Virus record (IMG/VR): IMGVR_UViG_3300018481_000003 | Span: 64,001 to 118,102 of that record | DNA length: 54,102 bases | Origin: a virus | Direction: 5' to 3' (one strand) | In this document: positions 1 to 54,102 of the stretch, in pieces | Layout of the letters: each line of letters starts with the position of its first letter | How positions within the stretch are numbered: position 1 is the first letter of the stretch | The notes under the pieces: generated by a model | What the model was told of the DNA's origin: nothing | Databases searched by the model: none | The model's input: the letters and a program-made list of their open reading frames with translations, nothing else | Made by a program: the position numbers and the translations under genes

Positions 1-1
1 C

Positions 2-628
2 GCCAGCACCAAGACCCGAGGGGTGACCGAGGCCCAGGTCCAAGGAGGCTGGCTCGATGCTCAGGCCAAGATGGAGTCCACGTCCAGCTACGCCCAGTCG
101 TTGAAGCTGGAAGAGAAGGTCCAGATCATCAAGTTTCTGGAGGACACGCCCTATGCCAACTTCCTGCGTCACTGGGTGGAGCGCACGACCAAGGACGGCA
201 AGTCCCTGCGGGCCTACGGCTGTCCGAAGACGGTCAAGAAGGACTGCCCGCTCTGTGAGGTCGGTGACCGTGCCCAAGCTGTGGCGGCTTTCAACATCGC
301 CATCGTCGGGGAGAACGGTGAGTGCTTGCACAAGTCCTGGGATGTGGGGCCTCGTCTGTTCGCCGTCTTACGGGGATATGCCAACGACCCGAAGGTCGGC
401 CCGCTGACCAAGGGGTTCTTCATCGCCTCTAAGACCGGCAAGCGAGGCACCGTCCAGCACAACGTCGCTCCGGTCAGCCGTACCGCCCTGGAAGAGGACT
501 ACGACACGATGCCTCCGTCCAAGGAGGACCTCGACAATCTGGAGCGCTACACGCCAGCGATCATCGAGATCGCCAAGCGCAAGGACCTGGAGGAATTGGC
601 CGAGGAAATGGGCGACGAGTACGAATGA
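2..628 (+). CDS. Single-stranded DNA-binding protein-like, 5' partial
   Basis: The frame is open to the left edge of the window. A GTG at 23 has no Shine-Dalgarno sequence, so the real start is probably outside. The protein has a Cys cluster (C67, C75 and C78 counted from that GTG; CPK then CPLC) and ends in an acidic tail (EEMGDEYE). Zinc-type cysteines plus an acidic C-terminus resemble phage gp32-like SSBs, which coat replication and recombination intermediates and recruit partners through the acidic tail. It lies 3 bp upstream of the DNA polymerase gene, which supports a replication role. The assignment rests on composition and context, not on a full family signature. Confidence 0.6.
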   Translation, partial: ASTKTRGVTEAQVQGGWLDAQAKMESTSSYAQSLKLEEKVQIIKFLEDTPYANFLRHWVERTTKDGKSLRAYGCPKTVKKDCPLCEVGDRAQAVAAFNIAIVGENGECLHKSWDVGPRLFAVLRGYANDPKVGPLTKGFFIASKTGKRGTVQHNVAPVSRTALEEDYDTMPPSKEDLDNLERYTPAIIEIAKRKDLEELAEEMGDEYE

Positions 629-631
629 CGT

Positions 632-2776
632 ATGGCCCGTCGTCCTCACGTCCTGCTCACCGCTGACGAGGTACGTCAAGCGGTTCGCGATCTGCGTAAC
701 GAGCCACGCTTCGTCATCGATGTCGAGACGACATCAGAGCGTGCTGCAAGTAACACACTGCGATGGGTAGGACTGGGGGCGGCGGGCCGCTCCTACGAGA
801 TTCCCTGCGAGCATCCCAAGGGCGTCCTCACCAAGCCTGCTGGCCGTGGCAAGACGGCAGCGTTCTTCTTCTACCCACCTGATGATCTTCGTCGGTGGAC
901 TAAGGGCACTCGGCATCTCCCTGTCGAACAACGCAAGCCGTCGTTTGCGATGGTCGATCACCCCACGCTTCCCGAGTTCGGCCCCAAACCTGACCAGCTA
1001 CGGCCCGACCAGGTCTGCGAGTTGGTTGAGCCTCTGCTCTTTCGTGAGCAGCACAAGCTGGGCCACAACGTCAAGTTCGATCTGCTCTCGACGGCCAAGT
1101 ACTACGACAACGCCATCCCGCCAGGCCCTTACGACGACACGATCATCGTCCGTCACACCCTGGCCGAGGACCTCGGCAACTACAAACTCAAGGATCTGGT
1201 CTGCGACTGGTTCCACATCCCCTTGAAGCAGCGGCCCAAGTTCTACCCAAACATCGGCAAGGCAGGCATCGACAACTTCGGTCTTGATGAGGTCGCCCGA
1301 TACCTGGCTAAGGATGTGCGCTACTGCTGGATGATGTTCCAGACCTTCTACCCACTCCTCGCCATGCGTGGTGTGCTGGACACCTACGACTTTGAGATGT
1401 CGGTGACCTATCCGTCAGTCATGAAGATGGAGCACGCCGGGTTCCCTGTTGACATATCAGAGATGGACGGCGTTCGTAAGGACCTGGAGGAAGAGCAGTC
1501 AGCCATCGAACAGGAGGCCTGGTCCGAGGTCGGTGGCGTCAAGTTCGAACTGTCTCTACCCAACGCCAAGCGCTGGGTGCTGTTCGGTGAGGTCGGTAAA
1601 CGTTGGGACGACCGCAAGGAGAGGAACGTCCCCATCGTCAAGCAAGCGTTTGGAACGCACAGTGGTAGCGGCAAGGGAAAGTTTCCGCTCAAGCACTTCG
1701 ACCTCAGAGTTCTCAGCACCACGGACACTGGCCTCCCACAGGTCACCCAAACTGTGCTGGAGCACTACGCCGACCGTGGTGTCCGCATCGCTCAACTGTT
1801 CCTCGACTGGTCAGAGGTGGAGAAGCTGCGGGGCACGTTCATCGAAGGACTGAGCGGCTTCCTCCATCACGGCAAGGATGGTTTACCGACACTGCACACC
1901 GGCTTCAAGATCCATGGCACGGTCACCGGACGCCTGTCCTCAGCCGAACCGAACTTGCAGCAGTTGCCCCGAGGACAACGCAAGTCAGCGTCGATCCGCA
2001 AACTGTTCGTAGCCGGGTATGGCCACGCTCTGATCGTTGCTGACTACGACCAGATCGAGTTGCGCTGTCTGGCCTACGCCGCCAACGAGCCAGCGATGAT
2101 CGAAATCTTCCGCCAACACCGGGACATCCACGCCGAGGCAACAGCGGTGGCGATGTTGATCGACCTGTCTCAGGTCACATCAGACCTCCGTCAGTTGGGC
2201 AAGACCCTTAACTTTGCTACTGGCTACGGCGCTGGTCCTGAGCGCATCGCTGCGGTGGCTGGCGTGAGCAAGAAGCGGGGCCAGCAGTTCCTCGACCGCT
2301 ACTACCGAGAGTTCTCAGCCCTGGAACCTTGGAAACGAGAGCTACTCGCAGAGGCCCGGTCCCGCTGTGACATGACGGATTTGAACCGATACCCCCCTTA
2401 CGTAGAGATCCCGATCTCCAAGCGGCGGCGCCGTCTTCCTGACCTGATGCCCTTGCTAGCAGAGAACCGGGGCGCTCTGATGAGGGCCGAGAGACAGGCT
2501 GTCAACGCCTATGTGCAGGGATTTGCTGCCAACATCACCAAGCTGGCGATGCGTCAGTTGCACGAAGAGCTAGCTGACTACCCCGCTCAGTTACTCGCTC
2601 AGGTCCACGACGAGATCGTCGTCAGGGTCGAGAAAGATGCTGAGGGTGAGGTAACAGAACTCATGAAGCGGGTAATGTCAGGTGTCCAGGACACGAATGG
2701 AAGACCGATCCTCGGTGAGATCCCTCTTGTTGTTTCCGCTGCTACAGGCCCAAGCTGGGCCGAAGCTAAGAAGTAA
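632..2776 (+). CDS. Family A DNA polymerase with 3'-5' exonuclease, no 5' nuclease domain
   Basis: This 714-aa replicative polymerase has a proofreading domain with Exo I VIDVETT (D30, E32), Exo II GHNVKFDL (144-151) and Exo III YLAKD (224-228). The polymerase domain carries the TGRLSSAEPNLQ thumb/palm motif, motif A DYDQIELR (471-478), motif B R520...K524...F528...Y532 and motif C VHDE (658-661). Phe at the position equivalent to E. coli F762 predicts normal discrimination against dideoxynucleotides. The N-terminal 5'-3' exonuclease of cellular Pol I is absent, as in many phages. It follows the SSB-like gene by 3 bp and probably shares its transcript. Confidence 0.96.
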   Translation: MARRPHVLLTADEVRQAVRDLRNEPRFVIDVETTSERAASNTLRWVGLGAAGRSYEIPCEHPKGVLTKPAGRGKTAAFFFYPPDDLRRWTKGTRHLPVEQRKPSFAMVDHPTLPEFGPKPDQLRPDQVCELVEPLLFREQHKLGHNVKFDLLSTAKYYDNAIPPGPYDDTIIVRHTLAEDLGNYKLKDLVCDWFHIPLKQRPKFYPNIGKAGIDNFGLDEVARYLAKDVRYCWMMFQTFYPLLAMRGVLDTYDFEMSVTYPSVMKMEHAGFPVDISEMDGVRKDLEEEQSAIEQEAWSEVGGVKFELSLPNAKRWVLFGEVGKRWDDRKERNVPIVKQAFGTHSGSGKGKFPLKHFDLRVLSTTDTGLPQVTQTVLEHYADRGVRIAQLFLDWSEVEKLRGTFIEGLSGFLHHGKDGLPTLHTGFKIHGTVTGRLSSAEPNLQQLPRGQRKSASIRKLFVAGYGHALIVADYDQIELRCLAYAANEPAMIEIFRQHRDIHAEATAVAMLIDLSQVTSDLRQLGKTLNFATGYGAGPERIAAVAGVSKKRGQQFLDRYYREFSALEPWKRELLAEARSRCDMTDLNRYPPYVEIPISKRRRRLPDLMPLLAENRGALMRAERQAVNAYVQGFAANITKLAMRQLHEELADYPAQLLAQVHDEIVVRVEKDAEGEVTELMKRVMSGVQDTNGRPILGEIPLVVSAATGPSWAEAKK

Positions 2777-2806
2777 TTTCAGACGTGGTGTGTTACCGTC
2801 CAACCT

Positions 2807-3067
2807 ATGGGAGTTGTCAACGTGTGCGTTCCTTCAATGACCGACCAGGTCGTTGCCTTGGCCGACGCCTACGCCGACCAGTTCGTGGCGTCACTAAGCG
2901 CTACCGAGATGGGCCAGGTCTTCACGACTCGGGAGATTCTCCGCAAAGCTGTGGTTGGTATGCTCGTCTCATTCTTGACCGAGACACTTCTGACGGTGGA
3001 GCATGAGCGAATCACAGAGTTGGTACCAACGGAAGGTTCAAGCGTTAAGACAACAGCAACCCTCTAA
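2807..3067 (+). CDS. Small protein of unknown function
   Basis: An 86-aa product, mostly helical, with a motif (FTTREILRKAVVGMLV) that could be a ribbon-helix-helix or other DNA-binding helix pair; I do not recognise the family. The start is ambiguous. ATG 2807 would be nearly leaderless, whereas GTG 2822 has a GGGAG Shine-Dalgarno 8 nt upstream and may be the true start. The 3' end overlaps the next gene by 65 nt in another frame, which is unusual here and leaves some doubt. Confidence 0.5.
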   Translation: MGVVNVCVPSMTDQVVALADAYADQFVASLSATEMGQVFTTREILRKAVVGMLVSFLTETLLTVEHERITELVPTEGSSVKTTATL

Positions 3068-3401
3068 CCGGGGTATCAACGCTCCGCAGCAGCCTTCCCC
3101 GTATGTCCCCGTACAGCAGGTTCATGACCATGTAAGCCCCGTTCAGCAGGGACAGAACGGATACCCCTACCCCGTATCAGAACGGGTGACTGTGGAAAAC
3201 TTGTACCAGCAGGCAGGTAACTGGCGTGGTGGGCCTGCTGCCAAGGCCAACCCCGATGCCTGTCCTTCTTGCGGGGGCAACCAGTACTTCGCCAACATCC
3301 AGGTGTCCAAGCGTGGCCCCCAGCCAGCAGGTCATTGCTACAACTGCGGGTACAACGACGGCATGTTCACCCAAGGCCTCGCTTCATCCTGGGGAGGGTA
3401 G
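3003..3401 (+). CDS. Gln/Pro-rich zinc-ribbon protein
   Basis: A 132-aa protein. It starts with a charged SWYQRKVQALRQQQ helix, followed by a Gln/Pro/Val-rich linker and a C-terminal four-Cys zinc ribbon (CPSCGG ... HCYNCGYN, about residues 88-117). Proteins with this order occur in actinobacteriophages, but their function is not known to me. The zinc ribbon suggests nucleic-acid or protein binding. The next gene (recA) has its own promoter about 50 bp downstream. Confidence 0.75.
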   Translation: MSESQSWYQRKVQALRQQQPSNRGINAPQQPSPYVPVQQVHDHVSPVQQGQNGYPYPVSERVTVENLYQQAGNWRGGPAAKANPDACPSCGGNQYFANIQVSKRGPQPAGHCYNCGYNDGMFTQGLASSWGG

Positions 3402-3448
3402 AACACCAGTACGTAAAGGAACTAGTGTTCTGTGGATGAGTTATCGAC

Positions 3449-3478
3449 TTGATACCACCGTTAACGCTCCGGTATCTT
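3449..3478 (+). promoter_or_regulatory. Promoter upstream of recA with GATACC/GGTATC inverted repeat
   Basis: -35 TTGATA (3449-3454), 18-nt spacer, -10 TATCTT (3473-3478). GATACC follows the -35 and GGTATC overlaps the -10, forming an inverted repeat across the core promoter as at other promoters in this window. It lies in the 199-bp gap before recA. Confidence 0.6.
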
Positions 3479-3600
3479 TGATCGTCCTGCCTGGCACTTG
3501 CTACCCGAGGAAAAGGCAGGCACGCGACGTGGAGCCTCGCCAGGTTCTTACAGCGGCCTGGCTGAGGCTCCACCCCTCCGTGACATGAGAGGATGGTGAG

Positions 3601-4662
3601 ATGCCAGAAGAAATCGATGCCCTGATCGCGCAGATCAACCGCAAGCAGAAGGAAGAACTGCTCGTCCCCGGTACGTCCCTCCGCAACACCACCTGGCAGC
3701 GCACGACCACCGGCTCGCTGGCCTTCGATGCGATGCTCGGTGGCGGCTGGCCGCTGAACTGTTGGAACGAGATCATCGGCCATGAGTCCAGTGGCAAGTC
3801 CACGATGGCGATGAAGACCATCGCCGCCAACCAGAAGGCCAACCCCGACTATCACACTCTGTGGGTGGCCTCCGAGGAGTTCGACCCCGAGTGGGCCGAG
3901 GTACTGGGCATCAACATCGACAACATCACCTTCGTGATGACCAACGTGATGGAGAACGCCTACGACACCGTCCTTGCCATCCTCGCTGAGCGGCTGGTCG
4001 ATGCCGTTGTCATCGACAGCTACCCGGCGCTCGTCCCTTCCGAAGAAGAGGACAAGACGATGATGCAGTTGACGGTGGGCAGAGGCGCATACCTGACTAA
4101 CAAGTTCATGCGGAAGTCGCTCTCCGCCACCCGCCGGTCCCTCGTCCAGTCCGACCGGCCATGCCTCGGGCTGTTCATCAACCAGTGGCGGGAGCGGGTC
4201 GGCCTGATCTTCGGTGACCCGCGCACCACGCCAGGTGGCAAGGGTAAGAACTACACGTTCATGACCCGAGTCGATGTGGCCCGAGAGGAATGGATCAAGA
4301 AGGACTCTGTCAAGGTCGGCCAGATCATCAAGGCCACCACGATCAAGAACAAGACAGCACCTCCCCAACGTGTCGCCACGGTGCCGTACTACTTCGATGA
4401 CTACGGCCACCACGCCAAGGGTTCCTACGACACGCTGCGCCAGGTGTACTCGATCGCCGTGGACCGGGACATCCTTGAACAGCGAGGCGCTTGGTACTAC
4501 TTTGGCAAGTCGAAGTGGCAGGGTGAGAAGCAGGTGCTCGCCGCACTCCAAGCTGATCCCCTGCTACTTCATGCTGTGGAGAACACGACCCGTCACATCA
4601 TGTTTGGTGAGCCGCTGGAGATTTCTGAGGCTCCCAGGCGTCGTAGTATCTCACGCAAGTGA
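3601..4662 (+). CDS. recA: RecA recombinase
   Basis: At 353 aa it has the length of E. coli RecA. Walker A is GHESSGKST (60-68) and Walker B is VVIDS (D139). The catalytic glutamate region reads ASEEFDP, and the L2/filament region contains FINQWRERVGLIFGDP followed by TPGGK. It forms ATP-dependent filaments on ssDNA and pairs homologous strands. Unlike many phage recombinases (UvsX, Sak), this is close to the cellular RecA layout. The stop overlaps the next GTG start (GTGA), and the gene heads a RecA, membrane protein, nuclease chain. Confidence 0.95.
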   Translation: MPEEIDALIAQINRKQKEELLVPGTSLRNTTWQRTTTGSLAFDAMLGGGWPLNCWNEIIGHESSGKSTMAMKTIAANQKANPDYHTLWVASEEFDPEWAEVLGINIDNITFVMTNVMENAYDTVLAILAERLVDAVVIDSYPALVPSEEEDKTMMQLTVGRGAYLTNKFMRKSLSATRRSLVQSDRPCLGLFINQWRERVGLIFGDPRTTPGGKGKNYTFMTRVDVAREEWIKKDSVKVGQIIKATTIKNKTAPPQRVATVPYYFDDYGHHAKGSYDTLRQVYSIAVDRDILEQRGAWYYFGKSKWQGEKQVLAALQADPLLLHAVENTTRHIMFGEPLEISEAPRRRSISRK

Positions 4663-5024
4663 TCTTCACTGCCTTCTTGGCAGGCGTCATCGGCTTCGGC
4701 CTTGGCATGGCTGCCACCGGCATGTACGTCTGGTACCTCAGCAGAAAGCCTTACCGTGACCACAAACGATGGTTGGAAACGTCAAGAGAAGAGGATCGCG
4801 AAGGCAACTGGCGGGAAGCGTCAGCCAGGGAGTGGCAGCGGGTGGTTGCATCAGAACGACGTGAAGGACGACTTGTTCTTGAGGGAGATGAAGCAGACGG
4901 ACGGGAAGTCGATCTCGGTTGGCCGTCAGGCTTGGGAGAAATTGAGGCGCAACGCCCTTTCGACTGGGAGGACACCGATCCTCCACCTTCAGCTTGGCCC
5001 CCACCGTCTGATCGTCCACGATGA
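4659..5024 (+). CDS. Single-pass membrane protein with charged cytoplasmic tail
   Basis: 121 aa. The N-terminal hydrophobic segment (about 1-27, IFTAFLAGVIGFGLGMAATGMYVWYL) is followed by a basic stretch and a long Glu/Arg-rich then Pro-rich tail. GTGA overlaps the recA stop and ATGA overlaps the nuclease start, so it is genuinely embedded in the recombination operon. I do not recognise the family. Membrane anchoring beside recombination genes is odd and the role is unknown. Confidence 0.7.
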   Translation: MIFTAFLAGVIGFGLGMAATGMYVWYLSRKPYRDHKRWLETSREEDREGNWREASAREWQRVVASERREGRLVLEGDEADGREVDLGWPSGLGEIEAQRPFDWEDTDPPPSAWPPPSDRPR

Positions 5025-6022
5025 GGGACACTGTTGCTGTGAGTAGGAGCTTGAGGCCAACAGCGAGCAAGAGGTTGAAGGACACGTACAAGGGTAAGGG
5101 CCTGCTGTTACCACGGTTAGAACGTCACGTCATGCGCTCGATGGGCGACGCGCCCCGACCTGATGATCACTCCCTCCAACACATGCACCCCTCCGACATG
5201 GCCAAGAAGGAGTGGTGTGGGCGCCACGACTACTACCGCATCATCGGCACACCATCGGAGCGCAAGAACTCCCAGGCCAACCCCAGCTTTCGCATGCACA
5301 ACGTGTTCGCAGAGGGCCACGCCATCCAGGGCAAGTACCAGCAGTGGATGTGGGAGCTAGGCATCCTCGTCGGTGACTTCCAATGCAAGGAGTGTGGTCA
5401 CCGTTGGTATGACATCTCACCGGAGGAGTGCCAGTTCTGCCAGAGTCCACGGCTGGACTACAAGGAGTATCCACTGCGCCGCAAGCGTTACCTGGTGGAG
5501 GGCCACGCTGATGCTGCCACCACGCTGGAGTGTCTGGTCGAGGTCAAGTCGATCGGCATGCGGACGCTGGCCTTCGAAGCTCCCCGTCTGTACCAGCAGT
5601 ACCTCGACGGCAAGTCCGCTGACGACATCTGGTTTGAGATCAACCGACCATTCCCCTCTCACATGCGCCAGGGTCAGTTGTACCTGTGGATGGCCTGGCC
5701 GGTCTACGAACGCATCGTGTTCATCTATGAGTTCAAGCCGACGCAAGCGGTCAAGGAGTTCGTTGTCGAGTACAACAAGTCTCTGATCGCTCCCTTGCTA
5801 GAAACTGCCAAGGCTGTAACAATAGGCGTCGAGAACGGCTTGCCACCTTCCCGCCCGTCCTGGGCTGAAGACCCGGAGGGTAAGGTCTGTGCTTCGTGTG
5901 AGTATCGGAGAACCTGTTGGAGCCTGACGGATGACGAGAAGACGGACGATCCCACGCAATCCATCAAGCTCAAGCGCACCACCAGCGCCAAGCGCAAGCG
6001 TGCCCTTAGGAGCAGCGCCTGA
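5021..6022 (+). CDS. Cas4/RecB-like PD-(D/E)XK exonuclease with Fe-S type cysteines
   Basis: 333 aa. Nuclease residues are H162 and D164 (EGHADA) and E174/K176 (LVEVKS). One early Cys (C66) pairs with a C-terminal C290-x2-C293-x5-C299 cluster, the layout of Cas4/AddB-type 4Fe-4S nucleases. An inserted CxxC...CxxC zinc ribbon (C122, C125, C137, C140) lies between them. In the family these enzymes resect DNA ends to give ssDNA for recombination, and the position directly after recA fits that. No cas genes or CRISPR repeats are nearby, so a phage recombination role is more likely than spacer acquisition. Confidence 0.88.
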   Translation: MRDTVAVSRSLRPTASKRLKDTYKGKGLLLPRLERHVMRSMGDAPRPDDHSLQHMHPSDMAKKEWCGRHDYYRIIGTPSERKNSQANPSFRMHNVFAEGHAIQGKYQQWMWELGILVGDFQCKECGHRWYDISPEECQFCQSPRLDYKEYPLRRKRYLVEGHADAATTLECLVEVKSIGMRTLAFEAPRLYQQYLDGKSADDIWFEINRPFPSHMRQGQLYLWMAWPVYERIVFIYEFKPTQAVKEFVVEYNKSLIAPLLETAKAVTIGVENGLPPSRPSWAEDPEGKVCASCEYRRTCWSLTDDEKTDDPTQSIKLKRTTSAKRKRALRSSA

Positions 6023-6422
6023 CTTTGAGATCCCCGACCTGCCCCGTGATCTGACGGCACTCGATGATCCTGCGTTGATGCAGTTGTTCTCCGAGTACGT
6101 GGCCTGGCAGAACTACGCCGCCACTCGACTGTCGGAGGCTGAGGTCGATGAGACGAGGGCCGAGGCAGCCCAACGCTACGCCGAGGACATCGTCATGATG
6201 GGTGCGACGGAAGGCAAAGTGCTGATTACGAGAGCCTCTCTGTCGGCGGACGAACAGGTCATCGAAGCACGTTCCGCTGTGATAATGGCGTATGCCACCC
6301 GTAAGACAACGGCAGTCGTGTACGCCAACTGCGAACGTGTTGTCAACCTGGTCAGTCGTGAGCTATCACGGAGGATCGCCCAATCACCTACCGAAAGAAG
6401 GAACAACCGATGGAATCCATGA
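6000..6422 (+). CDS. Helical protein in recombination operon, unknown
   Basis: About 140 aa if GTG 6000 is used. It overlaps the nuclease end by 23 nt; the start is uncertain because no good Shine-Dalgarno is visible. It begins with an acidic segment (IPDLPRDLTALDD) followed by long amphipathic helices rich in Glu, Ala and Arg, probably a coiled coil. A recombination-mediator role is possible from position only; no motif shows it. Confidence 0.6.
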   Translation: MPLGAAPDFEIPDLPRDLTALDDPALMQLFSEYVAWQNYAATRLSEAEVDETRAEAAQRYAEDIVMMGATEGKVLITRASLSADEQVIEARSAVIMAYATRKTTAVVYANCERVVNLVSRELSRRIAQSPTERRNNRWNP

Positions 6423-6709
6423 ACACTGATGCCAAGTACATCACGTTCAATCGTGACGAGTTCGTACGGGAGTTGTCTGGTGACCTCGCTCGACAGTTTG
6501 AGCCGATGGAGATCAGGGACGCCATTGTCATCCGTCGCCAGGACTACTTCGCTACTGCGGCCCTTGCTGGCTACGCCAACTCGATCATCATCGCTGCCAA
6601 GCTGACCGAGGACGACAAGAAGCGGGACGAGTTGATCGCCGTGGCCGACTACTTCCACCGTCAGAGCGAACTGGCTGCCGAGGAAGGATGGAAGACGCCT
6701 GATGTCTGA
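6410..6709 (+). CDS. Small helical protein, unknown
   Basis: 99 aa. ATG 6410 has a GAAGGA Shine-Dalgarno 7 nt upstream, and a second ATG at 6419 makes an ATGA overlap with the preceding stop. The sequence is largely helical (RDAIVIRRQDYFATAALAGY) with no recognisable catalytic motif. It is part of the + operon that continues to the resolvase. Confidence 0.7.
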   Translation: MESMNTDAKYITFNRDEFVRELSGDLARQFEPMEIRDAIVIRRQDYFATAALAGYANSIIIAAKLTEDDKKRDELIAVADYFHRQSELAAEEGWKTPDV

Positions 6710-6884
6710 TCTTCCCCCGCCTGTAGCCCCACGCCCTGTAGATCCTCGCCCTCCAGGGTGCATCTGCCCGGTGTTTGCCGACACTGGCGGGTATCGGATC
6801 GCTGACCTGACCTGCCCGGTCCATGGTGTCGGGGGCACCAACCCAGGCGATGGTTACTGGGACGGAGATGACCTGACGCCATGA
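6702..6884 (+). CDS. Small Pro/Cys protein, unknown
   Basis: 60 aa and Pro-rich at the N-terminus, with CICPVF and a later CPVHG that could form a small metal site with nearby His. It overlaps both neighbours (ATG inside the previous gene; ATGA with the next), which supports it as a real gene. Confidence 0.65.
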   Translation: MSDLPPPVAPRPVDPRPPGCICPVFADTGGYRIADLTCPVHGVGGTNPGDGYWDGDDLTP

Positions 6885-7147
6885 GCACCTTGAATGACAC
6901 CACCGACGCCACAGTGTGGGCCGAAGAGTTCTGTCGCATCTTCGACGGGTGGATCGTCCGTCAGCACACCTGGGCCGACCATGAGAATGAGATCAACGAT
7001 GGCACGATGGTCGCCTGGTTTGCCAACGCCATCGAGACAGGGCGCAACGCTGGTCGCAAGGAGACGTGCCCGCACACCGACGTGTTCAGCATCACCGAGG
7101 ACATGGCGTCCTGCCGTACGTGTGGCATGTTGAATCCTGGTGGCTAA
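6881..7147 (+). CDS. Small protein with C-terminal CxxC pair, unknown
   Basis: 88 aa with an ATGA start overlap. It has an acidic and aromatic N-terminus (WAEEFCRIFDGWIV) and a C-terminal CPHTD...CRTCG cluster typical of small phage zinc-binding proteins. No function recognised. Confidence 0.68.
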   Translation: MSTLNDTTDATVWAEEFCRIFDGWIVRQHTWADHENEINDGTMVAWFANAIETGRNAGRKETCPHTDVFSITEDMASCRTCGMLNPGG

Positions 7148-7574
7148 TCGTCCCAAACAGATGGGGACCAAGCATGAGTCCGACATCGTCAAGTGGTTGA
7201 AGGCTCACGGCTGGCCGTGGGCACACCGACGCACGCAGAAGGGCAGCGCCGACGAGGGTGATGTCTGTTTGTCGGAGCGCATCCCGTTCACCATCGAGGC
7301 CAAGAACTCCCGTCGTTCGACCGACCGAGCCGCTATCGGTACCTGGATACGGGAGTTAGAGGCCGAGGTAACCGCCGTGGGTGACGAGGCCGGTGCCGTA
7401 GTACACAAGCGCCGAGGTACTACCGACGTGGGCGAGTACGTCGTGATCATGCCGGTCAAGTACCTAAACCACCTGCTCACAGCGGCGTACGGGGAACCCG
7501 AAAGAGTTCTAAAGAAACCTGGCACCCGTCGAAGGTCCATACCGAGGTCAGAGGACTCTGGTACCGTGCTATGA
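7140..7574 (+). CDS. Holliday junction resolvase-like PD-(D/E)XK nuclease
   Basis: 144 aa. E13 (KHESDIV), D41 (GDV) and E53-A-K55 (IEAKNS) give the E...D...ExK active-site pattern of archaeal Hjc-like resolvases and related VRR-NUC-type enzymes. It starts at GTG 7140, overlapping the previous stop; ATG 7161 is an alternative. It ends the recombination operon, where resolving branched DNA before packaging would fit. Confidence 0.8.
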   Translation: MANRPKQMGTKHESDIVKWLKAHGWPWAHRRTQKGSADEGDVCLSERIPFTIEAKNSRRSTDRAAIGTWIRELEAEVTAVGDEAGAVVHKRRGTTDVGEYVVIMPVKYLNHLLTAAYGEPERVLKKPGTRRRSIPRSEDSGTVL

Positions 7575-7596
7575 GGTACGTCCCTTAGGAGCACAC

Positions 7597-7887
7597 GTGG
7601 TAGTAGCAGCGGACCAGGTCGAGAACCTGATGCGGGTGTCAGCCACGACCCCTCCCCAAGCTGTGGCCTCGTCCATCAACAAGGCGATCTTCGAACAGAA
7701 CCAGATGCCTATCGTCAGGGCCATCGGAGCCGGGGCCATCTGCCAGGCGGTCAAGGGCATCGCCATCGCCCGTGGGCTGGTAGCAACACGCGGTCGTGAC
7801 CTCGCCACGACGATCGGCTTCGACACGATCACTGGTGACTCTGGCTCAGAGATCAGCGCACAGACCTTCCATCTCTTCTTGAGGTAG
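7597..7887 (+). CDS. SpoVS-like protein (Alba-fold family)
   Basis: 96 aa, GTG start with an AGGAG Shine-Dalgarno. The whole protein follows the stage V sporulation protein S pattern: VSATTPPQAVASSIN, then AIGAGAICQAVKGIAIARG, VATRGRDL and a final beta-rich strand. Bacillus SpoVS is a small (about 86 aa) nucleic-acid-binding-like protein affecting sporulation. It sits at the junction between the recombination and tail-fibre genes, so a regulatory or DNA-binding role in the phage is an inference. Confidence 0.85.
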   Translation: MVVAADQVENLMRVSATTPPQAVASSINKAIFEQNQMPIVRAIGAGAICQAVKGIAIARGLVATRGRDLATTIGFDTITGDSGSEISAQTFHLFLR

Positions 7888-7889
7888 CC

Positions 7890-10547
<2,658 letters not shown>

Positions 10548-10559
10548 TGAGGTATCACA

Positions 10560-11117
10560 ATGACTAACTACCAACGCCACGACTACCCAGGATCTGATGC
10601 TCCGTTCCGCATCGCTGAGACACTGGGGCCAGTCCCGAGAGGGCACGACTACCTCGACAACCTGAGGATGTACTGGCGGCGCACACCGGAGGCGCAGTAC
10701 CCGGACGGCTACCTCGGAACCGTCAACTCCCGACGTGGTGATCGTCTGATGGATGGGCTGAAGGCCCGTACTACCAACCGTCCGAACACCAGGGGCATCC
10801 ATAAGGGCGAGCGGATCGACACCAGGGACTACTATTGGCCCCCGGAGTTCAACCTCTGGACGGGGTTGGAGTATCAGGCAGCCGGGATCAAGTTCTTCCC
10901 ACCCGGCATCGGAGAATACTTGGAGGACGAGAGGTACCCGACAGATCGTCGGGTTGGCCCTCGATCCGTTCCCGTTGGTGCCCGGTATCAGAACGGTGGA
11001 GGTCCCACCGCACCGCAGAACCCCGATCGAATCCCAGTGCTGAGGAGCCAAGCTCCTTCGTGGGCTGTCGGGACACGCGGAAACCCAGGTATGGCCGTGG
11101 GATACCCCGGCAGATAG
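10560..11117 (+). CDS. Probable virion-associated protein, unknown
   Basis: 185 aa, rich in Arg, Pro, Gly and Tyr. It contains HDYLDNLRMYWRRTPEAQYPDGY and has a disordered C-terminus. GAGG precedes the ATG. I do not recognise it. Its position between a LamG protein and the lysis cassette suggests a structural protein. Confidence 0.6.
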   Translation: MTNYQRHDYPGSDAPFRIAETLGPVPRGHDYLDNLRMYWRRTPEAQYPDGYLGTVNSRRGDRLMDGLKARTTNRPNTRGIHKGERIDTRDYYWPPEFNLWTGLEYQAAGIKFFPPGIGEYLEDERYPTDRRVGPRSVPVGARYQNGGGPTAPQNPDRIPVLRSQAPSWAVGTRGNPGMAVGYPGR

Positions 11118-11126
11118 GAGCACACG

Positions 11127-11342
11127 ATGCCAGCGATGAACCCAATGGAGAGTATGGGGGGAGCCTTCTCACCACGTACTACCAGGTCACAGATGCCGAT
11201 GGCGCCACAGCAACGGTTCAACATGACCCCAGGGCTGATGACGCCGGGGTCGATGCCGCAGTCGAAGCTGGGTGCGATGCGGCCACCGACCACACCTCAG
11301 CCAGGGATGAGATCGGCACGGACCATCGGGGGGATGCGATGA
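11127..11342 (+). CDS. Met/Pro/Gln-rich small protein
   Basis: 71 aa with a strong Shine-Dalgarno (TAGGAG 6 nt before ATG). It is low-complexity and basic (MAPQQRF, MTPGLMTPGS), probably disordered. It overlaps the next small gene by ATGA. Function unknown. Confidence 0.65.
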   Translation: MPAMNPMESMGGAFSPRTTRSQMPMAPQQRFNMTPGLMTPGSMPQSKLGAMRPPTTPQPGMRSARTIGGMR

Positions 11343-11440
11343 GCGACGACAACGACGAGATCCCCGAGAACCCTGACGCTGGTGAGGACGAGCGGGATGT
11401 CGATGCGGTTCCCGACAACTCTGAGGAAGTGTCAGCCTGA
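11339..11440 (+). CDS. 33-aa acidic protein
   Basis: ATGA overlap at the start and TGATG overlap with the endolysin at the end. The product is very acidic (DDNDEIPENPDAGEDERD). The exact overlaps on both sides and the codon-phase fit support translation. It may only couple endolysin translation, or act as an acidic partner of the basic protein encoded just upstream. Confidence 0.6.
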   Translation: MSDDNDEIPENPDAGEDERDVDAVPDNSEEVSA

Positions 11441-12423
11441 TGGCGCTTCCCGCAGGCACCTTCCCCTACGGCTACGCCAAGGATGGTGATGGCGTTCTGG
11501 GTATGGGCACAGCGTTGACCATTGCCCAGTTGGAACTGAAGGCCACCGTCTACAAGCTGCACCCCGAGTTGTGGCGGCGCTTCAAGGCGCTGATGCAGGC
11601 TGCTCAAAGGGTTGGTGTACCTCTTGGTGTCGGCACCGGCTGGCGGGTCCAGCCCAATCCGCCACCAGCAGGCTTCGCCCCGCCTGGCAACTCCAACCAC
11701 GAAGGTTTCCCCGCTGACGGCGTGACCGGTGGCGCAGTTGCTATCGACACCGTGCCCCAACCTTCATGGGGCTGGATGGAACAGAACCTCAAGGCCTATG
11801 GCCTCAAGAGCTTCCGCAACGTCAACAACGAGCCGTGGCACATCCAACCCGCCGAGATCCCTAACTCTCGGTCGTGGCGTACGACACCGTGGAAGCTGGC
11901 TCCGTTCGCCTTGCCCGGTGCTCCAACGCCGCCCCCAGTGACGACGGTCCCCTGGTACACGAAGCTGATGGCGTCGATGCCAATCCTCACGCTTGGCATG
12001 AAAGGCATCTTCGTCAAGAGGATGCAGCACTTCCTCGCTATCGCTGGGACGATGTCCCCGACCAACCCCGCCAACTTCGATGGTGTCTTCGGTAGTGGCA
12101 CGTTGGGTGCTCTGAACAAGTTCCTTGCCACCGGGGGGCGCCCTCAGAACGGGGTGTGCGACAACTACGTGTGGAACTGGTTCATGGCGGCAAGCGACGG
12201 TATCCCATCACTTGCCAGGGGTGCTCAAGGTACTGACGTGGCCCGCATGCAACGGATGCTCGGTGCCAACGGGTTCATGGACCCGGCTAACCAAGGGAAC
12301 TTCGACGGCGAGTTCGGTAGTGGCACCGAGGGTGCCTTGAAGAAGTTCCAGTCAGCCAAGGCGCTGACCGTGGACGGCAAGTGTGGGCCGCAAACGTGGA
12401 CAGCGTTGTTGAAGACGCCCTGA
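11440..12423 (+). CDS. Endolysin: M15-type peptidase plus two peptidoglycan-binding domains
   Basis: 327 aa. The N-terminal D-Ala-D-Ala carboxypeptidase/VanY-like domain has H87 (SNHEGF), D103 (AIDTV) and H134 (NEPWH), matching the SxHxxG...D...ExxWH zinc pattern with a longer gap than usual before the Asp. Two PG-binding-1 repeats follow (about 185-250 and 255-325; LTLGMKGIFVKRMQHFL and LARGAQGTDVARMQRML). It would cleave cell-wall peptide cross-links. No signal peptide is present, so it needs the holin next door. Start overlaps the previous stop (TGATG). Confidence 0.9.
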   Translation: MALPAGTFPYGYAKDGDGVLGMGTALTIAQLELKATVYKLHPELWRRFKALMQAAQRVGVPLGVGTGWRVQPNPPPAGFAPPGNSNHEGFPADGVTGGAVAIDTVPQPSWGWMEQNLKAYGLKSFRNVNNEPWHIQPAEIPNSRSWRTTPWKLAPFALPGAPTPPPVTTVPWYTKLMASMPILTLGMKGIFVKRMQHFLAIAGTMSPTNPANFDGVFGSGTLGALNKFLATGGRPQNGVCDNYVWNWFMAASDGIPSLARGAQGTDVARMQRMLGANGFMDPANQGNFDGEFGSGTEGALKKFQSAKALTVDGKCGPQTWTALLKTP

Positions 12424-12432
12424 TGTTCCCTG

Positions 12433-12702
12433 ATGTTCAAAGGCCGATCCGTCATCGAGATCATGGTGCTGGCGTTCACCTTCGTCGTCGCCGTCTCGAT
12501 CATGGGGTTGGCCGTCATGATCATCATTGTCGAGTCGAGGAACCCCGAAGCAGATACCGGCCTCATCGCCAACACGCTGATGTCTCTCATCAGCGGCATC
12601 CTCGGTGCTCTGCTGGGACTCATCGCTGGAAAGTCATCGTCTGTGGCAGGCTCTGGCGACAGCTTGCATGACCGGCCCGACAAGACAGACGACGGGCTAT
12701 GA
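12433..12702 (+). CDS. Holin-like two-TM protein
   Basis: 89 aa. Two hydrophobic segments (about 8-34, [18 protein letters not shown]; and 45-65, [18 protein letters not shown]) are followed by a charged hydrophilic tail. Size, topology and position right after the endolysin fit a holin that forms membrane lesions at lysis. The sequence family itself is not recognised. Confidence 0.78.
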
Positions 12703-13580
12703 GTCCGTTCGCTCCGCTCTATTTGCTGTCGGCCATTGCTGGCGTGGCAGGGACAGCGGTCCTTGGAACACTCGCTGCCCAGGCAGACACACCACCTGCG
12801 GAACCAATCACCACGGTCGAGCCGTTCACGCCGCCGAAGAGTGAGCAGGTTCTGACTGGTGATACACCAAGCGATACAGCAGTATCCGACTTACCTGAAC
12901 CTGAAGCCGGTCCACGTGGCCCAGCCGGTCCACCCGGACCTGAAGGACCACCCGGACAGGACGGACAGGACGGACAGCCAGGAGAGCAAGGCCCACCAGG
13001 AGAAGTCGGCCCACCAGGTAGTGACGGAGAGGACGGGGCAACTGGACCCCGAGGAGTCATCGGACCACCAGGTAGTGACGGAAGCGATGGCGAGGATGGT
13101 CCACCGGGACCACAAGGTGAGGCGGGTAGTGACGGAGTTGCGGGGGCGCAAGGTGAGCGAGGCGTACCGGGAGAGCCAGGCGAGAGCGGGATACCGGGCG
13201 CTCAGGGCGAAACGGGTGAGACTGGAGCACCTGGTCCTGCGGGACCGCAAGGCGAGGCAGGCGAACCGGGCGAGGCGGGAGAGCCGGGAGCGCAAGGGCC
13301 ACCGGGAGAGTCAGTGACCGGCCCTGCTGGTCCTGCTGGACCTACTGGACCTACCGGAGCGACGGGGGCTGTTGGACCTGTGGGTCCACCTGGAGAATCA
13401 ATCGTGGGACCACCGGGGGAACAGGGAATCCAAGGGGAGCCTGGTCCGCAAGGTCCGCAAGGTGAGCAGGGGCCACCTGGCCCTGCCGGTGGTCTGGCCT
13501 GCCCAGCAGGATTCGCCCCTGGAACGCTCACCCTCAACTCACCAGGTGGTCAGGTCACCCTGTACACCTGCCTTGGATAA
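12699..13580 (+). CDS. Secreted or membrane-anchored collagen-like protein in the lysis cassette
   Basis: 293 aa, ATGA-coupled to the holin-like gene. The N-terminus is a signal peptide or TM anchor ([23 protein letters not shown]). After a linker, about 65 Gly-X-Y triplets (about residues 70-270) are followed by a short Cys-containing beta tail ([14 protein letters not shown] ... TLYTCLG). Unlike the tail-fibre collagen at 8630 it has an export signal and lies between two holin-like genes. A role at the cell envelope is an inference from these two facts. Confidence 0.8.
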
Positions 13581-13592
13581 GGAGATATCACA

Positions 13593-13799
13593 ATGCTTGC
13601 AGAGATCATGGATGCACCAGAGTTCGGGGAGATCATGTTCCTCGTCGGGTTCATCCTCTTCGTCATCGAGTTCGTCCGACTGGTCGCCCTCTCCGGTGAC
13701 CGTGCGACATCATGGGGCTACCACTGGCTGCTCGTCGTCGCTGGTCTGGCGTGCATCTCACTCGGATGGCTGGCCCTTCCCACAGACCCAACCCCCTAG
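13593..13799 (+). CDS. Second small two-TM (holin/antiholin-like) protein
   Basis: 68 aa with a consensus Shine-Dalgarno (AAGGAGATATCACA before ATG). Two TM segments (MFLVGFILFVIEFVRLV and WLLVVAGLACISLGWLAL) are separated by a short charged loop. Two small membrane proteins flanking a lysis gene often act as holin and antiholin, but which is which cannot be told from sequence. Confidence 0.72.
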   Translation: MLAEIMDAPEFGEIMFLVGFILFVIEFVRLVALSGDRATSWGYHWLLVVAGLACISLGWLALPTDPTP

Positions 13800-13832
13800 T
13801 GGAGTAGTATCCGCATACCCGAAGGAGACACA

Positions 13833-13913
13833 ATGAGTGACCCAAACCTTCCCCCGACCGATCCGCCCGACCCGGACGAACCGGACCCGGACGACCCGGT
13901 TGTTCCTGAGTGA
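13833..13913 (+). CDS. 26-aa Pro/Asp-rich peptide
   Basis: GAAGGAGA Shine-Dalgarno, ATG at 13833, and a stop that overlaps the next GTG (GTGA). The product is a Pro-Asp repeat (PDPDEPDPDDPV). The Shine-Dalgarno and exact overlap argue for translation. Function unknown. Confidence 0.55.
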   Translation: MSDPNLPPTDPPDPDEPDPDDPVVPE

Positions 13914-14140
13914 CCGGTAAGAAGCCGGTGGAAGAACCGGCGCCTTCTGTTGAAGATGCGGGAATCTCCCAGGAGGCTGCCGCGGATGAACAGCCTGCAC
14001 GTGACGACGAAGTACAGGCTGTTCATCCCCAAAGACAGATGGTTCCACCGACTGTCACGAAGAAGCAGCGCAAGGGCCGCTACAACAGCGACCCTAACTG
14101 GTACCCCGATCCCGACAAGCCGTTGGAACGGGGTTACTGA
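13910..14140 (+). CDS. Small disordered charged protein
   Basis: 76 aa, GTG start coupled by GTGA. The first half is acidic and the second half basic and aromatic (VTKKQRKGRYNSDPNWYPDP). No domain recognised. It ends just before a perfect palindrome. Confidence 0.58.
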   Translation: MTGKKPVEEPAPSVEDAGISQEAAADEQPARDDEVQAVHPQRQMVPPTVTKKQRKGRYNSDPNWYPDPDKPLERGY

Positions 14141-14146
14141 AAGACC

Positions 14147-14164
14147 CAGCCTGCTAGCAGGCTG
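14147..14164. repeat. 18-bp perfect palindrome with GCTAGC core
   Basis: CAGCCTGCTAGCAGGCTG, self-complementary over 18 bp, between two + genes. There is no U-tract. It lies immediately before a possible -10 (GATAGT 14166-14171) for the next gene, so an operator is at least as likely as a terminator. Confidence 0.6.
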
Positions 14165-14180
14165 AGATAGTCTCTGATAC

Positions 14181-14588
14181 GTGGCTATCAGGGTCGATCG
14201 CGAGATATTCGACGCCGTAGGCGCAGGATCTACTGCTGGTGGTCTTCGCTTCTACGACGACGGCACTCGCCAAGCTCCTTGGCAGCCTCGACCCTTCATG
14301 TCCAAGAGCGAGTTCATCGTCACCGAGGCGATGCGTTTGATGGCCGTTCCTGCTGATTTGATCCGTCAACAGGTCCCACCTGTTCCTCAACAATTGTTCC
14401 CGGAGCAGTTCGGGTATAACGACGTGCCTTTGACGATTGACGATGTCCTCGACACCGACCGTTGGACGCCCACGATTCGTAGCTGGGTATCCGGTACTCC
14501 TCGGGCGCCTCGTCGTCAGGACTATCAGCAGGACATGTGGAGCGGAACTCTCCGAGGATTCAACGCCTCACCGAACATAGCGGGGTAA
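14181..14588 (+). CDS. Probable virion or assembly protein, unknown
   Basis: 135 aa, GTG start with no good Shine-Dalgarno. GATAGT lies 9 nt upstream, so a short-leader transcript is possible. It contains FMSKSEFIVTEAMRLMAVPADLIRQQ and a Pro-rich middle. No family recognised. Confidence 0.6.
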   Translation: MAIRVDREIFDAVGAGSTAGGLRFYDDGTRQAPWQPRPFMSKSEFIVTEAMRLMAVPADLIRQQVPPVPQQLFPEQFGYNDVPLTIDDVLDTDRWTPTIRSWVSGTPRAPRRQDYQQDMWSGTLRGFNASPNIAG

Positions 14589-14592
14589 CACA

Positions 14593-14844
14593 ATGGCAGC
14601 GAATGATTCCGAGTCGATGAACATGGCCTTCGCCCAAGGCACCATTGACAGCACCTACATCCAGTTGACTCCCGACCGCAAGAACGTGGAGAACCCACCG
14701 ATCGAGCGTCTGACCTGGCCGACCTACCGCCAGGCCGAGGCCCACCTGGACCCGCCGCACTTGGAGGCCCATCTCCAGCACGCCCTGCGTCCAGTCGAGC
14801 GCAAGGTTCGGGGCGGTTTCGGCGGCGACACTTCCAGCATCTGA
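14593..14844 (+). CDS. Small protein, unknown
   Basis: 83 aa. ATG follows GGGGTAACACA, and the TGATG overlap couples it to the next gene. It is hydrophilic with no motif recognised (QAEAHLDPPHLEAHLQHALRP). Confidence 0.58.
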   Translation: MAANDSESMNMAFAQGTIDSTYIQLTPDRKNVENPPIERLTWPTYRQAEAHLDPPHLEAHLQHALRPVERKVRGGFGGDTSSI

Positions 14845-15059
14845 TGCTCAAGGGCCGCAACTTTGACAGCTTCCAACAGGGGGCTGGCACAGCACCGGAG
14901 CCGACCAGCTACGAGTGTGCCGAGTGCGGTTTCTCCTCGTCCAACCGCAAGCACTTCAAGAGCAGTGGTGAGGACGGCCAGAAGACCTGCGCTACCGGCC
15001 ACTACGAGCGTGACGGCCAACTCAAGCGACAGAAGAACATGTACGCCAGGGGGCGCTGA
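14844..15059 (+). CDS. Small zinc-finger protein
   Basis: 71 aa with TGATG overlaps on both sides. CAECGF followed by a His (KHFKSS) and KTCATGH gives a C2...CH-type metal site, so nucleic-acid or protein binding is plausible. The C-terminus is basic (LKRQKNMYARGR). Confidence 0.65.
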   Translation: MLKGRNFDSFQQGAGTAPEPTSYECAECGFSSSNRKHFKSSGEDGQKTCATGHYERDGQLKRQKNMYARGR

Positions 15060-15778
15060 TGCCACGTCGAACCAGTCGGGACAACCCTGACCAACTCAAG
15101 ATGTTCATGACCAAGGCCGAGATCATGCACAACTACGAGCCGTTGGAAGGCGACTTGATGGAGGTAGGTGATTACGAGCGCACGTCATCTCCGCTTCGCT
15201 CTACTCGGGTACCTGGTGAGATGACCGTTGATCGGCAGAACCTTCACGACCCGGATCAGAAGCGGATGGCCTTTGCTTCTGGCACTGGTGACTACGTGCG
15301 TGGTCCTCGTCCCGAGACTCACGAAGAGTTTTGGGGGCGCAAGCAAGAAGAAGCGCAGATGGACCCCATTGACTACAGCGAGCGGGTTCAGATCGGGTCG
15401 CACAACACCGGCAAGCCATTCGGTATCACATCAGCACTCAATCGACCCAGCGCCCCCAAGATGCCCAAGTCAGATGCTGCGGGCAACCTCACTACCTCTG
15501 CTCTGGATGAATACGAGTGGCATGAGCACTCGTACTTGGAACGTAAAGCTGATGAATGGAACATGGCGAACGAGAATCGCCCCAGCCTCTTTGAGTCGGT
15601 GCGGGCCGAGGGCGTAAAGAAGCCGGTCCACCTGTCCACGCAGTTCATGGGTCCAGGGGGCCAGAACCAGATCGTCGGGGGTCACCATCGTCTCGCTTCG
15701 GCCCGAGATGAGGATTACATCCCAGTTGAGCATCACGCCGACATTTGGGACGCCCAGTCGTACAAGGGATACACCTGA
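15059..15778 (+). CDS. ParB/sulfiredoxin-fold-like protein
   Basis: 239 aa. The last third carries SLFESVRAEGVKKPVHL, then QIVGGHHRLASA and DYIPVEHH. The G-HHR-x2-A signature is that of ParB/Srx-like domains found in phage morphogenesis regions. The N-terminal 140 aa is charged and not recognised. There it could act as a nuclease or nucleotide-binding accessory; the activity cannot be told. Confidence 0.68.
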   Translation: MPRRTSRDNPDQLKMFMTKAEIMHNYEPLEGDLMEVGDYERTSSPLRSTRVPGEMTVDRQNLHDPDQKRMAFASGTGDYVRGPRPETHEEFWGRKQEEAQMDPIDYSERVQIGSHNTGKPFGITSALNRPSAPKMPKSDAAGNLTTSALDEYEWHEHSYLERKADEWNMANENRPSLFESVRAEGVKKPVHLSTQFMGPGGQNQIVGGHHRLASARDEDYIPVEHHADIWDAQSYKGYT

Positions 15779-16401
15779 TGCCCCGCTTAGTGGCCTGCGC
15801 TCCGTGCGCCATCCTTCAACGCCTGCCCGACGTGCCCAGGGGGACGCCGATGGTTCGGGCACGTCTGGAATGGGAGACTGGCGAGGAGTTCGTCTACAAG
15901 GACGACGACGGTATGCCGCTGATGGTCCCGGCATACGACCCTTTGCTGGAGAACTTCGTTCGTGCTCATGAGCATCACATGCCCGAAGAGATGTTCCTCA
16001 ACGGCCAGGTGATCAACGTCTGGCAGGTAGACCAGAAGACCTGGGACGCCGTGGATGTGGTGACACAGATCAAGACGGAACTGAACGAGCAGTATCACCG
16101 CAACTTCGAAGACCGTGACTTCTATCGGGACGGGGCGGCGGCGTGCTACAACGAGCACGGCAACCCTGATCTGACGACTGGCTGTCGGGACTTCATGAGC
16201 GATGAGAAGATGATCGGCCAGGGTAGCTACAAGGTCGAGGGCAACGTCCACACCGTGCCGCCGAAGCTCCGCATGTACCTCTGTCACATGTGTCCGTACA
16301 TGCAGAGCTATGTGCAGGTCGAGATTCGGCGCCGCAAAGGTGGTTATGACACCAACAAGGCGTTGGAACATCGAGCACGTCACCGCAAGTCTCGTCGATG
16401 A
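15778..16401 (+). CDS. Cys-containing probable virion accessory protein
   Basis: 207 aa from the ATG that overlaps the previous stop (TGATG). It has an N-terminal CAPCAILQRLP motif and a C-terminal CHMCPY pair, with a basic tail (KALEHRARHRKSRR). Paired CxxC at both ends may form a zinc or disulfide structure. Function unknown. Confidence 0.62.
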   Translation: MPRLVACAPCAILQRLPDVPRGTPMVRARLEWETGEEFVYKDDDGMPLMVPAYDPLLENFVRAHEHHMPEEMFLNGQVINVWQVDQKTWDAVDVVTQIKTELNEQYHRNFEDRDFYRDGAAACYNEHGNPDLTTGCRDFMSDEKMIGQGSYKVEGNVHTVPPKLRMYLCHMCPYMQSYVQVEIRRRKGGYDTNKALEHRARHRKSRR

Positions 16402-18782
16402 TCACCTACATCTATCCGTTTGATACCTGGCTATTGACGTTTGATCCGTCAACGGCCCCAGAGGAGATCACAGACGGCGTTGATCCGACCGGTGACTTCA
16501 CCGCTCAGGCCCATGTGACCTACCTGCCCAACGACGCCTCTGCGGGCTTGTTCTGGCGGGCAGGGGCTACGACCTTCTACTGGTTGACCCGTCATGTCGG
16601 CATCGAGGAAGAGCCTCCGTTCTTCAACGTCATCCCTCGTAGCGAGACTTGGTTGCGGATCGAGTACGACTTCGTCAACGAACTGGTCCGTCTCTCCAGC
16701 AGCAGCGACCTACTCACCTGGCAGTACCACAGAGACATCTACTCCCCGGAAGCTCCCGGCGAGGTCGGAGTCGTGCTTGTGCCGGACACTGAAACGCCGA
16801 TACTTGAGCAAACGTCGATAGCCGATTATCGGCTGTTCAACGAGGTCATCTCGCCAGACCCGCCGGGAGGCCTGCCGACCCAGCAGCTTGATGTGCCCTT
16901 CGTACAGTCGGACCCCGGATTGTCGATTGGAACGTTCAGCCACACCGTAGAACCACATGTCCATGGGTTGCTCAGCGCTCAGTTTGGTGACCTGGAGGTC
17001 GATATCGGCAAGAGTGCCATTTGGTTGCAGTTCCTCGTAGACGACCTGTTCATCACCGACATCAACACTGGTGACCAGCGCTACTGGGTGGTCAACTGGT
17101 CGGCCACGCTCCCTGAGGCCAAACACAACATCTCAGGGACCAACTTCTTTGTGGAGCCTCAGACCTGGCGCCGAGAGCAGTTCGAAGCGGCATCGAAGGC
17201 TTGGAACTACGGCGACGATGACTGGTGCGTGTTCATCGACGGTCACGAATGCCTGAGCTTCGACAACCGCTCGTTGCCCGACGACTTCGAAACCAACATC
17301 CTCAAGTCATGGATCTACCGGGAGATCGCCAGGGCTGTCGAGCGAGGCCATGATCAGGCCTATCTGCCATTCTTCGCCTACCTCAAGTACACCGATCTCC
17401 AGAACGTCACGTACCCCGCCAGCGCTGATCCTGACGAGCGGGGGTACATCACCCAGGCCATCTCAGTGCCCTGGTATTACCCTGCTGGTTGGTTGTGTCG
17501 GTTGATCAAAGTCTCGGCATTGCGTGATCTCGACTTCGACTGGTCAAGTATCGACGTACCGGTACCGACGCCACCGGCTGGTGATCCTCCCTCTACGGAC
17601 GCCAAGGCCCAGGTCATCAGCTACGGCTACATGCATTGGAACCGTCTAGACGTTGATCCCGGCTTCGTAGAGGTCGAGGAACTGAACGAGGCCAACGACG
17701 ACGGTTACCGGATGCGTTGCTTGTTGTCGATGGCCCGGCCGATAACTGGGATTCCTTATGGCAATCCGTACGGCAAACCGTGGTATGACCCTTCCACTGA
17801 TCCTGTGTCCTACCCAGGTCCGTGGGCTGTTGACACAATGAGCACACTCGATCCGCTCTTGGCGACGACCATCGAGGAGTCAGGGCACACCGCACCTCAT
17901 GCGCTGACTGCTGGAGTCGGGGTACCCCTGTATGACACCGTGGCTCGGCTCAACCTGCGTGACGGCCTGTGGTACGAGGCTGGTGTCAGCGGCAACGTTC
18001 CTCTGGCTTGGGACGACACCCAGCAGGTGTGGGTACCGCTGTACGACCCCGATCAGTGGGAAGAACTGGGCATCGATGCCGATCTCCTGCCGGAACCGCC
18101 ACCGTCGAACATGGCGCTACGGATGGACGGAGTCTCCGGTACCTACGCCCGAACTTCGGACTCGGCCTTCCTCGACTACGCCTACGGCTTCACGCTGACA
18201 GCATCACTGGCGCCCAATGACTGGACACCGGCTACCCGCAAGGTGATCGTCTCCAAGTGGGGCGCAGCCGGTCAACGGTCCTACTACTGGGCGCTTGACC
18301 CTGACGGCATCGTCGTCGTCACGTCCCGAGATGGCACTGCTGAGGCCGAGGCCAAGTTGGTCTACAACTTCGGCATCCTTGGTGACGGGGAGATGGTGGA
18401 CTTGGCCGTCAGCTTCGCCACCGACAACATCACCAAGCTGGACAAGGCCATCTTCTGGCGGCAGGTGAGCGGTATATGGGTACCGCTCAATGAGCTTGCT
18501 GCCGATCTCAAGGCGATTCCGGTGACGGCGCCCAACCCCGACTACCTGCCGTTGTTCAACTCCACTGCGGAGATCGAGGTCGGCGCCAGAACAAGTGGCA
18601 CGGTCGGCAACTTCGCTGGGCTGTTCCGCCTCGTATCGATCCGCTCGGGTGTCGGTGAGGACACGGTCGGCGGCGCCGAACAGGCCCGCATGCGTGGTGA
18701 CCTCACGTCCAATCCGACGTACGACATTTACGGCAACACCTGGTCGAACCTCGGAGGCTGGGACTACGAGGCAGTGACGTGA
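16398..18782 (+). CDS. Large multi-domain tail protein with LamG-like C-terminus
   Basis: 794 aa, ATGA-coupled. Domains in order: an N-terminal beta-sandwich (about 30-150), a central region (about 185-370) with QFEAASKAWNYGDDDWCVF and FIDGHE, which resembles the core of GT-A glycosyltransferase-like folds, a beta-rich middle, then a LamG/concanavalin module (about 575-790; FTLTASLAPNDWTP ... YLPLFNSTAEIEVGAR). Likely a minor tail or host-binding protein. The glycosyltransferase resemblance is weak and catalytic ability is unproven. Confidence 0.68.
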   Translation: MITYIYPFDTWLLTFDPSTAPEEITDGVDPTGDFTAQAHVTYLPNDASAGLFWRAGATTFYWLTRHVGIEEEPPFFNVIPRSETWLRIEYDFVNELVRLSSSSDLLTWQYHRDIYSPEAPGEVGVVLVPDTETPILEQTSIADYRLFNEVISPDPPGGLPTQQLDVPFVQSDPGLSIGTFSHTVEPHVHGLLSAQFGDLEVDIGKSAIWLQFLVDDLFITDINTGDQRYWVVNWSATLPEAKHNISGTNFFVEPQTWRREQFEAASKAWNYGDDDWCVFIDGHECLSFDNRSLPDDFETNILKSWIYREIARAVERGHDQAYLPFFAYLKYTDLQNVTYPASADPDERGYITQAISVPWYYPAGWLCRLIKVSALRDLDFDWSSIDVPVPTPPAGDPPSTDAKAQVISYGYMHWNRLDVDPGFVEVEELNEANDDGYRMRCLLSMARPITGIPYGNPYGKPWYDPSTDPVSYPGPWAVDTMSTLDPLLATTIEESGHTAPHALTAGVGVPLYDTVARLNLRDGLWYEAGVSGNVPLAWDDTQQVWVPLYDPDQWEELGIDADLLPEPPPSNMALRMDGVSGTYARTSDSAFLDYAYGFTLTASLAPNDWTPATRKVIVSKWGAAGQRSYYWALDPDGIVVVTSRDGTAEAEAKLVYNFGILGDGEMVDLAVSFATDNITKLDKAIFWRQVSGIWVPLNELAADLKAIPVTAPNPDYLPLFNSTAEIEVGARTSGTVGNFAGLFRLVSIRSGVGEDTVGGAEQARMRGDLTSNPTYDIYGNTWSNLGGWDYEAVT

Positions 18783-19228
18783 GCAGCCTGATCAGCCTGA
18801 TCACCGTCGAGGGCGTTCTCGCTCAGGGCGATGATCTGAAGAACGCAGCTCCGCAGAAATGGGCGAGGCCTCTATATGACGGTATCCGCTCCCAATTCCG
18901 CACTATCGCCCTGACTCGGGCACCCGAGGAACTCGCTCGCTGGTGGCTCAACCGGGAACGGCTCTCCAACTGGTCGGGCGTCTTGTGTTGGAACAACCCG
19001 ATGTCCTACGAGGCCTGGGTGATCGATCAGGTCCGTGAGTTCCTGGCCAACGGCTGGGACATGGCCTTCCTGCTCACCAGCAACCCCGATATTGCCAACG
19101 TGGTGCAGGGCATGGGCGTGTTGACTTTGACCGTTGGCACGCCAATCCATCCCCCTGGTTGGCGTGCCGACGATACGTCATTCCAACCCTGGGACCAGCT
19201 AGTTGATACTCTAGATCCACGGCTCTAA
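18779..19228 (+). CDS. Divergent HAD-like protein, possibly inactive
   Basis: 149 aa, GTG start coupled by GTGA. LISLITVEGVLAQGDD sits where HAD hydrolases carry DxDG, and AFLLTSNPDI resembles the motif II Ser/Thr strand. The catalytic Asp positions are replaced (TVEG), so if it is HAD-derived it is probably not a phosphatase. Found between tail genes. Assignment tentative. Confidence 0.5.
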   Translation: MSSLISLITVEGVLAQGDDLKNAAPQKWARPLYDGIRSQFRTIALTRAPEELARWWLNRERLSNWSGVLCWNNPMSYEAWVIDQVREFLANGWDMAFLLTSNPDIANVVQGMGVLTLTVGTPIHPPGWRADDTSFQPWDQLVDTLDPRL

Positions 19229-19240
19229 GGGAGGTATCCC

Positions 19241-19795
19241 ATGTCGGATGACTACGGCAACTCGATCTCGACTGGTGACGCCCTTGCCGCCGCAGGTACG
19301 GCATACACCGCTTACCAGAGCTATCAACGTGTCGCCCCGTTCATCAAGGGGGCCTCTGAAGCAGCCTCTGGCGCAGGACTCGGGATGACGCTTGGACCGG
19401 CAGCCGCCAGGGCGGCGGCTGGATTCGGTGCCCGACTCGCAGTTGGCGCAGGAGCGTCAGCCGCCGCAGGAGCAGCTTCAGGGGTAGCCGCAGGAGCGGC
19501 CGCAGGCTCGGTGGTGCCAGGCATTGGAACAGTTGCCGGTGCCGCCATCGGAGCAATCGCTCCGTTGATCATCCCGCACACTCCGTTGGCCAAGCCGATC
19601 AGGGCCATCCCACTCATCGGCAACATCCTGTCGCCCAAGAAGGCCGAGAAGAAGGACGAAGGGTATGTCGGCGGCGAGCTTGCACCGGAACCTGGATCGA
19701 TCTCGGCAACCGGCGCAAGTCATGGTGTTACTGGACCGGAGTACGCCGCCTCCAACCGGGCTGACTACCACGCCGGTCGAGGGTTCAGGAGATAG
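19241..19795 (+). CDS. Gly/Ala-rich hydrophobic (glycine-zipper) protein
   Basis: 184 aa with a strong AAGGGAGG Shine-Dalgarno. Residues about 45-125 are small and hydrophobic with GxxxG/A repeats (AGAGASAAAGAASGVAAGAA, VAGAAIGAIAPLII), which can insert in membranes. The C-terminus is polar. This is a composition seen in virion proteins that penetrate membranes; the role is inferred. Confidence 0.65.
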   Translation: MSDDYGNSISTGDALAAAGTAYTAYQSYQRVAPFIKGASEAASGAGLGMTLGPAAARAAAGFGARLAVGAGASAAAGAASGVAAGAAAGSVVPGIGTVAGAAIGAIAPLIIPHTPLAKPIRAIPLIGNILSPKKAEKKDEGYVGGELAPEPGSISATGASHGVTGPEYAASNRADYHAGRGFRR

Positions 19796-19797
19796 TT

Positions 19798-20886
19798 ATG
19801 GTTGCTGGAGCACTCCTTGGCCTAGGCCTCAAGTACGCCGCCCCCAAGCTCATCGGTGAGGCCATTTCGTCTGGCGTCGCCACGGTGGGGAGCAGGGCCG
19901 TCGCTGGTCGGGCGATGAACTTCGCCGCTGGGGCTGCCGGACAGAAAATGCTCGCCAAGACTGTCGGTCCCAAGATGGCAGCGAGGATTGCTTCCCCGAC
20001 CGGTCAGAGGGTCGGTAACTACGTGGTTCGCCATGACATCAGCAACAGGGTCCAGGGTGAGGGCAACTTTGCCCCGACAAGGACGACCACCAACCCCAAA
20101 CCAGTGGCATCAACGAAGGACACCATCGATCCTTACGGCCACACCTTGAAACCGGCATCCGGGCCGACTGTCAGCGTCCCCGGTCCCGGTAGAACCCCCT
20201 CCGGTCCTTCGGTCAATGTCGGTGATCGACCCCCTACAGGCAGGGAGCTTGCCCAACAGTTCCAGCAACGTCGCCAGGCCCGCAAAGCTCAACGAGGCCA
20301 AGGCGGTGAAGCAACCGGCTGGATGGGCACCGGCAAGGGCTGGTGGCAGCAGAACGAGCAGGTCAACTTCGGCCAGGCAAACAGTGACCCCACCAAGATG
20401 GACAGCTTCGACGTTGCCCGAGGCCCGACTCGGGCAGTATTGCCACTTCCTGGTCGCAAGCTCGGCCAAGGCATCAAGCGAGGCGTCAGAGAAGGTGTTG
20501 CCGCCCATCGAGCCGGTGAGCCTGAGGCAGCCGAGTTCGACACCGACATGATCGGCAAGCAGATCGGTGTGCCCAGCATGCCGACGACTCCGAAGGCTCC
20601 GTCAGTGAAGCCGCCGTCGATCAACGCACCGGCACCACGAACGGCCGCATTCAACGTCGGTACGCAGACGGCAACCCCTGAGCCGGTAACGACAACACCG
20701 AAGAAGGCCCAACGGTCGCCTTCTGGTATGGGCGATTACGGGCGCAACCGTTTCCACGCTCAACTTGGTAGCGCTGATAATCCAGTGAAGCCATGGCCTC
20801 AGACATACCAGGAGCGAGAGGCTTTTGGGGCAGAAGAACTAGCTAAGAAGGCACGGGGGGAACGGACCATCACCAGTCCGCATTGA
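19798..20886 (+). CDS. Basic, Pro/Gly-rich probable internal virion protein
   Basis: 362 aa. The N-terminus is like the previous gene (GALLGLGLKYAAPKLIG; glycine-rich, hydrophobic), followed by a long disordered basic region (QQFQQRRQARKAQRG, PGRKLGQGIKRGVREG). Two adjacent genes with related N-termini may have arisen by duplication. No enzymatic motif. Confidence 0.6.
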   Translation: MVAGALLGLGLKYAAPKLIGEAISSGVATVGSRAVAGRAMNFAAGAAGQKMLAKTVGPKMAARIASPTGQRVGNYVVRHDISNRVQGEGNFAPTRTTTNPKPVASTKDTIDPYGHTLKPASGPTVSVPGPGRTPSGPSVNVGDRPPTGRELAQQFQQRRQARKAQRGQGGEATGWMGTGKGWWQQNEQVNFGQANSDPTKMDSFDVARGPTRAVLPLPGRKLGQGIKRGVREGVAAHRAGEPEAAEFDTDMIGKQIGVPSMPTTPKAPSVKPPSINAPAPRTAAFNVGTQTATPEPVTTTPKKAQRSPSGMGDYGRNRFHAQLGSADNPVKPWPQTYQEREAFGAEELAKKARGERTITSPH

Positions 20887-20887
20887 G

Positions 20888-22306
20888 ATGCAGTTATTCT
20901 TCGCTGGAGCCGAGGCACCGACCCATCTCAACCTCCTGAAAGCGTGTGGGGTCGAGCGGGTTGCTGTCAACATCAACAACCTTGCCAGGCACACGTCAAA
21001 GTACGCTGATTGGGCCACCAGTGCCCGTTTGGGGGCGATGGACTGGTTGGTGTACGCAGATACCCCAAGCTGCCCAGTGGAGCCTGTGTTGGAACTTCTG
21101 GCCGGTTCCCAGGTCGTTCCCGAAGCGGTTGCAGGCCCGGTCAACTGGGCCACTGATACCTGGTTGAAGGACAGCGATCTCGGCTTCCTACCGATTTGGG
21201 ATGGGAGGGATACCAGTGTTGTACGAGTGTTTGCGGAGGATTACGAGGGCGTTGTTCTTCCCGACTCCGTTGTAGACAACGCCGCCGCCGTACGCACGGC
21301 GAGGGCGGCGCTCCCGGCGATGGGCACGCTCGGCGGGTTGACCGGACGCAGCAAGGGGATCGAGCGGTTCGACATGTTGGTATCGAGCGCTTGGTGGGCC
21401 GTGCAGAAACACGGTGAAACCCAGGTATGGGTTGGAACACGTCTGGTTCGGCTGAACGCCGAGGACAAGCATCTCAAGCGCCAGCGCTATGCCGACAGCA
21501 TCGAGGCGCTCGGCTGTGATGTCTCGGCGGTGCTCGCTGACGACCCAACCGAGACTGTTCGTTGCTCAGTTCTGTCGTGGATGGCCTTGGAACGGCATCT
21601 CAACAGCATGGGTCGGCATACGCCACTAGTAACTAATCCAGGTTCCAACGGGTCGCCAGCCAACGTCATCCCGATCAGCGGAGTTGCTAGCCCGGTACGC
21701 CAGACCCGGCACCAATCGTCTACTTCTGTTGCTACCCCGCTATCAACTCAGACCCTTCCGTTGATGGGTCTGAACGCCCATGTGACGACCACCGAGGACG
21801 CTGACGGCAACACGCTGACCGAGACGCACAACACGATTGAGGTCACCGCTGATTCGGCTCGGCAATGCTCAACGTGTGTGCTCTCGGCAGCGTGCCCGTC
21901 GTTCAACCCAGGCTCTAGCTGCGCCTACAACATCCCCGTCGTCATCCAGACCAAGGACCAGCGAGAGGCCCTGTTCCGGGCGCTGGTCGAGATTCAGGGC
22001 CAGCGGATCATGTTCGGCGCCTTCTCTGAGCAGGCCCTTGGAACACACGACATCCAGGTCGGCAAGGAGATCGACCGCTTGTTCAACATGGTCAAGGCGT
22101 GGAAAGAGATCGAGGAACGGCGTACGGGAATACACGTCAGCATCGATGCCCAGGGTGAGGCGGGCCAGGCAGCAGGGATGGGCATGATCTCTCGGCTGTT
22201 CGGTGAGCAAGCCGGGATCAACGCCAGGGCGCTGGATCGCCCGATGATCGTGGACGAAGTGATCGAAGAAGTCGAGATGGTTCCTACGGGAGGTGACAGT
22301 GAGTAA
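20888..22306 (+). CDS. Two-domain protein with C-terminal Cys cluster, unknown
   Basis: 472 aa. The N-terminal half (FFAGAEAPTHLNLLKACGVERVAVN, later RYADSIEALGCDVSAVL) has alternating strand/helix character like a TIM-barrel or Rossmann-type enzyme. The C-terminal half contains CSTCVLSAACPSF...C followed by a helical region (EIDRLFNMVKAWKEIEERR) and an acidic end. Four Cys suggest a zinc or Fe-S site. I do not recognise the family. Confidence 0.62.
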   Translation: MQLFFAGAEAPTHLNLLKACGVERVAVNINNLARHTSKYADWATSARLGAMDWLVYADTPSCPVEPVLELLAGSQVVPEAVAGPVNWATDTWLKDSDLGFLPIWDGRDTSVVRVFAEDYEGVVLPDSVVDNAAAVRTARAALPAMGTLGGLTGRSKGIERFDMLVSSAWWAVQKHGETQVWVGTRLVRLNAEDKHLKRQRYADSIEALGCDVSAVLADDPTETVRCSVLSWMALERHLNSMGRHTPLVTNPGSNGSPANVIPISGVASPVRQTRHQSSTSVATPLSTQTLPLMGLNAHVTTTEDADGNTLTETHNTIEVTADSARQCSTCVLSAACPSFNPGSSCAYNIPVVIQTKDQREALFRALVEIQGQRIMFGAFSEQALGTHDIQVGKEIDRLFNMVKAWKEIEERRTGIHVSIDAQGEAGQAAGMGMISRLFGEQAGINARALDRPMIVDEVIEEVEMVPTGGDSE

Positions 22307-22538
22307 CACCTATGGAGGCGGTATCACGGGCGGCAGTGGTGGCACGGAACGGATGATCAAAGCCCACAGGCTCTATACCCACCTGCGGGCCAGAGGTATC
22401 AAGGCAGAGCACCTGGACACCATGCACCCCAACATCCTGGCCCACCATGTGGCCTCAGCAGGGGTCGGTACACCTGATGACCCCACACTGGCGATGGTTC
22501 ACCAAATGCTGTCGCAACCGGTCAAGCCGGTCACCTGA
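22299..22538 (+). CDS. Small Gly-rich protein, unknown
   Basis: 79 aa from GTG 22299, chosen because GGGAGG lies 5 nt upstream; GTG 22293 is the alternative. The N-terminus is Gly-rich (NTYGGGITGGSGGTERM), then helical (AHRLYTHLRARGIKAEHL). Overlaps the previous gene by 8 nt. Confidence 0.58.
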   Translation: MSNTYGGGITGGSGGTERMIKAHRLYTHLRARGIKAEHLDTMHPNILAHHVASAGVGTPDDPTLAMVHQMLSQPVKPVT

Positions 22539-22586
22539 TCAACTACTGTTCCTCTGTTGGAACAACACAGCAAAGAAGGAGCCGCC

Positions 22587-22769
22587 ATGAGCGACGAACC
22601 CGACACACAAGAAGAGGTCGTTGACGAACCCGAGTACGTGGAGTCGCCCGCTCTGGCGGCTGAGCGCATCTCCAAGGAGTTCTCCAACGAGACTTCCCCC
22701 ACCGGTCCACCGGCTGAACCCATCTCGGATGGGACCGGGGCGGTCGAGGTCGAAGCAGACGACGAGTAG
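22587..22769 (+). CDS. 60-aa acidic protein
   Basis: ATG 22587 has a GAAGGAG Shine-Dalgarno. The product is acidic throughout (EEVVDEPEYVESP, VEVEADDE). It is the last gene of the left + block and is followed by a convergent terminator. Confidence 0.62.
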   Translation: MSDEPDTQEEVVDEPEYVESPALAAERISKEFSNETSPTGPPAEPISDGTGAVEVEADDE

Positions 22770-22816
22770 TTACTACTCAGTCGTCCACAGTGTTGTACAC
22801 AGCCTGTTGATCAAGT

Positions 22817-22862
22817 GGGGAGGGGCTGAGGAGTCCTATGGGGGGGTTGTTCGCCCCTCCCC
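22817..22862. terminator. Convergent hairpin terminator
   Basis: 10-bp perfect GC stem (GGGGAGGGGC 22817-22826 with GCCCCTCCCC 22853-22862) and a 26-nt loop. It lies between the end of a + gene and the end of a - gene, so it can serve both strands. No long U-tract. Confidence 0.7.
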
Positions 22863-22870
22863 GCTCTAGA

Positions 22871-23353
22871 TCAGGCGGCGACAGTGGCCCGCTTGACGGG
22901 CCGCTTCGACACCTTGGTACCCGGCTTGGCCGGTCGCTTCGACGGTGTTGACGCCCCGATGGGCCTCGTCTTCGGCTTGATACCGGCCTTGGTGACCAGG
23001 GCCTCAGCCTCAGCGGCAGCCTGAGCCTTCTTGGCCTCACGCCTCTCCTTGGCGTCGATCTTCTTGGCCTCGGCAGGCCCGACCTTGTCGGTGCGCTGGA
23101 TGATGAGGATGCCGAACGGGTCGCCATTGCCCTCATGGAGTGGCTGGTGACGCAGACGAACCTTTGCACCGCGAGTAACTGCGCGTGTGCGAATGATCCG
23201 CTCCATCATCAGTGGATGGGTTTGGAAGTCCTCGCCATGAATCAACTGCCAGATGTCGCCATCGAGCCACTGATCCCATGGGTACTGGATCTTCTCTGAA
23301 CTTGTGATTTCGCTCGGCTTGTCGAAGTCGAACGTACGCAGCTTCTCAGCCAT
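22871..23353 (-). CDS. Protein with histone-like basic tail
   Basis: 160 aa. The N-terminal folded domain (YPWDQWLDGDIWQLIHGEDF, RLRHQPLHEGNGDPFGILI) is followed by an Ala/Lys/Arg-rich helix and a Lys/Pro/Arg tail (SKRPAKPGTKVSKRPVKR). The tail suggests DNA binding. It shares the KVSKRP motif with the regulator-like protein at 41398. It has its own promoter at 23392-23421 and a Shine-Dalgarno (AAAGGAAA). Confidence 0.65.
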   Translation of the reverse strand: MAEKLRTFDFDKPSEITSSEKIQYPWDQWLDGDIWQLIHGEDFQTHPLMMERIIRTRAVTRGAKVRLRHQPLHEGNGDPFGILIIQRTDKVGPAEAKKIDAKERREAKKAQAAAEAEALVTKAGIKPKTRPIGASTPSKRPAKPGTKVSKRPVKRATVAA

Positions 23354-23391
23354 GCCTGTTGTGGTTTCCTTTACTTGGGGACTCTTAGAAC

Positions 23392-23421
23392 ACTATACCC
23401 GGTGATACACCGGTATCATAC
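23392..23421 (-). promoter_or_regulatory. Minus-strand promoter with inverted repeat
   Basis: Read on the minus strand: GTATGA, 18-nt spacer starting TACCGG, then -10 TATAGT. GATACCGGTG and CACCGGGTAT form a near-palindrome across the spacer. It overlaps the stop codon of the upstream membrane-protein gene, so that gene ends inside the promoter. Confidence 0.55.
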
Positions 23422-23835
23422 AGCGATCACCAGCGGCACTGGTAACAGCAAGTAGAACACGAACGTTGGAACAGGTTCGACCATCAAGGCAATCGGTGCG
23501 TAGAGCTTGTAGATCAGGCCCTGACGGAACAGACAGAAGTCGATGATCCGGCACCAGGTAACCCCGAAGGTGAATGGTGTGATGGCGAACAGGAGCACCA
23601 GCGATCCAATGACCGGGACAGCCGAAGCTCCCCGCATGTTGACTGCGTTGTTGCCCTGAATCCAGATCATCAGGAACTCAAAGAACCAGATGCCTAGGGC
23701 GACGCTCCACACCGACCAGCGCACGAAGGCGCCCCAGGCGGCATTCCAGGCCTGTTCGACGCTGCCGGTCTGCTGCCAGTGACTGTGCGCCGCCCGTCCA
23801 GCGACGAGCAGACGGACCATCTCTAGGAAGCTCAT
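23416..23835 (-). CDS. Multi-pass membrane protein, unknown
   Basis: 139 aa from the ATG that overlaps the 30-aa gene's stop (ATGA). Three hydrophobic segments (about 45-63, 75-98 and 110-139; VALGIWFFEFLMIWI, VIGSLVLLFAITPFTF, FVFYLLLPVPLVIAV) follow an amphipathic N-terminus. No family recognised. Together with the preceding peptide it looks like a two-gene membrane unit. Confidence 0.65.
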   Translation of the reverse strand: MSFLEMVRLLVAGRAAHSHWQQTGSVEQAWNAAWGAFVRWSVWSVALGIWFFEFLMIWIQGNNAVNMRGASAVPVIGSLVLLFAITPFTFGVTWCRIIDFCLFRQGLIYKLYAPIALMVEPVPTFVFYLLLPVPLVIAV

Positions 23836-23924
23836 CTCCATTTCCTTTGCAGCCACATCGACAGAACCGAGGCGATGATCGCAAGCAGACTGAGGACCAG
23901 GGACGCAACCATCAGGAGGTTCAC
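23832..23924 (-). CDS. 30-aa single-TM peptide, probably leaderless
   Basis: GTG at 23924 lies exactly 6 nt after a -10 (TATGAT), so the mRNA should start at or next to the start codon. The product is a hydrophobic helix with a basic end (NLLMVASLVLSLLAIIASVL, then RKWR). Its stop overlaps the next start. Too short for routine gene calling, but promoter, overlap and composition agree. Confidence 0.62.
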   Translation of the reverse strand: MNLLMVASLVLSLLAIIASVLSMWLQRKWR

Positions 23925-23930
23925 GTCAGT

Positions 23931-23958
23931 ATCATACCAGTTTGAACCGGTAACACAA
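23931..23958 (-). promoter_or_regulatory. Leaderless-type minus-strand promoter
   Basis: On the minus strand: -35 TTGTGT (23958-23953), 16-nt spacer TACCGGTTCAAACTGG, -10 TATGAT (23936-23931), then ACTGAC and the GTG start. Confidence 0.68.
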
Positions 23959-24020
23959 CGCTGACGTCGAGGTGTAGCCGCGTCAGGGCTGTGCCATCTA
24001 GGTCTGATACCGTGCTATCC

Positions 24021-24284
24021 ATGCCGAAAGGGCCACCTGACAGGGCCAATGACCCGAAGCGCAAGCCTTCGATGCCTCTCAACGTGGTCAGAGGCGGGGC
24101 AGTCTGTGACCCAGGTGAGAAGGGCGGGCACGTCATGCGTGGGTCGATGGCGGCGGCAGTCTGCCTACCGACACCAGGCCCGGACCCACGGCCTCGGTAT
24201 CGGCAGGCAGGGATTGCCCGCACGCCTCACAGCCGACATTCGACCGCCTACCTACAGAAGCGGTCAAAACCAGGCAGCCGCTGA
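24021..24284 (+). CDS. Small basic protein, doubtful
   Basis: 87 aa, Pro/Arg-rich (KGPPDRANDPKRKPSMPLNV). ATG follows TGATACCGTGCTATCC, which resembles the phage promoter/start geometry. It ends 7 bp before a strong hairpin. Codon use is plausible by eye, but composition is low-complexity and an overlapping frame is also open, so it is only a candidate. Confidence 0.38.
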   Translation: MPKGPPDRANDPKRKPSMPLNVVRGGAVCDPGEKGGHVMRGSMAAAVCLPTPGPDPRPRYRQAGIARTPHSRHSTAYLQKRSKPGSR

Positions 24285-24291
24285 CGCTACA

Positions 24292-24315
24292 GAGCCGCCC
24301 CCGTAAGGGCGGCTC
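24292..24315. terminator. Hairpin terminator
   Basis: Perfect 9-bp stem GAGCCGCCC / GGGCGGCTC with loop CCGTAA, just after the candidate gene at 24021. No U-tract. The 164 bases from here to the next gene end (24480) hold no gene I can support. Confidence 0.65.
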
Positions 24316-24479
24316 CGTGCTCTGCTCTGCCGTTGACCCATCAACCCCAACAGTCCCCCTACCTGGGAGCGTTTCCGCAAACCTGGTACCGAGGCCTGCG
24401 GGGGCGTACCCGTTCGGATTCTTGCGAAACTGACGGCGGCGCTCATCGAGCCAACCGTGTCAATGGTGAGCGAGATCAA

Positions 24480-24782
24480 TTAGGAGCAGAGAACCTCATA
24501 CTCCTGTTCGAACGTGCGCCGGTTGACCTCGTCGTCGTCCCATCCGTGGTTGACGATGGTGGCCCACATCTCGTCAGGGTGTTCTTGGAACACTCGACAG
24601 GCCGACCCCTGACCTTCGGCACCGAATCCAATGAAGTCGGCACGCAGAGCGTGAGCCAGGGCCACGTTCGTTGTTGGCTCGGTATGAGCGTTGCCAGTCG
24701 TCAGCACGTCCTTGACGAGCGGGACCAAGCACACTCCGAACACTCCGTAGAGCATCGCCAGACGCACCAGGCCCTTGTTCAC
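24480..24782 (-). CDS. Membrane-anchored small protein, unknown
   Basis: 100 aa, GTG start overlapping the upstream stop (GTGA). An N-terminal hydrophobic segment (MLYGVFGVCLVPLV) is followed by a soluble domain with Trp and acidic residues (HPDEMWATIVNHGWDDDEV). Last gene of a three-gene minus operon. Confidence 0.62.
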   Translation of the reverse strand: MNKGLVRLAMLYGVFGVCLVPLVKDVLTTGNAHTEPTTNVALAHALRADFIGFGAEGQGSACRVFQEHPDEMWATIVNHGWDDDEVNRRTFEQEYEVLCS

Positions 24783-25480
24783 GGGTTCTCGTTGTGCTTG
24801 GTCAGCGCCGCCAGAGCGTTGGTCAGCGCTGTCTCAGCCTGAACGATGGTATGCCGCACCGTTGCTTCCTGAGCCTCTGCCTCGGCCTCCCGCATCAGGG
24901 TGGTCCAGTAATGGTCGCTGGGCAGCGCCTGGGCGACCAGCATCTTGACTTGCTCAGCCACTCGGCTCCTGGCGCCCGAAGGCATCTCGATATGCTTACT
25001 GCCGCTAGCCGACCAAGTACTTGAAGCCGTCCAGGCCGTCCCGTCCCGGCGCACCGTGACGATGGCGCTGTTGTCGGTGCGAGGTTCGATATAGGTAGGT
25101 CCACCGTAAGTCATCTTCCCGGTGACACGAAGTTCGACCCTGTTGTAGATGACGACATAGGCCACCGTGAACGTGGCTCCCCGGCCAGCGTTGATGGTCA
25201 CACCTTGGAGCCGCTGACGGAGGTAATTGAGCAGCGACGTGTCGAATTCAGCCTTCGCCAACTCCCTGCGGATGCTGTCGGTCAGCGCTTCGATGCTGGC
25301 GAGCATTGCCGTCGTCTTGCCTCTGGCGGTGTCGGTCATATCATAATGATACCGGTTCAATGGTGGTATCACAACACCACTCTGTTCGATCAACTGCAAG
25401 GCCTTCTTCTTGCTGATGATGTTCTTCTTCTGCCAGGCGTAGATTTCGGGGAACACCAGCGCCCAATCGTCGTCTTTCAC
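24779..25480 (-). CDS. Protein of unknown function with an internal promoter/start
   Basis: The full frame is 233 aa from GTG 25480, coupled to the zinc-ribbon gene by GTGA. A near-perfect leaderless promoter lies inside the frame and would start translation at ATG 25339, giving a 186-aa form (TDTARGKTTAMLASIEALTD...). The main body is a beta-rich region between two helical segments. Either two in-frame products are made, or the first 47 codons were once a separate small gene. Family not recognised. Confidence 0.6.
   Translation of the reverse strand: MKDDDWALVFPEIYAWQKKNIISKKKALQLIEQSGVVIPPLNRYHYDMTDTARGKTTAMLASIEALTDSIRRELAKAEFDTSLLNYLRQRLQGVTINAGRGATFTVAYVVIYNRVELRVTGKMTYGGPTYIEPRTDNSAIVTVRRDGTAWTASSTWSASGSKHIEMPSGARSRVAEQVKMLVAQALPSDHYWTTLMREAEAEAQEATVRHTIVQAETALTNALAALTKHNENP
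25346..25374 (-). promoter_or_regulatory. Internal leaderless promoter inside 24779-25480
   Basis: Minus strand: -35 TTGTGA, 17-nt spacer, -10 TATCAT, then TATGAT and ATG at 25339 (6 nt spacing). GATACC after the -35 and GGTATC over the -10 form the inverted repeat seen at other promoters here. Confidence 0.68.
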
Positions 25481-25662
25481 ACCGGTATCTCCTGCTTGTT
25501 GAACGCCCGAATCTCACGGCCACAGCGGTGCAGCGGCCAGCCATCGCCTTCTTTAGGGTCCTCAGAGGCCCGTACGGTGATCGACCGACCACACTGCGAG
25601 CACGACAGCACCCGCATATGGCGGGCGATGATCAGTGGCTTCTCTTTCTTCTTCGTGCTCAT
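25477..25662 (-). CDS. Small zinc-ribbon-like protein
   Basis: 61 aa. Basic N-terminus (STKKKEKPLI), then VLSCSQCGRSITV and a later HRCGRE, giving a three-Cys/His metal site. AGAGGA Shine-Dalgarno before ATG. It heads the minus operon, coupled to the next gene by GTGA. Confidence 0.65.
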   Translation of the reverse strand: MSTKKKEKPLIIARHMRVLSCSQCGRSITVRASEDPKEGDGWPLHRCGREIRAFNKQEIPV

Positions 25663-25690
25663 CTCATCCTCTATGCAGTAGACAATCCCG

Positions 25691-25984
25691 ATGCCCTACT
25701 ACGACTACGACCCGCCATCATGGCGAGCGGCGGTTTCCCTGTTCCTCTTGGTGGTCTTCACGTTGATAGTCATTCTGATCACTGCTCTGCTGGTGCGCGC
25801 TCTGTGGGAGTACCTGTTCACCAACCTGCCCGCCGACTACAGGGACCCCGAAGCCCTCACTCCCGGCTATGACCCGTACCGGGGAGTGAGGGCTTCGAAG
25901 AACTTGATACCTGGCTATCAGATCACGCTCACCAACGCCTGCTCCAGGTGCTTGGGAATCTCAGCCAGGTCCTCGATGGAGTAG
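25691..25984 (+). CDS. Small membrane protein overlapping the VWA gene end
   Basis: 97 aa. One long TM segment (AAVSLFLLVVFTLIVILITA) after a YYDYDPPSW N-terminus. The frame runs through a strong hairpin and 67 nt into the convergent VWA gene, which is unusual. The conserved part is probably only the first 60 aa. Upstream, TAGACA lies 6 nt before the ATG, matching the leaderless spacing. Confidence 0.55.
   Translation: MPYYDYDPPSWRAAVSLFLLVVFTLIVILITALLVRALWEYLFTNLPADYRDPEALTPGYDPYRGVRASKNLIPGYQITLTNACSRCLGISARSSME
25849..25897. terminator. Strong bidirectional hairpin
   Basis: 16-bp perfect stem (CGAAGCCCTCACTCCC with GGGAGTGAGGGCTTCG) starting 20 bp beyond the VWA gene stop. It is within the last third of the convergent gene at 25691. 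It probably terminates the long VWA transcript. Confidence 0.72.
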
Positions 25985-28035
25985 GCGAAGTTGGCGCCCT
26001 TGCGGGCCATGCTCTCGGCAATCCCCTTATCGCCGCCGTAGCCCAGGCCCACGATGACACGATCCTCAGCCCGGTAAGCGGTGAGCGTCGGAGAGTTGCC
26101 GCTCCAATCGTCGTCGGTCATCACCAACACGATGTGCTTGGCCTTGCCGTACTGCTGATTGTCGAGGTCGTTGAGCGCCATCGCCGGGTTGGTGCCACCC
26201 ACCGCATCGATGGTCGGCAGAACCTCGGCCTTCTCGTTGGCGTCCCACAGGACCCTGGCCTCGGTGTCCCACAGGACCACCGTGCAAGGGATTCCCAGCC
26301 GGTCGCAAGCGGCCTTGGAAGCAAATGCCACCTGAGCCAACTCCTTGGTCACGTTCCACATCGACCCGCTGTAGTCCAACAGGACGCTGACAGCGATGTC
26401 ATGACCGGGCTGGCCCTCGTCTACGTAGCTGCGGAAGAACTCCACGTTGCCGGGGCGCCGAGTCTCGTAGCGCAGGACGTTGAGCACGCCCCGACGCTGT
26501 TCCTCTTGCCATGACGGTGCGATGTTGACCGTGGCCTGCTGGAACGCCCGCTCCAGATTGGAAGCCAGAGCGTTCGCCACGATGTTGTCGTCAGGGTTGG
26601 TGTTCACGCCGCCCTGGTAGGGGATCAGGTTGGAAGCAGTGTTGTTCTTGGCGTCGTTGAACGCCTGGACATCGGCATCCAGCGCCTTGTCCTCCAGCCG
26701 CTCGGCCTCGGCCTCGGCAAGCGCCTTGTCGAGGTCATCCTGGCTCAGGCCCTCGTCCTCGTCCTCGTCCTTGTCGGCAGCCTTGGCCTCGTCGGCAACC
26801 TCGTCGGCAACCTCGTCCTCAGCCTCGTCCTCGTCGTCGGCAGGCCCATCGGCGGCGTCAGCTTCCTCAGCCTCAGCAACCGGGCGGTCGAACTCATGAG
26901 TACCGCTGGAACCGCCCGACTTGGAGTGGCTGTCAGCCTCGTTGGCATCGCCCTCGGTGTCGTCCTCGGCCTCACCGTCAGCAGCGTCATCGCCCTCAGC
27001 GGCAGGCCCAGGTTGCGGCTGGCCCTGAGCAGGCTTGCCCTTGCCAGCTTCCTGCGCTTCCTCGGCAGCCTCAGCTTCCATCGACGGATCGACCGGGATC
27101 GACAGGCCGTCCTCGGCCTTCTCCCCCTTGGAGCGCTGGTAACCGTGACCGGCATCACCCAGGTTGAAGTCCAGTTGAATCCGCTTCAACACAGCGGCCA
27201 TCTCGACCACGGCATCGAACATCGCTGTGGCCGTCTGAGCCAGCACGTAGCGGGTGGTGATGCCCTGAATCTCACGAACCAGATCATCACCGTCATCGGG
27301 ATGAGCGGCCAGGAACATCGCCTTGGCACCGTCACGAACGTGCTTCGGCAGGTACTTACGCCAGACCATCAGCGGCCAGTTGGCAGCAGCCTTCTCAGGT
27401 GTGTTCGCCAACTCGCTCAACATCATCGGTGTGAAGTACCCGGCCTTGCGAGGCGAGTCGCTCACGACCGCCGTTTCCATGCGCTGGTCCTCCAGAGCGT
27501 TCCAGGCCCAGTGCAGTTGGTTGGCGGTGAATCCCGGCGCCTTGAAGTTGCGGAACTCGTCATCCCCGAGATCGTTGTAGCCGCCCTCGACTCGGGCCAG
27601 CCTTGTCAGGTCTGGCATCGGGACCGTCCAGCGGCAGTGACCACCTTCGTGGTAGGCCATCCCTCGGATCACCGCAGCCGTCAGCTTGATGTCATCGAAC
27701 AAGTGGTAGCCGAGATGAATGAGGTCGAAGTTGGTCCAGGCGTTGATCGACTGGTGATCAGCACGAACCTCTGTCTGGATCGGCACGGTGACACCCTCGG
27801 ATGAGAGCACGGCGCCGACACGCTGGACGATGGAGCGCTGGAGTGCAGCGGCAGCCACTGTCTTTGGGTTCTGCCTCGACTGCTTGCTGTGGGCTTGATT
27901 AGCCCTACGGGCGTCCTCGACCAGCTTCTCGGCAAGCTCAGCCTGCTCTCTGGCGAGGCGCTGACGCTCTCGCTGCATGATCGAACGACCGATGTCAGTG
28001 GTGGCCTTCTTGCGAGGCTTACGGGTGCGGGTCAT
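25918..28035 (-). CDS. CobT-like VWA-domain protein (MoxR partner)
   Basis: 705 aa from ATG 28035, placed 6 nt after a -10. The N-terminal domain has a zinc-type HEGGH (129-133; AYHEGGHCRW) and ALEDQRMETA, reminiscent of cobaltochelatase CobT. A long acidic linker (about 320-465) follows. The C-terminal von Willebrand A domain has the MIDAS motif DYSGSMW (from D554), with later T and D residues (VMTDDDW). In this family the VWA protein works with a MoxR/CobS AAA+ ATPase as a remodelling or metal-insertion machine. That ATPase gene is divergent, 364 bp away. Metal chelation in B12 synthesis is not implied, as no other cob gene is seen. Confidence 0.85.
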   Translation of the reverse strand: MTRTRKPRKKATTDIGRSIMQRERQRLAREQAELAEKLVEDARRANQAHSKQSRQNPKTVAAAALQRSIVQRVGAVLSSEGVTVPIQTEVRADHQSINAWTNFDLIHLGYHLFDDIKLTAAVIRGMAYHEGGHCRWTVPMPDLTRLARVEGGYNDLGDDEFRNFKAPGFTANQLHWAWNALEDQRMETAVVSDSPRKAGYFTPMMLSELANTPEKAAANWPLMVWRKYLPKHVRDGAKAMFLAAHPDDGDDLVREIQGITTRYVLAQTATAMFDAVVEMAAVLKRIQLDFNLGDAGHGYQRSKGEKAEDGLSIPVDPSMEAEAAEEAQEAGKGKPAQGQPQPGPAAEGDDAADGEAEDDTEGDANEADSHSKSGGSSGTHEFDRPVAEAEEADAADGPADDEDEAEDEVADEVADEAKAADKDEDEDEGLSQDDLDKALAEAEAERLEDKALDADVQAFNDAKNNTASNLIPYQGGVNTNPDDNIVANALASNLERAFQQATVNIAPSWQEEQRRGVLNVLRYETRRPGNVEFFRSYVDEGQPGHDIAVSVLLDYSGSMWNVTKELAQVAFASKAACDRLGIPCTVVLWDTEARVLWDANEKAEVLPTIDAVGGTNPAMALNDLDNQQYGKAKHIVLVMTDDDWSGNSPTLTAYRAEDRVIVGLGYGGDKGIAESMARKGANFAYSIEDLAEIPKHLEQALVSVI

Positions 28036-28041
28036 GAGTAC

Positions 28042-28070
28042 ACCGTACACCCTCCGCATCGCTAACACAA
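28042..28070 (-). promoter_or_regulatory. Leaderless promoter of the VWA gene
   Basis: Minus strand: TTGTGT, 17-nt spacer, TACGGT, GTACTC, ATG (28035). The -10 is weak, but spacing and -35 match the window-wide promoter family. Confidence 0.58.
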
Positions 28071-28093
28071 CATGGCTGTTTCACCACCGTCGC

Positions 28094-28283
28094 CTTGCTA
28101 GCAAGCGTTCAGGCGTGATGCCCTGAGAGGCCTTTGCAAAGCCCGTAGGGGGCTGATACCGCCATTCGGCCACTAGCACCCATTCCAGTGCTTCTGTGCC
28201 CCCACAGAGCAACGACCACTAACACAATACTCACCGTAACACCAGGTAGACCACCTGAAATTGCTCGAAATAAAGTGAGAGAC
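28094..28283. repeat. Non-coding duplicated element, copy A
   Basis: About 190 bp between the divergent VWA and AAA+ genes. It shares with 37043-37221 the ordered blocks TTGCTAGCAAG, GCCTTTGCAAAGCC, a G-run, TTCTGTGCC, ACTAACACAATAC, CAGGTAGA and AAAGTGA. The 12-bp CTTGCTAGCAAG is a perfect palindrome. No convincing reading frame crosses it. This and the flanking promoters account for the 363-bp intergenic gap. Confidence 0.72.
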
Positions 28284-28330
28284 AGATTCAGGTGTGACCA
28301 GGGATTATGTCAACAGGCCCTCTGACAGTG

Positions 28331-28359
28331 TTGTGTTTCTACCGATACCCCGATACCAT
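28331..28359 (+). promoter_or_regulatory. Promoter of the AAA+ gene
   Basis: -35 TTGTGT, 17-nt spacer containing CCGATACCCCGATACC, -10 TACCAT. The start codon follows 40 nt later with a GAAAGGA Shine-Dalgarno, so this one is leadered. Confidence 0.65.
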
Positions 28360-28398
28360 TCGTGTCACCACCTACCGATTCTGAAAGGATCACCAGCC

Positions 28399-29658
28399 AT
28401 GGCCGTCGCTGCCGCACTCATCCCCGGATACCAGTACCGCATCATTGAGGGACCGTTCTCCGAGGAAGTCGTCACCATCGTTGACGCAACACCGTTCCCC
28501 GACACTCATCCTGAGCGTCGCAAGGTCACGGTCCTCAATCCGCAGGGCAAGGAGTTCTACATCCTCCCCCGCCAGTTGTCGAACACACCTGAGCCTCAGT
28601 TCTCTGAGCCTGCTCCGGTCTTGCCGTCAGCGGCTCCGGTGGTGGCCTACGAGGCAACCGTCGCACCGATCACCCACGATCAGGCGCAAGCACTCATGGT
28701 GTCGCACGCTCTCAATCCGATCACCGATCCGATGGACCCTCGGCTGGACCACCTGCGTCCGAGTCGGGCCAAGGTCAAGCGGTACCAGAACCGTGTGATG
28801 TCCAACGGGCAGACCGACGTGGACTTCCTGTTGACCTACACCAACGACTTCTACCGGGGCAAGAACGAGGGCCGTCCGGCCAACGTCATGCTCAAAGGTG
28901 ACACGCAGTCGGGCAAGACCTTCTTGGTCGAGGCCCTCGCCGTCGCCTGGGCAGACTTGCTGGGACTCCCCAAGCCGATGCCGGTGTTCACCCTCTCAGG
29001 GTCCAGTGGCATCACCGACTACGACCTGTTCGGACAGACCGCCAGCTACACCGACCCGGCGACGGGCCGTGAGTCTCTGGTCTGGCTGCCTGGTCTGGTC
29101 GATCTGGCGACGCCCATCGGCGGCATCCTCTACCTGGATGAGGTCAACATGTTCGGTGAGCGTGTGACCTCCAGCCTGCACCCGCTGGCTGACCACCGTC
29201 ACCAGTTCACGAACCGCAACAAGCCGGTGTGGAAGGACGGACAGTTCCTCCCCGACACGGTCAAGGCGTCGATGGACTTGTGGATCATCGGCACCTACAA
29301 CGAGGGCTACCTCGGCGGCAGCCAGATGAACGAGGCCTTCATCAACCGCTTCCGGCATATCCGCTGGGGCTACGACAAGGACATCGAGGCCAAGCTGATC
29401 GAGTCCCCGGCCATCCGTCTGCTGGGCGATGCCCTTCGTACGGCACGCCAGAACTCCACGATCCGCACGCCGGTCGGCACCAGCGCCCTGATGCATATCG
29501 AGGAAGACCTGCACAGCTTCGGTGTCGCCATGGCGATGGACAACTTCAAAGGCATGTTCAAAGCCAACGAGGTTCCCCTGGTCGATGAGATTCTCGAAGG
29601 TCGGTCGATCTTCGTGATGCTGCAAGAGGAACTGCGCCAGGCGGCGATGCAGGCGTAA
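28399..29658 (+). CDS. MoxR/CobS-like AAA+ ATPase
   Basis: 419 aa from ATG 28399 (Shine-Dalgarno GAAAGGA; an upstream in-frame ATG would place the start before the promoter). The N-terminal beta domain (PGYQYRIIEGPFSEEVVTIVD) and a Pro-rich linker are followed by the AAA+ core. Walker A is GDTQSGKT (167-174), Walker B is ILYLDEVN (D247, E248), a sensor lies in WIIGTYNEGY, and arginine residues in FINRFRHIRW. MoxR/CobS ATPases act with VWA proteins, and the divergent CobT-like gene supplies one. Confidence 0.88.
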   Translation: MAVAAALIPGYQYRIIEGPFSEEVVTIVDATPFPDTHPERRKVTVLNPQGKEFYILPRQLSNTPEPQFSEPAPVLPSAAPVVAYEATVAPITHDQAQALMVSHALNPITDPMDPRLDHLRPSRAKVKRYQNRVMSNGQTDVDFLLTYTNDFYRGKNEGRPANVMLKGDTQSGKTFLVEALAVAWADLLGLPKPMPVFTLSGSSGITDYDLFGQTASYTDPATGRESLVWLPGLVDLATPIGGILYLDEVNMFGERVTSSLHPLADHRHQFTNRNKPVWKDGQFLPDTVKASMDLWIIGTYNEGYLGGSQMNEAFINRFRHIRWGYDKDIEAKLIESPAIRLLGDALRTARQNSTIRTPVGTSALMHIEEDLHSFGVAMAMDNFKGMFKANEVPLVDEILEGRSIFVMLQEELRQAAMQA

Positions 29659-29664
29659 CACAAC

Positions 29665-29704
29665 AGAGTGCTGCTAGCGACGTTGGTGTTGCTAGCAGCA
29701 CTCT
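29665..29704. repeat. 14-bp inverted repeat overlapping the Ku promoter
   Basis: AGAGTGCTGCTAGC and GCTAGCAGCACTCT, perfect arms with a 12-nt loop. The -35 sits in the loop and the -10 starts 2 nt after the second arm. It could be the terminator of the ATPase gene, an operator for the Ku promoter, or both. Confidence 0.75.
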
Positions 29705-29711
29705 GTATACT
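29683..29711 (+). promoter_or_regulatory. Strong promoter of the Ku gene
   Basis: -35 TTGGTG, 17-nt spacer, -10 TATACT (29706-29711), one substitution from TATAAT. ATG follows at 29751 after a CGAAAGGA Shine-Dalgarno. Confidence 0.72.
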
Positions 29712-29750
29712 GATATCACAACCACGTACCGTCCCGAAAGGACAACCACC

Positions 29751-30560
29751 ATGACTCCACAAGCTCTGGCCTCCGCTCCGTCGAGGTCCAATCAGTCGAT
29801 CACTCTGAGCTTCGGCCTGGTCAACATTCCCCTGTCGGTCTACACCGGCACCGAGGAAACCAGGGTCGCTCGCAAGGAGTTCTTCCAAGGCAATCCCAAC
29901 GTCGAGGTCGGTCGCGCCGCCATCCGCAAGGACACTGGCGCCGTCATCGAAACCGCTGACGTGGTCCGCATGGCGCAAGCCGACAACGGCGTGTGGGTGC
30001 CGTTCACCGATGACGAGGCTGCCGCCTGCACCAGCCCCCGAGGCCTGGCTGAGATCGTCAGCTTCGTCAAGGTCAAGGACGCAGGCAAGTACCTGGTCGA
30101 GAACGTCAAGCAGGTGCGCCCCCAGCGGGTCAAGGGCAAGGCCAACCCGGCTACCGAGAAGGCCTTCGCTCTGCTCACGATGGCGCTGTCCACCCGCAAG
30201 CTGATGGCACTGGTCAAGGTCGCCATGCGCGGCCCAGCCCGCTACGCCCTGCTGGACGACAAGGGCAACTTCTTCCTGATCTACACGGCCGATGCCGTGC
30301 GCCAGGAACTGCCCCTCGCCAGCTTCGGCAACGTCAGCGAGCAGGAGTTGAACCTCGCCAACATGCTCATCGACTCGGTGGGCATCGATGCCCCGACGCT
30401 GCTCGACACCACCGCTCCGGTGGTCAAGGCCTACGTCAACGACAAGGCCGCAGGCGTCCCCGTCCCCGAGCGCCCGGTGGCTGAGTCCACTCCGGTCGAT
30501 CTGATGCAGCAACTGCTCGACAGCCTCGCTGCCACGCAGGGCAAGGGGCAGGCGTCATGA
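29751..30560 (+). CDS. ku: Ku-like DNA end-binding protein
   Basis: 269 aa, the length of bacterial Ku. The N-terminus SITLSFGLVNIPLSVYTGTEE matches the bacterial Ku opening (SISFGLVNVPVKLY type). The beta-barrel core follows (IVSFVKVKDAGKYLVEN, ALLTMALSTRKLMALVKV) with a helical C-terminus. Bacterial Ku homodimers bind double-strand ends and recruit LigD; some mycobacteriophages (Omega, Corndog) carry Ku and use host LigD. No ligase gene is visible here. Strong own promoter; coupled by ATGA to a 46-aa gene. Confidence 0.85.
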   Translation: MTPQALASAPSRSNQSITLSFGLVNIPLSVYTGTEETRVARKEFFQGNPNVEVGRAAIRKDTGAVIETADVVRMAQADNGVWVPFTDDEAAACTSPRGLAEIVSFVKVKDAGKYLVENVKQVRPQRVKGKANPATEKAFALLTMALSTRKLMALVKVAMRGPARYALLDDKGNFFLIYTADAVRQELPLASFGNVSEQELNLANMLIDSVGIDAPTLLDTTAPVVKAYVNDKAAGVPVPERPVAESTPVDLMQQLLDSLAATQGKGQAS

Positions 30561-30697
30561 CCTACGAACAGGCCCTTGCCAAGCAGATCAAGCTGAACGA
30601 GCGTGCTGCTGTGCTGCTCGCTTCCATCGGCGCACCTGAGGCTGCCCTGATGTTCCAGGCTCAGGCCGACGAGTACCGGCAAGAGTTGTCGTCATGA
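30557..30697 (+). CDS. 46-aa helical protein
   Basis: ATGA overlap with the Ku stop and another with the next start. Product MTYEQALAKQIKLNERA..., almost entirely helical and Ala-rich. Real by its overlaps; function unknown. Co-translation with Ku suggests a shared expression time. Confidence 0.62.
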   Translation: MTYEQALAKQIKLNERAAVLLASIGAPEAALMFQAQADEYRQELSS

Positions 30698-30927
30698 GCT
30701 ACTACAACACCGACCCCAACGACCCGGAGGCACCTGTTCTGCTGGAGAGGTACAACGGCCTGAGTCCTGGCGACGCTGTCGAGTACGTCAATGATCGCTG
30801 GCCTGGTGGTGCCATCTCAGGGCCGCTGGTCCTGACGGCGCTGTACGACTGGCCCGAGCATGGTGTCAGCGCCATTCTCAACGATGGTGAGTGGGAAGTC
30901 GATGCAGTCAACCTCAGGAAGGCCTGA
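30694..30927 (+). CDS. Small acidic protein, unknown
   Basis: 77 aa, ATGA-coupled. Pattern VEYVNDRWPGGAISGPLVLTA ... ILNDGEWEVDAVN suggests a small beta-barrel. Third gene of the Ku operon, directly followed by the next promoter. Confidence 0.62.
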   Translation: MSYYNTDPNDPEAPVLLERYNGLSPGDAVEYVNDRWPGGAISGPLVLTALYDWPEHGVSAILNDGEWEVDAVNLRKA

Positions 30928-30929
30928 GG

Positions 30930-30958
30930 TTGTTAACACAACACTGATCCGATACACT
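30930..30958 (+). promoter_or_regulatory. Promoter, TTGTTAACACAAC subtype
   Basis: -35 TTGTTA, 17-nt spacer, -10 TACACT. The TTGTTAACACAAC segment and the TCCGATACACTGATA segment recur at 31573 and 32147. A Shine-Dalgarno (AAAAGGA) precedes ATG 30990. Confidence 0.72.
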
Positions 30959-30989
30959 GATATCACACGACCACCGAAAAGGAACCACC

Positions 30990-31157
30990 ATGAACGACTA
31001 CGAACTGATCCTCAAAGCTGAGAACGGAGACTTCGAAGATGACGACGAGATTCTCGCCGCAGCCGATGCCATCCGTCGCAGCGGGTTGCAGTACTCAGTC
31101 GGTTGGGCTGGACGATTCCTGCGGGATGTCAACGAGGCGTTCGGGGATCAGTCATGA
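30990..31157 (+). CDS. 55-aa acidic protein
   Basis: First gene after the 30930 promoter. Product begins NDYELILKAENGDFEDDDE and ends with an Arg/Trp segment. ATGA couples it to the membrane protein. The opening resembles the start of the 31784 protein (SRKDYELIAAA), hinting at shared ancestry. Function unknown. Confidence 0.65.
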   Translation: MNDYELILKAENGDFEDDDEILAAADAIRRSGLQYSVGWAGRFLRDVNEAFGDQS

Positions 31158-31570
31158 AGCGAGCACTGATCATTGGCGGCATCGTCATCACGGTGCTGCT
31201 GTTCTGGAAGGCCATCGTGGCGATCCTCGGCCTCGGTGTCCTGCTTCTTGTTTGGAGTGTGTTCGCAGGCGACGGGTCTGGATATCAACAGCACCAACAG
31301 CCGCCGCAACCCCGCAACCTGCCGCAAGGCGGCTGGGACTACCACGGCAATCGGGCAACCGTCGCCAGGTCGAGAGGCGAGTACTACCAAGTGCCTCGTA
31401 AGGACTGGACGGACCTCGATGTTGCGAACCACGCCAAAGCATCAAGCCGTGGTATGGCCTGGGTGCCTGGTCTAGGTGAAGTCTCACCCTCGATTGCCTC
31501 GGTCCACTACGACGGCCCAGGCCGTGATGCCTACTGGTACACGTCAAGGGGCATGGTCCCACCACGTTGA
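31154..31570 (+). CDS. Single-TM protein with extracytoplasmic domain
   Basis: 138 aa from ATG 31154. The N-terminal TM (KRALIIGGIVITVLLFWKAI and onward to about residue 38) is followed by a Gln/Pro linker and a soluble domain rich in Tyr, Trp and Gly (DAYWYTSRGMVPPR end). No family recognised. Confidence 0.65.
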   Translation: MKRALIIGGIVITVLLFWKAIVAILGLGVLLLVWSVFAGDGSGYQQHQQPPQPRNLPQGGWDYHGNRATVARSRGEYYQVPRKDWTDLDVANHAKASSRGMAWVPGLGEVSPSIASVHYDGPGRDAYWYTSRGMVPPR

Positions 31571-31572
31571 GG

Positions 31573-31601
31573 TTGGTAACACAACACTCATCCGATACAC
31601 T
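31573..31601 (+). promoter_or_regulatory. Promoter, TTGGTAACACAAC subtype
   Basis: -35 TTGGTA, 17-nt spacer, -10 TACACT, followed by GATAACACACCACC and a GAAGGAG Shine-Dalgarno before ATG 31632. Confidence 0.72.
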
Positions 31602-31631
31602 GATAACACACCACCGAAGGAGTACCACACC

Positions 31632-31787
31632 ATGAACGAAGTCTGGATCACACTCACACTCTCAGTACGGGGCGAAGCCCTGCCGAACACACTCGTTGAC
31701 ACCTTCACCGAGACTCTCGACGGCCTGAGCCTCAACAACATCGTCGTCGGCAACGTCGATATCGAGGATTGGGACGTGCAGTCATGA
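31632..31787 (+). CDS. 51-aa protein, unknown
   Basis: Product begins NEVWITLTLSVRGEALPN; alternating strands and a helix suggest a small alpha/beta fold. First gene of its operon, ATGA-coupled to the next. Too short for motif-based assignment. Confidence 0.62.
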   Translation: MNEVWITLTLSVRGEALPNTLVDTFTETLDGLSLNNIVVGNVDIEDWDVQS

Positions 31788-32143
31788 GCATGTCACGCAA
31801 GGACTACGAACTGATCGCCGCTGCGTTGCAGCGGACCCACAATCTCATTGAGCAGACACCTGCTGATCAGTTCATCGATGCCGAACGGCACGTTGCTGTC
31901 GAGGTAGCTGCCAGGTTCCTGGCTGACTCTCTGGCTGAGGACAATGCACGGTTCGATCGTGAGCGGTTCATCGCAGCGACCAAGCCCGAGGCTGCACCAG
32001 TGACCTACAAGATCATCCGGTTCTTCCAGGGCAAGCAGGGCCAGGTCATCGCCACCGGTTACACGCTGGAGCAGGCCCAGGCTCACTGCAATGATGAGTC
32101 CACCCACGGCGACGGCTGGTTCGACGGCTACGACGAGGAATGA
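31784..32143 (+). CDS. Helical protein, unknown
   Basis: 119 aa from ATG 31784. Long helices (RKDYELIAAALQRTHNLIEQ, VAVEVAARFLADSLAEDNARF), then a small beta domain (TYKIIRFFQGKQGQVIATGY) and an acidic end. The helical part resembles small proteins widespread in actinobacteriophages, role unknown. Confidence 0.65.
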   Translation: MSMSRKDYELIAAALQRTHNLIEQTPADQFIDAERHVAVEVAARFLADSLAEDNARFDRERFIAATKPEAAPVTYKIIRFFQGKQGQVIATGYTLEQAQAHCNDESTHGDGWFDGYDEE

Positions 32144-32146
32144 GGG

Positions 32147-32175
32147 TTGTTAACACAACAACCCTCCGATACACT
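32147..32175 (+). promoter_or_regulatory. Promoter, TTGTTAACACAAC subtype
   Basis: -35 TTGTTA, 17-nt spacer, -10 TACACT. It lies inside the near-palindrome GGGTTGTTAACACAACAACCC region (32145-32165), a candidate operator with a GTTAAC core. Confidence 0.72.
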
Positions 32176-32206
32176 GATACCACACCTACCCAAAGGAAGT
32201 ACCACC

Positions 32207-32875
32207 ATGAACACAGATTGCGACTACTGCGGACGCTCCGACAACGAGGGGTCCGTGATCAACGAGGACGGCGTCGCCTTCCACTTCTGCCATCGGCATG
32301 AAGCTGAGGTTCGCACCATCGCAGGCGAGGACGAGGTCACCGATCTGCCGACCGGTTTCATCAAGCCGGTGCTCCCACCGCCTGCGGCCAACCAACGGCC
32401 CACTGGTGACGAGCCACGACGGTTGCCAGACGATGCTCGCCAGGCCCTTGGTTGGGCTGAGCCGGTCAAGGCTGAGGCCTGCACCGAATGTTCTGTCCCT
32501 GTTCATCAGGACGAGGACGGCACCTGGCACCACGACTATCTCGACCACCATGAGGTTGTGTTGGCGGTCAAGGCCGACCGTTGTGTCCACTGCGGCAAGG
32601 CCGTCCACAACGAGATTCACGACGGGCACACGTTCATCATCGATGACGAGACTGGCGGCGATGTCTGCGGCAATTGGGGGACATTCACCAACGAACCGCA
32701 TGCGGTCGAGGCCACTGTCACCTACACCGTGAAGGCCACCTTCACGTCCACCGTGCCTGGCTATCAGGATGCGTGGGATGAGTGGGTCGAGTGGCTCACC
32801 CACCCGATGCATCTGGAGGACGGCACAGAAACCGACATCTACGTAGACGAGGACGTGCTGAGGGGCGACCGATGA
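32207..32875 (+). CDS. Multi-zinc-ribbon protein
   Basis: 222 aa. Three Cys pairs: CDYCGRSD near the start with CHRH, then CTECSVPVH, and CVHCGKAVH, spaced over 150 aa and rich in His and acidic residues; the C-terminal domain is beta-rich. Several zinc ribbons in tandem suggest nucleic-acid or protein binding. Shine-Dalgarno AAAGGAAG. Confidence 0.65.
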   Translation: MNTDCDYCGRSDNEGSVINEDGVAFHFCHRHEAEVRTIAGEDEVTDLPTGFIKPVLPPPAANQRPTGDEPRRLPDDARQALGWAEPVKAEACTECSVPVHQDEDGTWHHDYLDHHEVVLAVKADRCVHCGKAVHNEIHDGHTFIIDDETGGDVCGNWGTFTNEPHAVEATVTYTVKATFTSTVPGYQDAWDEWVEWLTHPMHLEDGTETDIYVDEDVLRGDR

Positions 32876-33096
32876 ACCGCTACCACGCTCTCGCTCTGCT
32901 GATCCTGCTGACCCTGTTGTGGGTTTCAGCGTGTGGGGTGTGGCCCTTCGCTCACCCTGAGCACAACTTCTCGACGGTGCTGGGCACCATCGACCTCATC
33001 CTCCACTGGGCGGCGACAACCTCTCTGTTGTGTTTGGTGATTGCCAACCACCCACGTACATCACGTACGGCGCAAGAACTGGAAGGTGAGTCATGA
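32872..33096 (+). CDS. Small membrane protein or lipoprotein
   Basis: 74 aa, ATGA-coupled. The N-terminus (ALALLILLTLLWVSACG) ends in a lipobox-like VSAC, and a second hydrophobic stretch (LILHWAATTSLLCLVIA) follows. It may be a lipoprotein, or simply a two-TM protein. Confidence 0.6.
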   Translation: MNRYHALALLILLTLLWVSACGVWPFAHPEHNFSTVLGTIDLILHWAATTSLLCLVIANHPRTSRTAQELEGES

Positions 33097-33314
33097 ACGA
33101 CGACAGACTCGCCAAGGTCCAGCCACGACAGACCTACATCATCAAGTTGTGGTTCATCAAAGGCCAGTATGAGGATTGGATGGAGGACTCACGCTGTCAC
33201 ATCATCGGCCCATTCACACGCACTGAGTGCGAGCGCATCGAGGCCACGTTGACGTGGGCGCACAAGTGTGAGCAGATCACCATCGACATGCCGGATTGGG
33301 CTGTCCTGCCATGA
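33093..33314 (+). CDS. Small protein, unknown
   Basis: 73 aa with ATGA overlaps on both sides. Sequence RQTYIIKLWFIKGQYEDWM ... GPFTRTECERIEATL has an alpha/beta look. No motif recognised. Confidence 0.6.
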   Translation: MNDDRLAKVQPRQTYIIKLWFIKGQYEDWMEDSRCHIIGPFTRTECERIEATLTWAHKCEQITIDMPDWAVLP

Positions 33315-33556
33315 CCACCTACAAGGCCCTCAGAGCGGCGCAAGAGGATGAGCGCACCTACGAGGCCGCTAACACAATAGCCGCCCCCATATCGACACAG
33401 AGGCGCCAATACAACGAAGGTGTGCAGCACCACCGGAGCATCGAACGAGACATCGCTCGACAGAACGGCACGCTGGAGCCAACCGGCGCCAAGGTCAAGC
33501 GCCATCTGCTCAGCTTCCTGTTCGGCTGGTTCGTAGGAGCGTTGTTCCGTGACTGA
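33311..33556 (+). CDS. Helical protein with C-terminal TM
   Basis: 81 aa. Charged helices (ERTYEAANTIAAP, RSIERDIARQN) and a C-terminal hydrophobic helix (LLSFLFGWFVGALF) make it a candidate tail-anchored membrane protein. ATGA start. Confidence 0.6.
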   Translation: MTTYKALRAAQEDERTYEAANTIAAPISTQRRQYNEGVQHHRSIERDIARQNGTLEPTGAKVKRHLLSFLFGWFVGALFRD

Positions 33557-34019
33557 CATGAAAGACTGGGACATCGTGAGCAAGTGCTACGCCTGCAACA
33601 AGCATCTGACTCCCGACAACGCTTGTCCTGATACCGAGTACCAGTTCGACAACGCTCTGTGGATCGGCTTCCACGGTGGCTACGGCATGTTCGTTGACAA
33701 TCTCGACGCCAAGCTGCCCAACAACACTCAGGACCGTTGGTTGATGGATGAAGAAGGTCAGTATCTCACTGTCAACAACGATGGCCGCACTCCCATTGAG
33801 AATGAGAAATGGGAGCCGCTGTACAACGAGGATCGCATGCTGGAAGGCCAGCCTGACTACGAGGCTGTGATCTGTCACGATTGCGCCCACGAACTGTGCG
33901 CCACGATCCCCTGGATTGAGCGCTTGATCAACAGCCACAACAGCCACGCCCACCGCACCGCTTGGAAGGAAGCGCATCCCGACCACTACGGCTGGGACTA
34001 CGACCCCGATCCCGAATGA
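33549..34019 (+). CDS. Cys-rich zinc-binding protein
   Basis: 156 aa. GTG 33549 is chosen, with TAGGAG upstream; ATG 33558 is possible. An N-terminal CYACNKHLTPDNACP and a later CHDCAHELC supply a zinc site, with acidic and aromatic residues between. Function unknown. Confidence 0.62.
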   Translation: MTDMKDWDIVSKCYACNKHLTPDNACPDTEYQFDNALWIGFHGGYGMFVDNLDAKLPNNTQDRWLMDEEGQYLTVNNDGRTPIENEKWEPLYNEDRMLEGQPDYEAVICHDCAHELCATIPWIERLINSHNSHAHRTAWKEAHPDHYGWDYDPDPE

Positions 34020-34177
34020 TCACCTTGGACATGAACTTTCACGCTGATTACGAAGCAGGTGCTCGCAAGCACTTCGTTGCCGCCTGTGCATACACCGATA
34101 TGGCTGAGATCGAGGGCCTTGTCTTTGAGGGCACCTTCCACGGTCGAGTTGTAGACGGCAAGGTTGAGTACCTCTGA
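34016..34177 (+). CDS. 53-aa protein, unknown
   Basis: ATGA-coupled last gene of this + operon. Product ITLDMNFHADYEAGARKHFV.... A short hairpin (TTAGGG aca GCCCTAA) follows the stop and may end the transcript. Confidence 0.58.
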   Translation: MITLDMNFHADYEAGARKHFVAACAYTDMAEIEGLVFEGTFHGRVVDGKVEYL

Positions 34178-34206
34178 GGTTTTAGGGACAGCCCTAATAT
34201 GTACGT

Positions 34207-34494
34207 CTACCAGGCATTTAAAGTCAACTTTGATAGTGGGTGGTTCTGCCCTACCGGCTGACTCTGATACCTGACTATGCTTGGAACGGTCTGATCACGA
34301 CTGAGCATGAGGGCATGCACTCCTGGGAGGACGTGGTTGGATGTTGGGGACGTGATGTTCAGGGCTGGAGGCTTCGGTTGAAGGCTGAGACTCACGTCCC
34401 CTTCTCCGTATTGGAACAGTCGCTCGTAGAGCACCATCAGGGCGAGCAGTAGCAACGCTGCCACCACCCACACGATCAACCATCGAACACTCAC
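34207..34494 (-). CDS. Small TM protein, unknown
   Basis: 95 aa from a GTG overlapping the HNH stop (GTGA). TM segment WLIVWVVAALLLLALMVLY near the N-terminus, then a polar tail. Translationally coupled to the homing-type endonuclease, which is unusual company. Function unknown. Confidence 0.55.
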   Translation of the reverse strand: MSVRWLIVWVVAALLLLALMVLYERLFQYGEGDVSLSLQPKPPALNITSPTSNHVLPGVHALMLSRDQTVPSIVRYQSQPVGQNHPLSKLTLNAW

Positions 34495-34892
34495 TTGGTC
34501 CGCATGTACACGCGAGAGCACTCGCGACACTTCCTCCGCTGCGTAGCTGTGGCCGGGATGGTGTTCTCAGGTGTGTACTCATGGCCGTGAGGACAGTGAG
34601 TTGGTGACAACGGACGCCTGCCACCACCATGTTTCGCCCGTCCCTTGTCTCGCATGTCCTGCCAGTTCTCTTGCTTGGAACCGAGGAACAGGTGGTCGAG
34701 GCGGAAGCAGGGTGGATTGTCGCAACGATGCAGCACGTACATGCCTTCGGGGATTGGCCCGTTCGCCATGATCCACACCTGACGATGCACCAGGCGCTCA
34801 CCGTTGAAGCGCTCGACAACTGCCTTGGAACGTCGCCAGCCGTAGCCGTGACCATTACAACTGCCTTGGAACGTCCTACATGGCGTAAGCAT
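34491..34892 (-). CDS. HNH homing-type endonuclease
   Basis: About 133 aa from ATG 34892 (the open frame extends further upstream, so the start is uncertain). Core HRQVWIMANGPIPEGMYVLH ... CDNPPCFRLDHLFLG is the HNH_3 pattern, followed by NWQDMRDKGR. The C-terminal finger CPHGHEYTPEN ... CRECSR is typical of free-standing phage homing endonucleases. It and its neighbour are the only minus genes within a long + block, as expected for an inserted mobile gene. A 19-bp direct repeat lies at its 5' end. Confidence 0.85.
   Translation of the reverse strand: MLTPCRTFQGSCNGHGYGWRRSKAVVERFNGERLVHRQVWIMANGPIPEGMYVLHRCDNPPCFRLDHLFLGSKQENWQDMRDKGRAKHGGGRRPLSPTHCPHGHEYTPENTIPATATQRRKCRECSRVYMRTK
34816..34875. 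repeat. 19-bp direct repeat at the HNH gene 5' end
   Basis: ACAACTGCCTTGGAACGTC occurs at 34816-34834 and again at 34857-34875, 41 bp apart, with a shorter TGCCTTGGAAC at 34911-34921. Because 41 is not a multiple of three, the copies are read in different frames. Confidence 0.8.
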
Positions 34893-34946
34893 TGGAACAC
34901 AGTAGATCGATGCCTTGGAACAAGCGAGTGGATACCAAGACTTGTG

Positions 34947-34975
34947 TTGTGTTACTTGACTTCCTGAACTAACAT
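34947..34975 (+). promoter_or_regulatory. Near-leaderless promoter
   Basis: -35 TTGTGT, 17-nt spacer, -10 TAACAT, then CCTCTTT and ATG 34983 (7 nt spacing, no Shine-Dalgarno). Confidence 0.7.
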
Positions 34976-34982
34976 CCTCTTT

Positions 34983-35471
34983 ATGCTGTTGCACAGACTC
35001 CAACACCGGACGTGTGATGGCTCGTACGCCCTAGATCGTTACGTGGGCATGGTGCGTGGCCCAAAGAGAGTGCCAGAGCGGCCGAACAACGATCTGCGGC
35101 CGATCCACTCACCTGAGGCTGAGCACACGCGCACATTCCACTGGTCCACAGACACGCTGGCGAGCCGGTGCTGGTGCGAAGCCATGGAGGTCCAGGTGAC
35201 CTCACACGACGTGCTCAACGGACGCACGCAGTCATGCGGCCAGGCTGACTGCACGCCTGAGTGGGACGAGCAAGCCGCTCGACTGCGGGCCAAGGACATC
35301 CGCCGAGGCCGTCGCTACCGCAGGCCCTCGTTGCAGATCGCCTGGGAGGCTGGCAATCCGCTGCCCGCGAACATCGGCAATCCGACGTGGGTGGTCGGCT
35401 ACCCAGGAGGCCCAGGGCGCCCACCGAACCAGCGTTCGTGTTGTGATACGCTCGATACCGCCGTATCCTGA
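34983..35471 (+). CDS. Zinc-binding phage protein, unknown
   Basis: 162 aa with a leaderless start. RCWCEAMEVQV followed by DVLNGRTQSCGQADC forms a four-Cys site of a type common in small phage proteins. The basic segment RLRAKDIRRGRRYRR suggests nucleic-acid contact. The 3' end contains the promoter for the next gene (35441). Confidence 0.65.
   Translation: MLLHRLQHRTCDGSYALDRYVGMVRGPKRVPERPNNDLRPIHSPEAEHTRTFHWSTDTLASRCWCEAMEVQVTSHDVLNGRTQSCGQADCTPEWDEQAARLRAKDIRRGRRYRRPSLQIAWEAGNPLPANIGNPTWVVGYPGGPGRPPNQRSCCDTLDTAVS
35441..35469 (+). promoter_or_regulatory. Promoter TTGTGA-N17-TATCCT
   Basis: -35 TTGTGA, spacer TACGCTCGATACCGCCG, -10 TATCCT, inside the end of the upstream gene. ATG 35509 follows with AGGGAG. 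Confidence 0.7.
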
Positions 35472-35508
35472 TATCACACCCACCTACCGACCCCAGGGAG
35501 TTACCACC

Positions 35509-35721
35509 ATGACAAGCATCGACCGGACCATCGCCAAGGCCCTTCGTGAGGACTTCGGACCCGACTTCGATCTGAGCAACGCTGACCTGTTCGACATTCA
35601 GGCGACCATCGCAGGCGCCCTGGTCGATGCAGGCCGGGGGAACTGGGACGAGGCCTTCGAAGCCGCCGAGTTCGCCGCCCACCGCTACGACGGCACACGC
35701 ACGCTGCCGAGTTGGGCGTGA
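35509..35721 (+). CDS. 70-aa helical acidic protein
   Basis: ATG 35509 with a CAGGGAG Shine-Dalgarno. Helices RTIAKALREDFG and FDIQATIAGALVDAGRGN, then EAFEAAEFAAHRY. No function recognised. Coupled to the next gene by GTGA. Confidence 0.62.
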   Translation: MTSIDRTIAKALREDFGPDFDLSNADLFDIQATIAGALVDAGRGNWDEAFEAAEFAAHRYDGTRTLPSWA

Positions 35722-35945
35722 TCGACATGAACTGCGATTACTACGTCAAGCGAGAGGTTGGCAACCTCTACGTCGGGGACCGCATCCTGCTCGCTGGGCA
35801 GGACATCACTGCCACCGTCACCGGATTCGACTTCTCTGACAACATGGTCGGGCACGTCGGCCTGTTCTTTGAGGGCTACAAGGGCGCTCGACTGTACGCC
35901 ACGACCGACATTGTCGAGGTCGAACGGGTGGTGTGGGCCGACTGA
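35718..35945 (+). CDS. Small beta-barrel-like protein
   Basis: 75 aa from a GTG that overlaps the previous stop. YVGDRILLAGQDITATVTGF ... VEVERVVWAD alternates strands like a Hint/SH3-type barrel. It resembles the 36298 protein in layout (GDTVVVDGRTVTVANV), so the two may be distant paralogues. Confidence 0.6.
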   Translation: MIDMNCDYYVKREVGNLYVGDRILLAGQDITATVTGFDFSDNMVGHVGLFFEGYKGARLYATTDIVEVERVVWAD

Positions 35946-35951
35946 GTCATG

Positions 35952-35980
35952 TTGTGATACCGGGGTACGACCTGTACCCT
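35952..35980 (+). promoter_or_regulatory. Promoter TTGTGA-N17-TACCCT
   Basis: -35 TTGTGA, spacer TACCGGGGTACGACCTG, -10 TACCCT. Followed by a leader and a GTG start at 36013. Confidence 0.7.
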
Positions 35981-36012
35981 GGTACTCACCACCTACCGAA
36001 TTGAGGCCCACA

Positions 36013-36258
36013 GTGTGCAAAGACGAGTTCCACGCCCTCGCTGAGAGGGTGCTGTTCGACCGGCTCGTCGGCTTTGGTCACAGTGCTGCGTCGCCTGTCG
36101 GCAAAGACGGTCCCAAGGTGTCGAGGTTCCTCGCACCCACTGCGGACGAGTTGACGTTCGACGCCATGCTGGGCGCCAGGCCCGAGCCTGCTGGCACCGT
36201 CACGGTGCATCCTGCCGTCGCCAAACTGGTTGCCGAGTTTAAAGCTGCCGCTGCCTGA
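36013..36258 (+). CDS. 81-aa protein, unknown
   Basis: GTG 36013, preceded by TTGAGG. Product CKDEFHALAERVLFDRLVGF ... EPAGTVTVHPAVAKLVAEF, a mix of helices and a short beta segment. Monocistronic, between two copies of the promoter module. Confidence 0.6.
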   Translation: MCKDEFHALAERVLFDRLVGFGHSAASPVGKDGPKVSRFLAPTADELTFDAMLGARPEPAGTVTVHPAVAKLVAEFKAAAA

Positions 36259-36261
36259 ACG

Positions 36262-36291
36262 TTGTGATACCGGGCTAATGCCCGGTACACT
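36262..36291 (+). promoter_or_regulatory. Leaderless promoter with near-perfect operator palindrome
   Basis: -35 TTGTGA, 18-nt spacer, -10 TACACT, 6 nt, ATG 36298. The spacer plus -10 contains TACCGGGCTAATGCCCGGTA, a 20-bp inverted repeat with TAAT at its centre. This is the cleanest example of the combined promoter/operator. Confidence 0.78.
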
Positions 36292-36297
36292 GGCACC

Positions 36298-36483
36298 ATG
36301 ACCAACTTCAAGTACTCCGAGGAACTCGTTACCGGCGACACCGTCGTCGTTGACGGGCGCACCGTCACCGTCGCCAACGTCTACCGGGTACCCGGCTACG
36401 ACAACACACCGTTCCGAGTGACCTTCACTGACGGCACCGGGATGAGCTACCTGGATGATCAGCAGGTGCTGCTCGCCGGGTGA
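36298..36483 (+). CDS. 61-aa beta-barrel-like protein, leaderless
   Basis: ATG lies exactly 6 nt downstream of the -10, with no Shine-Dalgarno. Product TNFKYSEELVTGDTVVVDGR, then TVTVANVYRVPG, alternating strands. No family recognised. Confidence 0.65.
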   Translation: MTNFKYSEELVTGDTVVVDGRTVTVANVYRVPGYDNTPFRVTFTDGTGMSYLDDQQVLLAG

Positions 36484-36496
36484 TACGGTTGAGGCT

Positions 36497-36844
36497 GTGG
36501 TAGGCAACCTCAGCCCGCAGTTTGAGGCGCACTGTACGGCTGAGTCCTGCTACTCACCGGTTTCTGCCCCCGGCAAGGCCCTCATTCCCCCTGGTCAACC
36601 GGGCCACGGCAAACAAGAGCACGTTCGCCGGATGGTGTCCGACGCCAACGCAGGCCTGTATGCGGCCCACGACCGGGGCGAATTGACCCTGCCTAATCGC
36701 GAGGGCGGCACTCCTGATGAGCGTGCTGCGACCCACGCCAAACGACAGGCCAACTACGCACGCCTTCGCCAGGAAAGCGACCGTGCTGCCCAGGGCCGTC
36801 CACTCTCCGAGGTCCGCACCAAACACATCGACCCCGACTACTGA
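36497..36844 (+). CDS. Small hydrophilic protein, unknown
   Basis: 115 aa if GTG 36497 is used (TACGGT lies 7 nt upstream; start uncertain). Contains two Cys (HCTAESCYSPV), a Pro/Gly segment (PPGQPGHGKQEHVRRM) and a basic helical region. The His/Gly/Lys centre may bind nucleic acid. Confidence 0.52.
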   Translation: MVGNLSPQFEAHCTAESCYSPVSAPGKALIPPGQPGHGKQEHVRRMVSDANAGLYAAHDRGELTLPNREGGTPDERAATHAKRQANYARLRQESDRAAQGRPLSEVRTKHIDPDY

Positions 36845-36846
36845 CG

Positions 36847-36875
36847 TTGTGATACCACGGTACGGTCTGTACCCT
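36847..36875 (+). promoter_or_regulatory. Leaderless promoter in front of a tiny ORF and non-coding RNA region
   Basis: -35 TTGTGA, 17-nt spacer, -10 TACCCT, then GATGTC and ATG 36882. The only reading frame after it is 8 codons long. Confidence 0.65.
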
Positions 36876-36881
36876 GATGTC

Positions 36882-36908
36882 ATGACCACTTACCGCAAGG
36901 CCCAGTGA
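36882..36908 (+). CDS. 8-aa leaderless mini-ORF
   Basis: ATG at the exact leaderless distance from the promoter encodes MTTYRKAQ then TGA. It may be a leader peptide, or simply the 5' end of a non-coding RNA. The following 36909-37042 stretch is G/C-rich and can fold (GGGCC/GGCC pairs) and contains no longer frame that I can support. Confidence 0.35.
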   Translation: MTTYRKAQ

Positions 36909-37042
36909 CCGGGCCTGCTCCGAGGCGGGCCGAGAGGCCACGCAGCTACCGCACCGGGGACGGGTGTGACTAGGGATGCTCCGCATTATGTGTGTCTGTT
37001 GTGTTACGAGTCTGCGCTCGCTCACGACCACCAACCACACAG

Positions 37043-37221
37043 TTGCTAGCAAGAATCCTTTGCAAAGCCTTTGCAAAGCCGTATGGGGGCGATTAGCGAT
37101 TGCCCGCCACTGGCATACCCCCCTATGCGTTCTGTGCCCTTAGACGGCAACGTGAACTAACACAATACGGGCCATCACCCCAGGTAGAAGCCCACTTTTC
37201 AGCGTTTTCAAAGTGATAGAC
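37043..37221. repeat. Non-coding duplicated element, copy B
   Basis: Matches 28094-28283 in the same order (TTGCTAGCAAG, CCTTTGCAAAGCC, a G-run, TTCTGTGCC, ACTAACACAATAC, CAGGTAGA, AAAGTGA). Here the CCTTTGCAAAG block is tandemly doubled (37057-37080). It lies in a 400-bp gap (36909-37308) without genes, upstream of the 37245 promoter. Confidence 0.72.
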
Positions 37222-37244
37222 GAAATGGCCTCGACAGGCCCGTG

Positions 37245-37273
37245 TTGTGATACGGCGATACCGCCTGTACTCT
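37245..37273 (+). promoter_or_regulatory. Promoter TTGTGA-N17-TACTCT
   Basis: -35 TTGTGA, spacer TACGGCGATACCGCCTG, -10 TACTCT. A leader with GAAGGA precedes ATG 37309. Confidence 0.7.
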
Positions 37274-37308
37274 GACCTCTCACCCACTTCACCGAAGGAC
37301 TCACCACC

Positions 37309-37578
37309 ATGAAGCTCTACCGCTACCCCGCCAACCATCTGTTCCGCACCAAGGACGGCTACAAGGGCAACACCCAGTTCGTCGGCGGCTCGCACGCCAA
37401 AGAGGAACTGCGCTCGCTCTACCGCACGCTGCGTACGGCCGGTCTGAGTCTCTACGATGCCCACTCCAAGGTCTACGACCTGGTGTTCGGCATGTCGCTG
37501 ACCACGACCACGTTCACCTTCGTGGCCGGGGACGGTGTCAGCACCGAGTACGTCACCAAGGTCCAGGCCGTCGCCTGA
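37309..37578 (+). CDS. Small protein, unknown
   Basis: 89 aa. KLYRYPANHLFRTKDGYKGN ... AKEELRSLYRTLRTAGLSLYDA, then a Thr-rich beta end. Basic N-terminus. Monocistronic between two promoter modules. Confidence 0.62.
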   Translation: MKLYRYPANHLFRTKDGYKGNTQFVGGSHAKEELRSLYRTLRTAGLSLYDAHSKVYDLVFGMSLTTTTFTFVAGDGVSTEYVTKVQAVA

Positions 37579-37588
37579 TCAGCCAACG

Positions 37589-37618
37589 TTGTGATACCGG
37601 GGTAACACCCGGTACACT
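37589..37618 (+). promoter_or_regulatory. Promoter with TACCGGG/CCCGGTA palindrome
   Basis: -35 TTGTGA, 18-nt spacer, -10 TACACT. TACCGGGG and CCCGGTA flank TAACA, nearly the same operator-like palindrome as at 36262. This one has a 52-nt leader. Confidence 0.74.
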
Positions 37619-37670
37619 GGCCCTTCACCCACTTACCACCCCGGCACCACCGGAGAAACCGAGTACCACA

Positions 37671-38639
37671 ATGACAACGCCCGCAGGCCTCACACGATTC
37701 AGCCGTGTCATCGTCTCCAAGCGCGACGGACACTGCCTGTTCTGCAAGGTCGAAACCCACGCCGACAACGGCTCCTACGCCGCAGTGAATGCTGCCGGTA
37801 AGTGGGTCGCCGTTTGCGCCACCTGCGCCACCTCGCTCGCCGCCCAGGTTGCTGGCACGGTGCGCTCAATCGAGGCCCTCGCTGCCGGTAACGAGGCCCA
37901 GGTCACCGATGCTCTGAGCACCACCGACATGGACGTTCTGGCCCAGGTCCTCGCCGGTACCGCTGACGAGGCCACCAGCTACACGATGCTGACCAACCTG
38001 TTCGCTGTCCGCAATCTGATCGGCAAGGCCCTGACACCCAGGGACGAACTGGTCGAGGCCCTGCGTGCGATGGCTGTCGATGCCACTGCCAGCCCTCGCA
38101 ACCGGGAGTTCGCAGAGTCCCTGGTCCGCTGGGTCGATGGCGGTCGGGCACTGACTGAGAACCAGCGCAACGCTGCCGAGCGCATGGTGTCCAGGCCCGC
38201 AGGCCCGGTGGCTCCAGTCGAGAACGGTCTGTACCTGTTCGATGACGGCTCGATCTGGAAGGTGTACACCACGCAGAACGACCGCACGGCCACGAAGGTG
38301 CTGCGTGTGGTGGGTAACAGCGGCTCATTCGACTACGTCAAGGGTGGCACCCGCACGGTGTCCCAGGCCGTCGCCGCTGGCACCGCTCGCAAGCTGACCC
38401 AGGACGAGGCCCAGGCGTTCGGTCGCCAGCATGGATTCTGCGTCAACTGCGCCCTGGACCTCACCGATGACCGCTCGCTGGCGGCTGGCTACGGCCCGGT
38501 GTGCGCCCGCAACAACGGGTGGTTCTACCCCAACGTGGCTGAGGCTGCCGCCATCCTCGCCAGGCCCACCGTTGTACTCGGTTCGGACGGCCAACCGGCC
38601 CGTCACTGGCGTGACCTGTACCGGGCACACAACGACTGA
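37671..38639 (+). CDS. DUF6011-like zinc protein
   Basis: 322 aa. N-terminal CLFCK...CATCATS zinc pair, a helical middle, a beta segment (GLYLFDDGSIWKVYTT) and a C-terminal FCVNCALDLTDDRSLAAGYG followed by PVC, the pattern of DUF6011 Cys domains in phage proteins. Some proteins with this domain are linked to DNA handling, but the function is not established. Its neighbour is an SNF2-type helicase. Confidence 0.72.
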   Translation: MTTPAGLTRFSRVIVSKRDGHCLFCKVETHADNGSYAAVNAAGKWVAVCATCATSLAAQVAGTVRSIEALAAGNEAQVTDALSTTDMDVLAQVLAGTADEATSYTMLTNLFAVRNLIGKALTPRDELVEALRAMAVDATASPRNREFAESLVRWVDGGRALTENQRNAAERMVSRPAGPVAPVENGLYLFDDGSIWKVYTTQNDRTATKVLRVVGNSGSFDYVKGGTRTVSQAVAAGTARKLTQDEAQAFGRQHGFCVNCALDLTDDRSLAAGYGPVCARNNGWFYPNVAEAAAILARPTVVLGSDGQPARHWRDLYRAHND

Positions 38640-38668
38640 CCACGATCTGGTAGCCCGGTAACACAGCG

Positions 38669-38699
38669 TTGTGTTATCGGGCTACCGTCCCTGTACACT
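38669..38699 (+). promoter_or_regulatory. Promoter TTGTGT-N19-TACACT
   Basis: -35 TTGTGT, 19-nt spacer, -10 TACACT. ATG 38735 follows with a CCGGAGA Shine-Dalgarno. Confidence 0.66.
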
Positions 38700-38734
38700 G
38701 ACCCTTCCACTCACCCCGTACCACCGGAGACACC

Positions 38735-40456
38735 ATGAGCCTGTTCCCATCCACCATCCATCAGGCGGCGCAAGCTGCGGCCACACTGCCGGTCGCCGCA
38801 CCGCTGCCGGTGCCAGGCCTGAACACCACGATGTTCGACCTGTCCAGCGCACTGACCACGACCAACGTGGTTGCCCCACCAGGGATGGTGCGCCCCTATC
38901 AGGCCCATCAAGCTGCGGGCCACGTCGCTGCCAACGCTGCCATCGCCACGTTCGGCACGGCGGTCATCGGTGACGATATGGGACTCGGCAAGACTCAACT
39001 TGCCGAAGGCCTGATCGCTGAGTACCTGCACGCTGCCCAGGGCGGCTACGCCGTGGTCATCGCTCCCCCGGTCACCTGGGCGGGATGGTCCAACGACCTC
39101 GCCGCTGCGTTCCCAGGCCTGCGTATGGCGCAATTGAAGGGCCGCACGCCAGACTTCGCCAACCTGCCGATTGCCGATGTCTACTGGCTGAGCGACGATT
39201 CGACCACGATGCAGAAGTGGCTCACGAACAAGGTCACGACCACCGACAAGCATGGCAAAGAGCATGTCGAGTTCCAGGCCAACGCCTTCTCCCTCGGCGC
39301 AAAGGTCCTCGTACGTGATGAGATTCACCGTGACAAGGGGTCCAACGGCAAGGCCACCACCGGGCGGGCAAAGGTCATGATGGCACTCGGCAAGGCCTTC
39401 CAGGCCCAGGGCACACCGATCATCGGGATGACCGGCACACTGCTCACCAACCGTGTAGTTGAAGCATTTGTCCCACTCCAGTACCTCGGCGGCGAGCGCC
39501 TGATCAAGGCCCTCACACCCGGCGCCAAGACGGTCACCGGCTTCTTGTGGGAGTACGCAAACCCGCAGGAAAAGTGGGCACGTGGGCGCAAGTTCTACGT
39601 CTACGGCACCAACCTCGCAAAGGCCCACCAACTGCACACCAACCTGCGCTCGACGGTCTACGTGCGCCGTGAAAAGAGCGACCTGGGTGACGCCCTGCCA
39701 AACTCTGGCTGGCTCGTCAAGCCCATCGCCCTGAACGGTGTGCTGCGCCGCTACAACCAACTGGCTAACGAGTTCCTCGCAACGGTGCTCGCAGAAGAAG
39801 GCCCGAAGGCCTACCTGGCAAAGAGCAAGGTCGAGGCCGCTCAGAGGATGATGGCCCTCTGGCAGGAGGCGGGCAATGCGAAGGTCGGCGCCACCGTGGA
39901 CTACGTCGAAACCCTCACCGACCAGGGCCGCAAGGTCGTTGTCTTCTACCACCACACCCGCAACTGGGAGAACCTCGGCCTCGGCCTTACCGACCGGGGC
40001 ATCAAGTGGGCATCGATCAACGGCAAGGTCACCGGAGCACGCCGGGAAGGCACCATCAACGACTTCCAGGCGCCCGATGGCGACACGATGGTCATCCTCG
40101 CTCAACTTGGTGCGGCCGGTGTCGGTGTCACCCTCACGGCAGCGGCTGATGCAGTGTTCGCACAGATTCCCTGGAGTGCTGGAGACTTGAAGCAAGCTGC
40201 CGATCGCATCCTCCGCACCGACCAGATCAGTCGGGACCGGGCGGCACGTGGCGAGGCCGTCACCTGGCACGTGCTCCAGGCGGCGCAAGCTGACGGCTCC
40301 CCGACATTCGACATGACGATGTTCGAAGTCGTCCAGCGCAAGGCCCAGCTAACGGACGCTGTAAACGCCGGGCGCCCAGTGACGATTGACGAGGACTCTG
40401 TGTGGGAGGAAGCACTAGAGGTCTGGTTCCCGCAAGCCCAGGCCCAGTACAACTGA
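38735..40456 (+). CDS. SNF2-type superfamily 2 DNA helicase/translocase
   Basis: 573 aa. Motif I DDMGLGKT (80-87), motif II DEIH (195-198), motif III MTGT (GMTGTLLTN), a C-terminal RecA-like lobe with VVVFYHHTRNW, motif V GAAGVGVTLTAA and motif VI QAADRILR (487-494). This is the SNF2/RapA-like layout without accessory domains, as in phage helicases that remodel DNA-protein complexes or branched DNA. A strong terminator with a UNCG-type loop follows. Confidence 0.9.
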   Translation: MSLFPSTIHQAAQAAATLPVAAPLPVPGLNTTMFDLSSALTTTNVVAPPGMVRPYQAHQAAGHVAANAAIATFGTAVIGDDMGLGKTQLAEGLIAEYLHAAQGGYAVVIAPPVTWAGWSNDLAAAFPGLRMAQLKGRTPDFANLPIADVYWLSDDSTTMQKWLTNKVTTTDKHGKEHVEFQANAFSLGAKVLVRDEIHRDKGSNGKATTGRAKVMMALGKAFQAQGTPIIGMTGTLLTNRVVEAFVPLQYLGGERLIKALTPGAKTVTGFLWEYANPQEKWARGRKFYVYGTNLAKAHQLHTNLRSTVYVRREKSDLGDALPNSGWLVKPIALNGVLRRYNQLANEFLATVLAEEGPKAYLAKSKVEAAQRMMALWQEAGNAKVGATVDYVETLTDQGRKVVVFYHHTRNWENLGLGLTDRGIKWASINGKVTGARREGTINDFQAPDGDTMVILAQLGAAGVGVTLTAAADAVFAQIPWSAGDLKQAADRILRTDQISRDRAARGEAVTWHVLQAAQADGSPTFDMTMFEVVQRKAQLTDAVNAGRPVTIDEDSVWEEALEVWFPQAQAQYN

Positions 40457-40471
40457 CCAACGCAGAGCATC

Positions 40472-40497
40472 GAGGGCCACCCTACGGGGTGGCCCTC
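40472..40497 (+). terminator. Rho-independent terminator with UACG tetraloop
   Basis: 11-bp perfect stem GAGGGCCACCC / GGGTGGCCCTC closed by TACG (a C-UACG-G loop, very stable in RNA), followed by TTTGCGTT. Ends the helicase transcript. Confidence 0.85.
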
Positions 40498-40924
40498 TTT
40501 GCGTTCCCGCTCTCTCCAGTAACACCCCAGGGCCATAGCCCACTATCAGGCCCTTACTAGCAACGTCGCCCCCACAACGCGTCACAGGCATGTCTCACAG
40601 TGTTACCCCTGGTCAGCATGCCGCCCGGTATGACTACACTTGCTAGTAGCTCAGCGCCCCCAGAACGCACTACAGAGGCCTCTCCGGGCATACCTACCTA
40701 TCAGCCCACCCCTCACACACAGACTCCCTCCAGCAGCTACCAACCACAGGGCCACCACCCCGGCGCCCTGAACTACGCCCTAGAATCAACAAGCTCCCCA
40801 AGGTGTCAGCAGAGCGGCAGCCAAACTGCCACGCTCACTCACACCTGGGGGGCACTCACAACGCACTCACACACACGCACTCTCACCTGGGCAGCACCAT
40901 GGGCGCCCTAGACCATGGTCACTA

Positions 40925-40972
40925 ACTAGTCCATACACATGCACTAGTCACTCCACTAGTCACTCCACTAGT
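40925..40972. repeat. ACTAGT iterons
   Basis: ACTAGT at 40925, 40943, 40955 and 40967. The last two belong to an exact tandem repeat of CACTCCACTAGT (40949-40960 and 40961-40972). ACTAGT is itself palindromic. Confidence 0.8.
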
Positions 40973-41141
40973 AACTAGAGCACACCAAGGCTATGCCTCT
41001 GGTGCTACACACATGAGTGGCTTCGCCACTCAATGCGCTTAGCGACATCGTGTTCTTATGCCTCTATGACTCTTAACCAGCCATCCAATGCCGCCAATGG
41101 GCGTGCATTCTGGCAACTCCAATGCCCTTAACTGTGTTGTG

Positions 41142-41164
41142 TTAACAGGCTGCAAGCCTGTTAA
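41142..41164. repeat. Inverted repeat TTAACAGGCT/AGCCTGTTAA
   Basis: 10-bp perfect arms around GCA. TTGTGTTAAC at its left resembles the -35 region of the promoter family, so it may be an operator rather than a terminator. Confidence 0.65.
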
Positions 41165-41174
41165 GCACACCCGA

Positions 41175-41217
41175 GTTGCTAGTGGGCGCCACCTATGGGC
41201 GCCCAGTTGATAGCAAC
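41175..41217. repeat. Nested inverted repeat GTTGCTA/TAGCAAC
   Basis: Outer arms GTTGCTA (41175-41181) and TAGCAAC (41211-41217), inner arms TGGGCGCC (41183-41190) and GGCGCCCA (41198-41205). It can form a cruciform or RNA hairpin. Confidence 0.68.
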
Positions 41218-41333
41218 CTAAGAGACTATACACACACCAAAGGGGGGACCATTAAGATCAATGCCCCACACCGGGGGGCGTAGCACCCATGGGTAGAGAA
41301 TGGGTAAATTAGCAACTGGAGTAGTGCTGGGAG

Positions 41334-41388
41334 GGTTAACCGGTAGTGCTGTGTGGGTTAACCCAGGCGGGTTAACCCGTGTGTTAAC
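41334..41388. promoter_or_regulatory. Four GTTAAC palindromic operator sites
   Basis: GGTTAACC (41334), GGGTTAACCC (41355), GGGTTAACCC (41369) and TGTTAACC (41382), centres 22, 14 and 12 bp apart, directly upstream of the RHH-like gene. A possible -10 (TAACCT 41385-41390) overlaps the last site, 7 nt before ATG 41398. This arrangement suits autoregulation by a dimeric DNA-binding protein. Confidence 0.7.
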
Positions 41389-41397
41389 CTGATACCC

Positions 41398-41730
41398 ATG
41401 CCGAAACAGCCGTTAACAGCCTTCCGACTCTCTCCAGAGGCCCAAGCTGAGCTAGAGGACCAGGCTTTCGCCGCTGGGGTCACTACCTCTCTCAAGGCCA
41501 AGGCTCTCCTGGAGAGCTTGCTAGTGCCGCCGGTTGGCGTTCCGGGGAAGGTTGGGAAGGTCTCTAAGCGTCCAGCCAAGAAGGTTGCCGCCAGAGATGC
41601 CGCCAAGGCTTGGGAAGCTGCTGAGCGCAACATCGCCTCAGCCTCCCAACAGGTTTACGCCAGGAATGCTGACGAGGCCGAGGAACGTGCCGCCTACGAG
41701 AAGTACCTGTTGCGGGACAAGGACGACTGA
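41398..41730 (+). CDS. Ribbon-helix-helix-like DNA-binding protein
   Basis: 110 aa. The N-terminal LTAFRLSPEAQAELEDQAFA strand-helix followed by AGVTTSLKAKALLESLL matches the Arc/CopG/MetJ-type RHH pattern. A basic linker (KVGKVSKRPAKKVAAR) and a long charged helix follow. It probably binds the four GTTAAC palindromes in front of it. Likely leaderless (TAACCT then 7 nt). A candidate regulator of the right arm. Confidence 0.68.
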   Translation: MPKQPLTAFRLSPEAQAELEDQAFAAGVTTSLKAKALLESLLVPPVGVPGKVGKVSKRPAKKVAARDAAKAWEAAERNIASASQQVYARNADEAEERAAYEKYLLRDKDD

Positions 41731-41749
41731 GTTGCTAGTGTCCCGGTCC

Positions 41750-41953
41750 ATGCCTACCTACAGTGATCCGCTCTACCGGTTGCAGTACCGTTTGACCTAT
41801 CCCGGCTACACCTGGGTGACCATGGCTGGTTACTGGGAGAGTTTAGAAAACGTCCAGGCCGCTCTGCTGCGGCACCAGGAGACGAGTGAGTACAACCAGC
41901 CTGGGGACGTGGAATGGCGGATCATCACGGAAGTTGAGGTGGAGAGCCTGTGA
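41750..41953 (+). CDS. 67-aa protein, unknown
   Basis: ATG 41750 follows TTGCTAGTGTCCCGGTCC, without a Shine-Dalgarno. Product PTYSDPLYRLQYRLTYPGYT, then TMAGYWESLENVQAALLRHQ, a small alpha/beta protein. GTGA couples its end to the next gene region. Confidence 0.58.
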   Translation: MPTYSDPLYRLQYRLTYPGYTWVTMAGYWESLENVQAALLRHQETSEYNQPGDVEWRIITEVEVESL

Positions 41954-41967
41954 AGGAGGAGGCGTTT

Positions 41968-42192
41968 GTGAAGCCCACGACGTTGAGCACCATGGAGTTG
42001 CGGGTTCTGGTCAAGTCGCTCTCCCGTAGCGCCGATGCTGTGCTCTCCAAGATGGATCGTGTTGGTAAGCGGCCCGAGTTGATAGCGGAGTATGAGGCCC
42101 TGGACACCCTGATCATCAAGACGAGACTTGAGTTGGTGGCCGAGTTGCGGAAAGTTGCGGTTGAGGAAGTTTGGGAAGGCGAGGAAGAGTGA
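41968..42192 (+). CDS. 74-aa helical protein
   Basis: GTG 41968 is chosen because GGAGGAGG lies 5-6 nt upstream; GTG 41950 overlaps the previous stop and is the alternative. Long charged helices (LRVLVKSLSRSADAVLSKMD, LELVAELRKVAVEEVWEGE), probably a coiled coil. Unknown function. Confidence 0.6.
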   Translation: MKPTTLSTMELRVLVKSLSRSADAVLSKMDRVGKRPELIAEYEALDTLIIKTRLELVAELRKVAVEEVWEGEEE

Positions 42193-42225
42193 AGTAGGTT
42201 CGGGGCGCTAGTGTCGGCATTGCTT

Positions 42226-42263
42226 CACCACCAGGTCGGGTTGGCGCTCGGTCCCTGGTGGTG
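42226..42263 (+). terminator. Hairpin terminator
   Basis: 10-bp perfect stem CACCACCAGG / CCTGGTGGTG with an 18-nt loop, 33 bp after the preceding stop. No U-tract. It separates the RHH operon from the next promoter. Confidence 0.65.
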
Positions 42264-42271
42264 GGGCACTT

Positions 42272-42310
42272 AGAGGTTGTGTGTAGAGGTTGTGTGTAGA
42301 GGTTGTGTGT
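42272..42310. repeat. Three tandem 13-bp repeats
   Basis: AGAGGTTGTGTGT repeated exactly three times and running into the -35 of the next promoter. It supplies several overlapping TTGTGT hexamers and probably arose by slippage. Confidence 0.85.
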
Positions 42311-42331
42311 TGTGTTAGTGGGTGCTAAAGT
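42303..42331 (+). promoter_or_regulatory. Leaderless promoter
   Basis: -35 TTGTGT, 17-nt spacer, -10 TAAAGT, then GGGGGC and ATG 42338. The -35 is the last of three repeated TTGTGT copies. Confidence 0.7.
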
Positions 42332-42337
42332 GGGGGC

Positions 42338-42679
42338 ATGACTTACCGACTACACGTACACCGCACCTACTTCCGAGATAGCCCGACTGGGGGCCTTGCC
42401 CTGGAGGACGAGAACGGCCACAAGTCGTGGTTTGGCATTGGCGACGACTCCAAGGAGTTCGCCAACGAAGCCGAGGCTTGGGAGTGGCTGGGCCTGGACT
42501 CTGATGGCAAGTTGCCGGAAGATGAGTTGGTCGAGGGTGACAACCTCGATGACCAGTACACCCGGACCTACCGTCTGGAGGGCGACTCGGTGGTCGTCAC
42601 CGATACGCCGACGACGGAGTTCTTCTCGTCCAGCCGGATCACTGAGAGCCGCTACACCGTTCATGAGGTCTTGCGATGA
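42338..42679 (+). CDS. Small acidic protein, leaderless
   Basis: 113 aa. TYRLHVHRTYFRDSPTGGLA, then acidic helix and strands (SKEFANEAEAWEWLGLD). ATG 6 nt after the -10. Coupled by ATGA to the next gene. No family recognised. Confidence 0.62.
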   Translation: MTYRLHVHRTYFRDSPTGGLALEDENGHKSWFGIGDDSKEFANEAEAWEWLGLDSDGKLPEDELVEGDNLDDQYTRTYRLEGDSVVVTDTPTTEFFSSSRITESRYTVHEVLR

Positions 42680-43227
42680 CTGACAACAAGCACACCGTGT
42701 CCACCGATGCCTTGGAGACGCTGGGTAGCCAGATCGACAAGTTCCAGGGGCGCGATGCGATCCACCTGGCGGTCAACCCGACCGAGGCCGCTCAGACGCT
42801 GCTCCCTGGGGGCCACGTCAAGCTGGATGCTGATGGGCGGGCTGTCAGGGCCGACATCGGCAAGGGCCTGGGGATCGTTGATCCGTTCCTGGAAGACACC
42901 GTGAAGGCCGGGGATTGGTTCTGGCTGGTCGTCTATCCACGCCAGATCACGTCCCTCCACCACGTTTGGGAGCATCCCGACTTCCCGGCCGCTGACAACT
43001 CGGCGGCGCTGAGCGAGAAGTGGTTGCGGGAGTTCCTCGACAACATCGGTTCGGAGCACATGTTCGATGAGGTCATCAACCGGGCGACCTTTCACCCGGA
43101 CTCGATGACCTTCGGAGACGACATCGGCGGCGAGATCACGCCTGAGTTCTGGCAGCACGTCGAGCGGTACACCGGTACCAAGCTGCCTGAGGGGCCGAGG
43201 GCCGAGTGGTTCTCCTGCGCCTGTTGA
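42676..43227 (+). CDS. Conserved phage protein, unknown
   Basis: 183 aa, ATGA-coupled. Contains DAIHLAVNPTEAAQTLLPGG, KGLGIVDPFLED and DWFWLVVYPRQITSLHHVW, phrases I associate with a widespread phage family of unknown function. Ends WFSCAC. Confidence 0.65.
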   Translation: MTDNKHTVSTDALETLGSQIDKFQGRDAIHLAVNPTEAAQTLLPGGHVKLDADGRAVRADIGKGLGIVDPFLEDTVKAGDWFWLVVYPRQITSLHHVWEHPDFPAADNSAALSEKWLREFLDNIGSEHMFDEVINRATFHPDSMTFGDDIGGEITPEFWQHVERYTGTKLPEGPRAEWFSCAC

Positions 43228-43377
43228 AGGTGCGCCCACAAGTGGCCTATCAAGCCTCTGGTGTTCCGGTTCATCAACCTGACGGAGAGTTAACAGGGAT
43301 TCCCGAACGCCGGGGAAAGGTACGGTGCGCCACCATGGCTCTGGCGTATCGACTAGGCGTGACAGCCGGAGAGACGG

Positions 43378-43409
43378 CAACAGGGCGGGGATCACTCCCC
43401 GCCCTGTTG
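43378..43409. terminator. Strong bidirectional terminator
   Basis: 13-bp perfect stem CAACAGGGCGGGG / CCCCGCCCTGTTG with loop ATCACT, between a + gene end and a - gene end. The preceding 43228-43377 stretch holds no gene I can support. Confidence 0.8.
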
Positions 43410-43414
43410 TGCTA

Positions 43415-43597
43415 TCAGGCGGGAGTGGCTTCGGGAGTGTCGTCGCTACCGATCCGGGCGCCGAGTTCGTCCAGCTTCTGATCGATGAGCGTGGCGATCC
43501 GCTCACGGATCTCATCGGTGAGGTCGAACTCGGAGAGGGCTTGCCTGATGTTTGCGGCCGTCTGGCTGATCTGGTCCTTGATTGCTTGGATATCCAT
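43415..43597 (-). CDS. 60-aa coiled-coil protein
   Basis: DIQAIKDQISQTAANIRQAL, then TDEIRERIATLIDQKLDELG: heptad-like helices with a polar tail. TACCTT lies 8 nt before the ATG, so it may be transcribed with almost no leader. Function unknown. Confidence 0.6.
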   Translation of the reverse strand: MDIQAIKDQISQTAANIRQALSEFDLTDEIRERIATLIDQKLDELGARIGSDDTPEATPA

Positions 43598-43656
43598 AGA
43601 CCGAGAAGGTACCTGATCGGCTGGGGTGTCATACAGGGCTAGTGTCCCTTAGTGCC

Positions 43657-43727
43657 GCGGGTGTAGCTCAACGGTAGAGCACGACCTTGCCGAGGTCGTG
43701 ATGGGGGTTCGACTCCCCTCGCCCGCT
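43657..43727 (+). tRNA. tRNA-Gly (anticodon GCC)
   Basis: 71 nt with a full cloverleaf: acceptor GCGGGTG/CGCCCGC (one G-U), D arm with AGCTCAACGGTAGAGC, anticodon stem CGACC/GGTCG around TTGCCGA (GCC), T arm with loop TTCGACT, discriminator T. The 3' CCA is not encoded and would be added by CCA-transferase. It reads the GGC/GGU codons that dominate the Gly-rich virion proteins. Confidence 0.95.
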
Positions 43728-43729
43728 CG

Positions 43730-43903
43730 ATGGGTAAGAAACATGAGCACTGGATCACGGCGCTGTGGTGGAATTTCGGGCCGTTCGGCCGTCAGGACGT
43801 TCACGTTCATTCCTGCATCGAGGGGAGCCGTTGTCAGTTGGTGCTGATCGGTGAGGGGCGTAACTGCACCAACGACGCCGAGCATTGGCCAGAGAAGCTC
43901 TAG
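43730..43903 (+). CDS. 57-aa protein directly behind the tRNA
   Basis: ATG begins 3 nt after the tRNA. Product GKKHEHWITALWWNFGPFGR, with two Cys (SCIEGSRC). It would share the tRNA transcript and be translated after processing. The stop overlaps the end of the convergent Rpf-like gene by 4 nt. Unknown function. Confidence 0.55.
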   Translation: MGKKHEHWITALWWNFGPFGRQDVHVHSCIEGSRCQLVLIGEGRNCTNDAEHWPEKL

Positions 43904-44277
43904 CGAGTGACCGGTAACGACTGGTCGTCTGACGATGTTTGTGAGTTCTCCTGCTGACTTTGTGAGTTCTGCTGAGTTTGTGACCCTCCACCGCCTCTGA
44001 GTGCTCCACCGCAGTTCGGCCAGGCACCAGGCCCCTGGACGGCCAGTGTGCGCTCAGCCACGATGATCTGCTGCTCCCTAGTCGCCTGGTCTGCCGACGA
44101 GGCGAACTCTTCGCCGCCCATGGCGTCCCAGGTCGAGTCAGCGAATTGCAGACCACCGTCGTAGCCGCCGCCGCCCTCTTGCCAGTTGCCGCCAGATTCA
44201 CATTGGGCCACGTCGTCCCAAGGAGAGTCACCGTCACCGAAGGGGGCTAACCCCAATATCAGAGTTAGGAGGATCAT
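43900..44277 (-). CDS. Rpf-like transglycosylase, secreted
   Basis: 125 aa. A short signal peptide (ILLTLILGLAPFGDG) is followed by the resuscitation-promoting-factor domain: WDDVAQCESGGNW (catalytic E27), GGLQFADSTWDAMGG, ATREQQIIVAERTLA and GAWPNCG, with C26 and C89 as the conserved disulfide. The Gln/Ser-rich tail is disordered. It would cleave peptidoglycan glycan strands outside the membrane. It lies downstream of the Thr-rich secreted protein on the same strand. Confidence 0.92.
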   Translation of the reverse strand: MILLTLILGLAPFGDGDSPWDDVAQCESGGNWQEGGGGYDGGLQFADSTWDAMGGEEFASSADQATREQQIIVAERTLAVQGPGAWPNCGGALRGGGGSQTQQNSQSQQENSQTSSDDQSLPVTR

Positions 44278-44458
44278 TCCCCAAGCCTGTCACGTTGTCG
44301 AACAGGTAGTGATGGACCGGGTCGTAGAGGTATTCGGGGTCGTACCAGGGGACGAGATGATCGTGGTGCGCGGCGAAGAGGCTGTCGTGCTGCCCACTGC
44401 TGTCGGGGGGAGAGTGGTGAATGACACCAGCGTAAGTTGTTAGGCAGTCGGTGGCAAT
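44234..44458 (-). CDS. Coding-like frame without a canonical start (possible frameshift extension)
   Basis: The minus frame between the Thr-rich gene and the Rpf gene has high G/C at third positions and a natural composition (DSLFAAHHDHLVPWYDPEYL, then YDPVHHYLFDNV), ending in TGA at 44234. I find no ATG, GTG or TTG in frame. The frame overlaps the last codons of the Thr-rich gene, so a ribosomal slip or a rare start (ATT) would be needed. The complementary + frame is Val-rich and looks like its shadow. Confidence 0.35.
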   Translation of the reverse strand: MATDCLTTYAGVIHHSPPDSSGQHDSLFAAHHDHLVPWYDPEYLYDPVHHYLFDNVTGLGNDPPNSDIGVSPLR

Positions 44459-46212
44459 GCCCCACCTGGAGGCGCAGGAGGCGTCGGTCCTGGCGGGAAC
44501 GGCCCGTCCGGGTTGGCGCAGGCGCTCGACTCGGGCGGGTACGTCACGAAGGCGGTAGCAGTCGGATTGACCGTGTAGGTCAGGTTGATTCCCTCGCGGA
44601 GGAACTCGTCGGAAGGATCACGAATCCAGAAGCCATCGTCGTTGAGGACCCAGCCAGGTACATCGTTGATGCTTCCGTCAGCGTTGACCGAGGTTCCAGG
44701 GTAAAGAAGATCCACGGTGGTGCCGGGTTGGTAGACGAGTTCCTGAGTGGAAACGACGTTGCCATTGACATCAGACATTGTCAGAGTCCCGGTCTGGCCC
44801 GCCAGTTCCGGGAACGTGTTCAGGAAGTTGATCCTGATCGTCGGGACTTCCGCCACGCAGACGCTCGCCGCCGCCCCGAAAGCGAACGTCGGGGCCGTGG
44901 TAGTGGTAGCCGTGGTAGTCGAGGTCGTAGGCAGCGACGAAGTAGTGGTTGTAGCTGGGGTAGTGGTGGTCGTGCTTGTCGATGTCGTTGTTGTACCCAC
45001 CAGCGTGGTCGTGGTAGTCGTCGGCGGGCAATCTTCTGGAAGCGTTACCACCGCCGTAGCCGTCTCGCCCATGATCGAGTAGGTCAGCGTCAGCGGGGTC
45101 GTCAGGCTGGCTGGGTAGGGGAAGACGATCGTCTGGCCCGACTGGAAGACGAGCGGATTGCCCGAGTACTCCGTGCCATCCGAGAAGGTCAGGAGGCCAG
45201 GATCGCCGTCCAGGTCGGGCCGGTTACCGAAGGTGATCGATATCTGCGGGGTGTTGGTTTCTTCGTCGCAGAAGGCAAAGTCATCGATCCCCAGCAGGCT
45301 CCCCTGCGGGAACGTCGTCGTCGGCCCGGAAGTGGTCGTGGTCGGCAACAGCGTTGTCGTGGTGCTGGAGGTCGTGGTCGTTGGCGCCAGGGTGGTTGTG
45401 GTGCTGGAGGTCGTCGTCGTGGGCACCAGGGTTGTTGAAGTCGTTGAGGTAGTGCTTGACGTAGTCGAAGTCGTCGTCGTTGAGGAAGAAGTGGTGGAAC
45501 TGGATGTAGTCGTTGTACCAGTGTTCGGCGGCGGGCACTCGTTGGGATCAGGCTCGTCCTGGCCGATGTCCCAGGCCAGGGAATAGCTGCGGCCCTGGGC
45601 GTCGTTGAAGTAGTTGCCAGGCTCGCGCCCCGGTTGGTAGGCGACAGAGATCGGGTTCTGCCCGGTCTGGAGCGCCTCATCGATGCCGGGGGTGCCGGTG
45701 TACTTGCAGACGAAGACCTTGTTGCTAGGCAGGGTGGTGGTCGTCACCACCGTCTCGGTGTTCGTCTCGTAGAAGCTGAGCAGGGCGACGACGAGTTCGA
45801 TCTCTTCTTCCTCAGTCGGCGGCGGCTCCGTCTGGTCCGTCTCCGACAGGTCGCGAGGCAGGGCTGCCGTTTCCGAGGAGGTCCGCTGCGAGGGGGTGGT
45901 CTGCCCGCCCGTGTTCGGCGTCGCACCCGTCCCCGTAGAAGTGGGTGATGTCGCGGACGTACTGGTCGTAGAAGTCGTCGGAATCGTGATCGTCGTGGTC
46001 GGGTTTGCGTTCGTTGATGGCGGGGCCTCCGTTGTCGTTGGCGGGTCCGTTGCCGTCGTTGGCGGGTCCGTTGGAGCGTCCGTAGCCGTGGTTGGGGCCT
46101 CCGTCACCTCAACGGTGGTTGTGGACTCACCGTCATCCTGGATCGCCCAGGCAGGGGTGCCAAGGGTGACTCCTGTTGCTATTACCACCGCTGCCGCTAC
46201 CCGCATTCTCAT
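44440..46212 (-). CDS. Secreted Thr-rich (mucin-like) protein with two Ig-like repeats
   Basis: 590 aa. Signal peptide RMRVAAAVVIATGVTLGTPAWA. Thr/Ser/Pro runs of TTTTSST type at about 30-100 and 235-300, plus a third around 400-440. Two related beta domains follow Thr runs: one opening FAFCDEETNTPQISITFGN, the other ASVCVAEVPTIRINFLN, both ending near AVVTLP/AFVTYP with Cys. Likely an extracellular, perhaps glycosylated, surface protein. No virion signature. Thr-run linkers like this are common in Acidimicrobiia proteins (weak host hint). Confidence 0.8.
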   Translation of the reverse strand: MRMRVAAAVVIATGVTLGTPAWAIQDDGESTTTVEVTEAPTTATDAPTDPPTTATDPPTTTEAPPSTNANPTTTITIPTTSTTSTSATSPTSTGTGATPNTGGQTTPSQRTSSETAALPRDLSETDQTEPPPTEEEEIELVVALLSFYETNTETVVTTTTLPSNKVFVCKYTGTPGIDEALQTGQNPISVAYQPGREPGNYFNDAQGRSYSLAWDIGQDEPDPNECPPPNTGTTTTSSSTTSSSTTTTSTTSSTTSTTSTTLVPTTTTSSTTTTLAPTTTTSSTTTTLLPTTTTSGPTTTFPQGSLLGIDDFAFCDEETNTPQISITFGNRPDLDGDPGLLTFSDGTEYSGNPLVFQSGQTIVFPYPASLTTPLTLTYSIMGETATAVVTLPEDCPPTTTTTTLVGTTTTSTSTTTTTPATTTTSSLPTTSTTTATTTTAPTFAFGAAASVCVAEVPTIRINFLNTFPELAGQTGTLTMSDVNGNVVSTQELVYQPGTTVDLLYPGTSVNADGSINDVPGWVLNDDGFWIRDPSDEFLREGINLTYTVNPTATAFVTYPPESSACANPDGPFPPGPTPPAPPGGALPPTA

Positions 46213-46230
46213 AGGGCGGGATAGTACACC

Positions 46231-46259
46231 TGTACACGGGGTTTCTGGACCTTTACCAT
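46231..46259 (+). promoter_or_regulatory. Leaderless promoter, divergent from the Thr-rich gene
   Basis: -35 TGTACA, 17-nt spacer, -10 TACCAT, then TGAGTC and GTG 46266. On the opposite strand TACTAT (46226-46221) lies 8 nt before the Thr-rich gene start, so the two starts share 53 bp. Confidence 0.62.
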
Positions 46260-46265
46260 TGAGTC

Positions 46266-46496
46266 GTGCTCAAAGTCGCTCTAGGCGTAGTTGTGTTATG
46301 GCTGACGGCGGCAGTACTCGTCAGCATCTGCTACGCAGCGATTGCCGGGATGCACAAGCTCGTCAGGTCCCGGTTGACCGATTGTCAGCGATATGGCCAT
46401 ATCTGGCCACGTACCGCAGGTGGGCTGACAAGGCCGATGTTCGTGCGTTGCACTCGGTGCGGAATCGACTCCATCTACCTGGTTGAGGCGGTATAG
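46266..46496 (+). CDS. Membrane-anchored zinc-finger protein, leaderless
   Basis: 76 aa, GTG start. TM segment (LKVALGVVVLWLTAAVLVSI) then a short zinc site (CQRYGHIWPRT ... VRCTRCGID). No Shine-Dalgarno; start exactly 6 nt after the -10. Unknown role. Confidence 0.62.
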   Translation: MLKVALGVVVLWLTAAVLVSICYAAIAGMHKLVRSRLTDCQRYGHIWPRTAGGLTRPMFVRCTRCGIDSIYLVEAV

Positions 46497-46606
46497 TAAC
46501 ACAACAACCCAGGCTCACCCGATTCTGCTCCTGTCAGATTACGACACCGGCTACCACTCCAATAGACACGTGGGGGGTGGGAAAAGATCGACGGCAGAGC
46601 GGGTTG

Positions 46607-46642
46607 GTCGTGTCGGGGAGTTCCGCCACTCCCCGACACGAC
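46607..46642. terminator. Very strong hairpin
   Basis: 15-bp perfect stem GTCGTGTCGGGGAGT / ACTCCCCGACACGAC with loop TCCGCC, itself flanked by GTGGGGGGTG and CACCCCCCAT that can pair outside it. It sits in the 251-bp gap between 46496 and 46748 and isolates the two + operons. Confidence 0.8.
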
Positions 46643-46712
46643 ACTAGTGTCACCCCCCATCCGCCACAGTGAGGCGGTGACTGTGTGGTAAGATAGCAGT
46701 GACTCCACTTGA

Positions 46713-46741
46713 TAGCAACTCCACTCTCCGTAAGGTAGAAT
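46713..46741 (+). promoter_or_regulatory. Leaderless promoter of the 46748 operon
   Basis: -35 TAGCAA (weak), 17-nt spacer, -10 TAGAAT, GACTCC, ATG 46748. It heads the long run of small + genes to about 51.1 kb. Confidence 0.6.
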
Positions 46742-46747
46742 GACTCC

Positions 46748-46993
46748 ATGAGTGAGACAAGCGACTACGACCGGGTGATGAAGCAGTTGAACTTACTCAC
46801 CACGGGTGGATCGAACATCACCTGGATTCGGGAAGCCATCGCTCTCATCGAAGCCCAGCGGGTGTTGGCCGACGAAGCCGCCGACATCTTCACGATGGCA
46901 TCAGGCACACCCGGCACCCGGTACGTCGTCTACCTAGATGCTGAACGGGTGCGCCAATGGTTGGACCGCTACCGGGAAGCGAGCCAACGATGA
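46748..46993 (+). CDS. Helical protein, leaderless
   Basis: 81 aa. SDYDRVMKQLNLLTTGGSNI, then TWIREAIALIEAQRVLADEA. ATG 6 nt after the -10. First gene of the operon, ATGA-coupled to the next. Unknown. Confidence 0.62.
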   Translation: MSETSDYDRVMKQLNLLTTGGSNITWIREAIALIEAQRVLADEAADIFTMASGTPGTRYVVYLDAERVRQWLDRYREASQR

Positions 46994-47235
46994 ACGACAT
47001 CGTGGAGCGACTGCGTAACGAGGAGTTGCGTCAGGCGGACACCTACGAAGACGGAGAACCCCGCCTGGCTGACCTTTGTGAAGCCGCAGCCGACGCAATT
47101 ATTCAAGGGCGGGCGTTGGCCGACGACCTCTGGGCCGCATACACCCGGCTCTATCACGCGTGCGATGTCACCCACAACCAGGTTGACGACTTCCACGCCG
47201 CTGAGGCCCGCTACCGGAAAGCGAAGGAAGGCTGA
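46990..47235 (+). CDS. Helical acidic protein, unknown
   Basis: 81 aa from the ATGA overlap. NDIVERLRNEELRQADTYED, then ADLCEAAADAIIQGRALADD. The MNDIVERLR...EAADAI pattern is common in small phage proteins. Unknown function. Confidence 0.62.
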   Translation: MNDIVERLRNEELRQADTYEDGEPRLADLCEAAADAIIQGRALADDLWAAYTRLYHACDVTHNQVDDFHAAEARYRKAKEG

Positions 47236-47393
47236 TGACCGAGATTGAGATGATCCAGGCCATCGATGGCCTGGCCGAGAAGTTGCAGACGACCCTCGAC
47301 CTGTTCCATGAGTTGGCCGCAGTAGTGCGGACGGTCAACGCCAACGTGCGATTCCTGGCCGATGCTGTCGGTGTGGAGTTGCCGACGCCATGA
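47235..47393 (+). CDS. 52-aa helical protein
   Basis: TGATG overlap at the start, ATGA with the next gene. TEIEMIQAIDGLAEKLQTTL is a single long helix with a short tail. Coiled-coil probable. Confidence 0.6.
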   Translation: MTEIEMIQAIDGLAEKLQTTLDLFHELAAVVRTVNANVRFLADAVGVELPTP

Positions 47394-47686
47394 GCCGCTT
47401 CGATGACCCACAGCCCTCCGAGTGCGAGTCGTGCATGTGGAAGACGACGGAATTGACCAAGACCGACGCCTACGCCCGCACTTGGGGCCATGGGCCGTCC
47501 ACTCCCGACGAGGCCAAGCAGTGGGGCTGGCTCTGCGAGGTGTGTCGCTCCACTTGGGCCGGGAACGCCTGGTTGTATCCCGACCAGCATCAGAACAAGG
47601 AAGTGCTGTCGATGATCGCCTGGCAGACCAACTACTTGGCCGCTGAGATCGCCAGGGTTCTCAGGGCAACGAGGTCGCTGCGATGA
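47390..47686 (+). CDS. Zinc-ribbon protein
   Basis: 98 aa. CESCMWKTT near the start and CEVCRSTW in the middle form a four-Cys ribbon; the C-terminus is helical and basic. ATGA overlaps both neighbours. Confidence 0.65.
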   Translation: MSRFDDPQPSECESCMWKTTELTKTDAYARTWGHGPSTPDEAKQWGWLCEVCRSTWAGNAWLYPDQHQNKEVLSMIAWQTNYLAAEIARVLRATRSLR

Positions 47687-47886
47687 GATACCAGGCTTCC
47701 AAGGACTGGCGGGGCTGGGCGCTGCTGGGCGTCTCCCTCGTAGTGCTCGTCTTTGTGCTGCTGTTCGTCGTCGCCGCTCCGTCTATCAGCACCGGCATCG
47801 ATGACCGTTGCGCCGAGAGCAAGGACAACCAGTACGCCTGTTGGCGTGCCCAAGAAGCAGTAGGACCGGACACCATCAATGACTGA
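47683..47886 (+). CDS. Single-TM protein
   Basis: 67 aa. TM segment (LLGVSLVVLVFVLLFVVAA) after a basic N-terminus, and a short outside tail with two Cys (RCAESKDNQYACW). ATGA start. Unknown. Confidence 0.62.
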   Translation: MRYQASKDWRGWALLGVSLVVLVFVLLFVVAAPSISTGIDDRCAESKDNQYACWRAQEAVGPDTIND

Positions 47887-47895
47887 TGAGGCGCT

Positions 47896-48246
47896 GTGAA
47901 ATCCAACCCACCGATCCCCGGCCACGAACTGCTCTACGAGGGGCACACCCAGCCGGTGTGGAACACCGAGTCGCCGTGGGGTGGCGATTCCGTCAAGGAG
48001 CACAAGGGCGGCTGCCGCTGCGGTGCCCAGCCGCCAGAGTTCCCCAACGTCTCCATCAACCAGATGAAGCAGTGGCACCGAGAGCACAAGGAAGAGCTAC
48101 GAGGGGTGATCAGCCCGGAGCAGAACAAGCGCTACGTGGTCGAGCTTGCCGTCCTGCTTGCTGGCATGGAAGTGAACACCAAGGAGTTCGTCCAGTGCCT
48201 GAAAGACCTCCGCACGGCGGTGGCCTTCTTGAAGGCGGAACAATGA
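47896..48246 (+). CDS. Protein with His/Cys N-terminus, unknown
   Basis: 116 aa, GTG start 9 nt after the previous stop. HKGGCRCGAQPPEFPNVS, then a Lys-rich helical region (KQWHREHKEELRGV). The CRCG site may bind metal. Confidence 0.62.
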   Translation: MKSNPPIPGHELLYEGHTQPVWNTESPWGGDSVKEHKGGCRCGAQPPEFPNVSINQMKQWHREHKEELRGVISPEQNKRYVVELAVLLAGMEVNTKEFVQCLKDLRTAVAFLKAEQ

Positions 48247-48575
48247 CCCGCACCTACACTCCGACCCAGCGCATTCGCCGGGAGATCAGAGAACTGGTCG
48301 AGGCCGAGATCGAGCGCCAAGGCAAACCTTGGTATCAGATCGACCGCAGCCACTGGCCCCAGTGCCCGCTGATCAACCCGATGTGCCCTGACGACTTGTG
48401 CGTGCTCCCGGCAGGCCATGTCGGCACCGAGCACGGCTACCACGTTCTCGGCACGACGATGTACTCGCAGGCCGAGCGCTATCCGAAGGATTGGCTGGTG
48501 TATCCCGGTACCTCCAAGGAGGCGCTGATTCGGATGGGCTGGGAACGGCAGCAAAGGATGTTCCCCGATGACTGA
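48243..48575 (+). CDS. Small Cys-containing protein, unknown
   Basis: 110 aa from ATGA at 48243. Basic helix (RIRREIRELVEAEIERQGK), then CPLINPMCPDDLCVLPAGHVG with several Cys and His, possibly a zinc site. Confidence 0.62.
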   Translation: MTRTYTPTQRIRREIRELVEAEIERQGKPWYQIDRSHWPQCPLINPMCPDDLCVLPAGHVGTEHGYHVLGTTMYSQAERYPKDWLVYPGTSKEALIRMGWERQQRMFPDD

Positions 48576-48840
48576 TACGACGCTGACGCCTGACGACGGC
48601 GAAGAGTATTACAACAGCGCTCTGCATTGGGTTCGCCACGTCGCCGGAATGCATTACATCGGGGACGCCTTCGAACCGATGCACATGCGCCAGTTGTCCA
48701 ACTTCGCCACTGCTGTGTTACGGGGCGAGCCGATAGCGGACTGGCACAAGGCAATCGAGAAGGCCGAGGTTTGGGCCAAAGAGATGATCGAGTACTTCGA
48801 CCAGGAGGAGGATGACGTTGAACGAGAAGCTGTCACCTGA
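48568..48840 (+). CDS. Acidic helical protein, unknown
   Basis: 90 aa; ATG overlaps the previous end by 8 nt. HWVRHVAGMHYIGDAFEPMH followed by acidic helices. Its 3' end overlaps the next TTG start. Confidence 0.62.
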   Translation: MTDTTLTPDDGEEYYNSALHWVRHVAGMHYIGDAFEPMHMRQLSNFATAVLRGEPIADWHKAIEKAEVWAKEMIEYFDQEEDDVEREAVT

Positions 48841-48976
48841 TGCCACCCACTACTTGGTGAGAGCGACCAACCTGCCTCCGACTGAGTTGGAGTGCAAGTG
48901 CGGGATGCGAGCCGAGGGACCGGACTGCCTCGACCGGATGAGCGCCCACATCAAGGAGGGCAACAGTGAGCAATGA
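48818..48976 (+). CDS. 52-aa protein with TTG start
   Basis: TTG 48818 has GGAGGAGGATG just upstream. Product NEKLSPDATHYLVRATNLPP, then ELECKCGMRAEGPDCLDRM, with three Cys. Overlaps both neighbours in other frames. Supported by Shine-Dalgarno and overlap. Confidence 0.55.
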   Translation: MNEKLSPDATHYLVRATNLPPTELECKCGMRAEGPDCLDRMSAHIKEGNSEQ

Positions 48977-49253
48977 GAGACTGTCACCCGAGAGGGCAGC
49001 GCGCCTGCTGCGGGCCAAGGCCGCTGAGTTGGAGACGTTCGTTGAAGTCACGCTTCCTGGCGACTCTGACACCAGGGCCAACGACGCCACTACCGCCTAC
49101 CTCGCCGCCAACGCCGCCACCACCGCCTACCTCGCTGCCGATATCGCCCTCATCGCCGGGTTGCTGGCCGATCACATCGAGGATCTGATCAGTGATGGTG
49201 ATCTGTCACCCGACATCGATGATGCCAACGTGAGGGACATGCGTGATGGGTGA
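48966..49253 (+). CDS. Ala-rich helical protein with internal repeat
   Basis: 95 aa, GTG start with AAGGAGG. Two 10-residue repeats (ANDATTAYLA, ANAATTAYLA) are encoded by an imperfect 30-bp tandem duplication at 49077-49136. The flanking sequence is helical and acidic. Unknown function. Confidence 0.62.
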   Translation: MSNERLSPERAARLLRAKAAELETFVEVTLPGDSDTRANDATTAYLAANAATTAYLAADIALIAGLLADHIEDLISDGDLSPDIDDANVRDMRDG

Positions 49254-49461
49254 CTACTACATTTGGGAAGTGATGGCCTCGGATCGAGAGCCACCGAACA
49301 CCTCCTGGTCGAATCTGCGGCTGTTCATCGTCACGACGACGATGCAGCGGGCCATCGAACTGTTCCTGGCCGATCACCCCGACGCACGACTGCACAAGGT
49401 TGAGCGCCGAAACACGGTAGGCAAGGACTTGATCGTGGACGAGTTGATCCGCCATGAGTGA
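49246..49461 (+). CDS. 71-aa alpha/beta protein, unknown
   Basis: ATG 49246 overlaps the previous end by 8 nt. GDYYIWEVMASDREPPN, then LRLFIVTTTMQRAIELFLAD. Small alpha/beta fold, no motif. Confidence 0.62.
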   Translation: MGDYYIWEVMASDREPPNTSWSNLRLFIVTTTMQRAIELFLADHPDARLHKVERRNTVGKDLIVDELIRHE

Positions 49462-49879
49462 TGCCACGATGTTGGAGGATGCCGACCTACGCCAGTTTGC
49501 TCAGGACGAGTTGGACCGGCACACCCCGGCCAATCAGGAGCACAACGGCTATGAGCGCTGTGCGTTGTGTCACTTCACCCGCCATCCGTGCGATGTCTAC
49601 GACCTGGCGGCGGCGGTGCTGCGACTGCTCGACAGGCTGGACAACGAGGAGGATGGGCCACCCTGGCCCTTGTATGAACACCTGCGCTCAGAGAACGAGA
49701 AGCTCAGCCTGGCGCTGATCGAGGCACGCAATCCTGGCATCGACATGGACGAGGTGCGTCGAGAACGGGCAGAAAGACTGACCACCGTCGTCGTGCAGCA
49801 CGACGCCAGCTTCAACGAGTGGCATGCCGGTGATCCTCCAGGGCCGGGGCAACCTGGTGATGCGAGTGATGCGACATGA
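49454..49879 (+). CDS. Protein with CxxC...HxxC site, unknown
   Basis: 141 aa. ERCALCHFTRHPCDVYDLAA forms a compact zinc site; a long helix with Arg and Glu follows, and a Pro/Gly-rich end. Overlaps its neighbours. Confidence 0.62.
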   Translation: MSDATMLEDADLRQFAQDELDRHTPANQEHNGYERCALCHFTRHPCDVYDLAAAVLRLLDRLDNEEDGPPWPLYEHLRSENEKLSLALIEARNPGIDMDEVRRERAERLTTVVVQHDASFNEWHAGDPPGPGQPGDASDAT

Positions 49880-49998
49880 GCCACTACACCCGCTTTGTCG
49901 CCTACGGGCTGGGAACGGGGCGGCAATCTCGACTATTCGAACGGCGCTCCAAGCGCTCGTTTCGCCGCTGGTTGCGACGCACAGGGAGGAAGGGATGA
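49876..49998 (+). CDS. 40-aa highly basic protein
   Basis: ATGA overlap at both ends. The product is strongly basic (LFERRSKRSFRRWLRRTGRK). It may bind nucleic acid, or be a passenger frame ahead of the pseudogene. Its 3' end carries the Shine-Dalgarno of the next start. Confidence 0.5.
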   Translation: MSHYTRFVAYGLGTGRQSRLFERRSKRSFRRWLRRTGRKG

Positions 49999-50229
49999 GC
50001 GAGGTACCGCTGCGCCGTCGCATCCCGCCCAAGAGCGTTCGCGAGTTGGCCGATCTACCGCCTGGCCCGCATCGGTGAGGCGTGGGAACGGCTGCCGCCG
50101 TACACCGAGGCCGACCTGTCCCAGGTCGTCAACGACGAAACCAGTCCGCACTGGGAGCAGTACTGGACCGGCATCAAGGACGGCTGGAATGCCACTCAGC
50201 AGTGGGTCATCGACAACGTGGAGGACGAA
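49995..50229 (+). pseudogene. Degraded tandem paralogue of the 50781 gene
   Basis: Begins SEVPLRRRIPPKSVRELAD like the intact gene (SEFHLRRRIPPMSLDEIV), but then stops at 50078 (28 codons in all). In the +1 frame the rest of the family reappears: IYRLARIGEAWERL, PPYTEADLSQVV, HWEQYWTGIKDGWN and QQWVIDN. About 26 codons of the middle are missing and the frame is shifted at the junction. A deletion within one copy of a tandem duplication explains this. Confidence 0.8.
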
Positions 50230-50469
50230 GTGACCGAATTCGGCCCCCTCTATCAGAGCGGCCATGTCTACATGGACAACCCTGACCTGATCCAGCGCCT
50301 CGACCTGACGGACTGCGAGTTCGGCGTGCAGGTCGGCTGGGATGGCCGGGTATGGGTGTGTATCAACGGCATCGCCTTCCTGCGCTTCAAGCCGAACCTG
50401 CCCCCGATCCCCGAGCATCTGGCCGACGCCATCGACAACTACGTGCCGGAAGCGCATACCTATGAGTGA
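50230..50469 (+). CDS. Small beta-rich protein, unknown
   Basis: 79 aa from GTG 50230 (GGAGG 6 nt upstream); GTG 50218 lies inside the pseudogene remnant and is less likely. TEFGPLYQSGHVYMDNPDLI, then FGVQVGWDGRVWVCINGIAF. The frame is continuous with the 3' part of the pseudogene. Confidence 0.6.
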   Translation: MTEFGPLYQSGHVYMDNPDLIQRLDLTDCEFGVQVGWDGRVWVCINGIAFLRFKPNLPPIPEHLADAIDNYVPEAHTYE

Positions 50470-50788
50470 CGATCCGTGGAACGACCCCAAGGCGCAGGAC
50501 TGGTTGCACTACGTTCGCACCCACGTCCTGCCGATGGTCGAGGATTCCAACGTCTGCATCAGCCTGTGTCCACCCAAGGACAAGGTTGATATCAAGTTCG
50601 CCGTCGAGTTGGGGATGATGGTCATGCTCGACAAGCCGATCATCGTCGTTGCCGACGAGAACAGGGACATCCCAGCCAAGTTGCGGTCGGTGGCCGACAG
50701 GATCATCGTCGGTGATATCACCACGCCGAAGGGTCGGGCGCAGTTTCTGAGAGTCCTCCAGGAGTGGCAGGAGCTTCATGATGAGTGA
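50462..50788 (+). CDS. Nucleoside 2-deoxyribosyltransferase-like Rossmannoid protein
   Basis: 108 aa from ATG 50462. VCISLCPPKDKVDIKFAVEL followed by GMMVMLDKPIIVVADENRDI and LRSVADRIIVGDIT shows the D-x-K-x2-x-ElG...DKPIi-V pattern of this nucleotide-metabolism/Rossmann family. Distantly related folds also occur in TIR/SLOG-type proteins. Substrate not predictable. Confidence 0.6.
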   Translation: MSDDPWNDPKAQDWLHYVRTHVLPMVEDSNVCISLCPPKDKVDIKFAVELGMMVMLDKPIIVVADENRDIPAKLRSVADRIIVGDITTPKGRAQFLRVLQEWQELHDE

Positions 50789-51101
50789 GTTCCACCTGCG
50801 ACGGCGCATCCCCCCGATGTCGCTCGATGAGATCGTTCAGCAACTTGTCGATGACACCAATATGCCGATATGGGACGCCCGAGAGATCGCTATCGAACTG
50901 CACGCAGCCAACATGGAAGTGATCTACCGCCTGGCTCGCATCGGTGAGGCCTTCGAACGGTTGCGGCCGTACACCGAAGGTGATCTGGCGCAAGTCATTG
51001 AGGATGGGAAGACCACAGAGCACTGGATGCAGTACTGGACCGGCCTCAGTGACGGCTGGAATGGAGCACGGCAATGGGTCATCGACAACACTGAGGACTA
51101 G
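50781..51101 (+). CDS. Intact copy of the duplicated right-arm protein
   Basis: 106 aa; ATG 50778 is one codon upstream. SEFHLRRRIPPMSLDEIVQQ, a middle helical region (IWDAREIAIELHAANM), then IYRLARIGEAFERLRPYTEG and GWNGARQWVIDNTED. Same family as the pseudogene at 49995. Function unknown. The next promoter overlaps its 3' end. Confidence 0.66.
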   Translation: MSEFHLRRRIPPMSLDEIVQQLVDDTNMPIWDAREIAIELHAANMEVIYRLARIGEAFERLRPYTEGDLAQVIEDGKTTEHWMQYWTGLSDGWNGARQWVIDNTED

Positions 51102-51111
51102 TTGATATGAT
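51082..51111 (+). promoter_or_regulatory. Promoter overlapping a gene end
   Basis: -35 TCGACA (51082-51087, in the upstream coding region), 18-nt spacer, -10 TATGAT (51106-51111). AAGGAG at 51131 precedes TTG 51143. Confidence 0.6.
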
Positions 51112-51142
51112 ACTGAGTCCCGTAACACTTAAGGAGCACCAG

Positions 51143-51574
51143 TTGACACTGCAACCACTTCCCGTTGAGGATCAGGTCCCTATGCCTACTCTTGACCGTT
51201 TCACCGTGACCGCTGCTGACGGCGGTCCCTCTCCACTCACCGAGTCCGTTCGCTCGCCGTACGTCGAAGAGTGCTGGCTGCCATACCTCGGTTGCGAGGC
51301 CCTGATGTTTGCCCGCCGTTGTGACCAGCAACTGTCGCAGTTGAAGGACGGCGCCCAGTCGATTGCCGTCATCGTCAGTCGGTGGGCCGACGCCCTCGGC
51401 ATGATCTACCCCGAGCAGGTCATCGCCGCCAAGAATCGTCTGGTGCGTTTCGGTATGGCGACCTGGGACGACAAGGGTGTGATGGCGTTGAAGCGCCATT
51501 GGCCGCAGGTTCCTGACGCCATCGCCACCGCAGAGCATCGCAAACTGTTGTTGGCGATCACCGACCTTCCCTGA
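51143..51574 (+). CDS. Helical protein, possibly DNA-binding
   Basis: 143 aa from TTG 51143 with an ideal AAGGAG Shine-Dalgarno; ATG 51107 overlaps the -10 and is unlikely. Helical core (ALMFARRCDQQLSQLKDGAQ, AIVIVSRWADALGMIYPEQV, RFGMATWDDKGVMALKRHWP) could be a winged helix, but no clear signature. Unknown. Confidence 0.6.
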   Translation: MTLQPLPVEDQVPMPTLDRFTVTAADGGPSPLTESVRSPYVEECWLPYLGCEALMFARRCDQQLSQLKDGAQSIAVIVSRWADALGMIYPEQVIAAKNRLVRFGMATWDDKGVMALKRHWPQVPDAIATAEHRKLLLAITDLP

Positions 51575-51813
51575 TGGACTGCGAACTGTGTGGTGAGCCG
51601 TGTGACGAGCCGTTCGAAGGCACGCCGCTGATGCATACGCACCGGGAGTGCGGTCTACGCAGTGTGGTGGGCGGCATCGGCCACCTTGTCGCCCATGGCT
51701 ACTGGTGTGTGCAGAAGGGTGACCCCGATGCCGGGATGACCTACAGGCAGAGCGCCCTACTGGTGGATGCATACGTTCATATCGTTGGTATCGAGCAAGC
51801 CTGTGATCGGTGA
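51574..51813 (+). CDS. Zinc-finger protein
   Basis: 79 aa, TGATG overlap. DCELCGEPCDEPFEGTPLMH, then RECGL and His give a compact four-ligand site, typical of small phage zinc proteins. Confidence 0.66.
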   Translation: MDCELCGEPCDEPFEGTPLMHTHRECGLRSVVGGIGHLVAHGYWCVQKGDPDAGMTYRQSALLVDAYVHIVGIEQACDR

Positions 51814-52165
51814 CCCACTGACCGGGCAACTACCTCGGACCCAGTTGGTCGTGCCCCAAGATGTCTTCGGGCCGGTTCGCACCCGCAAGCCTCGGCGTGA
51901 CCCCGACGAGTGGCCTCGCACTGCTGATCCGATCGGTGTCACCATCCGCCAGTTGCGCCCTGGACGGTGGGCCGCTGTCCGCACTCGCTTCGGGGTGCGG
52001 ACCTGGCTGGTCCGTACTGTCAACATCTCTTATGAGGCTCACAACAAGGGGCGCCACTACATCACCGGGATGGACCGTCGAGGCCTGTGTCACAGCGCCT
52101 GGGTTGACCAGGTGATCAGCGTCGATCCCCGTCGAAACGTAAGTAACAGTACGCTCACCCGATGA
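51803..52165 (+). CDS. Basic beta-rich protein, unknown
   Basis: About 120 aa from GTG 51803 (start uncertain). Contains RTRKPRRDPDEWPRTADP, then VRTRFGVRTWLVRTVNISYE. Basic and possibly RNA- or DNA-binding. Overlaps the previous gene by 11 nt. Confidence 0.58.
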   Translation: MIGDPLTGQLPRTQLVVPQDVFGPVRTRKPRRDPDEWPRTADPIGVTIRQLRPGRWAAVRTRFGVRTWLVRTVNISYEAHNKGRHYITGMDRRGLCHSAWVDQVISVDPRRNVSNSTLTR

Positions 52166-52425
52166 GTAGACAACTGACCTTCGAAGCCGTAGTGGAGGCG
52201 TTGCAGAAGGTTCTCCATGACCTTCACGACCTCTCCAACTACGCCGACCGACAGCCGTTCAATGGCCTCGTCATCACTGATGTAGAGTTCGTCTGGCGGG
52301 ATGACCCGGTATCACACTGGACGATTCGCATCGAACCGATGCAGCCGCCTCACCCACAACCTCTGACGCACGTGGTTAAGGAGATACAGGCAGATGAGAC
52401 GATTCGTACTGGAGAGGACGTTTGA
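52162..52425 (+). CDS. Small protein, unknown
   Basis: 87 aa, ATGA-coupled; TACGCT lies 6 nt upstream, also matching the leaderless spacing. SRQLTFEAVVEALQKVLHDL, then WRDDPVSHWTIRIEP. No family recognised. Confidence 0.6.
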   Translation: MSRQLTFEAVVEALQKVLHDLHDLSNYADRQPFNGLVITDVEFVWRDDPVSHWTIRIEPMQPPHPQPLTHVVKEIQADETIRTGEDV

Positions 52426-52849
52426 CGTAACCGGAGTATCCGGTACCGGCACGGTTGCCGAGGGCATCGAGTTCACCGATGGCATCGTCGTGATGAAGTG
52501 GATCGTCGGTGATTTCCGCTCGATGACGGTCTGGAACCAAGGCATCGAGGCGGTGCGCCAGATTCACGGTCATGACGGCAACACCGAGGTTGTGTGGATC
52601 GACCAACCTCCTAGTAACATAGTGAGTATGACAACATCCCACTGGGAGACAGGCGACCGCTGCCGGGTCGCCTTACAGGTAGAGGGTCAGGAGCCGGTCG
52701 TGGTTGGGCCTGGCTACATCGCCAGAATCCAAGATCCGGGGCCGCTCAAGGCTGAGAACACGGTCAAGGTCATCTTCGATGACAAGTTGGTGATGGGCGG
52801 CGCAGGGACGGGCTGGTTCCCTCCTACGTCCGTCTTCCCTGAGGACTAG
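52394..52849 (+). CDS. Fused or dual-start protein
   Basis: 151 aa. The first ~72 residues (RRFVLERTFDVTGVSGTGTV ... HGHDGNTEVVWID) look like a complete small phage protein that normally ends near VVW. The frame continues without a stop into a second beta-barrel-like domain, starting with ATG 52628 (TTSHWETGDRCRVALQVEGQ). A promoter-like TTGTGT...TAACAT precedes that ATG by 7 nt. Two genes fused in frame, or two products from one frame, are both possible. Confidence 0.62.
   Translation: MRRFVLERTFDVTGVSGTGTVAEGIEFTDGIVVMKWIVGDFRSMTVWNQGIEAVRQIHGHDGNTEVVWIDQPPSNIVSMTTSHWETGDRCRVALQVEGQEPVVVGPGYIARIQDPGPLKAENTVKVIFDDKLVMGGAGTGWFPPTSVFPED
52590..52620 (+). promoter_or_regulatory. Internal leaderless-type promoter
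   Basis: -35 TTGTGT, 19-nt spacer, -10 TAACAT, AGTGAGT, ATG 52628, inside the 52394 frame. Compare TTGTGT-N19 at 38669 and the -10 at 34970. Confidence 0.5.
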
Positions 52850-53094
52850 CGGCCCGAGTCCTCTTCGTACTGTCCGTGATGGTGCAACACCTTGGCCATC
52901 TCTTCGGTGATGTCCTCATTGATCGGCCACGCTGCCTTGAGGGCGGTGGCCAAGCGGAAGGTGATCGGTGAGTATCTCACTGGAGCACAGTGGATCTTGG
53001 CGTTGGCCTGATCCATCGCTTCGAAGTGCTCAAGCGCCCACAACGACGCCTCCACTAGTGAATCCTTGACCCACTTCTCCGGTCGCTCGTTCAT
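52846..53094 (-). CDS. Small helical protein, unknown
   Basis: 82 aa from the ATG that overlaps the upstream stop (ATGA). NERPEKWVKDSLVEASLWAL ... NEDITEEMAKVLHHHGQYEE. Acidic, helical. Last gene of a three-gene minus operon, convergent with and overlapping the + gene end by 4 nt. Confidence 0.62.
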   Translation of the reverse strand: MNERPEKWVKDSLVEASLWALEHFEAMDQANAKIHCAPVRYSPITFRLATALKAAWPINEDITEEMAKVLHHHGQYEEDSGR

Positions 53095-53432
53095 CGTCCT
53101 GCTGCTCCCCTCTTGAAGGCCTTGGTTGCCGACTTGGTGGTCACCTTCGGTGAGCGGACGACCGGCTTCTTTGGCGCCCTCTTCTTCACCGGAGGTTTGA
53201 GGTTGGCACGATAGACGAGAGCCGACACCTGGGCCAACTGTTGTCTCAACATCTCGTTCTGTAGGCGCAGGTCCATGAACGGTTTGAGTTGCTCGTAGAA
53301 GTGCGGCTGGGTCATCACCGTGATGCACACACGGGCCGCAGTGTCGGTAATGATCGCCCTCTGAGAAGGGGGAACGCCGTGGAAGGCGACGATCTCCCGG
53401 ATCATCTCCAGCAGTTCGTCACCTTCGGTCAT
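53091..53432 (-). CDS. Helical protein with histone-like basic tail
   Basis: 113 aa. N-terminal helical domain (DELLEMIREIVAFHGVPPSQ), a coiled coil (LQNEMLRQQLAQVSALV), then a Lys/Pro/Arg tail (PPVKKRAPKKPVVRSPKV). The tail is similar in style to that of the 22871 gene, suggesting DNA binding. Function unknown. Confidence 0.62.
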   Translation of the reverse strand: MTEGDELLEMIREIVAFHGVPPSQRAIITDTAARVCITVMTQPHFYEQLKPFMDLRLQNEMLRQQLAQVSALVYRANLKPPVKKRAPKKPVVRSPKVTTKSATKAFKRGAAGR

Positions 53433-53434
53433 CG

Positions 53435-53707
53435 TTAGTTCACAGGGGCGGTGTAGCGGTCGATGATCAACTGCACCTGGGCTTCCCGGTCAACCCCTTC
53501 CAGGCCCTCCAACTCGTTCTCGATCAGCGACATTTCCCCAGCTAGACCCATACATTTTCCGATGAAGTGGTTGAATGACTGGATGTCCATCGCCACAAGG
53601 TGGGTGGGTTCACCAGGATCTTCGCCCATGATGACGTAGGCGGCAGGTTCGCCGTCGATGATCGTCACACCGGCTCCGAAGGCCTGGCACTTGATTGGCT
53701 CGTTCAT
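53435..53707 (-). CDS. Small protein, unknown
   Basis: 90 aa. NEPIKCQAFGAGVTIIDGEP ... MDIQSFNHFIGKCMGLAGEM. Beta then helical. First gene of the minus operon; GGTATCAT lies just upstream on the minus strand (-10 candidate TATCAT). Confidence 0.62.
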   Translation of the reverse strand: MNEPIKCQAFGAGVTIIDGEPAAYVIMGEDPGEPTHLVAMDIQSFNHFIGKCMGLAGEMSLIENELEGLEGVDREAQVQLIIDRYTAPVN

Positions 53708-53743
53708 TCTCTTATGATACCGAATCCTTGCTAACCTGTCTCT

Positions 53744-54102
53744 ATGCCACGAAGCTACAACCGTGACTCCTTCGGGAGGTTCGCCAAGGCGGCAACGGAT
53801 GCCAGGCAGGGGACGCTGTTCACGACCTCGGAGGCACCCAGCCGCAAGCCGCCTTCACTTACCGAGGACACGTATGCGGGTGTCGAGATCGGTGTGGCCC
53901 ACGACCTCGGCCCCTGGATCGAAACCCCCCAGTCCAGCCGGGTCAGCCGGTTCCGCTTCGATCACCTTCAGCGCCAGCTACAGGTCCAGTGGACCAACGG
54001 CAAGGGGCCAGGCCACATCTACGAGAACGTGGACTACGAGGGTTACCGCAGCTTCGCCAGGGTCGTGTCCAAGGGGCGCCACGTCAACTCGACACTCAAC
54101 GG
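53744..54102 (+). CDS. KTSC-domain protein, 3' partial
   Basis: Runs off the window end with no stop. ATG 53744 lies 6 nt after a -10-like TAACCT and has no Shine-Dalgarno. N-terminal disordered region, then the KTSC pattern: FDHLQRQLQVQWTNGKG, HIYENVDYEGYRSF and VSKGRHVNST. KTSC domains occur in small phage and bacterial proteins, often beside nucleic-acid enzymes; function unproven. Confidence 0.75.
   Translation, partial: MPRSYNRDSFGRFAKAATDARQGTLFTTSEAPSRKPPSLTEDTYAGVEIGVAHDLGPWIETPQSSRVSRFRFDHLQRQLQVQWTNGKGPGHIYENVDYEGYRSFARVVSKGRHVNSTLN

Follow-up and report, generated by a model that had tools for sequence, protein, structure and literature searches.

The record analyzed here is an IMG/VR virus contig of 118,102 bases (GC 60%), and all coordinates refer to the window, the 54,102-nucleotide stretch of it under study, unless a relative is named. 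Judged by terminase, the nearest named phages are those of Streptomyces, among them BRock and LuckySocke at 48% identity, and thus the host is likely an actinobacterium. Two intergenic segments concern us. Copy A (28094–28283, + strand) lies between two divergent genes, the CobT-like one pointing left and the CobS-like one, of the AAA type, pointing right, and an earlier note on this DNA had correctly placed it between the two; cobS is adjoined by a phage-encoded Ku-domain protein (PF02735; 29751–30557). Copy B (37043–37221, + strand) precedes an 89-aa gene, a DUF6011 gene and a helicase gene, and the helicase, Ku and DNA polymerase genes share one part of the phage genome. The sole tRNA gene in the window, tRNA-Gly (GCC), lies at 43657–43728. 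Copy B had also been said to follow a tiny leaderless ORF. The ORF exists (36882–36908, 8 codons, MTTYRKAQ), with a −35/−10-like pair ending 6 nt 5' of its ATG, but it does not touch copy B, as a conserved block (R1, 36911–36990) intervenes. A leaderless 8-codon counterpart, MPTSISID, is present in the related contig L030 (6493–6519), and in both phages the ORF stands just 3' of a promoter-like TTGTGA-17-TAC(C/G)CT pair and just 5' of R1; the other relatives have a longer ORF in its place.

The duplication itself is real. The two copies can be aligned along ~190 bp far better than chance would allow: their local alignment scores 77, and 1,000 Markov shuffles of B never exceeded 27. In the rest of the 118-kb record the best other tile on either strand scored 37, and no third copy was found among the tiles of both strands. 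The three blocks named in that note, TTGCTAGCAAG, CCTTTGCAAAGCC and ACTAACACAATAC, are common to both copies in identical order. Exact matches to ACTAACACAATAC in the record, and in 118 kb to the 10-bp palindromes TTGCTAGCAA and CTTTGCAAAG, are confined to A and B. A looser alignment extends the similarity beyond the ends of the elements to the inferred downstream promoters at ~28350 and ~37260. The A–B alignment carries indels of 1 and 2 bases, so that no reading frame is common to the two copies; the conserved frame that would have counted against a non-coding element is absent, a coding sequence is ruled out, and the view that these are not drifted genes holds.

Each copy begins with an operator-like palindrome, CTTGCTAGCAAG in A (28094–28105) and TTGCTAGCAAG in B (37043–37053), neither assigned a strand, followed on the + strand by block 1, which runs from GATGCCCTGAGAGGCC to TTCGGCC in copy A (28117–28171, defined by the nhmmer seed profile together with matches in relatives) and was located in copy B with the block-1 profile (37055–37108). 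The exact ACTAACACAATAC match comes next (28218–28230 and 37156–37168, both +), and its − strand reads TTGTGTTA, the recurrent −35/operator-like motif of this phage. Block 3 is CACCAGGTAGA in copy A (28240–28250, +) and CCCCAGGTAGA in copy B (37178–37188, +); its pattern C[AC]CC[AT]GGTAGA matches the 118 kb only at A and B; within the first 80 kb of G001 it is found in the B element alone, and in L034 its orientation is inverted relative to block 1. Promoters and operators were identified by eye. The putative cobS promoter, TTGTGT-17-TACCAT (28331–28359, +), lies 3' of copy A, a similar pair, TTGTGA-17-TACTCT (37245–37273, +), lies 3' of copy B, and the putative cobT promoter, TTGTGT-17-TACGGT (28042–28070, −), is followed by a leaderless ATG at 28035. 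Pairs resembling TTGTG(A/T)-17-TACNCT stand 5' of many genes in this phage, and from this we infer that they are promoters. A promoter consensus scan returned none at A or B, and the promoter and terminator scans are too strict to serve here.

Homologous elements occur in several related contigs of uncultured phages, which were found via CobS (L004, 66%; L005, 58%), via the conserved block beside copy B (L012) or via helicase alignment (L026 and L029–L037), whereas searches via CobT or the 89-aa protein gave no relatives and bacterial genomes gave nothing beyond distant helicases. By alignment, an element lies on the cobS side in L004, in the same place as copy A, and on the helicase side in L005 and L012. 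Elements in the place equivalent to copy B are also present in L030, L033, L034, L035 and L037, those of L037 (E 6e-4) and L035 (E 0.029) having been matched by a block-1 profile built from seven seeds (window A, window B, L004, L005, L030, L033 and L034). On the cobS side block 1 has no match in L029 or L032, and several other contigs end short of that side. BLASTN of A, B and the relatives' elements against named phages gave no credible match, nor did exact element patterns find a true match in viral contigs; an AT-rich match in L006 was set aside as chance.

The palindrome has the distribution of an operator-like site. With up to one mismatch, TTGCTAGCAA exceeds expectation some 4- to 40-fold in 6 of 11 genomes or loci, where the expected counts presume independent bases: observed versus expected numbers are 9 and 2.1 in G000, 16 and 1.2 in G001, 4 and 0.13 in L004, 5 and 0.31 in L026, 6 and 0.16 in L030, and 5 and 0.22 in L032. 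It is absent at the same stringency from the other five loci (L005, L029, L033, L034 and L037) and so is not universal. Some relatives without it bear GAAACCCTTGCGCTGCAAGGGTTTC-type palindromes in comparable places (L033, 5310–5520; L005, 18510–18535; L037, 1915–1945), possibly another version of the same site. Several TTGCTAGCAA-type sites fall inside genes, and some of these may have arisen by chance. The spacer between −35 and −10 is a classical position for a repressor site, and near-matches to TTGCTAGCAA lie at or between the −35 and −10 of the Ku gene, as read by eye, in the window, L004, L026 and L030; that of the window is TTGCTAGCAG (29689–29698, no strand assigned), which differs from the palindrome at one position and lies within the putative promoter's spacer. 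As expected of a protein-binding array, discrete sites recur above expectation and blocks 1 and 3 occur in both orientations. We therefore consider it probable, if well short of certain, that both copies, now diverged, represent one cis-acting DNA module in which putative protein-binding sites are clustered. No DNA-binding domain was detected in the phage genes scanned, and no repressor or other candidate for the binding protein emerged.

Sites of the same kind are found beyond the helicase gene, in a non-coding region of ~940 bp (40457–41397, no strand assigned) that contains the GC-skew minimum (41272) and TTGCTAGCAA variants at 40554 and 41207, and that we suggest is a putative origin or control region. 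The window also holds ACTAGT and GGTTAACC repeats there, as well as several GTTAACC-type palindromes at 41330–41400, directly 5' of a 110-aa gene (41398–41730) without a Pfam or PHROG match whose product might be an autoregulated DNA-binding protein. A block 1-like match 3' of the helicase gene (40656–40691, −; E 0.043 and 0.035) is weak alone, but the same place in relatives matches better (L034, E 4.6e-5; L026, 2.2e-4; L004, 0.0095; L033, 0.011), with a weak match in G001 (E 0.1); the profile was built solely from cobS- and helicase-side elements, and the best E among five shuffled sets was 0.22. In L026, L033 and L034 these matches face each other as inverted pairs, and GTTGCTAGCAAC or its variants occur around the region in L004, G001, L026, L030 and L032.

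These shared sites raise the possibility that A and B act as secondary origins of replication, or that the two are iteron-like satellites, bound by the initiator, of a main origin in the post-helicase region. Block 1 and palindrome variants common to all three places would fit, as would the cumulative GC-skew minima just 3' of the helicase in seven genomes or loci (G000, L004, L026, L029, L030, L033 and L034) and the shared location of the helicase, Ku and DNA polymerase genes. However, the skew minimum is not at A or B, and the gene strand also switches beyond the helicase, which can alone create such a minimum, so that even for the post-helicase region an origin is a suggestion. The minimum of G001 lies elsewhere (63.7 kb, in a fragment), some relatives lack A or B, no initiator gene was found and neither copy has an AT-rich unwinding stretch. 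We regard satellite origins as unlikely, though they are the strongest competitor of the regulatory module.

The earlier note had allowed for either a structured RNA or a protein-binding array, and of these the array is the one that the independently recurring sub-blocks in both orientations, the promoter-spacer palindromes and the terminator-like hairpins favor. One could argue for a small structured RNA gene in each copy from the short conserved blocks with variable spacers, from the single hairpins that can be drawn, and from one hint in the consensus fold of the A–B pair alone, which on the + strand beats most shuffled alignments (z −2.1, p 0.01). Individually, however, neither copy folds more stably than shuffled sequence on either strand (z-scores of −1.0 and −1.1 for A and B on the + strand, −0.7 and +0.4 on the − strand). 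The consensus modelling with homologues from other phages that had been proposed as a check, constrained by divergent alignments, gave no structure for 12 block-1 copies on either strand; for five full elements the + strand yielded no consensus energy and the − strand did no better than shuffles. Neither stability above shuffles nor compensatory changes mark the elements as structured RNA, and no Rfam family matches A or B at the gathering threshold, where the tRNA is the only hit in the window. Sub-threshold Rfam matches in relatives (ZMP-ZTP at 15.4 bits against a cut-off of 39, mir-145 and SNORD23) were taken as chance. No promoter of their own is seen, the occurrence of blocks in both orientations also speaks against an RNA of this kind, and neither of the two inferred divergent transcripts includes copy A; in L033 and L035 a perfect 12-bp terminator-like hairpin 5' of the element makes read-through into it unlikely. 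Overall we find a small RNA improbable.

A better candidate for a structured RNA than either copy is R1, which is separate from copy B, lies immediately 5' of it and starts a few bases 3' of a stop codon. Its layout, CTCCGAGGCG-hairpin-ACGCNGCTACCGCACC...GGGATGC, is conserved in L004, L005, L012, L026 and L030, and matches to the pattern in L013, L014, L015 and L017 were rejected as chance. The hairpin has a bulged A and a GNRA loop cap in the window, L026, L005 and L030-type sequences, being of the GGCC-GNRA-GGCC type in the window and L026, longer and GCAA-capped in L005, and longer in the stem in L004. The fold z-scores of R1 (+0.2 to −1.4) are not significant, and it has no Rfam match.

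The B site differs between two close relatives in a way that bears on how the element is inherited. It is "empty" in L004, where 18 bp take the place of 151 bp in L012, between flanks that are 95% identical over 60 bp to the left and 86.5% over 2.9 kb to the right, and hence the element behaves as one discrete unit that is gained or lost. This, with its differing position among phages, might suggest a small non-autonomous mobile element, but no terminal inverted repeats or target duplications are seen, the copy number is low, the element always sits in regulatory intergenic spaces, and A and B are oriented alike relative to the downstream gene, which makes mobility very doubtful. Least credible of all is the idea that a promoter region was duplicated and its remnants have no function, for although the A–B similarity takes in the right-hand promoter region, homologous blocks are retained among phages with only 38–58% helicase identity.

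We therefore return to the cis-acting module and put forward a hypothetical mechanism. The module sits ~160–270 bp 5' of the putative cobS promoter and of that of the DUF6011/helicase genes, and in this genome each copy holds an operator-like palindrome (TTGCTAGCAAG), block 1, an TTGTGTTA-type site and block 3. Since variants of the palindrome and block 1 also occur in the post-helicase region, a likely origin/control region, we propose that at least one phage DNA-binding protein most likely binds both modules and that region, and that the expression of the cobS and DUF6011/helicase genes would thereby be coordinated with what happens at the control region. The duplication, its conservation among relatives, the modular blocks in both orientations, the common sites and the missing RNA-structure signal are seen directly in the data; the promoters, their regulation, the binding of a protein and what the post-helicase region does are deduced from sequence. 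A further and rather speculative step, which we would not favor at present, is that one such protein links an origin array in the post-helicase region to distant promoter modules (A, B and the Ku promoter), with the modules acting as origin-coupled switches or as portable secondary origins that related actinophages have gained and lost. Large actinophages have many genes without an assigned function, and little has been described of how such phages regulate them. A conserved non-coding module with sites common to a candidate origin, which some close relatives have at a defined site and others lack, provides a concrete handle on how these phages may regulate replication, NHEJ (Ku) and the CobS/CobT genes.

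The closest parallels of A and B are known phage control repeats. Phage operators and stoperators, such as those of the mycobacteriophage L5 repressor, are short recurrent regulator sites, some of them inside promoters, and the sites described here are likewise short, recurrent candidate regulator sites that lie in part inside inferred promoters, but here the palindrome forms part of a longer, multi-block element and no repressor gene was found. The prophage origins of extrachromosomal mycobacteriophages, which depend on RepA or on a non-coding RNA next to parABS, are similar in being non-coding actinophage segments implicated in replication (PMC7157519). Prophage maintenance was considered and rejected, the record having no match to a ParA-type ATPase (PF13614) or a tyrosine integrase (PF00589). 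Cluster K mycobacteriophages have SAS/ESAS repeats, 11–19 copies of the 13-bp GGGATAGGAGCCC at translation starts, some with 17-bp inverted repeats (PMC3203893). The SAS 13-mer is absent from A and B, and its position differs too. Like A and B, the SAS repeats are intergenic and accompany only some of the phage's genes, include an inverted-repeat part, are kept at the same genes in related phages and have no assigned function (PMC3203893). In contrast to the 13-bp SAS repeat, A and B are ~190-bp multi-block modules in one or two copies, 160–270 bp from the promoter, and have sites in common with the post-helicase region.
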